Source: Nannochloropsis oceanica (Eukaryota > Sar > Eustigmatophyceae > Eustigmatales > Monodopsidaceae). Taken from it: a stretch of DNA of 64,000 nucleotides. The notes beneath the pieces are model-generated. The model was not told where the DNA came from, did no database searches, and saw nothing but the letters and a program-made list of their open reading frames with translations. Both the position numbers and the translations under genes were made by a program. Location: NCBI GenBank assembly GCA_004519485.1, contig CP038135.1, forward strand, positions 931,001 through 995,000, written 5' to 3'. Numbering within the stretch: position 1 is the first letter of the stretch; each line of letters opens with the position of its first letter. This document shows positions 1-64,000 of this stretch, piece by piece.

Positions 1-565
1 CTGGCTTCCTTGACGACGCCTTTGCAGATGCGGATAAACGGGACCATGTCCGAGTCTTGGGCCTGGATGGAAGGAAATGAAGAAAGGGTGAGGGACGTGA
101 GAGAGTGCATGCATGCCTTTACATCTTTGCTGCAATCAATGCGTGCTTCTCTCCCTCCGTGGTCTATCCGCTATCCTCCCTTCTTCTTTGACATTAGGAA
201 AGACTCGCTCACCGATTTCCATCTCCGCCTCCTCCTTCCCCCATACTCCCTCCCTCCCTCTCAATCCTTCCCTCCCTCCCTCCCTCCCCCTCTCCCTCTC
301 ATCCTACCTCCGGAAAGATTCCCCGCATTTCCCGCAAGGCCTCCGTGTAATCCTCCGTGCCCAACGTCGCCTTGGTGCGGGGTGTCAAGCCCAGGAAGTA
401 CAAGCGAGGGCTTTGAAATTTTGTCATCGCACCGAACCTAGGCACACACCCATTCGCTACGGGGCTGCCACCCGCACCCGAGGGAGCGCCAGCAAGTTGC
501 AGGTTCTCGGCCTTCTTGACCGGGCCCGTAAGGGGGGGAGTGGCGGTAGTGGAAGTAGAAGCCAT
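1..565 (-). CDS. unidentified protein, 5' part of gene cut by window edge
   Basis: I do not recognise this gene. Exon 1 runs from an ATG at 565 down to 308 (86 codons). It opens with a Ser/Thr/Ala-rich stretch, followed by a more ordered part containing YFLGLTPRTKA and EDYTEALREMRG. A GT donor at 307-306 starts an intron full of CCCT on the coding strand. An acceptor ends at 63, and exon 2 (62 down to the edge) resumes in phase with AQDSDMVPFIRICKGVV. The N-terminus shows no clear signal peptide. The rest of the gene lies outside the window, so length and family cannot be judged. It is head-to-head with the PPR-like gene at 1489. Confidence 0.55.
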
Positions 566-1488
566 TTTGGATTCCTTTTTTGGGGGCCGCTGTATGGATG
601 TGGCAAGAGGGAAGGGGGGAGGAGGGAAAGGAGAGAGGAAGGGAGACGAGCAATTATCAGAACTTGAGTGAGACGGTGTATGTCTGGGAGGACAGAGAAT
701 GCGATTTAGCGGAAGAAGGTTAAAGATATACGGACGTGTCCACGTCGTCTCGTTCTTGCCTTTTCGGCTCCCTTGCTTATCTGAATTGACATCTGCTGGG
801 GGAGATTAACGGGCCTTGGACGGAGGGGCAAAAAGACAAAAGCAAACCACTCCAAGTACAATAGGTGGTGTTAAGGCAGGCAGGTGTGTACTAGTCCACA
901 AGGAAATCAAGGGCATGTAAAGAGAAGGACGTCGTAGATTTGCAAGTTCCGCCGAGACGTGTTAGGTAGGCGATGTCACATAGGGTCCGTCGTCTCATAG
1001 GGAAGGAGAGGAGGGAGGCAGGAAGAACTAGAGAAGTGGCTGCCACGGCAAGCGAAAATATTTCACTTGCGGGGACACTATACATGCTCGTTTAAAAGCT
1101 TTGTTGCAGCTAGCACGATTTCTGCGCGCATCGTCTTGTGGTTTTGCCCGTGAGTGTGCCAGGGAAGGGACGCAGCGCACACGAAAAAGTAGTGGGGGGG
1201 GGAATCCCCAAAAACGCCTCGAGGCGATTCAAAAAGTCGTTGAAAATGCGCCTTTCACATCACACGCCAACGCAATCATGTAGACGCTTTTCTATTTCTC
1301 GATCCAGTTTGTTCGTTTGCCATACAACCTAACCACCACTACCGACACACCTATTCAGGCACGTTTTCCTTTTGGCCCGCTTATCCATTCTTAAGCTAAA
1401 CGGCAGTCTGCGAACCTAGTCACCCGAAAAGAGCGACAAGCGACAACCCATCAAGAAGTAGGATTCCGAGCCTCGTCCCACTCCCCAA
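566..1488. promoter_or_regulatory. shared upstream region between head-to-head genes
   Basis: This 923-bp spacer separates the ATG at 565 (minus) from the ATG at 1489 (plus), so it should hold both promoters. The only ORFs are short and overlapping on both strands (for example 891-1085 minus and 1101-1283 plus) and resemble no family. A G run lies near 1194-1202. No defined box could be assigned. Confidence 0.4.
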
Positions 1489-2181
1489 ATGCTGTCCAGC
1501 TCGTCACGTCTGGCGGGGTGGCGGTCCCTACTGTGTCATGCCGGCAGCGGCGTGCGTGGTGTAGGAGGGTCTCATGGATTAAGACCACCAACACGAGCAG
1601 CGATAGCAGCAGCAAGAGGCAATCTGCCTCCTTCCAAAGTGGTGCATCTACGCGGGTTCAGTAGCACTAGCACCACGACTGCTTCCCAACCGCCACCACC
1701 TCCACCAGCAGCACACAAAGAGAACAGTAGTTGTTTTGACAGCATCAATAGCGGTGACGGCAGCGGTTGCGCCTCGTCGTTAGTCGCAGCTGACGAGGAG
1801 GACGAGAAGGGCGACGAGAGGAGGCAGCAGCAGCAGAAGCGGCGGCAGATGGAGCTACGACAAAAACAACGGGAAAAATTGATGAATGAGCGTCTTGAAA
1901 GCATACTAGCCGATGGTAGGAACTTCAAGGCGGCCGCTCGCTTTGTGATGGAGGAAATGCTGTTGGCAGGACAAGAAAGGGAAGAGGGAAGAGAAGGAGG
2001 AAGGGTCGGGAAGGGTGCCGTGCATACGATAAAGGTAGCGCCAAGAGGAGACTCGCTACATCTATTGATTGTGAAATTAGTCGAGGGAAAAGCAATGGAG
2101 GAAGCGGTCAACGTCCTGATTGCCGTAACCGCACACAGCTATCCCAATACCAGTCAAAGTAGTAGTAGCAGTAGCAGCAGT

Positions 2182-2212
<31 letters not shown>

Positions 2213-4314
2213 GGAATGCAAGCAATACTACTCCTACTTCTTCCACCTCCTCATCAAGGCGAGGACGTCGAAATCGCCTCTTCGAAAGGAGCGTTTCTCA
2301 GGGTCTTTCCTCCTTCTCCCCATCCTCCTTCTCTTCCCAGTCCAAAAGCTCCCTGATGCTCACCTATCACCACCTCCTCCTTTCCTGCCTGCAACAGCAT
2401 CATCCCGCCCTCGCCCTCCGCCTCTTTCACTCCGCCGCCCTCCACTCCCTCCTTCTTGACCTCCCTCTGCTCAACCATCTCCTCGCCTCTCTCCCTCCCT
2501 CCCTCTATACCCCTTCTCTCGTTCCCTCCCTCCTCTCCTCCTACCTGCCCGCGGCGGGCCTCTCCCCTACCTCCCTTACTTTTTCCTGTGCAATATGGTG
2601 TGCTCTGCGTGCCAAAGACTTTCATCAAGTCCATGCGCTTCTATCCTATATGCAGCAAGACCAGCAGCAACCGCACCAACACCAGCACCAGCACCAGTAC
2701 CACCCACACTACCCGCAGCGGCAGCAGCAGCCGCCACCTCTGCGTTCCTGTCGTTTGGTTGTTCCTCCCGAAATCTGGCTGGCAGTGTATGCGTGTACCC
2801 TGGATGAGCTCGAGGGAGGGAGGGAGAAAGGGAAGGAGGGAGGGGAGGAGAAATGGCAGCTGGTCCAGGGGATGCATAGGCAGGCGGCGCAGGAGTTGGA
2901 GGTAGCGATGGAGAGAATGTTGAGCAGACTCGCGGTAGGCGTTGCGATGGTGAGTGGGAGGGAGGGAGGGAAGGAGGGAGGGGTGGAAGACGGGGAGGAA
3001 GAATGGGAGGAGGGAGAGGAGGAGGAGGAGGAGGAAGGAGAGGAGGAATTTGGGGGGCTGGTGGTGGGGGATGTGCCGTTGTTGTTGAACGAATACGAGG
3101 AGGATGAAGATGAGGAAGAAGGAAGGGGGGAGGAAAGGAAGGGAGGGGGCCTCTATGGGGTCCGAGGACGGAGAGGAGGGAGGGAGGTAGGGAGGGTGGG
3201 GTGGGCGGGACGAGTGCCAGTGGTGAGTGGAAGATTGTTAAGAGGCGTGTTTACGTCGATGGGGGAGGAAGGGAGGAGGAGGGAAGGGAAGGGAGAAGAT
3301 AACGAAGAGGAAGAGGAGCATGACGACGAGGAGGAGGAGGAGGAGTGGGAGGGAGAAGAAGAGGAGGCGGAGGAGGAGGAGGGGGAGGGGGAGGAGGAGG
3401 CGTGGCGTTTGGCTCTCGCAGAAGAACGACGGGCCATGCAGTCGACTGTGAGCAACCTTCCTCTTTTGGGGAGCGAGGCCATCCTCCCTTCCCTCCCTCC
3501 CTCCCTCCCTTCCTCGTCCTCGGCCTCGGCGCTGCGGGCGTGGAGGAAGGAAAATTTAATTCTGCCCTGGGGTCCACTTCCTGAGAAATGGCGAGGGATA
3601 GGGAAGATCGATCCCTCTGTGTGGGTGCTTGGGGAGGGAGGTGAGGAAGAGGAGGAGGAAGGGGGGGAGGGGCACGACGTTTGGTTGGAGGAAGAGGATG
3701 GGGAGGAGGAAGAAGAGAAGGGGCGGGAGGAGAGGGAGTTCGTGCTTGCCGGGGGGCTGAGGTCGTCGTCGTCGTCAACGCTGCTCCTGCATGAGCAGCG
3801 GCGGCAGCAGCAGCAGCAGCAGGAGGAGGGGGAGGAGGGGGAAGGAGAGAGACGAGGACGAGGAGGAGGAGGAGTACGTCATCCTTCTCCCTCTACTTCC
3901 TCTTTTGCTGCTATCTCTGCTCCCTTCGCCCGTCGTCCCGATACTGTCGAGCAGGCAGGCAGGGAGGGAGGGAGGGAGGGAGGGAGGGAAAGGCTGCCAG
4001 ATCTAACGGCGATGGTCGGGGCGTCGCTGGAGGAGCAGGTAAAGAGTGAATACGGTCCCATGAAATTTCGGAGTTTCTTCTTCCGAGCGCAGCCTTCTTT
4101 CCTGTCGCCGTTTACGAGGGGCGTGATGGGGAGGGAGGGAGGGAGGGAGGGAGGGAGGGAGGAAGGGAAAGAGGAGGGGGCGAGGGCGGTGTTGTGCGAC
4201 GTGTTGAGTGTACTGGACTATCACCATGGAGGGGGAGGAATGGGGGGAAGGCGGGGAGCGTGGACACGGGGCGTGGAGAGGGAGAACGAGGAGGAGGAGA
4301 AGAAGGAAGAGTGA
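1489..4314 (+). CDS. PPR-like, probably organelle-targeted protein of 941 aa
   Basis: This is a single uninterrupted frame starting at the first ATG. The first ~60 residues are rich in Arg, Ser and Ala with few acids (a cluster near HLRGFSSTSTTTA), resembling a mitochondrial or plastid transit peptide. Residues ~285-400 read as short helical pairs (LMLTYHHLLLSCLQQ, ALALRLFHSAALHS, AKDFHQVHALLSYMQQ) typical of degenerate pentatricopeptide repeats, an RNA-binding fold used in organelle RNA processing. The remainder is low complexity: a serine run near 225-245, long Glu/Gly blocks made of GAG/GGA triplets, and GREGG segments encoded by GGGA tracts. Those tracts are intron-like elsewhere in the window, so some may be spliced out here, although the frame stays open throughout. 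The PPR call rests on pattern only, since no repeat is canonical. Confidence 0.55.
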
Positions 4315-4949
4315 GATGGTGTATATTGATTGTTTAAATACCAAGGGGAGAGGGAGGTGGGTGGAAGGGAGGAAGGAAGGGAGGGAAGGAGGGAGGGAGG
4401 GGTCATGTACACAAGTTGCTCCTGCTCATGAGAAGCTTCTCTTTATTCAAAAGAGGAGGGATGGAGGGGGGGGGGGGGGGGGAGGGAGCAAGGGACAGAA
4501 AAAGGCGAGAATGAGGTGTACAATGTTTTGTATAAAAAAATATTTTTTTCTTTGAGCCAGCCGCCAGTAGCAGCCGCAGCAGTTGCAGCTACAGAAAGTC
4601 AGTGACAGGGAGGAACACGAAGTAGGAGGAGGAAAAAAAGAGGGCGAGACAAGGAGAAGAGGGGGGGAGCGGAGGCGGGAATAGAGAGTCAGTTGAAGAG
4701 GAGAATAACGGCCTCCACAAGGAAATAAACTTGAGTTTGAACTAAAGGACGACGGAACACCAGGGGCAGATCGAGTCACCCTAGTGCGCTGTAAAACAAC
4801 AAACAAACAATCCATCGATCGACATTTTTTTTAAATTATTATTATTATCTTATCACCATCATTGCTTCTATACTTTGATACCTCCACGTCTATATGTACA
4901 ATCCTCCCACCCTCCCTCCCTCCCTCCCGCCCTCCCTCCCTCCCTCTTC
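4315..4949. other. tail-to-tail intergenic region
   Basis: This contains the 3' ends of the PPR-like gene (plus) and the CobW gene (minus). It includes a long G run near 4467-4481, an A/T-rich block near 4530-4553 and another at 4826-4850 that could serve poly(A) signals. The overlapping ORFs on both strands are GGGA/CCCT artefacts. I see no gene. Confidence 0.5.
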
Positions 4950-7503
4950 TCACCACTCCGGGAAAGGGTCGTCCATCCCCCCCACTGCCTCCCATCCTCC
5001 CTCCCTCCCTCCCTCCCTCCATTCCTCCTCGGTCATCAGGCACGCATCCAATGCCCGCACCACTCTCGTCTTCACATCATCCCTCCCTCCTACCTTTACC
5101 CCGATCAACGCCACCTCCTGCCTCTTATCCCCCACCCTCCCTCCCTCCCCCTCTTCCTCCTCTTCCCAGAAGTCCACCCTCACGTCCTCCTTCCCTTCCT
5201 CGTCCTCTGGCCACTCCGACTGAGCCGTTTCACACCACCACCTCCCTCCCCCCCTGGGCGAGAACGAGGACCCGACTTGGGACCATATTCCCATTTCCTT
5301 CCCGCGCGTGGCCAGCCAAAAGAAGCCTTTGCTGCGCAGGACGTACCTATGGAAGGGAGGGAGGGGGATAGGGTGGAGGGCAGGAAGGGGGGGAGGCAGG
5401 AAGGAGGGGAGGAGGGGCCAAGGAAACGGGGAGGAGAAGAAGGAAGGGAGGGAGGAAGGGGCGGAGGAAGGGAGGGAGGGAGGGCAAGGCCATACCTCTC
5501 CATGTCGTTTCCTTGGGAAGTCAAGTAGTCCCACAGACGCTGCGGGTGGAAAGGGCGACGGGCTCGGTACACGTGTTGCCAGACAAGGGGGTCTTTCCCC
5601 TCCTCCTCCTCCTCCTCCTTCCCTCCCTCCTTCGCGCCCTCCTTGTGTTTGTGGGTCGGGTTGTCGAGGTCGGCCGAGAGGCAATTAGGGGAGGGGAGGG
5701 AGAGAATGAGGATGTGAATATAAAGAGTAAACTTAAAGGCACAACTTCAGTCCTCTCCTCCCTCCCTCCCTCCCTCCCTTCTTCCCGTGGGGTCAAGAGC
5801 TGCAGCCCGCCTAGCCCGCGCCACTCGTCGTCTTCCGGGTATCAACAAGAGGGAAAAGGGTGAAAGATGAAGGAAGAGAGGGAGGGGGGGAGGGAGGGAG
5901 GGAGGAAGAGAGCGTACCTTCCTATCCTGGTTCAAGAGCTGCAGCCATCCTGCCCCGCTCTCACCCTCATAGATGTCAAAATGAGGTGAGGGCCCACCAT
6001 CCCCCTCCCCAACCCACGCCGGATGGAGGTGGAGGAGGGAGGGGGGGAGGGAGGGAGGGAGGGACATACGAACCAAGAGGGCGGAGGGGTTCAAGTGACT
6101 AAGGATCGACTCCAGGGCTTCGAGGGAATGGAGGGAGGGAGGGAGGGAGGGGGGGGGAGGGAGGGAGGGAAGGAGGTCCCACCGATTGAGGACCAGGACG
6201 TTGGCACATTCCACTTGTCCGCATAGTACGTCGGAAACCGTGCGGAAGTCCTCCTCCTCCTTCTCTTCCTCCCCATTCTCGATGCCACCTCCATGGTTGT
6301 GCGTGGGATCCGTGCATGTTGAATGATCGCACCCTTCCTCCTCCTCCTCCTCCTCCTCCTCCTCCTCCTTCTCCTCCTTCTCCTCCTCTTCCTCCTCCTC
6401 CTCCAACGGCGCCGCCCCCTGCCACTGTTCCAAAAAGGTAGGCGCATCCAATACACTCACCAACAAGGCCACATGGAACCCACCCTCCTTCCTCCCCTTC
6501 CTCCCTCCCTCCCCATCACCACCACAAGTGCGGTCGTGGGTAGGATCTGTGCACGTCAGAGGGTCATGCCCTTCACTTCCATCTCCTCCCCCATAATTGT
6601 GTGTCGTATCCGTACATATCGCATGATTGTGGTGGTCGTGCCCTCCCTTTCCCCCTTCCTCCCCCCCGTCCTCGTCCTCGCCCTCGTGTTGATGGTCGTG
6701 GCCCACTAGCACCTCCGCTAGTCTGTAAGGCTCCATCCACCCTCCCGCCTCCACATACACCATATCCAACTTCCTTTCCTCTCTTTTTTTCTCCTCCTCC
6801 TCCCCCCCCCCCCTTCCACCTCCTCCTCCTCCACACCCATCCTTCCCACCAGCACCACCTCCTCGACCGCCCCTAGCAGATGACCCGCCCCCGTTCCCTC
6901 CCTCCTTCCCGTCCTCCCCCCCACAGTGCTGCACACGATCACATCGTCTTCCGTTCCTTCCTCTCCATCAATCTCTTTCAACAGCTCCTGCAGCCCCGTG
7001 CTCTGAGCCATCACCACTCCTACCTTTCGCCGCCCTTCCTCAGGCCCTCGTCCCCCTCCCTCCCTCAAGAGGTGTCGAAGCAAGGTCGTCTTGCCTGCAC
7101 CAGGCAGACCCGAAATCACAGTGACAGGAACTGACGAGGAACAAGGGCCATGGTCGTGGTTGCAGTCCTTACCGTGTTCATGCTGTCGGGCGGAACGGCG
7201 GACGAGGCTGAGGAGGAAGGGCGGGGGGGAGGGGAGGTTGAAGTGGCCTAAGCCGGTTGAGGAAGGAGCTGGAGGGTGTATTGAGGATGGCAGATGTGTG
7301 AGAGAGACAATAGGGGTGGAGGGGAGGAATAAAGTCAATAAACATATCTGGGTGAGTTTAGATTCACCTTGGTGCGTCTGTGTGGAAGGGACTTGGAGAC
7401 TCCGGGGCCGCACGTGGATGAAGAAGCTCGACGCAACGGTGGGCAGGAGGAGGAGAAGTAGCAGAGACAGCCACCACGGGCGGTAACTTCTTCTCAGTGA
7501 CAT
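4950..7503 (-). CDS. CobW/G3E GTPase, putative metal chaperone with His/Cys-rich insert
   Basis: G3E P-loop GTPases of the CobW/ZNG1 group deliver metal (often zinc) to client enzymes. From ATG 7503, a hydrophobic signal-like segment (WWLSLLLLLLL) ends at SSFF, suggesting the secretory or plastid route. A probable intron spans 7367-7248. Walker A is GLPGAGKTT (~7110). The switch region gives DMVYVEAGGWMEP, and NRWDLL stands for the NKxD base motif. Between these lies a His/Asp/Cys-rich insert with repeated CTDPTH-type units (~6240-6700). The CobW C-terminal domain is clear: YRARRPFHPQRLWDYL (exon ending 5496), then from 5346 SKGFFWLATR, GDKRQEVALIG and DDPFPEW to the stop at 4950. Two oddities are visible. 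The expected CxCC motif reads as IVCST, and the frame changes at a run of about 12 G (~6799-6810). Exon limits between 5600 and 6250 are unresolved. Confidence 0.85.
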
Positions 7504-8009
7504 AATGATGTTTGTGATTATACCTGTGTGGTCGTGGTGGTAGTTAGTGGTGGATGAGTTATAAGCAGGAAGAGACACAAGTGGGCAAGGAAGAAGGAGG
7601 AGGTCGTGCGCCGCGCGTGGAGGCGTGGCGCAAGCTGAGCGACAAAAAAGTGACAGCCGTACCTTCGACAGAGTGTGACTCAAGATGCATACAAGTACAC
7701 CACACCTCGATATGATAAATTGACCCTTTTGCATCGGGAGATTGACGAAAATTAAAGCCTTGAGCACTGGTGCTCCGTGCTGGCTCCTCTATTTCTTCCC
7801 AGAGAAAAGTAGGGAGGGGGAAAGTTCAACCAGCAACGTCAATCGTGGAACTAGCGCCTCCCTTTTCCTTCTTCTTCTCTTCTTTCTTCAGACACAGGTG
7901 GGATCAACTTCAGCCCACCTCTTACATTTTACCCTGTCTTCCCCCCGTCTATCTACCTCCCCCTCCCTTCCCCAACCTCCCTCCCTCTTTCTCCTCCCCC
8001 TTGCCACGC
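7504..8009. promoter_or_regulatory. upstream region of the CobW gene and 3' end of PSMA6
   Basis: Both neighbours are on the minus strand, so this 506-bp spacer carries the 3' UTR of the proteasome gene and the promoter and 5' UTR of the CobW gene. It has a pyrimidine-rich plus strand at 7860-8010. No separate gene is supported. Confidence 0.4.
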
Positions 8010-9201
8010 TTACGCATCCCTCTCGGTAATCGCCGTCAAGTGCATATCAATCTCTTCCTCTTTCAAAGTGTGAAAGAACCCGTTCACCCCCTCTACCACC
8101 CCCACCTCGATCTCTGTCCCCCGGAAATCAGTCGACAAGACGGACTGCAGGGCCATAATCGCCATCTGCACGGTACTGTCTGTGTCCATCGTGCTCATCT
8201 CCGAAACCTTCTTCTCCAACCAATTGATAGCCTCGTCTTGCTTCACGCCCGCAGCAGTCGCCTATTTAAGGAAGATGGAAGGTAAGAGGAAGGAAGAGGG
8301 AGGAGCGTCAGCTGGGCTGTTCCGCTTTATTCGGACGCTCTCTGCCTCTCTCCTTCCCTCCTTCCCTCCCTCCCTCCCTCCTTTCAGATCTCTCCTTACC
8401 TTGAAGGGGAAAAAGTGCCCCGCCGGATCAACCTTGTACAGCTGGGGTCCGCGCTCATCGTCCACGCCCACGAGCATGCACACGGTGGCCAGGGCGCGCA
8501 TGGAGGCTTGTTGAGTGTACACCTAAGGGGGGAGGGAAGGGAGGAAGGGAGGGAGGGATGGGGGGATGGCCGATGAGTATACCTGTGCACACCGCGGGCG
8601 GACGATTCAGGGCACAGAGAGAGATGAACGGGCGAAGAAAGGGAGGGGGGGAGGAAGGGGGGGAGGTTACCTGGGCAATGTCCGCAATCCGCTTCGCAAG
8701 CACGTGAACTGGAATGTCGTAGCCATACTTAAATCGGAACTCGTGAGCCTCTGAGCGCAGACGCGTGACCTGTGCCCGGCTATCTGTCGTCATGCCTGTC
8801 ATGACTGCGCCGACTTTGTCCGTGATTTGGTAAATGTTCGAGACAGAGGACGGATCTGAGGGGGGGAGGAGAGAGAGGGGAGGACGGCGAGGAGGGAAGG
8901 GACGGTGAACGTCTGATGTCGGTGCGAATCCTGTCGTCATCACCACCCAAGCACGGGTATCCAAGGCCCCACTCTCCCGAGGGATCAAACTATAGCCTGC
9001 TGACCGCAAGGCCAACGTACCAATCAAACGGTCAGGCACCTTCTTCTGCGTGACGACGGCGACACAGTCTTTCCCCCGCACGGCTACCGATGTGAGCCCA
9101 TCGCTGTTCGCTGCCTTGAATGCATACTCAATCTGATATAAACGACCTTGCGGCGAGAAGATGGTGATGTGGTGGTCGTACTGGGAGTCCCGGCCCGACA
9201 T
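8010..9201 (-). CDS. PSMA6: 20S proteasome subunit alpha type-6 (alpha-1)
   Basis: This is a structural alpha-ring subunit of the 20S proteasome, which gates the proteolytic chamber in cytosol and nucleus. Four exons join in phase: 9201-9021, 8855-8671, 8522-8400 and 8261-8010. Together they encode 246 residues, the usual length for PSMA6. The N-terminus [21 protein letters not shown] is the alpha-subunit signature, and [14 protein letters not shown] is specific to the alpha-6 branch. Later motifs include [34 protein letters not shown] and the C-terminal EIEVGVV segment. The introns are short and carry GGGA on the plus strand (CCCT on the coding strand). Nothing is missing. Confidence 0.97.
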
Positions 9202-10395
9202 GGTTTGGCTATTAAAGGGAGCGAGGAAGGAAGCAGGGAGTGGGGTGGGGCGGGGGGGGGGTTAGGCGATGCATGCTTGGATGTGACGGCCACGCATTGA
9301 GCCACTCAGTACAGCTCAAGGCGACTATATTATGCGCATGCCTGCCTTGTGGGGGTCTGTAGGCGTGGTGTGGCATGCTTTTAGGAGGGGAGCTGGGTCG
9401 AGGGGCAATCAGAGAACAAGACGGAAGTCGTTTTAGGCGATGACGAAAGCGAAGGAAGTCGCTTCTAAGGCAAGCAAATTTTGCCCACCTCCGCGCGAGC
9501 TGGACGACACCCTGTCTAGCTCGGTTCATTAATGCCCATCTGTATTGCTGGTGGCGTCGGAGGTGGCATTTGGATGCATGGTAGACAAGAGGGAAGAAAC
9601 CTTCATGCCGGCTGATGATGATGATCTCTCAGGTACCCACACCGTTTTTACGCCCCCACACCCTCAAAAAGAAGTAAGGCGCACTAGAACCACGGGCACA
9701 CAATATCTTGATATAGATTTGGACATGCACCTATCCACGAATGATTTGCAAGCCTTTGCGGGACAGGGCCATTTTTCCCTTTCCTCCCTTCCTCTGCCTC
9801 CTGCTCCTCCATTTCCTCATCCACGTCCCCCACCTTGTCCCTCCCTCCTCGTCCGCTCCCAATTTTCTAAAAGTAAGAATTGGAGTTTCTGGTTGTTTGC
9901 TCGTACTTCTGCATCTGCATTCAAATTTTTTTCTCTTCTTCTTGACCTGGCTGGCAATTACGTCTCTACTTCTTTCCCTCACTCTCGCGCTCTCGCGCTC
10001 TTTTCTTCTTCTATTCTCTTCATTATTCATTTATATCTCACACTTATTCTTGTTCTCATTCTATTAATATATCTTCCCCCCTCTCTACACTGGCCATTAC
10101 CATCACCGGCACCACCACCCTCTCCCCCGCTCTCTTCCCTCCACGAGATAAGCTGGTATGGTCGTGTCTCCGTCCTGTGCCAAGCACTTGCGTCCCTTCT
10201 CCATCACGGCGTCTCTCATAGCGGCAATATTCAAGACACAAAACACCGCACAAAATGCCTATCTCCTTCGATCCATCAGCCACAAATGTTCTCCAATTAA
10301 TCTACGTATTTCAAATTGTTCGGAAGGGAGGCTCATCATCCCTCTCCTTCCTCTCCGTCACTCCTGCCCTCCTTCCCTCCCACATTCACTCTCGT
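9202..10395. promoter_or_regulatory. intergenic region upstream of PSMA6
   Basis: This 1.2-kb spacer lies between two minus-strand genes: PSMA6 (start 9201) and the dehydrogenase (stop 10396). The plus strand is C/T-rich from about 9770 to 10140. An open frame at 9545-10300 (251 codons) is mostly Ser/Leu/Pro low complexity with no recognisable domain, and I do not accept it as a gene. The PSMA6 promoter should lie near 9202-9540. Confidence 0.4.
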
Positions 10396-11780
10396 TTATA
10401 CGTTCAGCAGAAAGCTCTTATCAAAAACGCGATCGGGAAGCAACTGACGCACGAGAAACACCAGCGCCACTTTCGCTCGGTTTATCTTCGCGACGGGATA
10501 ACGTGTCTTGGGGTACGCGCTGGTCAGAGCATGGTGCATGGCCTGAGGGAAGGAGGGAGGGATGAGAGGATAGGAGGAGGTTCAGCTCCACAGGTTGTAG
10601 CCGTGGAAGGGTGGAGATAGAAGTGAAATGCAAGTACATTAAAAACACCTCTCCCCGCTCCCTCCTCGCTCCCTCCCTTCCCTCACCCCCCCCTTCCTGC
10701 CTGACAGACCACCACAGGGTCCGAGCCGTTTTCCATCGGTCCGGCGTTTTTCTTTTCAAATTTTTGAGTGTAGAAAAACGGATAGGCTTTCTTGGCTGCA
10801 GGAGACACGGACTAAGCGAGGGAGGGAAGCGTGGAGGGAGGGAGGGCGGAGGGGGTTGTCAACTTATTTGCTGCTCTGCTTTTCCCCTCCTCCTCCTCCT
10901 CCTCCTCCTCCTCCTCCTCCTCCACCTCCACCTCCTCCTCCTCCTCCTTCCTTCCTCCCTCACGCATCAATCACTCACTCACCGTATCATTCTTGACATG
11001 CGACTGCTGTTGCTGCTGCTGTAGCTCCGGTTGAGCCACTCCGCGGACAAACAACTCCGTTCGACAGAAGCCCGGCTGGATCAAGGAGACACTCACTCCG
11101 GCTGGGGTTAGCTCGGCGCGGAGCGTGTCGGTGATGGCTTCCACTGCGTGCTTGCTTGCGGCATAGGCCCCGTAGCGAGGAAAGGACACCTTGCCAGCGA
11201 CGGAGCCGATATTAATGAGTCGTCCTTTTGGGAAAGAGGCGGAGGTGGAGGAGGAGGAGGAAGACGCGCCACGGAGGAGGGGTAGGAAGACGGAGGAGAC
11301 GGTGACGAGCCCAAAGTAGTTAACGTCGAACATGTGCCGCATCATGTCCATATCGTGGAATTCTACCGTGGCATCTTGAAGGAGTCCAGCGTTGTTAATG
11401 ACGGCCATGAGGGGGGGGATGGTCTTGGTGGAGAGGAGCGAGAGGACGTGGGCATGGCAAGCCTGCACGCTGTCCAGCTTGGCCACATCAAGAATCACAG
11501 GGTGGATCCCGGGCACCCCAATCTCTCGCAACGCCTGTGCATCGCTCTCCTTGCGTACCCCAGCCAACACTGTGAACCCACGCTGGGCCAGGTATACGGC
11601 TGCGGTGCGACCGATTCCACTGCTGGTGCCTGTGAGGAGAACGCTACCACAGGTCAAGGGAGGGAAGTGCTTGCGGCCCTTCCAGGCGAGAACTTGGCGA
11701 ACGACGAGGAAAAGCAGCAGGATTAAGCCGGTTTGGAGAAGTAGAAGCGTGAGTAATACCTCCCACGGGGGAAGCTCCAT
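10396..11780 (-). CDS. membrane-anchored short-chain dehydrogenase/reductase
   Basis: This is an NAD(P)-dependent oxidoreductase of the classical SDR family, closest in feel to retinol or hydroxysteroid dehydrogenases; the substrate is unknown. Three exons close in phase: 11780-10979, 10795-10701 and 10542-10396 (347 aa). The first true ATG is 11780, since the frame upstream opens only with TTG. Residues 9-30 form one hydrophobic helix, an N-terminal ER-type anchor. The cofactor motif TGTSSGIG is at ~50-57. NNAG follows at ~130, and the catalytic Ser and YAASK sit in GSVAGKV...YGAYAASKHA. A Gln run (about six) precedes the first splice site. Exon 2 gives AYPFFYTQKFEKKNAG and exon 3 gives the C-terminal AMHHALTSAYPKTRY. 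Intron 2 appears to use a GC-AG pair (donor at 10700-10699). Confidence 0.88.
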
Positions 11781-12621
11781 GTGTACGGGTGGGACGGGGC
11801 TGCTGTGTTGGGTGAAATGGTGATGGACAGGCAAGAGGTCAAGTCACATGTAAGGAGGTAGTGGTGGGAGGGGTGAAAATAGACATCCTTGAAAATAGAC
11901 ATCCTTTACTCTATAACCACTCAATCATGCGCACATGTGCTCCTGCAAGTCATTTTGCTGTGCATAACGTGCTTGTGGCATGGACCAAAACGCCGTGTAC
12001 GGAAGGAGAAGCTTCACGAGTCGGACCGCGATCGTCGTTTGGCGACGTCGAGATGCGTTTTTGCCCGAGCTCTTCGCTGCCTGCCCACCTCATCAAAAAG
12101 AAAGGTGTCTTTGAGGTGTAGGCCGCATTCTACATTCGAAAAATCTAAACAGGGTTAACAGGATGGTTCGACGGAAGCAGTGGTTGAAAACAAATGCCAA
12201 ACAACGCACGACCTCCCAACCTCCCTCCTTCCCTGCTCCTCATGGATGGGGGGATGGAATGGGAAGGGAACTACAACAAGTAGGTTTGGATTAAATTAAG
12301 CCCGGCACCAGAAGGAATACAAAAAGATGTGTTGTATATTGAGGATCGGTTGTTTGGATGTCACCTCTTTCTTTCCTGCTGTCCATCTTTCTTTATTCGG
12401 AGTTAGTAACCTGCCGGACGGAATGCGGGGACGTTGGGACAAACATATATTAAGTCGCAGTCCGAGATACTCTCAGGTACCGGATAACACGCACAAGATG
12501 AACATCACATAGAAGCTATCCATCTCCGGTCTTTGACCACAATTCCTCTTCCCTCCACATCACATGTATGCTACACGGCCTCTCACCTCCCTCCCTCCCT
12601 CCCCACGGCGGCCCACCTGAT
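11781..12621. promoter_or_regulatory. upstream region of the SDR gene and 3' flank of GPAT
   Basis: This 841-bp spacer separates two minus-strand genes. A short near-exact duplication (AAATAGACATCCTT, near 11876-11907) sits about 100 bp upstream of the SDR start. Short ORFs such as 11861-12121 plus have no support. The 12516-12621 part is probably GPAT 3' UTR. Confidence 0.35.
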
Positions 12622-15445
12622 TTAATGGTACTGCACAGACACCTCCTCTTCCTCCAACACCAGATCCAGGCCCATAAGCACATCATAATGCCTCTTGACA
12701 TCCCCCTCCGCCACATAGGTAAAACCCTCCTTCCCCGCCTTCTTCATCAGCTCCTCCTCCGTCAAACCTTCCGCCGTGCCGTCCTTCATCTTTCGTGCCA
12801 CAAATTCACTTCCCACCCGTTCAGGGGTTAGCTCATCCCCAAAATACACATGCACGGGTCGGCGCGCCACCAGCCGACGTTCACCCACCTCCATGGCCAC
12901 TTTGGCTGGAGGGGGAAGGACCTGAAGAGGGAGGGAGGGAGAGAGGGAGGGAGGCAGGAAGGGAGGGAAGGGTGAGGGGCTTGGAATTATGATTATCAGT
13001 CGAGTGCGCCCCCCCCCCTAAGGTTTTGATGGTTCCGAATACCGTACCTTCCTTCCCCCCCTCCCTCCCTTCCCCCCCCTACCCCCCACCCTCCTTCCTT
13101 CCCTACCTGCGCCGTCAGCATGGACAAGGGAAAGAAGTGGGTAGGGTGCTGGCTCTTGGTGCTCAAGACCCGGAACATATCCACCGCGCGGGAGTCGAAG
13201 GGAGCCACGGCCATCTTCCCCGTGTGAACGTCCGTCCGGTCTCGGCCGCCGGAGGGCGCAACCCAGAGAATGTGTCCGCCTTCGACGATGAGGCCTTGCA
13301 GGGCCTGGAGGAGGGAGGGGGGGAGGGAGGGGGGGAGGGACGGAGGGAGGGGGGGGGTTGAGGATGTGACTGTTTTCGAGGTGCTGGTGATCTTGCTTTC
13401 GAAAAGTCAATTTGCGAGGGAGGGAGGGTGGGTGGGAGGGAGGGAGGGAGGATGCACCTTCATGGCAGCCAGATTCTCTTGTGTCTTGAGGGGCTTGGTG
13501 GCGGGGTCGTCCTCGATGTACTTCTTGGAGTGGATGCCTGGGGCAAGGGAGGGAGGGAGGGAGAAGGGAGGGCAATCGGAAGGTCAGGCCGTGCAGTCAA
13601 GTATGACAATGTTTGTGGACCTTTCTTCCCTCCCTCCCTCCCTCCATCCATCCACCTACATATCAAATTCAGTCCCTTGGAGAAGGGGATGGTGAACAAA
13701 TCCGTGCGTACTTTCGCGCCAGCCACGAACACCAGCCGGTCCAGCAGAGGATCATCCGCCGGCACCAGGCGCTTGAAGGCCGACCGGAGGATGTAGGGAT
13801 CGGGCTCCGTCTGATGGTTGGCCAGGAGCACCACGTTGTGTCCTGAAGGAGGCAGGGAGGGAGGGAGGGAGGGAAGGAGGGAGGAAGGGTTGGGCATGGA
13901 AGGGAAAAAGGGACGGAGGGAGGGGGGGGGGAGGGAGGGACGGAGGGAGAGTTGGGCATGAAAATTGAGAAGGAGGAGGGACGGAGGGAGGGAGGGAGGT
14001 ACCTTGTCGGACGTAGTCGACGATTTTGGCCATGTTCTTCCGGCCCAAGACTCCGCTTTGCTCCTGCAGAGGAGAAGGGAGGGAGGGAGCGAGGGAGGGA
14101 GGGAGGGAGGGAGGGGAGGTCAGCCATCCGTCTCGAGGATCAATCGCACATGAAGACACAGGATGCGCTCATCCCCTCCTTCCCTCCCTCCCTCCGGACC
14201 TCCCTACCTTGACGCAAAGGATGTCAAAGAAATTTTCTCCAAATGCCGTGAAGTCCACAGGACCTACCAAATAAAAGTAACAGCAACAACAAGAAGAAGA
14301 AAAAATAAGTGTGTCTGTACACGCCGCATCACAATCTCCATCCCCTTCCCTCCCTCTCTCCCTCCCTCCCTCCCTCCCTCCCTCCTTACCCCGGATGTTT
14401 TTGTGGAACGGCTCGAACTGATACAAGGACCGGGAGTTCTCTGCTGCCTCCTTCATGAGCAACCCCAGCATTTCTTGGTACTTCTCGGGGTCCAGGCCTG
14501 AAAAAGTGAGGGCGGGAGGAAGGGAAGGGTAAGGGAATGATTCCATGTTTTCCTCTCCTTAATGGGTGTCAGTGCGTGTGCGTGCTGCTTACCCGTGTTT
14601 TCTGCCACTTCAGTCATGCCGTCCAAAATGTCGGTCAACGCTGTTTTATTCGAGAAGGCATGAGAATTGGATGTGACATGAGTTGTGGGAATAGTAAGCA
14701 TGATGGTACTGCATCTTCCCCTCTTTATTTTGGGCTTGTCTCCTCGGTTGTGGTTCATCAGTCCCTCCCTCTTTCTCTCCCTCTTTCCCTCCCTCCTTCC
14801 CTCCCTCCTTCCCTCCCTTCCCCTGTACCTTGCTGGAACTGGTCGGGCAGCTTCATGTTCGGGTCGGAGGTAATCTTTTCTATGAGCTGGAGAGGGAGGG
14901 AGGGAGGGAGGAGGGGAGAGAGGGGGAGGGGGGGGGGGGTCAGACGACATGTGATGAAACAGCTATTACTTTCCTCTCCGATTCTTTAAGTATTAGCCAC
15001 GAGGTGCTTACCCTCGTCTTCACATCCGCCACAGTCAAGGCCTTTTTCTCGCCTGCCTGGGTTGTGCCGGCGGCCATCATCTAAAAAAGAAATGGCGGGG
15101 AAGAGGGAGGGAGGGAGGGTGAGTGGGGAGGTCGTGATGCGAAGGAACAAGAGGGAGAAAGAAAGGCAATTGGAAGGCCTGCGACACTCACTTTCAACGA
15201 CGATGTCCCCAATAGCCGGCTGTAGTTACATTTTTATTTGATATATGGAGTAGGGTGATGCTGTGTGAAGGAAAAATGTTGTCCGATTCTACCCTTCCGC
15301 CTCCCTACCTCTACCCTTCCGCCTCCCCACCCCCCCAAATATTTTCCCCTGCTTCTCACCTGGTTGGGAGGACAAACGCCTGGGTGGTGGCGGCCAGCAT
15401 GGCCGCAGCCGTAGCCAGGACACATATGAAGGAGGACTTGCTCAT
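12622..15445 (-). CDS. plastid glycerol-3-phosphate 1-O-acyltransferase (ATS1-type)
   Basis: This enzyme transfers an acyl group from acyl-ACP to glycerol-3-phosphate, giving lysophosphatidate, the first step of plastid glycerolipid synthesis. Twelve exons close in phase (15445-15360, 15219-15192, 15080-15012, 14886-14829, 14640-14593, 14497-14390, 14263-14208, 14063-14003, 13842-13660, 13537-13458, 13304-13107, 12921-12622) and encode 424 aa. The N-terminus is a signal peptide (ICVLATAAAMLAATTQ) followed by AFVLPT, an AF-type bipartite plastid presequence. An N-terminal helical part (EKYQEMLGLL, NIRGPVDFTAFGENFF) is as in plant ATS1. The acyltransferase HX4D motif is NHQTEPD (~179-185), with FVAGAKVRTD, SKGLNLICIHSKK and WVAPSGGRDR further on. 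Every intron is CCCT-rich on the coding strand. The gene is head-to-head with the PAM68-like gene. Confidence 0.95.
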
Positions 15446-16038
15446 CTCTCTCTCCCTGTGCACGTGAAGTGTGCGAAATGTGGAGTGGTGGGGGATAGGG
15501 AGGGTGATGCGAAAGAGGAATGAGTGCATCTGGCAGGTTGCGATCCAAGATGGCTCAAAAAAGCTGTATGAATGCTTGCTCCGCCGAAGTCTCTCCCTGA
15601 TCATCCCAATCGTACTACCAAGCCCTAAACACCAGCGCGCTTTTTTGCTTTGGTAAATCGCCTGCTTGTCCTTCGTGCCGTCGTCACACGATCTGATGAT
15701 CACGCACACAACGGCGATGTGAGATCCCGGGACGCAGAGTCCTGCCGCGTTTCCCGCGGGTTCGTGCATCCTCGCGATGGCGTTATAGCTGATGCTGAAG
15801 TGATGCCGCCATATCACAGAAAATATTCTGGACTCACTTGTGTGAGACAAACCTCAGGGCGCGTGCTTTGGCCTGATGATAAATTGGAACCCGCATAGGT
15901 TCTGAGAGCGCCATACTTGACCTCCTGCCCCTGTATCATTCGCATGTATTGACTCACTCATACTCCCCCCCTCCGTTCTTTCCCATCTTCATCATCAACT
16001 TAGGACTGAGCCAGCATAAACCAGGCCCCTTCTAAACC
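15446..16038. promoter_or_regulatory. putative bidirectional promoter between GPAT and PAM68-like genes
   Basis: The two start codons (15445 minus, 16039 plus) are 593 bp apart and diverge. Both genes encode plastid proteins, so co-regulation is plausible but inferred. The interval is less GGGA-rich than the introns. No TATA box or binding site could be assigned confidently. Confidence 0.45.
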
Positions 16039-17102
16039 ATGCCAGCCGCCAGCTCAAGAGGGCCGCCAGCCATTCTTGTCCCAATCCTCCTCATCCTCGT
16101 CCTTCTCCCCTCCTTCATAACCGCCTTTCTCCTCCCCACCTTGCCTTTCTCCTCCTCCTTCTTCCCCCCTTCTTCTATCCTGCAAAGCAGAAGACATTCC
16201 TCCACCGCATCCCCGTCGTTCTCACCTCTACACCCCCCTTTCCTACCCTTCCGTGCCGCCGCTGACGACAACAAGGACCAACCACCCACCCCCAAAGGCT
16301 TCGCCAAGAAGCAACCCAAAAAAGCAGCCCCGTCGTCCTCCCTTCCCTCCTCTTCCCCCCCCTCCTCCTCTTCAGAAGCAAACGAGCCTGACAACCCCCT
16401 CGCTGCCTCTCAAGCTTCCCTAGACGAGCTAGACAGACTGAGCGCGCGTCAAAAAAGGTCCTACTGGGAAATCCAAGCGGAAATGGAACGAGAGATGGAC
16501 ATGCGGGAAATCGCCGAGTACAAAGAAACTCAACGTCTGCTGGATGAGGGCATTGTGGGTAACTTGCCCGAGCAGATAAGCAATCGGATGCTCAAGAGGC
16601 TGTTACCCTTCACGTTCGTGCCTGTGTTGGGTGGCATAGCACTGTTTGGCTTCTTTCTGTACCTGGCCAAGAATACGGAGATCGACGTGCCACCCGCTTT
16701 TGTGGCCTTCTCGACGCAGGTGCCCTTCCTGGCGGCCTTGGCAGGCATTTCGTATTCGATCATGAGTACGAGCTGGGACCCCGAGGTGGGGAGGGAGGGA
16801 GGGAGGGAGGGAAGGAGGGAGGGAGGGGGAGAGAGAGCGTGTAAAATATGACGTAGCTGGAGATGTACTGTAGCACTCAGCCTTTAATCTTTCCCGTCTT
16901 TCTTCGTCCTTCACACTTCATCATGTAGGTTGAGGGCTCCTTCTGGGGTTTTACTGAGTTCAAGGCCAATGTCCTTAACCTCCTGGACTCATTACAAAAG
17001 ACACGAAGGGAGGAGAGTGCGAAGAAAAAGCTGGAGAAGTACAGTGGCACCCAGGCACCAAACAGAGCGAAGCGAAGGGAACTGGATCGATTGACGAAGT
17101 AA
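16039..17102 (+). CDS. PAM68-like photosystem II assembly factor
   Basis: PAM68 proteins (DUF3464) are thylakoid membrane factors needed for photosystem II assembly. Two exons (16039-16785 and 16929-17102) join in phase to give 306 aa. Residues ~10-30 form a signal peptide ending at ITAFLLP, the AF motif for plastid import. A Ser/Pro/Lys-rich stromal linker follows (FAKKQPKKAAP). The family core starts at LPEQISNRMLKRLLPFT, with a first membrane helix in VPVLGGIALFGFFLYL and a second in VPFLAALAGISYSIM. The signature SxSWDPE...GSFWGFTEFKANV is split by the intron exactly between SWDPE and VEGSFWG. The intron is purine-rich (GGGA) on the coding strand, the opposite of most introns here. Confidence 0.92.
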
Positions 17103-17891
17103 ACATTGGAGAAGGTGTGGTGGTGATGAGGGAGTGAAGACAGAAAGACGGAGAGTGGGAAGAAGAGGGTAATCAAAAGGGTAGTGGGTTCGAAAGGAAG
17201 AATGTAGGTGGAATGTGTGTGGTTGCAGGGGGAGGTTTTGTTGTCTTCCGCTTTTTCAAAATTTACAGAAAAGAAGCACAGATTTAATTATGTTGAAACA
17301 GGTTTGGTCTTCTGCTCTTTGCGCCCACTTTACCCCTTCGGGGGGTTCTTTCATCCTTCCTTCCTGAAGACAACGATAAAGATAAGGATAGAAACAGGAA
17401 ATAGATGAAGCCTTCAAAGGAAACTATCACTTTAGCGCAGCACAATACCGTACGAAAACCTGCGCCCTAAGGCACTTGATCATTTTTTCATTGTCGACCT
17501 CCCCACCCCATCCACCTACGCAGCCCTCTTCTTTTCATCTCTTTTTGTGTAAAAAAAATGCGTCTTGCATTCGCAATCATACATCCAACGTACCTACCAC
17601 CATAAAATTCAGTTCCACAATCTATATCTGTGTATGACGCGCACCTATTTTGTGTTTAGAAAAGGGAGTCATGGACCCAGAATTCTTTTTTTGCAAAAAA
17701 AAAAAAAAAACAGAAATGCTGATTTTATTTTCTCACACAGCTATGGCCACACCCACACACCTACGCACATGCAGATTGAGCTATTAAGACGAGGGGTTTA
17801 CGCTTAGAGAGTCGTCCACGCTTTTGCATCGCTCTCCATACGCGCCTTGCTTCCCCCTCCCTCCCTCCCTTCCGTCACCTCCCTACCTAAA
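17103..17891. other. intergenic region between PAM68-like and PIH1-domain genes
   Basis: Both flanking genes are on the plus strand. The interval holds the PAM68-like 3' UTR and the promoter of the PIH1 gene. An A run lies near 17694-17710, and A/T content is raised from 17530 to 17760. The ORFs inside (for example 17208-17408) have no family resemblance. Confidence 0.4.
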
Positions 17892-20327
17892 ATGGCGGCG
17901 GAAGAAGAAAAGGACATCGCCGCACTATCCCACATCATCAACGGCAGTCCAGGCACTGACAATATCAACCCACCCACGCCCGAGGAGTCCGAGGCATTGG
18001 TGCGGATACTACAGGAAAAGCCTAGTCTGATTTCTAAACTCGCAGAGACCCTGTCACCTTGCCGCCATGCCGCCCCTAGCCCTGCACAACGAGAGGAAAA
18101 GGAAGCTTACATGCAACAATTGGAAAATGAAGGCAAAGTGCCTGAGGGAAAGGTTCTGATTCGACCCAAGGCGGGCTTTGTTATCAAGACGTTCAGGATG
18201 GTGATGGAAGGAGCAGAGAATGGGGGAGGGGAGAGAGACCGTGTGGCCGAGCCGAAGCATAAGACGAAAGTATTCGTTAACATCGTCTCTTCGGACAAGC
18301 TTGCTGGCCCCACTGCTACCGGGGATCCTTCTTCCGTAAAGGGAAAGGCAGGAAAAATGATCACGGTTCCAAACGTGGTGGGGCCATCACGCATGGAGGA
18401 AGACAATAAAGGCGCCTCAGTTCCTACAGTTGATTTCTGCGTGCATCCTTATGCGGTCCACCTGGCCTTATCTTCCTCTTCCTCGTCTTCTCCTTCTCTT
18501 CTTGGTGGAGGTGGAGAAGGAGGGGGGGGGGGAGGTAGAGGAAGAGGGTTCAAGGATTTGCTGGTGGAGATGGCCTTGGAGAGTGCGGTCAGGTTGTGGC
18601 AAGCGGAGGAGGATAGGAAGGAAGGGAGGGCGGGAGGGAAAACGGTTGACAAGAAAAGGATGAGGAGGAGGAGGATTGAAGTGGATGAACAGTACATAGT
18701 CTTGAAGGGCTGTAGATACAAGGTGGGGAAAGAGCCCTCGACGCTCGTCGTGGACTCGAAATCCTTGGCCTCCCTCTGTCCCTCCCTCTGTCCCTCCCTT
18801 TCTTCCTCCCTTCCTCCCTCCACGTCGCCCCCCCCTCCCATGATCCTTGCTCCGCCTAATAGCAGCGTTAGAGCAGCAACAGCAGCAGCAGAAGCAAAAG
18901 AAGCAAGGATCATTGAGCACTCAAGGAAAATGCAGACAAAAGCGGCGGGGGGGGGGGGCGAGGACGATGAGGAGGAGGAGACGAAGGATGAGGGCCTTTG
19001 CTCTCCTGTCTCTTCAGACCCCAGATGCACTATCTCTTCTTCCACCTCCCCTTCTTCCGTCGCTCCCTCCTCCGTTGCAGTCTACCCTCTCTCCGACGTC
19101 AAGATTGTGGAGCAGGGAGGAGGGAGGGAGGGAGGGAGGGAGGGCGTGGACCTGGCTGCAGTCATGGTGATGGATGCCCCAAACTCTCGTCTGCGCGCTC
19201 GTTCCTCTCGGCCTCATTCCCTATTGCTGAAGGTGGTCTTGCCAGAGGTAGGGAGGGAGGGAGGGAAGGAGGGAGGGTGGGTGGAGGAGGCATGGTCCGT
19301 GGCGGTTGCGGAGAAAGAGCTGCTGGTCGAGAGCCGGATTTTTGAAGAGAAGGAGGGAGGTAGGAAGGGATTTCGGGAGGGAGGGAGGAAGTACATGCAG
19401 AGGGTGAAGCTGCCTTACCCTGTTCGGACGGAGGAGGAGATGGGGGAGGAAGGGAGGGAGGAGGGGGTGATGATGGCGAGGGTGGTGGTGGAGGACGGAA
19501 GGAAGGGAGGGGCGGCAAGGCGATTGTTGGTAGTCAGACTGCTGGTGAAGAAAAAGGAAGATCAGGTGGTACAGTTTGATCAGCCGACGGTAGTATGGGA
19601 GGAAGGGAAGGAAGGAGGTAGGGAGGAGGAGAAGGAGGGAGGGAAGGAGGAGAAGGAGGAGGAAAGAGTAGAAGGAGGAGGAGGGAAGAATCATGAGCGA
19701 TGGGTAGCACTGGCGCCGGAAAGTGGTATTGACCTCGCTAGTTTGAATATCCAAGGAGGAGAAGGCGGAGCGAAGGAGAGGGTTGATGACGAGAAGGGGG
19801 GTAAGCATCTCTCGATCCTCCCCGCTATGAAGGAGGTTGGTGAGAGACATGGCGGGCAATTGCAGCAGCAGCAGCAGCAACAACAGCAACACGGGGAGGA
19901 GGAGCAGCAGCGTCTACACCCACCTAATCGGCTGGACGGTAGAAGGGAGGATGGGGTACTACAACCGGACTATGAGATGACGGAGGAAGAGACACATTTC
20001 TCTCTCTTGTTTTCAGTCCCAGGCATCGATGTTTCCTCAGTCCAAGTCACTTGCAGCAGTTGCAGCAGCAGTAGCAGTGAAGGCACGATGAATGTTGTCT
20101 TCTCTTCTTCCTCTACCTCATCCTCCTCTTTTCCTCTCTCCTTGTCGACTGCCTGGTCTTTGTCCCTGGCCCTTCCCAAGCCCTTGGGCCTCTCGTCGGA
20201 ATGTACCTGGCAGGTGTCCAGCGAGAACATGTGGCTGAGGGTGCCTAAAAGGGCCACGGGAAGAGCGGAAATGATGCAGAAAAAGCCACTATTGACGAGC
20301 CCGCACATATTCGCGATGTGTGAGTAG
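17892..20327 (+). CDS. PIH1-domain co-chaperone, Kintoun-like architecture
   Basis: PIH1 proteins are HSP90/HSP70 co-chaperones, found in R2TP (PIH1D1) or in dynein preassembly (Kintoun/DNAAF2, PIH1D2/3). The frame is intronless. The in-frame start upstream (17847) is TTG, while 17892 is ATG in a good context (AAAATGG), giving 811 aa. The PIH1 domain is at ~75-285, with GFVIKTFRM, KVFVNIVSSDKLAGP, MITVPNVVGPSR, VDFCVHPYAVHLAL and EQYIVLKGCRYKVG. A CS/p23-like domain follows at ~430-545 (HSLLLKVVLPEV, YMQRVKLPYPV, RLLVVRLLVKK). A second CS-like strand set near the C-terminus (THFSLLFSVPGIDVSS, WSLSLALPKP, SSENMWLRVPKR) matches the long Kintoun layout. Acidic GAG/GGA linkers and a Gln run (~660) lie between. 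Whether it belongs to the PIH1D1 or Kintoun branch cannot be settled by eye. Confidence 0.82.
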   Translation: MAAEEEKDIAALSHIINGSPGTDNINPPTPEESEALVRILQEKPSLISKLAETLSPCRHAAPSPAQREEKEAYMQQLENEGKVPEGKVLIRPKAGFVIKTFRMVMEGAENGGGERDRVAEPKHKTKVFVNIVSSDKLAGPTATGDPSSVKGKAGKMITVPNVVGPSRMEEDNKGASVPTVDFCVHPYAVHLALSSSSSSSPSLLGGGGEGGGGGGRGRGFKDLLVEMALESAVRLWQAEEDRKEGRAGGKTVDKKRMRRRRIEVDEQYIVLKGCRYKVGKEPSTLVVDSKSLASLCPSLCPSLSSSLPPSTSPPPPMILAPPNSSVRAATAAAEAKEARIIEHSRKMQTKAAGGGGEDDEEEETKDEGLCSPVSSDPRCTISSSTSPSSVAPSSVAVYPLSDVKIVEQGGGREGGREGVDLAAVMVMDAPNSRLRARSSRPHSLLLKVVLPEVGREGGKEGGWVEEAWSVAVAEKELLVESRIFEEKEGGRKGFREGGRKYMQRVKLPYPVRTEEEMGEEGREEGVMMARVVVEDGRKGGAARRLLVVRLLVKKKEDQVVQFDQPTVVWEEGKEGGREEEKEGGKEEKEEERVEGGGGKNHERWVALAPESGIDLASLNIQGGEGGAKERVDDEKGGKHLSILPAMKEVGERHGGQLQQQQQQQQQHGEEEQQRLHPPNRLDGRREDGVLQPDYEMTEEETHFSLLFSVPGIDVSSVQVTCSSCSSSSSEGTMNVVFSSSSTSSSSFPLSLSTAWSLSLALPKPLGLSSECTWQVSSENMWLRVPKRATGRAEMMQKKPLLTSPHIFAMCE

Positions 20328-20617
20328 AAGCAGGGAAACGAGGAGGAGGGAAGGGAGTGGGGGGAGGGAGGGGAGGGGAGGTAATTGAAGGCTCTGCGTT
20401 GGATTAGAATCGAATGGGGGAGACTACGAAGGTAAAGAAGAAGAACTGTACCATGGTCAAACGAAGTCGATCTGCTTGCCCCTGGTTTGTGTGTCCTTGA
20501 GTTCGGGGGTGCGAATAAACGAAGTGCATGGGCCGGCAAGCTCAAGGAGCGTCATGCGCACGCCAACTGCTACCCTCACCCCCATTATCCAAATACGTTT
20601 CCTCATGCAGGCACACA

Positions 20618-21923
20618 ATGACCTTAGCGACAAGAAGAAGAATAGTTCACTGCTCTGGCGGGGCGCCATTTTTATTGCTGTCGCTTTTCCTGTGTGTCGC
20701 AAAGGCCTTCATCCTTCCTGTCTCGATATTGCCCCATCGACTGCCACACACGCCTTGTGCACTCCTGCAGCAATCCGTTCTATCCAGATCAGCATCACCT
20801 GCAGCCTTATCCACGCCAAAGAGCAAGATGAAAAGCATTTCTCGCCATGCCGTGTCTGACAATTACGATGCAGGAGGCCACAGGTAAATTGTCACTCCCT
20901 CCCTCCCTCCCTCCTTGCATCCTTAATTGCCCTCCCCTTTTTCCTTCCCATAAACCTAATCCCGTCAAGTAGGCCAACTATTCTTAGCTCCTTCTCCAGC
21001 TCTTTCCGCGTATATCCCCGTATCTTTGCGTCAATCTTATTCTCTCTTCCCACACATTCCTCTCTCCTTCCATCCCTCCTCATACTCTCCTGACACCCGG
21101 TTTTCGCAGCAGCAGCAGCACTAGCAGCCAAGACCAGCTTAAAGCCCACGGCCATCATATAACTTTGGACTACACGTCCTTTTTCGTCGATGCTCGCGAC
21201 GGCGCCGCCCTGACCATGTCCCTCATCCGTGCCGCGGTCAAGGAGGCGGGGGTCCGTGAAGTGCATTCACACATGGAGGTGTTGGGGGAGGATGGATTGA
21301 GTCCTCCGGGTTTCACAGGTGTGCGGAGAAGGAGAAAGAAAGGGAGGGAGGGAAGGGGGGGGGGGAGGGAGGGAAAGAGGGCGGGAAGCAGTTCTGGTCG
21401 GGGATGGCTCAGCACTTTCATCATAAATATCTCATCCCATCCTCCCTCCCTCCCTCCTTCCCTCCCTCCAGGCATCTGTCTCATCGACGAAAGCCATGTG
21501 TCCGCACATTGCTATTCCGAACGAGGCTGGCTAGCTCTGGACGTCTTCACCTGTGGCAAGACTGATCCTGCTGTAATCGCGGGAAACCTACACAAACGAC
21601 TGACGGCCGCCGTACCCGGATTACGGATGATTAGGGGGATGAATTTGGATAGATTCTTGCACGTGGATATGGATATGGAAGGGGAAGGGGGAGGTAGGAG
21701 GGAGGAAGGGGAGGGAGGGCCGTTGGTTTTGGACCGGTGGATGGCAGTGGAGGATGAGACGAGTTATTACAATAATGCGGATAAACACCGATGGGGGAGG
21801 CAGGGAGGAGAGGCAGGGGGGGGAAGGTTTGCAGAGGAGGGGAGGGAGGAAGGGGAGGAGGAGCAGAAGGACGGGAGGATGACGGGGGAAAAGAAGGAGG
21901 AGAAGGAAGGGATTGATCGATGA
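20618..21923 (+). CDS. S-adenosylmethionine decarboxylase, bacterial (SpeH) type, plastid-targeted
   Basis: This pyruvoyl enzyme decarboxylates S-adenosylmethionine to supply aminopropyl groups for spermidine. Exons 20618-20883, 21110-21318 and 21472-21923 close in phase (308 aa). The N-terminus has a hydrophobic signal (PFLLLSLFLCVAK) ending in AFILP, the AF plastid signature. The core reads HGHHITLDY and, after the second intron, GICLIDESHVSAHCYSERGWLALDVFTCG. The ESH triplet carries the self-cleavage serine (about Ser166) that becomes the pyruvoyl group, and the Cys-Gly after DVFT is also conserved. The motif set and order match the prokaryotic family, not the larger eukaryotic proenzyme. 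The last ~80 residues are a Gly/Glu-rich tail encoded by GGGA-like DNA. Intron 2 is 153 nt, a multiple of three without a stop, so its retention would keep the frame. The 290-bp spacer before the start (20328-20617) presumably holds the promoter. Confidence 0.92.
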
Positions 21924-22854
21924 AGGAGGGATAGACAGACACGGAAGGCGTGACCGACGGGACGAGATCGGGCAGCAACTAGTAAATTTAGTAGTACAAT
22001 CGTTTCCTACTCGTTGAGGGGTGCGGACGACAAGGTGCTTGGGAGCGCAGGGGAAGGTGTGAGAGAGGAAAGAAAGGAGGTTGAAGAAAGCGAGGATGTA
22101 TGAGAGTGACGGGAAAAGCGAGTATTAAAGTGAGGAAGTCAGAGTGACAGAGAGAGAGTGTGTGAATGAGTGAGAGAAGAATTTGGGGGGGGGGGGGGGG
22201 GAGATAAAGGGAGAAAGAACGAACAAAATAACAGGTAAAGCGAATCAAGAAAGTTATCACGGCACCACAAACACACACTCACAAATAAAACCGAGTGAAA
22301 CGTAGGGAAAGAAAGAAGCACCGACAGCAGCAAAGACAAGTCCAGTGACAAGGCACGTGACTGGCCACTCCCTGGGCGTGGGTGTACCACGGGGCATGCT
22401 GTAGATTATGTTCGGCCGATGAGTCAACTCATAGGGTTGGGCTGTTCCTGAGTTGTTTCGTTTTTCCTCAGGGGAATAAGTTGGCCCATGTGGACGTGGA
22501 TCGTTCGAGGGGCTGCTGCTGTCACCTTGCACGCTCCTCCCTCCCTCCCTCCCTCTCTTCCTTCCATCCCCCCCCCCCCCTTTGCGTTCAAACAATCAGC
22601 TTTTTTGATGATTCTAAATTCCCATGGCTGCTGTTGCTGCCGCTGCTGCTTCTACTTGTGCTGTTGCAACTGCTGCTGTCATTGCAGCTGGCGGTGTAGT
22701 TTTTGTTGTTGTCGTAGGGGTAGTATAAGAGCACCTGGTGCTGCTGCTGCTGCTTCCACTACTCTTACTGTTACTGTTGCTGCTGCTGCTGCTTCCACTA
22801 CTCTTTTTGTTACTGCTACTGCTGCTGCTGCTTCCACTACTCTTTTTGTTACTG
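21924..22854. other. intergenic region with simple repeats
   Basis: This tail-to-tail interval lies between the decarboxylase (plus) and the rRNA methyltransferase (minus). It contains a G run near 22184-22202, a C run near 22569-22580 and the start of a CTG repeat block. Apart from one doubtful small ORF (listed separately), no coding sequence is convincing. Confidence 0.45.
22257..22397 (-). CDS. possible 46-aa single-helix membrane protein (doubtful)
   Basis: From an ATG at 22397 the frame encodes 46 residues with one hydrophobic stretch (CLVTGLVFAAVGASFFPYV) after a short Pro/Arg-rich start. A GTGAGT donor-like site occurs inside the last codons, so it may also be the first exon of a longer gene. 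The preceding bases (TCTACAG) look like a splice acceptor. I recognise no family and cannot exclude chance. Confidence 0.2.
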   Translation of the reverse strand: MPRGTPTPREWPVTCLVTGLVFAAVGASFFPYVSLGFICECVFVVP

Positions 22855-22875
22855 CTACTGCTGCTGCTGCTGACT
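22738..22875. repeat. CTG-rich minisatellite overlapping the 3' end of the methyltransferase gene
   Basis: About three tandem units of roughly 40 bp are each built of a CTG/GCT run followed by CTTCCACTACTCTT and TGTTACTG. The last units are nearly identical. On the minus strand the block supplies the terminal Gln codons and stop of the rRNA methyltransferase, so repeat length may vary the C-terminus. Confidence 0.75.
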
Positions 22876-25159
22876 CAGCAAAAAGTGCATCAAAATCCCT
22901 CCCGTCACACTCACGTTCAACGAGTCCACCTCTCCCCCGCCCTCCCCCCCGCCCTCGATCCTGACTTGGATATCGCAGGCCCGGGCCACGTTCGTTCGTA
23001 CGCCGTGTCCCTCGTTTCCGAGCACTAATACCGTGGGCTTGGCGATCTTTACCTGAGGGGGGGAGGAACGGAGGGAGGGACGGAGGGAGGGAGGATGTGT
23101 TGAGATGATCCCTGGAGTAAGGAAAGAAAGGAAAAGAAGATAAAGGGCGGGAGGGAAGAAGGGAGGGGGGGAGGGAAGAAGCGAGGCAGGGTTGCGTTCT
23201 CCATCCTTACCTGTGATAGAGGGAGTGAGGCCGGCTCGAGGGAAGTACCCATTATGGCAAAACCTTCCTCCTTGCACTGGTCCAAAAACCGCACCATGTT
23301 CTTAACTGAAGGAGGGAGGGAGGGAGGGAGGGGGTGAGAGATAAGTCTTCTTATAATGGCAAATGGGATCAATCGTAAAGCAAGAGGGGGAAGCGAGGAG
23401 AAAGGTAGGACGGAGGGAGGGAGGGAGGGAGGGTGGGATCGCCATCACCATACCTGCATACACCGGCATGAGCTCTAGCGCTCCCGCGCTGGCTTTACTC
23501 ACAGCAGGGGAGAGAGCGGCACTGTTTTTCGCACACACCACCACGCCCTTCATCCCGAGGTAATAGGCGCTTCTCAACAAGGCCCCGAAATTCTGGGGGT
23601 CCCAAACCTCGTCCAAGGCGAGCCAATGCTCTTGCTGCTGCTGGTGATGAGGATGAGAGAGATGTTTGTCGTGCTGCTGCTGTTGCTGCTGCTGCTGCCG
23701 CGGCTGGTCTTGCGGTTGGTCGGCGTTGATAGCGGCAAGAGGAGGAGGAGGTGTAGCGAGGGAGGGAGGGAGGGAGGGAGGGAGGGCATCGATGTCGATA
23801 TAGTCCAGGGGCTTCGCACGGAGAACGAATCCCTGGTGCTGAGGGAGGGAGGGAGCGAGAGAGGGGGGGAGGAAGGGACGGAGAAAGGGTGGTCAACGGG
23901 GGCGAATATTGACATTTAAATCATCACCAGAAACAAGAAGCCAAATCGACGTCCCCTCCCCCCCTTCCTTCCTCTCTCCCTCCCTTCCTCACCGGCCGGT
24001 TGTCTGCCAGCATGTTCAGATGGTGCTTGTCCGTCACCGTCTTCTTCACCCCTCCCTCCTCCCCTCCCTCCCATGTCAAGATCCTCTGCACGGCCGCCTT
24101 GTCTTTCTTGTCCTTTAGAGTCATCCCTTCTTGGATGTACAGCTCCTCAACCTCCCTCCTTCCCGACCTCAGCGCCGCCAGCACCACGTTAACGCCGTAC
24201 AGGTAATCATACCCCTCCATCACCCTGGGGCCGCCCGCTCGACTCACTCCCGCCTCCCTCCCGTCTTCCTCCCCGTCCTTCTCCTCGTACCCACTGCTTT
24301 CAGAACCATCCCATACACCCCTCAAGTCCCCCTCCATCCCTTCCTCGTCCTTGTCCGCCATCCTGTCATCCGGGTCGAAGGTATCATAAGTCCAGGCCAC
24401 AGGAGGGGGAGGCCGACGGGACGCTACAGGGCGGGAAGAACGGGAAGTGTCGCGACGAGGAGGACCTCGACTTTCTACGCCGCGGTAACCTCCTCCTCCT
24501 CTTTCCCCCCCTCCCTCCCTTCTCCCTCCTCTGCCTCGATCAGCGTAACTACCTCCTCCTCCGCCTCCTCGTCGTTCCGCATACCCTCCTCCTCCCCCTC
24601 CTCCTCCTCCTGCCCCCCTCCCTCCTTGGTCAGAGTACCCCATCCGCCGCTCACCTATCCCTCTACCACCTTCTCCACTCCTTCTGTCTGCATAATCTCC
24701 TTCTCCTCCTCCTCCTCCTCCTCCTCCTCCTCTTCTTCCTCCTCGCTCCGATGACCTTCCCCCGCCCCCCATATCGCCACTCCTGTCTTTATCCCGCCCT
24801 CCACTCCTTCCTCCGCCTTCATTACCGCCGCCAGCACGATATGGCGACCTTCCTCCGCCCCTCCCTTCTCCTCCTGCACCTCCCCGTCCTCTGTCCCTCC
24901 CTCCTCCTCGACGTCCGGCGTACCCTCCATCAGACGGGGCCGACGAGAAGGCTATTACCAACGAGGGCTGTCGCAAGCGCCGTACCACAGGTTTGACCAC
25001 GTGAAGGAGACGGGAAGACGACGAGGACGGAGGGGAGAGGAGGAAAGCGTGTGCAAACATGATGGTGGATGTGGTGAAGAAGAGGAGTAGGGGGAGGAGG
25101 AGAAGGGTGGAGCTGCTGCTTGAGCGGCTCGTGCGGCTGCGGCAGAGCAGAAGAGGCAT
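22855..25159 (-). CDS. TrmH/SpoU-family rRNA 2'-O-methyltransferase with RGG-rich N-terminus, plastid-targeted
   Basis: This enzyme is of the MRM1/RlmB type, which methylates ribose 2'-OH of a large-subunit rRNA guanosine. Exons 25159-23993, 23838-23454, 23305-23211 and 23052-22855 close in phase (614 aa). From the ATG at 25159 a signal peptide (LLLLPLLLFFTTS) leads to AHAFLLSPP, an AF plastid presequence. Residues ~75-270 are Arg/Gly-rich with repeated GYAD/AERR and RGG units, an RNA-binding style tail. The SpoU substrate-binding domain starts at YDYLYGVNVVLAALRSGRRE. Catalytic SPOUT motifs follow: DEVWDPQNFGALLRSA (motif 1), LVLGNEGHGVR (motif 2) and DSLNVSVTGGILMH (motif 3). A long Gln/His insert lies between the two domains, and the protein ends in a Gln run. 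Alternative upstream Met codons exist but would bury the signal peptide. Confidence 0.92.
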
Positions 25160-25845
25160 TGATTGCCCCACTCTAGATCTTGGGGCCTGCCTGTTGTCGA
25201 TTGTGGTTGATGCAAGCGTACGTAAGAATGAGAAGGGTGGTTGTGTATTTAGACACAGAATGGGCAAAGGCAACATCAACGAAGGCCTTGGCATGTTGGC
25301 CATGCGACGGGAGCAGAGAACGGGGGGGGGGGTGCGTCGTGCGATGATGAGGCCCATCAGGAAGCTTCTGTGAATCAGGATGGAAGCCTCTGTGGTTGAC
25401 ACCACCCTACGTCTCCCTGGGCCACTGAATCTATGCTCTACCGACGATAACCACTTGATTTCTGTTGGATTGGGACGTGAGGGCATGTGGGAGTCGTAGA
25501 TGAGGCAGTGCACTGGCTATTTTGACCTCCCCCCTTTCCTTACCTATACCTTCTTTTTGCGTCGTTCTTTGAAGCCCAAAAATAAATGGCCAAGCCCTTA
25601 AGGGGTGTTGCACACACGCGGTACGCTAAACATTAGCCATCTCTTGTTCGGGGGATAAATGCAGGCACGAACGTTGCTGATTTCGAACAATTGCCTCAAC
25701 TTTCGACATCATCACCATGTCACAGCATACCCCACCTGGTGTTTCGTTTTCCCTCTCTGCGCCCACAAACCCCCTTGAGACCGGTATGTTGGATTATAGT
25801 TGAACTATAATTCCTCTTACATCGATCACAGGCGTAATTATCAAG
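25160..25845. promoter_or_regulatory. putative bidirectional promoter between rRNA methyltransferase and LRR genes
   Basis: This 686-bp spacer lies between divergent start codons (25159 minus, 25846 plus). The methyltransferase frame stays open upstream to 25513, but that part shows no domain. A G run lies near 25321-25331. No specific sites were identified. Confidence 0.4.
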
Positions 25846-27959
25846 ATGGTCTCCGCTCTCTCCTCGTCATCTTCCTTTTCCTTCCACACCTCTTCGGCCA
25901 GAAATCCTCCTGCTCCTTGTTCGTCTTCTATTTCCTCCCCTCCTTCCGCCATCTCCAAAATGGAACTCGTCGGTGGCGGATGCTTCATCCCCCTTTTCTC
26001 GCACGCCGGCGTCGACGAGTTGATCGGACAAACTATCGTCTCCTTTCTCACAGTAAAAGGCGCGTTGAACACGTCTAGTACCTGCCGGGCTGCTGCTCAG
26101 TTTTCCGTGGGCGATTGTGCAATGCTTCGTGGAATGACGTTTAAATATCTAGAGTAAGGATAGAGGAAGGAAGAGATGATAAGAAGGATCGAGGGAGGGG
26201 GGGCACTCATCGTTCTCGGGTCTGTTTTTTCAGAAGTATGTGCCGCGATTGACTCATCCCTTCCTCCCTCTTCCTCCCTTACCCCAACTCCAGTCTCGTC
26301 TACCCGCAAATCCCTCGTTTCACCTCCCTCCGTGTCCTCAGCCTCTCCAACAACCCCCTGGGGGATCAAGGCGCTCATCTCCTCGCCAACGCCCTGATCA
26401 CTCTCGCCGGCAAGCAGCCCTCTCTCCCTTCCTCCCTCCCTCATTCTTCCTCCTCCTCCTCCTCGTCCTCCCGTTTCGAGAAGGTGCACACCAGCAAGTA
26501 CAAATACGATCCTACCGACATCCTAATTCCCTCCTCCTCCTCCTTCTCCTCTTCCTCCTCCTCCGCTCCCTTTTCCTCTTCTTCTTCCCGCCTTGAACAC
26601 CTCCACCTCTCCAACACCCGCATCGGTCCTTCGGGCATCCTCTCCCTTCTCCGCGCCTTCGCTTTGGGAACCTGCGATTCCCTTCTCAGCCTGGACTTAT
26701 CTCAGAATAAATTGTACTCGCAGAGCGTCGTTGCGTTGGCAGGTGTGTTGACGGGGGAGGAAGGGGAGGAAGGAAGGGAGATCAATAACTATTTACAGCT
26801 GCAGCAGCAGCAGATCGGGGAGGGAGGGAGGGAGGGAGGGTTTGGACGTCACGATTGGCCTTTACCTCGCCTGCAGTGTCTCCAATTGGCGAACGTGTGG
26901 GCGTCGTCCACAGGGGCCGCTGCTCTTGCCGCTGCCTTCTCTCGCGGTGCTTGCCCCTCCCTCCTCGCCTTGGACCTGAGCTACAACGACTTGTACAGGT
27001 AGGAGGGGCAACGATAATGCTCATGTATATATGTATCTATATGTATATAATAACGAGTGCCTTCACTTGCATGGGTGCATGCATGAATCAAAGAGGTAGA
27101 AAACACACGCAAAAGAAGCTTAAATGGACATGGAGACCTAGAGCCTGACCCACCCCAACCCCTTCACCCTCCCCCTGCCCTCTCCTCCCTCTTCCCACCC
27201 TTATCCTCCCTGCTCTACCGCAGTTCTGGCGCTCGGGCCCTTCTCTCCTCCTTCGCTTCTGGCGCCTGCTCCATGATGCGAAGTCTCAATCTCGCCGGAA
27301 ATAAACTGGGCCTGGAGGGAGCGTGGGAGATAGCAAGGGCGTTTGCAGGAGGGTGGGGTCAGGAATTGAGGCATTTGACGCTCGCCAGTAACGGTCTCGG
27401 ATCAGGAGGCGTCGAGGCGTTGATGGAGGCGGTGAGAGGAGGGGGGGGGAGGGGGGAAGAAGGGGGTAATGGGGAGAAGCCTTTTGTGTACTATCATGTG
27501 AGGGAGGGAGGGTTGTCCCTCTGGCAGCAGCAGCAGCGGCAGCCGCGGCATGACTTCGCCTCAGCCTCCTACCTTACCTCGGCCTCCCTCCCGTCGTCCC
27601 CCTCAACCACGTCATCGTCCTCCACTTGCTCCCTCCCACCCTCCCCCCTGGAGAAACTACAGCATCTCGACCTATTTCTGAACCACGCCGGCGATGAGGG
27701 GGCGTGTGAACTTGCCGCTTCCCTCGCACATGGCCTCCTTCCCTCCCTCATATTCCTTGACCTGGCCGCCAATCGTATCAGCCAGGAAGGGGTGGGGGGG
27801 CTGGTGAGTGTCCTTGAGGAGGAAGGATGGAGGGGGGGAGGGAGGGAGGGGGGTTCGAAGGGGGGGAGAGAGAGCATGAGTGTGAATTTGGCGTTCAACT
27901 TGTTGCCGTGGGAGAAAGAGAGTTATGCGCATGCCATGCCGCGGGGGGTTACCTTGTAA
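25846..27959 (+). CDS. leucine-rich repeat (RNI-like) protein
   Basis: This is a cytoplasmic-type LRR protein of the ribonuclease-inhibitor class, a scaffold for protein contacts; the partner is unknown. Exons 25846-26153, 26294-26998 and 27224-27959 join in phase (582 aa). The N-terminal ~100 residues include an F-box-like pattern (DELIGQTIVSFLTVKGALNTSSTCRAA), which is suggestive only. At least six LRR units follow: FTSLRVLSLSNNPLGDQG, LEHLHLSNTRIGPSG, LLSLDLSQNKLYSQS, LLALDLSYNDLYSSGA, MRSLNLAGNKLGLEGA and LRHLTLASNGLGSGG, then LQHLDLFLNHAGDEGA and LIFLDLAANRISQEG. Ser- and Gly-rich low-complexity loops interrupt them. A second possible start is the Met at 25960. Confidence 0.85.
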
Positions 27960-29111
27960 GGGGAGGGAGGTAGGGAGTAGAGAGTACGAGACGATGCGAT
28001 TACATAAAGGCTGAGAGTCCTGCCCTTCGAGGTGTGACAGTCTGCACAGTACAGCGTCGGCCTGCTTAGGCATGCGTCATAAAAATCGCTCCCGGATGCC
28101 CCGGGGGGTGAAGTCTAAAGAAACAAGTCCACTTAATTCCCTTCCCAGTCGTGTTACGCTTAAGGCCCCCCAATCGTGTCACTTTTTCCCACTCCCCACG
28201 AGTCTTGTCCTCCCTGTAATCCACGGCGTGGCGTGTGCCCTTACATTTTCAACGCGGATGGCGGTACACCTCCGCGTGGCAGAAAATGCAGCGAAAAGTA
28301 AGTATCGATAATAATAACAATAGAAGGAGAAAAAGAAATACAATGATAAACGGTCAGACGCCCATTTCGTTCTGAAGTGGAAGAAACCGCCACGTCCCTG
28401 CTTCACCCCGTCTTTGGATCCTTGTATCAGTTTCTTCTCTTTGTTGCTTGCGATGCTACTTCTGTAGGTGTGCCCATTCTTATCCCAGTGCGTGTATTAC
28501 CCCACGCAAGCCCTTGGGCCAGGGCATCCGCGAGCAAGGCATATCGCCGAACCTCAGCAGCGGCAGTAGACATGGGCCTTGTCCGCCACCTTCCCCCCCC
28601 CCCACCTTCGCCCCTCGATCGTGTTTTGTTGCAGGCAAAAAGAATCGTGTGGAGACCTTGGGCTTTGTCACCCTCAGTGCACTACACTCCTCCTCCCCCA
28701 TAATGCAGCCCACACCGTGCAGTGCCCTTGCCTGTCTGACCGCGCGTCGAGCGTGTGTCTGATCGTGGGTGTGGGGTGCATAACCGCCTCGCTCCGCACC
28801 ATCATCAGTCATCAAGGCACACCTCCGGCGCACACCCACTCCCTCCCCCATGCAGGGTGATTACCCGCTTGCGCCGACGCATGTCCTGCACCCTTGACAT
28901 GGAGCCAGTGCTTGGCCCCAGAGTGTGTAGGTGTGGGACCCGGCCCTTCCCAAGGAGTTGTGGCCGCCTACATCTACCACCCCCGTTTCACACCCTGAGC
29001 CCACCTTCCGCAAACCATCCTGGACCTTCACATGACCGCACCTTTCACCCGCCCCAACCACAACTACACAGTACAAAACCCTCAAACTACCCCCACCCAT
29101 CAGCAGCAACC
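27960..29111. promoter_or_regulatory. intergenic region upstream of GMD
   Basis: This 1.15-kb spacer lies between two plus-strand genes. It holds the LRR gene 3' UTR and the promoter and 5' UTR of the GDP-mannose dehydratase. Several frames of 70-120 codons are open on both strands, but none resembles a protein family. A C run lies near 28592-28602. The last ~120 bp before 29112 are rich in C and A, like a 5' UTR. Confidence 0.4.
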
Positions 29112-31354
<2,243 letters not shown>

Positions 31355-33351
31355 AATCAGGAGGAGTAGGAAGGAAGGGATGGAGGGACAGGGTGCAAGG
31401 AAAGCTTTATGAATGGAGGGGGCAAGCTGCTTCGTGGGAAGGCGGGCATGTGGAGGAGTTCGTTCATTTGATAACGTAGAGGGATAGAGATAATAGGAGA
31501 ATATGGTGGAGAGAATGAGGAGGGGGATGGGACGCCCGGAATCGTGTTGTTTCACCTGTAGGCATGCATGGGTGCACGGCGAAGGAGGGAGACTATTCCC
31601 AGGTGGAAAGAGGGGTTAGGCGTGAATGGTAGTGTCAGCTGACAGACGAAATCAAGGATGATGGAAAGCGCTGCCCTCGGCCAACAACTGTCATCACGAC
31701 GATCTTACTATAGGGAAGGGGATATGGCGCAAATGGGCGACGGGGACGAAGAGGAAGGAGAGGAGGAGGAAGGGGGAGGATGTTTGCATATATCTTCAAG
31801 ACACAACAAATATATTTTTATTTAATTTTCTCCCTCTCTCCCCCCTCCCTTGAACGACATCAGTATTGGAGAGAAAGGGAGGAAAGGAAACCCTTCCGGG
31901 TAGGTATTCTGAGACCCTCTCACTTCAGCGAGCGAGTGTCTCCATGCCCACCACACCTGACGGGTGGCAAGAGCACCCATGCACCAGTGAGGGGGAGACA
32001 ACAGCGAGTCAGGACACGCCGGGGGGCATTCACAATGAGAGAAAGAGAGACCCAAAGTCAGTTCCGTCAAAGAAAAAGCATTTCAAAATTATTCATTCCC
32101 CGTTCTTTCCTTTACTCTTCCCCTCTCAATCTTGCCGGAGCCCGAACAAGGGAAGAGGAGCCCCTTCATCCATACCAACCACCGCAATCCTCTTTTGTCT
32201 TCTCACTCCTCGCCTTTCAGGCATATTTTATGCATCCATTCATTTACCCTGACTATTGGATATTCTTTCTCCTTCCTCTCCTGACACGGATCATCCTCGC
32301 CTTCCCTTCATCTCTTCATCCTCGCATTGTTATTCGTATTGTTGGTGGTGGCGGTGGTGGTGAGAGGAGGGAGATGGCTCGAGTTTCGGCTAACGCTTTT
32401 TCAAAGGCAAGATTGTTGTGGTGGGCTTTCCTGCCATGCTAGCTTTCCATCTGTGACGGGGAAAGGAGAGAGGGATTGTGAGCGCATGAAGGCGGTTGGT
32501 TAGGTAACAACGCGGGGGAGAGAAGGGGGCATTGTGGGGCAGATCCCACGAGTGCACGTACTGCTTTTCGATCTTCAACCTGTTTTCTTTGCGAGCGGTC
32601 GCGCGTTCCTTCTGTAAGTTTATGTATGTTGATAGTGGGTTTGTATGAGTGTTTTGGTCTGGCTGGCCTATTGCAGGCGCGGGATGGGTAGGTACGAGGG
32701 AGGGAGGAGCAAGGGAAGGGAGACGAGAGAGTTCATAATACTCACAAATTCTGCCTCATATGCACGCTTTTCTGCGGCGCGGGTACGAGACTGTGCAGAG
32801 CCCATTTTATCGAGTGGCTGTGTGTGCTGTGGATGGTTTGGGTACCGTGGTATGCGTGCAAGTCGGGAGAGGGAGGAGAGCAGGAAGGAAGTGTGGAAAA
32901 CGTTGTGGATTTGAAAATGGACCGTCATCAGCTGGGGAGGTTGTTTTGGGAGGGCTGAACCAAGCAAGACAGAAAAATATAATGATTTTATTTCTTGAAT
33001 TACTTTATCATACTTTGTTATGTTTGATCTCGTCTGTACAGCGGTCGGCTAGATGGGCCGCTGTCCCCTTCACCCGCCTTCTTTCTCCTTCGCTGTTGCT
33101 CCCTTTCATCAAGTCATACACACACTGTCCGCGCGTCCTTCAAGGCCACGCACACTTAAATTTGCCAAATTTACATTTTGTTGCTCCTCATACCTTTTAA
33201 TAGAGCTTCATATGAACGTCACATTATAACAGCCGCTTCGCTCCCCTTTCCCTCCATCGATTCCATTAGAGCCACGAAGTCAAGAGGGGATCTTAAATCC
33301 TCACCATCCTTTGTCCTTCTCCACGCCAGGGAGGAAACTCAGCCACCACCG
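31355..33351. other. 2-kb tail-to-tail intergenic region
   Basis: This lies between GMD (plus) and the DMT transporter (minus). A 220-codon frame at 31780-32442 is open but has no domain, no codon pattern like its neighbours and mixed hydrophobic segments, so I do not call it. A/T-rich patches at 31780-31830 and 32970-33010 may be 3'-end signals. A T-rich/A-rich mix near 33120-33240 probably belongs to the transporter 3' UTR. I found no tRNA-like fold. Confidence 0.4.
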
Positions 33352-34861
33352 TCAAATAGCCACCCTTCCCTTCCTCCCTCTCTCCTCTATTTCCCCTCCC
33401 TGCTCCTGTACCAAAGGCTGTGACTTACTGTCTCTCCTTCCTGTCAAGCCGTAAGAGGCCGTTCCTCCTCTTCCTCCCCCTCCTCCAGCCACCATGCCCT
33501 CCATCCCTTCCTCCCCCTCCCCTGCCCCCCTTCCCTGCACTACCTCCTCCTCCTCATTTCCCCTCTTCTCTTCGTTCTCCTTTCCCGCCTTCCTCTCCCT
33601 CTCCCTCTCCCTCCCCCACACCGTTCCGATCAGCCCCAGCACCACCAACACTCCTCCGCCCGCCTCGCCCCCCGTGACCTTGTCCCCCAAAAAGACGAAA
33701 GACAGAAGTGCGGTCCCCAACGGCTGCAGCGTTGAATAAATTGATATCACTGCGGGGACCACCACCGTCCCTGCCCAGCTGTACGCATTATAGTTAAAAG
33801 CTGTTCCGAATATGGCGGCATAGGCAAGAGCAAGCCAGGGGGCGAGGGAAGACGAGAGGGCGTAAGCGGAGGCGGGGAGGGACTTGGAAAGGCAAATGAG
33901 GAGGGTGAGAATGGAGCCAATGCTGTAGTACCAGGCCGTCACGATGGTGGGGTGGTAGAAGAGAAGGGCTTTTTTTTGAAAGACCAGGAGGGAGGCCATG
34001 GAGAGGCATTGAAGGATGACGATGACGTTTCCGGCAATAAAGTCCGCTTGGCTCGCTTTCTCGCCTGTTCCGGGTATGGGTGAGTGGACTACTTCCACGA
34101 CCACTGCGCCCGCAACGGCGGCTAGGAGGCCCAGGGTCTTGATGGGGGTGAGTTTTTCCATGCGGAAGAGGACGGAGAGCATCATGGTGAAGACTGGGAT
34201 GGACGGTTGTAATACCGAGAAATTAGTCGGCGAGATGAGGGTGAGTGATTGCACTGCACCCAGGACGTTCCCAGCGGAAAAGAGACCCATGGCGAGAAAA
34301 CGTGGGACATGCTCCTTTTTTAGGTGCCAGCTGGAGGGAGGAGGAGAGGGAAGGAATGGAGGGAGGGGGGGGGAGAAGGGGGGTAGGAGTGATGAGTAAC
34401 ACGAGTTAAACATTGCGGCATGACGGAAGACAATTGTCACCACCACTACCACGATTCAAGCACGCGGTCCTCGCCCTCCATTTCCCACCCTCTACATACT
34501 TGTGCTTCCCCTTCCATACGGCCATGCTGGCGCACATCGCCATCAACGCCGATGCACTCAGCTCCCGATACAGTGCAAAGACCAACGGGTCAACACCCTT
34601 GGTTTTGAGGGCGCTTGAGGTCAACACGTGGTAACCCGAGAAAATGAATTGCACCAGCACTAACAATGGATGCACACAGCAGGCGTTGGTAAAGCAACCT
34701 TTACTCTTGCTATCCACATCAGCATCACTATTGACAGTGCTGGGCGTGCTTGCATCTCCGCTGGTCTCCCCGTTGCCGCCTCCAGAGGCAGAAATGGACA
34801 TGGAGGCGGCCTTGCCGGCGGGCGTCATGCCATCCTCCAAAAGTGTTATCGATTCATCCAT
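33352..34861 (-). CDS. DMT-superfamily (EamA/WAT1-like) metabolite transporter
   Basis: This is a ten-helix drug/metabolite transporter with two EamA repeats; the cargo is unknown, and plant WAT1-related proteins move auxin or amino acids. Exons 34861-34500 and 34330-33352 join in phase (446 aa) across an intron with a GTATGT donor. The first ~55 residues are polar (SISASGGGNGETSG). Helices begin at HPLLVLVQFIFSGYHVLTS. The first repeat includes NVLGAVQSLTLISPTNFSVLQPSIPVFTMML. The second includes AIFGTAFNYNAYSWAGTVVVPAVISIYSTLQPLGTALLSFVFLGD, typical of WAT1-like proteins. The C-terminal ~90 residues are a charged cytoplasmic tail with Glu/Gly runs. The first three codons lie inside a 488-bp segment duplicated upstream. 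Confidence 0.9.
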
Positions 34862-35340
34862 GGCCTTTTGATGGTCTTACTGATTGTATCCCTTGTTGGT
34901 GCCAGACCGAGACGGGGAGAAAGAGGATGCTTCGTGCCGCAGGAGGCGGTTTTGGGGCGTAGATGCCAAGGAGTGGAGCACAACAAATGTGGACGGCTCC
35001 TGTGGCTGTGGGGCGGAAACGATTGATCAGTATTATAAACGCAGGCAAGCATACGATGATTTGCCTGCCCCTAAGCGTGCCTTTTCCGGTGCTGGTCAAG
35101 GCCGAGGAAATAAGAATGGGGTCATGGGACTCCGCTCTCAACAATACAGTGCCTTCGAAGGCATTCCATGAATACATAAATAGATATTCACGATCGAAAA
35201 CCTTCAGAGAATGCTGTAAGGTCAATAATTGTGACGACTGTATAAGTAACTCCTCCTCCATTTCTCAACATCCCAAACAAGGGCACCATGCAAGTGGCAC
35301 GCCAAAAAATGGGTGCTTCGTACCCGCCTGCCCTACCACG
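34853..35340. repeat. 488-bp direct repeat, copy A (promoter-proximal)
   Basis: This segment is nearly identical to 35730-36218 in the same orientation. Only two differences were seen (one extra A and one C/G change). Copy A carries the start codon of the DMT transporter on the minus strand and therefore its immediate upstream region. The identity begins at TTCATCCATGG and ends at CCTACCACG. It does not behave like an LTR pair (see rejected items). Confidence 0.93.
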
Positions 35341-35569
35341 GCGATCGTGCCCCATGCCCCATCCTGAGTCTGGTCAATGTCTCTGCAGGCGCCTTGAGTG
35401 GATTTTTAAGATGTTGTGTCTTCAATATTCTCTCCTAATATGACTATAAGCGGGTTTAAGCTAGTGTGGGTTTTTGCAGGAATGGTTTTCGCCATACACA
35501 AAACCTCCCACACAGGTGTCTCCTCCCTTTTCTCGGGTTTTCCAATTCTTGGGTATTGTTGCAGTGGTA

Positions 35570-36139
35570 TTATGAGCGGCTTTTTCTTTTGACAACTCTT
35601 CTGGTATACCAAGGTAGTGGCTCCCAAAGGGCTGTGGGAGCTTTTGTAAGATTTCTGTAAATCGTTATTGTAGATGAGGAAGAGGATGATGAGGGCGGGG
35701 GGAGCAAGGAGCGGAAAGGCCTAGAGCGGTTCATCCATGGCCTTTTGATGGTCTTACTGATTGTATCCCTTGTTGGTGCCAGACCGAGACGGGGAGAAAG
35801 AGGATGCTTCGTGCCGCAGGAGGCGGTTTTGGGGCGTAGATGCCAAGGAGTGGAGCACAACAAAATGTGGACGGCTCCTGTGGCTGTGGGGCGGAAACGA
35901 TTGATCAGTATTATAAACGCAGGCAAGCATACGATGATTTGCCTGCCCCTAAGCGTGCCTTTTCCGGTGCTGGTCAAGGCCGAGGAAATAAGAATGGGGT
36001 CATGGGACTCCGCTCTCAACAATACAGTGCCTTCGAAGGCATTGCATGAATACATAAATAGATATTCACGATCGAAAACCTTCAGAGAATGCTGTAAGGT
36101 CAATAATTGTGACGACTGTATAAGTAACTCCTCCTCCAT
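35570..36139 (-). other. chimeric open frame created by the duplication
   Basis: The minus frame is open through copy B and then through 35729-35570, encoding 189 codons. Its last ~55 codons start at the duplicated transporter ATG (35738) and read [21 protein letters not shown], ending in basic residues. The rest is untranslated promoter sequence by analogy with copy A. If copy B still drives transcription, a short novel peptide could be made; nothing shows that it is. Confidence 0.2.
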
Positions 36140-36218
36140 TTCTCAACATCCCAAACAAGGGCACCATGCAAGTGGCACGCCAAAAAATGGGTGCTTCGTA
36201 CCCGCCTGCCCTACCACG
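35730..36218. repeat. 489-bp direct repeat, copy B (distal)
   Basis: This is the second copy of 34853-35340, separated from it by 389 bp of unrelated sequence. Copy B repeats the upstream region and the ATG-GAT-GA start of the transporter gene, but then joins different DNA. The near identity of a largely noncoding segment points to a recent duplication or to gene conversion. Confidence 0.93.
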
Positions 36219-37203
36219 TAGAGCTTGGTCTTAATAGGTTTGTAAAGAAAATGACGAAGCATAAAATAAAGATGAAGAAAGAGAAGAAGGAGGGAAAAAG
36301 GTATATAGTTGCTGAAGGAAAACGAGTGAGATTTGTTCATTTTACACTTGCTCTTTAAGCTCTTGCTCTCGCACTTTACAGGGATCCTCGACATCCATAG
36401 CTGCAACTGTTTCTTCATCCCTTTCTCTCTACCCTTCTTCGTCTCCTCCAGCATCTCATCCCGCACCGCCACGGCCTCCGTTGTGTGTTGTTGTGGTGTT
36501 GTGCTTGTTGCTTGTATGAAGAGCGCAAAAAATATATATTTATTTTTACATTTAATTTCCCCGTGTTCGACCTAAACAATACTGTTGCCGGGACGAAACT
36601 GCATCGTTCGTGCGGGCTGCGCTCAAGACGACTGCATCCCGGGAGGAGGGAAGAGAAGGGGGGAGGAGGAAGGCGGATGCCTGGAAGGAAAGGGCCGCAA
36701 ACAAAAGATGGCAGGGCTTCATGATGTGAGTAGATGGCAGGTTCCTGTGAAGGGTGCATGTGAGGATGCGAGTGTGAGTGCTGGAAAGAGATGTGGCAAG
36801 GAAAGTCGTAATGATGCCATGCGAACGGCCTAACTTTAATGTGTCTTGCCTTGCCTATATTGTGTCGACTTTCGCAGTCGCTGCGTCCACTCCTTGCCCT
36901 CTTTCCCTCTCTCTGAACTAGGGTCCACATTCCTTTCCCCGTCCATATTCCTTCTCTTTCTTCCACTCCCTCCCACTGCCTTTTTTTAATCATTATCCCC
37001 TCTTTTTTTTCACACTCACTCTATTTCACAACACATTCGTCCCCTTCTCTTCTCGTTCTCTCCCTTACAACATGACTTTGTCTTCCTTTCTCTACGCCCA
37101 CACTGCCTCCCTCCCTTTTATCCCTCCCCCTCTCGCCCCTATCAAAGAGTCGAAATAGGCGATGAAGGAGGTAACTCTACCACACCCACATATGGATAAT
37201 TTA

Positions 37204-37463
37204 ACAAACTTCCTACCGGACAGCGGATATCCCGAGATTTGGCAGTGTGTACATCGAGATTTGGATCGAAGAAAATTGGGACGAAAAGTCAGTCTCGAAC
37301 TGCGGCCCAAGGGAGTGTGAATCAAAATTTTGGACCCAAGAAAGTGATGTTGGGACACAAGTCTCGAATCCCCGCCCAAATGAAAGGGGGAGTGTGTGGC
37401 AATTCGGGCCGAAGGATATGGCTTCGGGACACAAGTCTCAATTCGCGGCCTAAAATTAATTAG
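37204..37463. repeat. 74-bp tandem repeat, about 3.5 units
   Basis: Units start at 37278, 37352 and 37426 with GGGAC-(AC)AAGTCTC, and a more decayed unit precedes 37278. Each full unit is exactly 74 bp and shares GGGAC, GTCTCGAA, a GC-rich GCCC core, AGTGTG and a GAAG/GGAC block. Because 74 is not a multiple of three, translated similarity between frames is incidental. Divergence between units is high, so it is an old noncoding array. Confidence 0.75.
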
Positions 37464-37622
37464 AAATTACTTGGGAACGCCAAATGCACAACACGGAGGT
37501 AAAAGACATACCAAGTCACGTGGTGAAATATGTAGACCTGATTCTTTTTTATTTTTTGTGCGACAGGTCAAGTGGCGGGGTGGTGCTTGGGAAAAACACA
37601 AAGGTGAAAATCGTAAATATTT

Positions 37623-37658
37623 TGGTATGTGCCCGTTGCAGGGAACGGGCACATACCA
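37623..37658. repeat. perfect inverted repeat, 15-bp arms with 6-nt loop
   Basis: Arms at 37623-37637 and 37644-37658 are exact reverse complements (TGGTATGTGCCCGTT and its complement) around the loop GCAGGG. The stem would be G+C-rich and stable in RNA or as a cruciform. A related sequence, GGTATGTGCGCCC, recurs near 37877. Confidence 0.85.
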
Positions 37659-37972
37659 TGTGTTGGAAATATACCAAAAGGTACACCAGGCAATAATTAA
37701 TCGCCAGGCGATCATTTTAGCATGATAGCAACTATAAAATTGGACACAGAAGAAGGTATCCTGCTTTTCAGGCCGCACATTCTCAGGATCCCTTGGGGAA
37801 AACGGAAAGGCCAGGCTCGAAGTTGTCGAATCTTTCGGTGATTCCAGCGCGTGCGTGCATCTGCTTTTCCGTTGGGTGGTATGTGCGCCCTTGGCAAGGC
37901 AGGCGCTACCCGAAAGTCCTAGAAAGGAACGTCCCGTCGTCTTTTGAGTCAACAACCCACGTATACGGTCTT

Positions 37973-38042
37973 GGATGACAGCCAAGCAGAAACAAAGCAT
38001 ATATACACGGCCGTGGATGAAAGCCATGCAGAAACAAAGCAT
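37973..38042. repeat. pair of 28-bp direct repeats
   Basis: 37973-38000 and 38015-38042 match at 26 of 28 positions, both ending in GCAGAAACAAAGCAT. Their starts are 42 bp apart. No ORF uses them. Confidence 0.7.
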
Positions 38043-38324
38043 GGTATGAAATCTGGCCTGTGCGTCAGATAATGTGAGCATATCCCGCCCCAAATCCGAA
38101 CGAATCGCCGAGCTGCCCCCAAGGAAAGTGCATTCATTGACTCTTTCTCTCTTCTTCTACCAAAAAATAGTTTTTTTGGTCACATTCTGGGACGAGGCAT
38201 GCGTATTTGGGCATTGGCTTCAGGCTAGTCCAGCCCGGTTGTTACATGTTGGACAACAGCCCCTACACTACCATTATGGTAGATTGCCAGGAGCAGTAGA
38301 ATGTTTTCCCCTCCTCCCAAGAAC

Positions 38325-38618
38325 CGAGGCAGGCGTGCGTGGCACGCGGCTGTTTTGTTTACTGCCGCCGCACCCACCTATCCCCCCCCCCCCCTCCGTC
38401 CGTTCCCTCCTTCCTACCCACCCATGCGCCACACACCACACACCCACAGCTGATTCCCCCGCGCGTCGGCCTGGAGGTGAATGACAGTATCGTGGCCACA
38501 CCAAAGGGACAGGAGGGCGCCGAGGCAGGCGTGCGTGGCACGTAGCTGTTTTGTTTACTGCCGCCGCACCCACCTATCCCCCCCCCCCCCCTCCGTTCCC
38601 TCCTTCCTACCCACCCAT
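38325..38618. repeat. about 100-bp direct duplication
   Basis: 38325-38425 and 38521-38618 share GAGGCAGGCGTGCGTGGCAC, TGTTTTGTTTACTGCCGCCG, a long C run and CTTCCTACCCACCCAT. Differences are a dinucleotide change and the length of the C run. The copies flank a 95-bp unique spacer. Confidence 0.85.
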
Positions 38619-38739
38619 TCACCGCGACTACAACTTACATTTTGCCATTATGCCAAGGATAACACCACACCCTCCATTAGAGCCGTCACACTTCCTCTCT
38701 ATTTCCCCCCCTCCCCCCCCCCCCGTCCTCAAACCACAG

Positions 38740-39419
38740 ACAAAGGTACACCTCGATTGTGGGCAGCGTCTAAACCCAATTGCGAGAATGGCAGAAGGAG
38801 AAGGAGGTGAAGGAGGTGGAGAAGGAGGAGAAGGAGGTGGATAAGGAGAAGGAGGAGGTGGAGGAGGAGGAGGAGGAGGGGGAGAAGGGGGAGGAGGCGG
38901 AGGAGGAGAAGAAGAGGAGGAAGAAGAAGACGAACAAGAAGAAGAAGGAGGAGAGGAAGAGTTAAAAGAGGAAGAAGAGGAAGAAGAAGAAGAGGAAGAG
39001 GAGGAAGAATAAGAAGAAGAAAAAGAAGGAGAAGAAGAAAAAGAAGGAGGAGAGGAAAAAGAAGAAGAAGAGGAAGAGGAAGAAGAAGAAGGGGGAAGAG
39101 GAGGAGGAGCAGGAGGAGACGATGCGTTTCCGAGGACTGTATTGGTGTGACACCTGTGAACAGTTCGTGTCCCGGGACGGCAATGGGGCACGTAACATCC
39201 TACGGGTGTACAGGAGTATGGTCTGTGGAGAAGCTCGTCCCCATGATCTTCGGTTTGGTCAACCGCGGCAAGATATGCGGACACTCTATGTGTAGCGATC
39301 CCGCTGACCTCCTCTTTTATCCTCCTTCCCCCTCTCCTCCTGGCCCTGTGTGGGCCGTCCGGGGACTTTGCCAGGTCAAAAAACCTGTCAAAGTCGCTAA
39401 TAAAACTCGGACAAGGAAA
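38740..39419 (+). mobile_element. decayed Fanzor/TnpB-like (OrfB) zinc-ribbon ORF remnant
   Basis: The segment from 39122 encodes RGLYWCDTCEQFVSRDGNGARNILRVY. This is the second half of the OrfB/TnpB C-terminal zinc ribbon: a CxxC knuckle, then RDxNGAxNI carrying the last RuvC aspartate. Eukaryotic Fanzor proteins, the relatives of TnpB RNA-guided nucleases, end this way. Upstream, at ~38740-38780, another frame reads KVHLDCGQRLNPIARM, like the first half of the ribbon with one cysteine of its CxxC replaced. Between them lies a ~340-bp purine-only tract coding Lys/Glu. I see no convincing rest of the nuclease (RuvC-I/II) upstream, and the copy looks broken. The element type (IS607-like or other DNA transposon) is unknown. 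Its 3' part overlaps a dispersed repeat (39304-39507). Confidence 0.55.
38790..39120. repeat. purine-only GAA/GAG tract
   Basis: About 330 bp of the plus strand are made almost entirely of G and A in GAA/GAG/AGG triplets, with only a few T or C. It sits between the two apparent halves of the zinc ribbon. Such tracts can form triplex DNA and expand by slippage. Confidence 0.85.
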
Positions 39420-39507
39420 TAAGGGATGACAACAATTTATTGTTGGAAGGCTCCCCCTCGTATGCAAGTCCTCGAAGACGTCAGGTTGCATGCGATAGTT
39501 CTAGAGA
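39304..39507 (+). repeat. dispersed ~205-bp repeat, copy 1
   Basis: This matches the reverse complement of 55757-55957 along its whole length. Shared blocks include CTGACCTCCTC, GGGCCGTCC, GGGACTTTGCC, AACCTGTCAAAGTC, AAACTCGGACAAG, TTTATTGTTGGAA, CTCGTATGCAAGTCCT and GACGTCAGG. It starts inside the tail of the zinc-ribbon ORF and runs past its end. Confidence 0.88.
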
Positions 39508-40735
39508 GATGTAGGAACGCAACTCAAAAGAACTACGGTAACACAGAACCAAAATGTGTTATCAATGCCTGTTGATGTATAAATTTTCCGCTCGCCTTGG
39601 TCCGCGTAATTGCTGATGATGTCATATATTTTAGGCGCCGCCTGGTGCATCTCCGAAAGTGGCCACGTCACACCCATCTGGTCTACCCCACAAAAAGGCT
39701 CTGCCAGCAATCTCGGGCACTATTCTGCTTTTCTATCCATACAGAGCACAAGAAAAGAGGACATCCGCATTCCCGGTCAATGTTTTCTTCACCGAATGAT
39801 GGAGAGCGAGTGTTCCACTTCCACGCGTCGGGAAACCAGAGAGGGAGAACAAAAGATCAACATCAAGATTAAATCAGCATTCGCAAATATCATCCGAAGG
39901 ATCACATCGCGACCTGATATAAGAAGATGCCTTGAGTGTATACGGCACGTACAATTAAATACTCTTCCCGTGTCCTTGACTTGAGGAAAGCACAGACAAA
40001 CGCACGAGTTCTTCGTCGTTGACATCTCGGAAGGTCGACAGCGACGCACGCAACTTGATGTTGCAGAGCAGTCATGTTTGGGCTTATACGACCCCCGCAC
40101 CTGCACGCGCTGCCTTGCACAGCTTGATTCACGACGGTTTGCAATTAACTTGATAAAGTACGTACGTCAAATATGCAGGGCTTACACCTCGCTGCACCCC
40201 CACATAAGGCTGCACTAGGCAAGAGCACATGGGTGGGAAAGAAGCCTGAAGAGGAAGAGGAACAAAGAGGCGAACGAACTGCCGACCTCACAATTCCATT
40301 CCCTTGACACTGCTTTGTGACGACGAATCGATGCTCACGTAACGACCATCGGTGCAACCCACACAACTTAATTATTCACGGCATAATTAAGTCCGGCTAC
40401 GTGCGTTGAGCTGCGGCAGGCAATGACGCGTGGCATGGGAGGTCAATTGCAAGCTCAGATGAGCCAGAGACAGCGACGTACGCACACGTTTGGGGCTGCT
40501 GGCAGCGAACACCAAATGCTTCTTGTTGGAAGCTTTTTTCGTGTCAACTTGGCTTGAACTGAGACTTACAACCACCCCATACTGCTCACCACACTTATCA
40601 TAGATCAATTTGCCTGTGCACGCGTGCACCGGCATCATTTGTGCAAGCGACCCGTGCCCAGGCCCTCTCCTCTTAGCCTCCCGTCTCTCGCAGACGAACG
40701 AGAAATAGCCACTTGTCTACTTCTTACGCTGTCCC

Positions 40736-42039
40736 ATGGAGCCTTATCAACGCACCATAAGCAGCAGCAGCAGCGGTAGCAAAAAATCACCCCACTCTGG
40801 TACCTCTTCGCAGTCCACCTGCTTCGTCCAGAAACTCTTTACCATGGTAGCTGTCGAGGATGCCGCCATCCTTTCCTTCACGGCAGGTAAGACGCTCGAG
40901 ATCTAACATGATGTTTCCAACTGCAATTTCCCTACCCGTAGTGTATTTCCTTCTTACTTCCTATCTGAGGGTATCCTTCTGGTGTTTGAGCGTCGGGAGG
41001 GAGGGAGAAAGGGAAGGTGGCTGCTTTGCTTGTGTTTTGGGATTCGAAGCGGTCTTGGTCTGTTGTCACTCTCCTCCTTTCCTCCCGTTCCGTATGCCGA
41101 CCCCCCCACCTTCATTTTTGCCTTGCATGATGGAGATGTTCCCTGAGATACACGCACATGTGCCTTGTGGATATTGTGATTATCCTTCGTAATCCCCTGC
41201 ACACGCACATCACATTCCTTCCATCATGCCTTCACCACTCTCTCCTTCCCTCCCTGTCAATCTCATTTCCCGGCCTAGCCCTGAAGCGAAAGGGGGCAGC
41301 ACACGCTCATCCCTCCCCCTCTTTCCCTCTCTCCCCCCTCATCCTCATTTTCTCGTCCCAGACGGCAAGAGTTTCGAAGTCAAGAACCCGAAGCGCTTGG
41401 AAAATGAGGTCCTCCCCCGCTACTACCGTCACGGGCACTTCACCTCCTTTGTTCGACAGCTGAACTTCTACAACTTCAAGGTATAGAGCAAGGGAGGAAA
41501 GGAGGGACGGAGGGGCGGAGGGAGAGACGGAGGGATTGGTGATACACTGTCATGCCTGATTTGTTATGTCTCGATGTTCAAAAGAAATATTTTGAACGGA
41601 AAATGAATCACAAGATTTGATTTTTCCATCCCTTGGCACATTGGCGTTTCTCCATACTCCCTCTCTCCCTCCCTCCCTCCCTTCCTTCCTTCCTTTCCCT
41701 CCTCGCAGAAAGTCTCCAAAGAACGCAACATTTGGATCTACCGTCATGACTGCTTCCAGCGCGGCCAGCCCCAGCTTCTGGAAATGCTGAAGCGCAAGAC
41801 CAGCAACGCCCACCATCCACATCACCCCTTCAACCTTCAAAACACCATCTCGTCGTCTCTTTCCGGCGGAGGCGGGCAGGGCGGGGGGGGGCGAGGAATC
41901 AAGGGAGAGGGGATACGCCTTGACGAGCACGCCGTTAACATGACACTGGCAAAGCTTAAGCACAAGGGAGGAGGGGGGGCTGGGGGACGAGGTCGACGTT
42001 CGCCTTCCCCTTCCTACTTTACTTCCCACCCTAACCACC

Positions 42040-42079
<40 letters not shown>

Positions 42080-42398
42080 CCCTTACAGCCATCACCACAA
42101 CCACGGCCCGGCTCCCTTCGGCCACTCCCTCCCTCCCCCTCCCCTCACCCCATCCTTCCAGCACCACCCTGCGCGGCAGTGCCAGCCCATGGATCTGCCT
42201 CCCTACCAAGAAGGGGGGGGGAGGGAGGGAGGATTCGCCCCTCCAACATCTGCAGCTGCTGCTCTTCCCCGCAACGACAGCGGGGCCACCTTTTCCTCCA
42301 CGTCCACCTCCGACGACTCTTCGTGCTCAGTCGGCGCGCCTGCCTTCCCTCCGCCCCTTCTTCCAGCCGGAACTTCACCCTCCTCCCACCACCGGAAT

Positions 42399-42442
<44 letters not shown>

Positions 42443-44108
42443 CTATTACCAGCAACAATATGCATGGCAAGAAGGAGGAGCCATCCCGTCCTCTTCATCT
42501 CCTCCCTTCTCTCTGTCCCCCCTGGCACGTGCTTCTTCCTTGGAGTGGGGCAACAGCGGCGCCGCCTCCAACATCACTACCAGCAGCAGCAGGAGCAACA
42601 GCACGAGCTTTAAACACGGGCAGCATTACCACAATTATCAAGTACAACACCGACAGTGTCTCCAGGACCAGCTCCAGCAGCAGCAGCAACAGTCTCACCA
42701 CCCTTCTCTTCGCTCAATCATTGGAAGCGAAGGAGGGCGTATGACTCTTATGGCCACTCTTTCCGACGCTGGTAGCGCCAGGAGGAACCACACCACCAAC
42801 CAAAGCAGCAGCAGCACCAGCAGTAGCAGTGGCCACAATACCACTCGCGAGAACAGCATGGACGATTCCCTCTACAGTGGTGAAGGGAAGGAAGAAGGGG
42901 GGGAGAGAGGGGGGAGAGGGATTACCAGGCCACACCCTCCACGGCCTCTGTATTACGTGTCGGCGGAGGGCCAGGCCCCCGGGTCGGAGGGAGAGGGAGG
43001 GAGCACCTCTCCCTCTCCCGCGACTTCGTGTGCTGTAGGTGGAGTGGGCCCGCTGAGAATGTCCCCTCCTTCCGCCCTTTGCTCGTGGAGTCGCTCGCTG
43101 CCCGAGGGAGGGAGGGAAGGAGGGAGGGTGAAATTTGAAGGTGCACCAGGTCAGCCTCCGCAGTTGTTGTCCGCACTGTTGTTGAGTCGTGAAAAGTCCT
43201 CAACAAAAACGGGAGGCATTCCTATTTCTCCGCCTCCTTCCATCCCTACCTCCCTCGCACCCTCCTCTTCTCCGTCCTCCTTTCCTGCCGGGACGCCTAA
43301 CCACTGGGCACCAGGCACCAAGGTGATGGCCTCCTCCTCCACCCCTGCCTCCCTCCCGTCCTCCTTCTCCTCTTCCTCTATGCTGATGAGGAAACCCCAC
43401 CAGCTGCACTTGCAGCATCAGATGCAGCCTCAAACTCAGTTGCAGCAGGGAAGGAGGGAGCGAGGGAGGGTGGCAGAGCTGCCTCATGCCTCAAGGATGA
43501 CTCCACCAAGTCAACGGTTGTACAATCGACGCATGCCTTCCTCCTCCGAGGACGAGGAGGCGATGGAAGTAGGGGCCGAAGGGGAGAGTGAGAGCAGTGT
43601 GGTTTCGAGCTTGTCGTCTGACGACGATTATGGCGGGGAGGACGAGGAGGAGGAGGAGGAACAAGAGCAGCAGCAGCAGCAGCAGTTGCAGCAGCAGCAG
43701 CAGCAGTTGCAGCAGCAGCAGAGGCGGCAACAGCTGCAGAGGCAGAAGCAGCTGCTGCAGCAGGAAAGGCGACGTCGAGCGCAGCACCACTACCACCACC
43801 ATCATCATCACCACCATCACACTCTCAAGACGGGAGGGGGCGTGGGCGGAGGAAAATTGGGAGGGAAGGTGGGAGGAGCGGGAATGGTCTCGAAGCGCCA
43901 GCAGCAGATTCAGCAGCAGCAACAGCAGATGGAGCTCCAACAGGAGTGGCGCAAGCAGCAGCAGCTGCTGCAGCAGCAGGACGTGGGAGTAGACGAGGAG
44001 GAGGCGGCGATGCAGATGGCGAGTTTCAAACTGGGTCGATTTTGGGGGGGAGGGAGGGAGGGAGGGGGGGAAGGGAGGGCGGCGGTGGTCAAAACGGTGG
44101 AGGTGTGA
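40736..44108 (+). CDS. heat shock factor-type transcription factor
   Basis: HSF proteins are nuclear winged-helix factors that bind nGAAn arrays and respond to heat or other stress. Exons 40736-40886, 41362-41480 and 41709-44108 join in phase (889 aa). The DNA-binding domain (~29-125) is complete: FVQKLFTMV, then [38 protein letters not shown], then IWIYRHDCFQRGQPQLLEMLKRK. The first intron splits the domain near the start and the second falls after YNFK. After residue ~130 the protein is low complexity, with long Gln, His and Ser runs, an acidic block (SSEDEEAMEVG, DDDYGGEDEEEE) and GREGG segments. A classical heptad oligomerisation region is not obvious, although Gln-rich helices near 650-740 could self-associate. 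Stramenopiles carry many HSF-like genes. Confidence 0.9.
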
Positions 44109-44377
44109 AGAAGGGAAGGAGGGAAAAAAGAGAAAGACGATGGTCCAAGTACTGCAATTGACAAGAAAAGGGTGGAGGAAGTGTGCGTGTTTATAAACCT
44201 GGGAGAGAAAGGGGGGGAGAAGAGAGAAAGAGAAGTACATTGCCTGATGTGTGTGTGGGAGAATGAGCGAGAAAGAAATAGAGATACATAGAAAGACAAA
44301 GGAAGAGAGAGACAGAGCGACAGGGAGGTAAAGCGACAGAGAGAACAACAAGAGACAGAGAGACAGAAAGAATGGGT

Positions 44378-44442
44378 GTACGTGTGTGTGTGTCTGTGTG
44401 TGTGTGTGTGTGTCTGTGAGTGTGTATGTGTGTGTGTGTTTG
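44378..44442. repeat. (TG)n microsatellite with TC interruptions
   Basis: About 65 bp of mainly TG dinucleotides on the plus strand, interrupted by single C or A changes. Confidence 0.9.
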
Positions 44443-45335
44443 CATGTCTTCCAGCTTCTACATGTGTCTATCGTTACGTCTTTTTCCCTTGTCATATTTT
44501 CTCACCGACGACAGAAGCCTGCTTGACAGACTAACCAACCAATAACGACATTGTTATCAGCCACTGTTGTCAAGCAAAGGGCACGCACCAGAAAAACGAC
44601 TATGGAAAGATAAGGCAGACTTTCCCTGTTTAATCTATGTTACGAGGGGGTGGGAGTGAGTATAAAGAGTTAAAAAAAGGAAATTCAAAAAAGAGGGAGA
44701 AATCCCAGCCTCTTTAAAGAGACACGGAATAAAGATGGCTTGCCATTCAAAGGAGCATTGCTACAGCAACACCAGCAGTAATAGTGGTAGTAGTGGTAGT
44801 AGTAGTAGTAGTAGTGGCAGTGACAGCAGTAGTCATGGAGACACCATCTCAACCCCTGATGAGAAGAAGGAGGACGAGGAATAGAAGCTGGAGAAGGAAA
44901 TGATTATGACGGAGAAAATGAGGGAGAGGAGAAGGGGAAGGAGGAACAGCGGAGGAAAAAGGAGGCGGAAAATAAAGGAGGGGGTGGAGGAAGGGAAGGA
45001 ACTGACACTGTCCACCCTTCACATTTCTTGGAGAGGAATGCGTGCCAGCAGAAGAGGGAGGAGGGAGGGAAGGGAGGGAGAAAGGAGTTGATAGACCCCG
45101 CCACCTCCTTCTTCCCGCACTCGCTTGGGAGACGCGACACACCGGAAGGGATGTAGACAGCGAGGAGGAAAAGGAGTAATAACAACAGTTATTATAAAAA
45201 TACAGATACCGACAAAAATCATTATACTCATTTATTACAATTTCTATCATAATAATTATTAAAATGATTACTACTACAAGAAGAATAGTAAGACAAAAGA
45301 AGAACAAACGACCCAGACTCGGAAACACCCACATA

Positions 45336-45399
45336 CATACATACATGTATATGTACATACGTGTATATATATATATATATATATGTACATATATACATG
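45336..45399. repeat. (CATA)n and (TA)n microsatellite
   Basis: A CATA run passes into a run of at least ten TA units and then GTACATATATACAT. The block is able to form hairpins or melt easily. Confidence 0.9.
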
Positions 45400-45485
45400 G
45401 CTCATTGTTGTTGTTCCTTATCAGCTTCTTCTTTTCTCATCCACTTCCACGCTACCATTTACACACATATCTCTATCTATCTACA

Positions 45486-53827
<8,342 letters not shown>

Positions 53828-54432
53828 GATGCCGGACCCTCTACTGAAGGAAAGGCCTGCAGGATGTGACCAGGCGTGCCTGTCTGCCTGTTGTGGGTCG
53901 GGATGGATGGAGAGGTGGTGAGTAAGGTGGAGGGATGAGGCAGAGTGATGCAGGTGAAAGGACGGAAGAAAACATGCCACATGGCCAGCCCAGAGACCTG
54001 CATCGCGCACTTCTCCTCACTCTTCTCTAGGCCACTCCCTTGAAGATATGCGCGACCAGAAAAGGTGGTTGGGATGGGCGGTATGTGGAAACCGGGGATG
54101 GTGTAAATCTCGAGCGATGCCAGCGACTGTTCTTCTGGAGCGCAATGCAACGCATCCTTATCGCGCTACCCGTTATGCGCCTTAGGCGAATATTACCGGG
54201 CACCACGATGCAATACCCTTACAATACATGTGCCAGCCGCAATCGATTGTGCATTCAACTCATGTCTTAACGCTGACCTTGATTCGTCCATTCGTATGCA
54301 GGCACAGACAACTGTCTCACTACTATCGCCCGGTGATCGTCATCAGCTTCTTCCTCGCCTTCCTACGTCCCACGCGCAGCCCACACCACGCACCACACCC
54401 ACGCCACCCTTCACGCCCGCTGCACATCAACC
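53828..54432. promoter_or_regulatory. putative bidirectional promoter between RecQ and VAMP7-like genes
   Basis: This 605-bp spacer lies between divergent starts (53827 minus, 54433 plus). The last ~150 bp before the SNARE gene are rich in C and A (repeated CACGC/CACAC), resembling the 5' UTR seen before GMD. No defined sites were found. Confidence 0.4.
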
Positions 54433-55362
54433 ATGACTATTGTAAGTACCTACCCTCCGTGTCCCCTTTTCCCGCTGCCGGCTAGCACACGTCCCCTCCT
54501 TCCTGAGGATGGCCTGGGGCTCCGCTTATGTCTCTCTTGTCTCTTTCTAAACGAGGTCACTTATGTCGCATTCACGCAGCACAGCATGTCCATCCGCATG
54601 CATCATGTACTCTCGCTCCGTCTTTCCATCCTTCACGCAAATAAATGATGTCATCACACCCTCATTTCCCCTCAACTCACCACCATCCCCTGTCTTCACA
54701 AGCTCTACGGCCTCATCGCCCGGGGCAAGGACGTTCTCAGCGAGTTCACGGCCGTCTCTGGCAACTTTCCCACCATCACACGCCTTCTTTTGGGGAAAAT
54801 CCCGCGGGACCAAGAGGGCAAGCGCAGTTATGTCTACGACGCCCACGTCTTCCACTACCTTGTGTCGGACGGTTTGACTTACTTATGCATGACCGATGAC
54901 CCGCATCAGCAGCGTTTTCGCGCGCCCTTTGCTTATTTGGATGACATTCAAAACCGGTTCCTGTCCATGTATGGCCGCGAACGCGCACAGACGGCATTCG
55001 CTTTTGCGATGAACGAGGAGTTTTCCCGGATCCTACAGCGGCAGATGGACTTTTTCAACAGTCCTGATGCCAGCGCCGCGAGTGTCTTGCAAGCCAAATT
55101 GGACGACGTACGAAATGTCATGGTTTCCAATGTGGACTTGGTCTTGGAGCGAGGCGAGAAGTTGGAGTTACTGGTTGACAAGACGGCGGACCTGCAGCAT
55201 AGTGCCTTTAAGTTTGAGCGCTCGTCGCGGCAGTTGCGGCATGAGATGCTGTGGCGCAGGATTCGGTGTTACGGGCTCGTTGCTGTAGGGATCGGATTGC
55301 TGTTGTTTTTCATTTTTGCCACGGCCTGTGGCTTTGATTTCAAAGGGTGTGGGAAAGGGTAG
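54433..55362 (+). CDS. VAMP7-like longin R-SNARE
   Basis: This vesicle SNARE mediates fusion in the endosomal, vacuolar or secretory route. Exon 1 is only nine bases (ATG ACT ATT, 54433-54441); exon 2 runs 54703-55362, in phase, for 222 aa, the usual VAMP7 length. Residues 1-120 form the longin domain (MTILYGLIARGKDVLSEF, VFHYLVSDGLTYLCMTDD, FAYLDDIQNRF). The SNARE helix follows (KLDDVRNVMVSNVDLVLERGEKLELLVDKTADL) with the central-layer arginine in LERGEKL. KFERSSRQLRHEMLWRRIR precedes a single C-terminal membrane helix (GLVAVGIGLLLFFIFATACG). The C-terminus is short and polar. All expected parts are present. Confidence 0.94.
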
Positions 55363-56437
55363 TCATTAGTGCACGATTTATTACAAATTGCTCGGTCTGT
55401 AAATACTGGTAGAGACGACATGTGTATGTATAGCATCAGCTTCCTCTTGCCTTTGTGCTTGCTTGAGACATGAAAAGCATGTACGGTCTCATTGGAAAGA
55501 AAAAAATTTGAACTGAATGCAGTTTTCCCAAGTCTTTTGTGGGCTCTTTAACTTGACCCTCTTCATTTGGTTGTTCTAAGAGCTACCGCCACCTTTGTTC
55601 CTTTGTTTGGAGAAATGCCCCATCTTTGACTGTGGCGGTGTCCCGCTGATAACGCACAAGAATGCCTTGTTTGCTTTCTCCCAGACAGAAAAGATAGGAT
55701 TCGTTTGTTAGTAGGGTTAGGATTATTAGTTCTTTTTTTTTTGCCGTTACACTCCTATAGAACCATCGCATGCCACCTGACGTCCTCTAGGACTTGCATA
55801 CGAGGGCAAGCTTTCCAACAATAAAATGTTGCATGTACTTCCCCCTATTCTTGTCCGAGTTTTCTTAGTGACTTTGACAGGTTTTTAATCAGGCAAAGTC
55901 CCTGGACGGCCCAAACAGGGCCTGGAGGAGGGGGGGGGGTGGGGAAGAGGAGGTCAGCTAGGGTTGTGGGCAGGGGTAACGTCTTTTTCGAGGAGGAAGC
56001 TCGCTCATGAAAGCTGCGAATCTCCTCTGCCCAAAATATGGTGGGGGACTCAACATGCAAAACATATTTGTCACAGTCCGGTATATTCAAGTTTTCTCCC
56101 CTTGAGAGCACATCTTTAGGGAAATGGGAGGTTGGTTGGGGAAAAGGCGATTGTTCTGCGCCCGCGTCTCCGTGAGGTTGCTGTGCTTTGTGCTGTCAGA
56201 CACCCTCCGAATTAAAGCGAGCGATAAGGAAACTTCCTTGCTGACAAACAGGCTTATGGTCAGCCGCACCATCAATATCAAATCACATAACAACCTTCGT
56301 TTACTAAGTAATAAGCTCAATGAGCTCGCACACAGACAGGCCTGGCTTCGCAGTGCGAGCGACAGGCCATGGCATGACATATACACTTATCATACGTATA
56401 ATGCAATCCCTTTTACAGGTTGGCCTTGGGCAACAGC
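55363..56437. other. intergenic region containing a dispersed repeat
   Basis: This lies between two plus-strand genes. It contains the VAMP7-like 3' UTR, a copy of a 205-bp repeat (listed separately) and the upstream region of the DDX42-like gene. A polypyrimidine-AG (CCCTTTTACAG) 20 bp before the helicase start suggests a 5' UTR intron. The minus frame 56111-55845 reads into the repeat and shares its tail with the zinc-ribbon locus. Confidence 0.45.
55757..55957 (-). repeat. dispersed ~205-bp repeat, copy 2 (inverted relative to copy 1)
   Basis: This is the reverse complement of 39304-39507 with scattered substitutions and small indels. The upstream neighbour on the minus strand (ORF from 56111) is unrelated to the zinc-ribbon segment beside copy 1, so only the 3' module is shared. 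Both copies keep a near-palindrome around TTTATTGTTG. Confidence 0.88.
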
Positions 56438-58970
56438 ATGAATTTCCGACGGCCTGGCGGACAGACATACCGTCCTCCCGCTACAGCAAGTGCGAACATT
56501 AGTAGCAACTCCACCGCCGCCTTGGCGAGTAAAGCGGGCAGCAGCGCTGAGGCTGATTACTTGGCCAAGGCTCGACAAAAAGCAAAGGGTCTCAAAGGAT
56601 GGTTTGACAGCGATGATGATGACGATAATGCTGGCGGTGTCGGAAAGAGGCGCGGAGCGCCCCCACGGCTAGACGACGACGATGACCCGCTGGATGCCTT
56701 CATGAAGCAGCAGATGCAGGAGCAGCAGCAAGGGAGTGGAGGTGATGAAAAAGGTGCCACTGTTCCAGGTCCTACGTCAGTTATGTCTACGCCTTTATCG
56801 TCTGGAGAGGAGAAAGAGGTGGATCCATTGGACGCATTCATGGCCGGTGTGCAGAACAAAGTACAAGAGGAGGCCCAAAAACCGTCGCAGGCTCCATGGG
56901 ACAAACCAGAGTACCTGGATGAAGAAGCGGCGGAGGAAGACGAGAATGCAAGGGAGGAAGGGACGTTCTCGGACGATGAGGGAGGGGATTACATGCGCCG
57001 ACGGGTGGCGGGGGAGGATGATTATAACTATGACTCTGATGCCGAAGTGTACGCAGCAGGGGCAGCTGCAGAAGCGGCAGCCGCCAAGAAAAGCGAGGGC
57101 AGCGAGGGGGGCGTTGGAGTGTTGGGGCTGGAACCTGGCAAGAAGTATAGTCGCATGGGGCCGGAAGGGAAGAAGGCGATGGAGGTCCTCCCGCCATTGG
57201 ACCACGCGAGCATTGACTACCCGCCGTTCCGCAAGTGCTTTTACGAGGAGCACCCGGACGTAACTGAAATGGACTGGGAGGAGATGCTGCGTTATCGAGA
57301 AGAAGAATTACAAGTACAGGTGGAAGGCCGCGAGAGCTGTCGGCCTATTGTATCGTTCAAGCACGCCACTGGCTTTTCCGAGATACTGCTCCGCGAAATC
57401 GTCAAGAGGGGGTTTGAGGCCCCGACGCCGATCCAGGCTCAAGCCCTTCCCCTCGCCCTCGCGGGTCGCGACGTCCTCGGCATCGCTCAAACAGGGAGTG
57501 GGAAAACCCTGGCATTTGTCTGGCCGGCAATCGTACACTTGATGGACCAACCACACATTCAACGAGGGGACGGGCCGATTGTTCTTATATTGGCACCGAC
57601 ACGCGAACTCGCCTCCCAGATCTATGTCGAAGCTACCAAGTTCTCCAAGCCGCACGGCGCCAAAGCTGCCGCCATCTTCGGCGGGGCGGGAAAATGGGAA
57701 CAGACAAAGCTGTTGAAAGAAGGCGTGGAAATCCTCGTGGCGACCCCCGGGCGCTTACTCGAATTGCTCAAGACGAAAGCCACAAACCTCAAGAGGTGCA
57801 CGATGTTGGTACTTGACGAAGCCGATCGTATGTTCGACCTCGGTTTTGAAGCACAGCTTCATTCTGTCCTGGGTCAAATCAGACCTGATCGACAGACACT
57901 TCTCTTCTCCGCGACCTTTAAACGGAAAGTAGAAAAATTGGCGAATGAAGTGTTGCAGGACCCAGTGCGCGTGGTCTGTGGGAAGGCAGGACAGGCCAAC
58001 GAGGACGTGACGCAGGAAGTCGTCGTGCTCCCGAACGAGGAGGCTAAATATCAGTGGCTCGCACACTGTCTTCCGGGGCTGGTGAGGGAGGGGAAGGTGC
58101 TTGTCTTTGTGTCGAGCAAGCAGGGCTGCGAGGATTTGGCGGGAAGACTGACGATCCTACTGCAGGCTGACGCGCGTGCTTCATCCCTCCCTCCTTGGAA
58201 GGTGGAGGCATTACATGGTGATAAAGACCAACACGAGCGATCCCTAATTATGCGTCGATTCAAGCAGCAGCAGCAGCAGCAGCAACAACAACAGGGGGGG
58301 GATGGGGGGAAGGAGGACGGGGCTTGTCGCGTGCTGGTGGCTACAGATGTGGCATCGCGCGGACTGGACATTAAAGACATTCGAAATGTAATCAATTTTG
58401 ACATGGCTCGCAATATGGAAGCGCACGTGCATAGGTGTGGAAGGACAGGGCGGATGACGGTGGAGGGAGGGAGGGAAGGAGGGAAGGCTTTCACGCTGTT
58501 GACGCCACGGGACTCGGGAATGGCAGGGGAGATGGTAAAGGGGTTAGAAGGCGCAAGGCAGAAGGTGCCGGCGGCATTGAGGGCCATGGTGATAGGAGGA
58601 GTAGGAGGAGGGAGGGGAAGAGGAGGAGGGAGTGGGCGAGGGGGTGGTTGGAACGGAGGAGGTGGAGGAGGAGGACGTGGGCGGGGGGGGGGGAGGGAGG
58701 AGTGGTGCGGGGCCGGGACATCATGTGGTTCCCCCGCCGGCCTCTTACAAGTCAACCAGTGGGATAGGTTTTGGAGGAGGAGGGGGAGGAGGAGGAGGGG
58801 GAGGTTTGATGGGAGGGATGTCCTTGTTTATTCGACAGCAGCATGAATACCACACAGTTGCAGATAGAGGAGAAGGGGGGGGGACGGGAGGAAGAGGAGG
58901 AGGTGGGAGCGCACAGCAGGGCCAGGCGCCTGTGGAGGGTGACAGGAAGAGGAAGAGCAGGTGGGGATGA
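56438..58970 (+). CDS. DEAD-box RNA helicase, DDX42/RH24-like
   Basis: DDX42 (plant RH24) is a nuclear ATP-dependent RNA helicase linked to U2 snRNP and pre-mRNA splicing. The ATG at 56438 starts MNFRRPGGQTYRPP; the frame reaches back to 56420 only through a TTG. An acidic N-terminal part (WFDSDDDDDN, DPLDAFM twice, YNYDSDAEVY) precedes the core: FEAPTPIQAQ (~325), AQTGSGKT (~350), PTRELASQI, LDEADRMFDLGFE (~457), FSATF (~489), VATDVASRGLDIK and HRCGRTGR (~665). A short Gln insert sits between the last motifs. The C-terminus is Gly/Arg-rich. The main frame ends at 58846 with an unusual tail. A second frame, taken from the G run near 58684-58694, gives VVPPPASYKSTSGIGFGGG and ends GDRKRKSRWG at 58970, the usual style for splicing helicases. 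A homopolymer length error there is likely. Confidence 0.9.
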
Positions 58971-59148
58971 GGGTTGTGCATTCGTTCAAAAGGCTAAGCG
59001 GAAGGGGGTAAGAGCCGGAATCTTGTATGTACAGACCCGTGCGTACGGTAAGATAGAGTAAAACATGAAAGCAATCCAACCTGGACACCCACCAATCCGA
59101 TTTTTTTTGCTTCTTTGCGAATCACCTGTCACTCTCTCCTCTCCAAAT

Positions 59149-59450
59149 CTAGTCACTGCTGTCTCCCCCTACGTTGCGAGACCTATTCTTATCCTTTTTC
59201 TTCGACTTGTGCTTCTCCTTGTCCGTCTCCTTCCCCCGGCCCTCCCTGTCGTCCTTTTCCTTCTTCTGCTTCTTTGCCTTCTTCTCGCCTTGATCGTGAG
59301 TTCCCCCTGCCTTTCGCTTCCCGATCTGCTGCTGTATTTCTTCCTCTCTCACATCCTCCTCGTATTGCGGCCGCTGCTCTTTTTGACGTCCATATCTCCA
59401 TCCTCCTCCTTCTCTCTCCCCCTCCTCTCCCTCCTCATGCTGTTGTTGCT

Positions 59451-59481
<31 letters not shown>

Positions 59482-60138
59482 ATAATGATGGTGCCCGTAC
59501 ACCGATTCCCGCGGTTCCTCTCCCTTCTCACGCATCGACCCATCCAAAGCGAGCAACCCCGCCGCCTCGTGCACCCTAACCACGCGAAATTTCACCTGCT
59601 CCCCCAGAGCGAACCTTCCCTCACTCCTTCCTTCTCCTCCATTACACACCCACTCCCCCCGTCCACTCACATACTCAAAAGCATCCGGCATATCCTCCCT
59701 GGCAATGGCCGCATTAAATAGCCCATAGACCAACAATGCCACGTGCGTGCCTGTCACTTTTATAACCTCCCCTGTCACGACACTCCCCGGTGTTGGGGTG
59801 AACACCAAAGCCATTGCCTCCACCTGCACATGCAAAAAGGGTAGGTCATGCAAAATGGTCGCAAACCGACGCGCAGGCGGTTGACGGATATGGTAGATTG
59901 CGAGCAAAACCCCGCCGGCGTCTTCATTATATTTCATGAGGAGCGTGTGCAGCTTGCTGCGTACGTGCTGCTCCATGTCTTCCATTGCGTGGGGAAGCAA
60001 GGCCAGCTTAAAAATTACTTGTTGTTCTTGAAATGGTGTTGGTGGTGGTTCGGAAGAGGCGAGCATGCTGCTGCTGGTACTCGTGGTGGTGGTGAAGGAG
60101 GTGCCATTGGTATGGTGTGCCCGTCTTCGTTTGGGCAT
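59149..60138 (-). CDS. RNA polymerase I subunit RPA43-like
   Basis: RPA43 pairs with RPA14 to form the Pol I stalk and contacts initiation factors at rDNA. The ATG at 60138 (MPKRRRAHHTNGT) gives 329 aa without introns; the frame is open to 60372, but that part lacks domain sequence. An Rpb7-like N-terminal part (VIFKLALLPHAMEDMEQHV, LLMKYNEDAGGVLLAIYHI) precedes DLPFLHVQVEAMALVFTPTPGSVVTGEVIKV. The OB fold follows (HVALLVYGLFNAAIAREDM), the conserved RPA43 signature, then LGEQVKFRVVRV and GLLALDGS. The C-terminal ~130 residues are a His run, a Gln run and a Lys/Glu-rich tail, which is common in RPA43. It is head-to-head with the plastid release factor gene. Confidence 0.88.
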
Positions 60139-60450
60139 GTTTGTCTGTGGGCTGATTGTCAGGGAGGCTAGGGAGGCTGGGAATGGTGGATAGGATCCAT
60201 ATGAATGCGTTCGAAAGACAGGGAAAGAAGGTGACGACAACCTGCATCCCCAAGGCTTGCATGTATTTGTGTGAGAGTGGATAGAGGAGGTGTGTTGGAT
60301 TCGCAAGAAATGCGCAGGGAGCTTGGCCACCATCAAGGCAGACAGGCTACAGCTGTCAATGCACGCAAGCAAATGATAATGATGGTGAAAGGTACTTCAG
60401 TGCTAACTCACGCCACAACACCATTAAACAGACGCAAAGTTGCCTTGATA
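60139..60450. promoter_or_regulatory. compact bidirectional promoter between RPA43 and release factor 2 genes
   Basis: Only 312 bp separate the chosen start codons (60138 minus, 60451 plus). Both frames stay open into this interval (to 60372 and from 60271), so the true starts could even overlap on opposite strands, but neither extension carries domain sequence. Confidence 0.45.
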
Positions 60451-61935
60451 ATGACGGTCATAAGGCCTGGGGCAAGCAGTGGCCATGTAAGGAGCAGACG
60501 GAGAAGACCAAGACCCTACGGCCTGCTTCCCCTCCTCCTTTCCGCATGCATCCTCCTGGAAGTGAAACCATGCAACGCCTTTTGCCTCCCTTTGCCAACG
60601 TCCTCCCTCTTCTCTTGCAGCAGTAGCAGCAGCAGTAGCAGCAGCAGTAGCACCGAGCCATCTGCGCCAATTCCTAGAATAAGAAGAGCGCGAGCACTGA
60701 TGGTTTCCTTCTCCTCAGCCTCCCCATCCTCCCCCTCCTCCTCCTCATCCTCCTCCCTCTCCTTCTCCTCCGCCCCCATCTCCGATCCCGGTGAGCTCAA
60801 GCGCCTGCTAATTGAAGCCAAAGCTTCCGTCCAAGCGAACACCGCCTCCTTAGACCTAGCTAAATTCGAAGGAGAAATCAATTATTACGAGCAAGAGGCC
60901 GCCCAGGAAGGTTTCTGGAGCAAGCCGGCAAAAGCCCGGGCAGTTCTTACTAAATTAACGCGATTAAAAGGCATCGTGGCACGGGTGAATGGATGGGAGA
61001 AAATGGTGGAGGATGCGGAGACGGCATTGTTGTTGTGGGAGGAGGAGGAAGGGGGGGAGAGCGAGGTGTGGGGGCAGGAAGGGAGGGAGGGCTTGCGGAA
61101 GTTGATGGAGGACTTGGAGAGGTGGGAAGTGGAGAGACTTTTATCTGGACCTTATGATGGATGTGGATGTCGTATGCTGATTACGGCAGGGGTGGGGGGG
61201 GCAGATGCGAGTGATTGGGCAGGGATGCTTTTGCGGATGTACACGAGGTACGGGGAGAGGAAGGGGTGGAAGGTGAGGGTAGTTGAAATGAGCGTGCCGG
61301 TGGAGGGTTTTGGGGTGAAGAGTGCGATGGTGGAGGTGGAGGGAGACATGGCGTTTGGGTTTCTGAAGGCGGAGAAGGGGACGCATCGGCTGGTGAGAAT
61401 CAGTCCGTTCAACAGTGGAGGCAAGAGGCAGACGAGTTTTGCAGGGGTTGAGACCATGCCGATCTTGTCCGAGGAGGCGTTGGAGGAGGTGGTGATTGAG
61501 GAGGGGGACGTGGAGATGACCACGTCAAGGGCTGGAGGGGCAGGGGGTCAGAACGTTAACAAAGTCGAGACGGCCGTGCGGCTGAAGCATCTGCCGACGG
61601 GCTTGGTAGTGAGGTGTCAGGAAGAACGTTCGCAGTTGCTGAACCGGAAGAAGGCGATGGATATGTTGAAAGAGAAGCTGTTGGTGGTAAAGGAGGAGCA
61701 GAGGGTGGAGGAGCTGGCGGAGATTAGAGGAGACCTAGTGGAGGCGAGCTGGGGACAGCAGATCCGGAATTACGTTTTGCATCCTTATAAGCTGGTCAAA
61801 GACACGCGGACGGAGAGGGAGACCGTGGATGTAGCGAGCGTCTTGGAGGGGGGGGAGGGCCTGGATGACTTCGTGGGTGCGTATTTGCGGTGGAGGTCCA
61901 AAGAAAATGTCGTAGAAACGTTGGTTGAAGGATAA
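60451..61935 (+). CDS. prfB: plastid peptide chain release factor 2
   Basis: Class-I release factor 2 recognises UGA/UAA in bacterial-type ribosomes and triggers peptide release. The ATG at 60451 gives 494 aa without introns. A hydrophobic signal ([16 protein letters not shown]) leads to CNAFCLP, an AF plastid presequence, followed by Ser-rich transit sequence. The mature part begins near [13 protein letters not shown], with the PCRF domain ([37 protein letters not shown]). The stop-codon tripeptide is SPF in [15 protein letters not shown], diagnostic of RF2 rather than RF1. GGQ lies in [22 protein letters not shown], and the end is [17 protein letters not shown]...FVGAYLRWR. The bacterial programmed frameshift at the start of prfB is absent, as expected for a nuclear gene. 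The alternative start at 60271 would put 60 residues before the signal peptide. Confidence 0.95.
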
Positions 61936-63137
61936 AAAAAAATAACAAATGAAGAAATGCTGGGGATGGTTTGACGAGAGGAAGGTGAGTGTGGGTACGA
62001 GATGGGGCAGGTGTCCTTGTCGTCATATTTCATTCTTTTCTCGTTTATGTTTCCTCTTCTTGTCTTCTTTCCTCCCACTTCCTCATACACACACTGCTGC
62101 TGCTGCTGCTGCTGTTGCCAAATACAAATTTACTTTGAGAGTGACAGAGATGAAGGTCAAAATATGTTTTTCCAATTCAAAATTATTCACCCTTTGTCAC
62201 TCTTGCTGCTATCTCTGGTGGTGCAAAAGCTGATGCTGCTGCTGTTATCCTTTTTATTATTTGTGGCTTCAGCTTTTTGACCTGCGAGAGCAATAGCGCG
62301 CTCAAAGAAGATAATGTTTTTGTTTTTTAATAAAGAGGAATCATACACACATATGAGGAGGGGGAGTGGGAGAGAGGGAGGGACGGAGGGACGGACTGAG
62401 GGAGAGCAATTAAAATAGTGTGTATCTGTCTCTTTCTCTTCCATTTCCCTTGGTCCCCTCCTTCCCTGCTAGAGTTGTTGTTGGTGTTGTTGTTGTTCTT
62501 GGTCTCATTAGCATCATTTTCTATTGTGTGCAGCGATTGCTGCTGCTGCTGCTGCTGCTGCTGCGGCGTCTGCGTCTGCTCTCTCAATTATCTATCGCTT
62601 TGTCTCTTACGTCTCCCATTAAAAACCTCTCCTTTCCCCATAATTTTCACTGTCCGAAATGGAGAATTTTTCCCTTCCTTTCTTCGTTAAAAGACTTTCA
62701 AAATAAACACACACCTGCCCTCTCCTTTCCTCCCTCCCGCCCTCCTTCCAAAAATATTTTCACTTTCTTCCCTCTCTAGAAGGTCACTTCCTCCCCCCTT
62801 ACCCGCCCGCTCTGTCTTCTTCCTTTCCGTCCACCCCCATGCGACCTCTCTTCTCGTATCAAAATCATCAAAATCACACATACATGCATACACATCAATT
62901 ATTTAAATAGGTAGCGAGGGAGGGAGGAATGGAAGGAGGGTATACACATAGAGAAATAAAATCACCATCATCATTCCTCAAGTTCGGCTCCTCCTTCTCC
63001 TCCCGTTGTCCTCTCCCTCTTCCCTTTCTCATGTCCGCCTTTCGCGAAAGGATGGGAGGACGACTTAGATCTCTTCACATGCCCCTCCTTCCCTCCCTCT
63101 ATCCCTCCCTCCCTCCCCCCTCCCCTCCCTTTCGCCT
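61936..63137. other. tail-to-tail intergenic region rich in simple repeats
   Basis: This lies between prfB (plus) and an unidentified minus-strand gene. It includes CTG arrays near 62093-62116, 62228-62245 and 62537-62563, a C/T-rich zone at 62690-62790 and CCCT tracts at 63086-63130. Small open frames here encode homopolymers and are not accepted. Confidence 0.5.
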
Positions 63138-64000
63138 TTATACCTTCGCTGAGGAGGAAGGGAAGGTAAGCGAGGAGGAGGGAGAGGAGGAGGGATAAAA
63201 CGTTATAGCCTCCAGTCCCTTCCCATGACGTGCCCAGGGAGAGGAGGGGGAAGGGTGCGAATGAGGGAGGGAGGGAGGGAAGGAGGGACAGTTTCGATCC
63301 GCGAGGCGCATGTGTCGAAGTTGGTTCAATAGAGCGTCCGCCTGGGCGATCGCGGCGGTGGCGGAGGAGGCAGCGAGGGAGGCAGGGCAGGATGGGAGAA
63401 AGGAATCAACCGTTTCCCTGCTTCTAGTTCCTTGACCTCCGGGTTGGATTAAAGCCACTTGTGGTCGCATTCCCTCCCCCACCTCGTCCCCTCCAACCCT
63501 CCTGTCCTTGCCACCCTCCTCGTCCGCACCTACCAAATTATTGGGTGGACTGGGAAGCCCCAATATCTTAATCTGCCCTTCCTCCTCCTCTTCCTCCTCC
63601 TCTTCCTCCTCTTCTCCCTCCGAAGCTCCTCTGCTGGTCCAGGAAGACGTGGACGACGAGGACGACGAGGATGACGTTGCTTTCAGTGATGTTTGTCGTG
63701 CTGCACTCAGAGTCACAGAATCCAATAGGTCTCTGCGCCCTCGTTCTTCTCTCCCCTCTTCCTCTTCCTCTGCCTTTTCCGGGTCATTGTCCAGAACTGG
63801 CGGGAGACTGCCGTTGAAAGGAGAGGGTGAAGAGGAAGAGGAGGAGGTAGTGGTGGTGGTTGAGAAAGAGGAGGAGGAAGAGGAGTTTGAAAGAGAGCGA
63901 GAGAAGATGGAGAGGGAGGAACACAACGAGGAGGGGGGGGGGAAGGAGGCAGTGGTGGCAGTATGTGTTGGTGTGCCACTGCTGTTGCTGCTGTCGGTAC
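63138..64000 (-). CDS. unidentified low-complexity protein, 5' end uncertain or outside the window
   Basis: The minus frame is open from 63926, where the first codon is TTG rather than ATG, to a stop at 63138; the true start is probably further upstream, perhaps beyond the edge. It is rich in Ser and Glu (SSSSSS, EEEEEEEE). More ordered pieces are GQIKILGLPSPPNNLVGADEEGG, RPQVALIQPGGQGTRSRETVDSF and AIAQADALLNQLRHMRLADR. The last ~60 codons read a CCCT tract, so the final exon limit may lie near 63300. I recognise no domain. Confidence 0.35.
   Translation of the reverse strand, partial: TDSSNSSGTPTHTATTASFPPPSSLCSSLSIFSRSLSNSSSSSSFSTTTTTSSSSSSPSPFNGSLPPVLDNDPEKAEEEEEGREERGRRDLLDSVTLSAARQTSLKATSSSSSSSSTSSWTSRGASEGEEEEEEEEEEEEGQIKILGLPSPPNNLVGADEEGGKDRRVGGDEVGEGMRPQVALIQPGGQGTRSRETVDSFLPSCPASLAASSATAAIAQADALLNQLRHMRLADRNCPSFPPSLPHSHPSPSSPWARHGKGLEAITFYPSSSPSSSLTFPSSSAKV

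Follow-up and report, generated by a model that had tools for sequence, protein, structure and literature searches.

Fanzor1-like elements with a shared 3' end, target CTA and a candidate guide-RNA module in Nannochloropsis oceanica

Does a short zinc-ribbon coding segment in the genome of Nannochloropsis oceanica, followed by a 3' module that recurs nearby, mark a Fanzor element, and what would the module be for? The window, that is, the whole stretch of DNA analysed here, comprises the 64,000 nucleotides of C9:931001-995000 (G+C content 55.5%) within a 29.26 Mb, 32-contig genome. The combination of ribbon and recurring 3' module, first noticed in the initial annotation, is confirmed, and with at least 42 genome matches it goes beyond chance. 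We put at roughly 60% the probability that the window contains a Fanzor1-like element in a non-autonomous, internally deleted form as well as a solo right end at 55.7 kb, with Helitron-type spread and a 3' module that would act as guide RNA. Fuller copies elsewhere in the genome encode a RuvC protein with the Fanzor fingerprint and a ribbon; copies have a common 3' end, variable 5' ends and target duplications beginning with CTA, and purifying selection acts on the coding sequence. What we infer is the guide RNA, the target motif and the transposase.

The module of about 205 bp does recur in inverted orientation in the window, as had been proposed: positions 39303-39506 align with 55958-55755 at 82.5% identity (E 2e-53). 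Across the genome there are at least 42 matches to 39100-39520, at least 41 to the 3' module alone and at least 40 to the diverged module of 55.7 kb (itself at 100%, the rest at 79-89% identity), each of the three match lists resting on 40 candidates scored out of 182-192. The pattern of the terminal stem has 84 exact matches, against 2 for the reversed control. Merging the four lists yields at least 112 distinct 3'-end places, 39 of which are known by the short terminal pattern only. The expectation that the module lies at the 3' ends of Fanzor-like genes is borne out for 31 of the 41 listed module matches, which overlap a listed match to the ribbon region 39100-39520; the other 10 do not. 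Nearly all listed matches to this region include the ribbon exon, the exceptions being C11:850057 and C15:405368, where the exon lies partly or wholly outside the match. Our main sample, 20 segments of 9.9 kb that surround top-scoring matches, is biased toward ribbon-bearing copies, since the query included the ribbon; coordinates in L010-L013, L016-L018, L023-L025 and L027 are given in turned orientation unless stated.

The window copy extends on the forward strand from about 36884, a limit set by homology only, to a sharp right end at 39535. It is 98% identical to L021 from 36884 onward and 96.5% identical to L012 across 37215-39522. Its 5' region (36884..38279, +) is common to the fuller copy L017 at 94% identity: L017 3358-4325 and 4314-4563 (turned orientation) match window positions 36997-37988 and 38031-38279. 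After 38279 the window copy has no RuvC or N-terminal coding sequence, and homology with the RuvC-bearing copies L017, L018 and L022 begins at 38739. Directly thereafter, 38740..38787 (+) encodes the first half-ribbon TKVHLDCGQRLNPIAR (TKV-HLDC-GQRLNPIAR), recognized from the outset as lying ahead of a purine tract; in fuller copies it is preceded by the catalytic glutamate, which this copy has lost by deletion. The second half-ribbon, with CDTC and RDGNGARNI, is encoded by the terminal exon (39135..39295, +), which starts GLYWCDTCEQFVSRDGNGARNIL and ends with TAG at 39293-39295. The segment 39122-39298 translates to MRFRGLYWCDTCEQFVSRDGNGARNILRVYRSMVCGEARPHDLRFGQPRQDMRTLYV followed by a stop, the Fanzor-type terminal half-ribbon that had been read there. 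The copy was rightly suspected to be broken, and what breaks it is the absence of the RuvC domain, the glutamate preceding the ribbon and the N-terminal part. The purine tract is not the cause, because fuller copies with both half-ribbons also carry it. The non-coding module follows at 39296..39532 (+). The second locus (55727..55958, -) is a diverged 3' module alone, a solo right end with similar stems; the 82.5% identity holds over 55755-55958, and its terminal CTA occupies 55727-55729.

The tract that splits the ribbon (38788..39134, +) is purine-rich, contains a TRF tandem array at 38899-39114 and ends ..CGAG at 39134. A purine tract stands between the half-ribbons in all eleven listed copies that have both halves, with lengths from about 170 to 1,170 bp. 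Counted by hand in ten of these eleven copies (L022 was excluded for a run of N), the reading frame across the tract is kept in four (L010, L017, L018 and L043) and broken in six (L009, L012, L013, L014, L016 and L037). The following exon starts behind the same AG in the listed copies, although the search pattern itself partly required AG. We considered a translated glycine linker and rejected it: L018 does read through, but the frame varies between copies and L017 has a stop inside the tract. The tract is probably an intron, to judge by its frame and borders.

On the right-hand side, homology stops at one place in all 24 aligned ends: CAAAAGAA is followed by CTA and then by unrelated flank, the CTA being exact in 19 of the 20 main copies. 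Since the homology of all these ends stops alike, the suggestion of the initial annotation that the module is an element end is supported. The left (5') ends vary between copies. In seven of the 20 copies the upstream side carries a 9-13 bp direct repeat whose first bases are CTA, compared with 6 of 380 combinations in a control in which flanks and loci were exchanged. In the remaining 13 no target duplication reaches 9 bp; the window copy is one of these, and a search for a duplication there found none. The duplication lies at most 8 bases from the limit of homology in L018, L022 and L023, and several hundred bases of other sequence separate it from the shared body in L015, L016, L019 and L021; this intervening 5' sequence is possibly captured host DNA or represents other 5' variants. 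A solo 3' end of about 110 bp in L013 has a 12 bp duplication, CTAACCCACATC. In the related locus L011 the same site is unoccupied and has a single CTA, with a further gap beside the site; as the empty site already has its CTA, the triplet is target-derived, and we assign CTA 39533-39535 of the window copy to the target by this comparison. When this CTA and 15 nt of flank were searched in the genome with up to two mismatches, the sole match was the window copy itself.

Several further observations concern the same sites. The stretches between duplication and shared body (L015 6681-7006, L016 5351-5761 in turned orientation, L019 6084-6535 and L021 5688-6460) are unmatched in the other fetched copies. 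L010 contains two tail-to-tail copies (1658-1933 and 1970-2389, as fetched), in which each 3' end has its own CTA, as if both target strands had been used. About 8-15 nt past the right end, nine of the 20 copies (L018-L023, L025, L027 and L028) have an A-rich or di- or trinucleotide repeat. Just ahead of CAAAAGAA the length varies from about 1 to 20 nt (window positions 39519-39524, other copies alike), as if the end slipped during copying. L013 2112-4742 differs from L011 at 6878 (turned) by 2.6 kb in length; the part at L013 2411-3181 shares 97% identity with L017 2490-3246 and may be another mobile element.

The 3' module is predicted to form five stems. The window module (39338-39539) folds with a z score of -5.1 against shuffles (0 of 200), and the 55.7 kb module, with similar stems, folds with a z score of -2.25 (4 of 200). 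In the terminal stem (39496..39535, +), TAGTTCT pairs with AGAA-CTA, and the last stem therefore includes CTA from the target. A conserved, structured non-coding region thus extends from the 3' end of the gene to the right end of the element, as in OMEGA systems, and the module is compatible with a candidate guide-RNA scaffold. Covariation over 25 copies is uninformative: 95.5% of cells are paired, compared with 95.4% in shuffles, and two-sided pair changes are fewer than in shuffles; because the 25 copies are too alike, pair counting lends the fold no support beyond chance. A search of the module against Rfam gave no match near threshold; a sub-threshold SAM_alpha match of 14 bits was taken as chance.

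By analogy with characterized systems, the guide would start just behind CTA, which would itself serve as target-adjacent motif. According to the consulted part of PMC10711439, the Fanzor1 target duplication is predicted to lie within the RNA scaffold, and reads continue about 15 nt past the duplication; in insect-virus Fanzor1s, as here by predicted folding, the duplication takes part in the scaffold, its pairing there being itself a folding prediction. Unlike the present family, these viral elements have terminal inverted repeats and RNA reads; ours is known from sequence and folding. Consulted sections of PMC10432273 describe an RNA in Spizellomyces that extends 14-15 nt past the conserved end. 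Fanzor1 target motifs vary between species, as stated in the part of PMC11423790 seen, so a new motif such as CTA would not be odd.

The module could instead be nothing but a cis-acting transposition end, composed of DNA hairpins for the recombinase and a transcription terminator and containing no guide scaffold, with the protein a passenger or relic. We consider this somewhat unlikely. Helitron ends do bear 3' hairpins, the covariation counts are uninformative, and in L013 a solo end of some 110 bp has been mobile, leaving a target duplication, so the last 110 bp seem sufficient in cis. However, the stable fold spans about 200 nt, far past the terminal hairpin; in Spizellomyces it is the region from the Fanzor1 stop codon to the right end that yields the guide RNA (PMC10432273, in the sections consulted); and the coding part of the family is under purifying selection. 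Here pN/pS is 0.25-0.50 in all ten pairs formed by five RuvC readings (L040 with a stop and L018 partial among them), and the ribbon exon shows 21 synonymous versus 16 non-synonymous changes (p 1.9e-5; 20 exons from 19 loci, counted as distinct events with kinship ignored).

How might an element with such a guide-RNA module spread? Target-primed reverse transcription leaves variable 5' ends, a fixed 3' end and short target duplications. The present family shows the same three features, which fit either this process or one-ended rolling-circle copying. We find it distinctly unlikely that the same Fanzor1-like gene was moved by target-primed reverse transcription, with a helper reverse transcriptase priming at CTA. 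Such a process would account for a fixed 3' end, for truncated 5' ends and chimeric pieces there, and for duplications of 9-13 bp; the tail-to-tail pair in L010, where a 12 bp spacer flanked by CTA on each strand separates the copies, also agrees with it. Against it stand the likely intron, which is present in the measured copies and unexpected from a spliced RNA template, and the scarcity of a suitable enzyme: RVT_1 has three weak matches in the genome, all below cut-off, and RVT_2 none, the control genomes being equally silent. The consulted part of the N. oceanica genome paper (PMC3499364) reports two LINE copies (659 bp), no sign of recent retrotransposon activity, and Helitrons as the most abundant transposons. 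We prefer rolling-circle copying because matches to reverse transcriptases are weak and few, Helitrons are abundant and the genome paper gives no sign of recent retrotransposon activity. The terminal stem, with its 84 matches against 2 in the control, corresponds to the 3' terminal hairpin of Helitron2. The Helitron Rep domain PF14214 gave no match in the genome, and control genomes were equally silent; the searches for PIF1 fragments returned 19 and 10 matches (the 10 being PIF1-2B), some of them presumably ordinary host helicases. No helper element with the same 3' end was identified.

The protein is best read from the fuller copies. In L017, L018, L022, L037, L040, L041 and L042, TDG is followed by IDPGRVN and then by PEHLTTKVHLDCGQRLNP; the ribbon is preceded by RuvC, and IDPG, TDG, E-HLTTKV-HLDC, CDTC and RDGN occur as ordered motifs. 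In PMC10711439, Fanzors are recognized by DPG together with a glutamate placed six residues ahead of the zinc finger; TDG is named there as a mark of Fanzor1, and the finger is described as present in many Fanzors, not all. The RuvC1 motif IDPGRVN is found in the same seven copies and in L044; IDPG also occurs in the fragments L045, L053 and L054, with decayed forms in L050 (IGPG) and L055 (INPG). The TDG of the WED domain reads STDGVSVSVFF in L017, L018, L022, L037 and L041; TDG is also present in L040 and L045 and is changed in L042 and L044. Six residues separate E291 from His298 (numbering of A2 row 1), with His counted as the first ligand; in fragments the glutamate site reads PEY or NEH (L045, L051, L052 and L053) or, where it is lost, HKY (L054). 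The Fanzor1 pattern in the part of PMC3627910 seen is D-X(125,275)-[TS][TS]-XX-[C4]-X(5,50)-RD. In the same row, 159 residues lie between D134 and T294, after which TTKV follows, and five residues separate the finger from RD in all 20 ribbon readings from 19 loci.

The exception is the C4 finger, whose first position is never Cys: 10 of 13 readings have His there, and L040, L045 and L052 have Gln, Tyr or Pro, once each. In the main copies Cys fills the remaining three positions. Older fragments (41-73% identity) likewise have no Cys at the first position, so the change is no recent mutation. As read from their translations, the fuller copies appear to agree with all of these published Fanzor1 criteria except the first Cys ligand. 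In 19 of the 20 fetched copies the second half-ribbon has an uninterrupted frame between GLYWC and one common stop; in the twentieth, L024, a stop replaces the Trp ahead of the first Cys, and in the more diverged locus L043 the stop comes earlier than in the main copies. Stop-free open frames with RuvC matches are found at C4, C8, C9 and C27, the C4 and C8 copies being 5'-truncated by their own target duplications; L040 has one stop, and L041 and L042 are frame-shifted. None of the copies examined was seen to span the whole gene from start codon to stop codon. On the minus strand several copies share open frames of about 210-230 codons; nothing else pointed to a second gene there, and we set that reading aside.

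Profile searches were less telling. Checked against PF07282, as had been suggested, the window ribbon scores 14.0 bits and L018 12.9 bits, both under the cut-off of 26.3. The Fanzor identity put forward for this locus accordingly stands through the relatives, with their DPG, alternative glutamate and TDG, and does not stand for the window copy alone. The RuvC part gave nothing usable against Pfam and PDB, being too diverged or matching on glycine runs, and a sequence search found no relative among solved Fanzor structures. Two scans revealed no viral relatives. A motif scan gave at least 120 stretches and, from them, at least 80 viral-contig loci, in which at least 64 open frames no shorter than 150 codons contain RDVNAARNI; DPG and the alternative glutamate occur together in none of the listed viral-contig readings. 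In a profile comparison with 30 of these viral-contig TnpBs, VPEHLTTKVHLDCG is in register with VSESYTSVTCSSCG (P 0.02, probability 2.3%). That the ribbon is a fragment of an unrelated zinc protein, TnpB-like by chance, is very improbable: Pfam scores are weak (RYYR-CCHC ranks first for the window peptide at E 0.036, also below cut-off), as is the comparison with TnpBs, but the fuller copies have TDG, DPG, E, TT, H/C, CxxC and RDxN in order and at the published spacings.

The N. oceanica family is a real variant of the known anatomy of Fanzor1 elements, set apart by a CTA-closed stem, a non-Cys first ligand and a split ribbon. Among its closest parallels are CRe-1, CRe-2 and CRe-3 of Chlamydomonas, which the consulted sections of PMC3627910 assign to Helitrons via shared ends. 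These too carry a Fanzor1 gene with several exons, nearly always keep the 3' end while showing 5' truncation and internal deletion, produce short target duplications (theirs about 7-19 bp) and have additional non-Fanzor pieces at some 5' ends. Unlike our family, which has no identified helper with the same end, they have ends matching a known Helitron; their target is TTTT or T-rich, whereas the N. oceanica duplication starts with CTA; and our ribbon differs in lacking the first Cys and in being split by a purine tract. Spu-1/SpuFz1 of Spizellomyces punctatus (PMC10432273, in part) likewise has a conserved 3' non-coding region from stop codon to right end, and ghost copies without the protein in which a related region persists. 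However, Spu-1 has 30-nt inverted repeats, in contrast to the longer N. oceanica module, for which no inverted-repeat partner was seen, and its RNA was sequenced (88-90 nt, with a variable extension of 14-15 nt), whereas we compare sequence and fold. A table in PMC3627910 counts one Fanzor1 (NOc) in N. oceanica; this entry, given there as a count only, is possibly the same family. The Fanzor passage of PMC6338049 concerns DNA transposons. In the open full-text Fanzor literature, as partly covered here and with supplements outside it, we found no description of a CTA-closed stem, a missing first Cys or a split ribbon.

Taken together with the preferred reading, these features suggest how the element might work. 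It would spread by one-ended, 3'-anchored rolling-circle copying of the Helitron type, with the copying machinery supplied in trans. The 3' module would be transcribed as a guide-RNA scaffold in which the CTA of the target closes the last stem, and the host sequence directly after CTA would be the guide, CTA or a longer (TAC)CTA doubling as target-adjacent motif. If CTA is both insertion preference and target-adjacent motif, cutting at unoccupied sites that match the flank is to be expected: the Fanzor of a full copy would cut such sites for each copy, favouring re-copying of the element. In its most ambitious form, the proposal is a 3'-anchored Fanzor1 system in which CTA serves as insertion preference, last scaffold pairs and target-adjacent motif at once, the roughly 100 3' ends form a guide library served in trans by a few full copies, and the ribbon, with His for its first Cys, is encoded across an intron; as a whole we hold this tentatively and consider it unlikely. 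If true, the many nuclease-less 3' ends would be dispersed guides for few full copies. Should small RNAs run past CTA, the solo ends would be natural guides whose matching sites could be traced across strains; should there be no such small RNAs, the module would merely be a transposon end. The family offers a concrete, testable case, in a cultivated alga, for what Fanzors do for their elements: its copies are many and much alike, solo ends occur, insertion sites can be measured and a target motif is predicted. As a second algal genome beside that of Chlamydomonas with one-ended Fanzor1 spread, it argues against a local oddity.

Elsewhere in the window lie ordinary host genes, namely a PIH1 domain (17847-20324), an EamA transporter (33355-34452), a DEAD-box helicase (56420-58843) and an RF-1/PCRF release factor (60271-61932), and two tandem arrays: 3.4 copies of a 39 bp unit at 22741-22871 and 28.8 copies of GAGG at 50166-50278. 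The genome also contains a second, decayed TnpB/Fanzor-like family, seen in L033 1498-1692 (C11) and L034 1327-1709 (C2), which has an ordinary CxxC ribbon, TCSSCGLVNEGL, then CxxCG; against PF07282, L033 scores 31.5 bits and L034 23.7 bits, the latter below cut-off.
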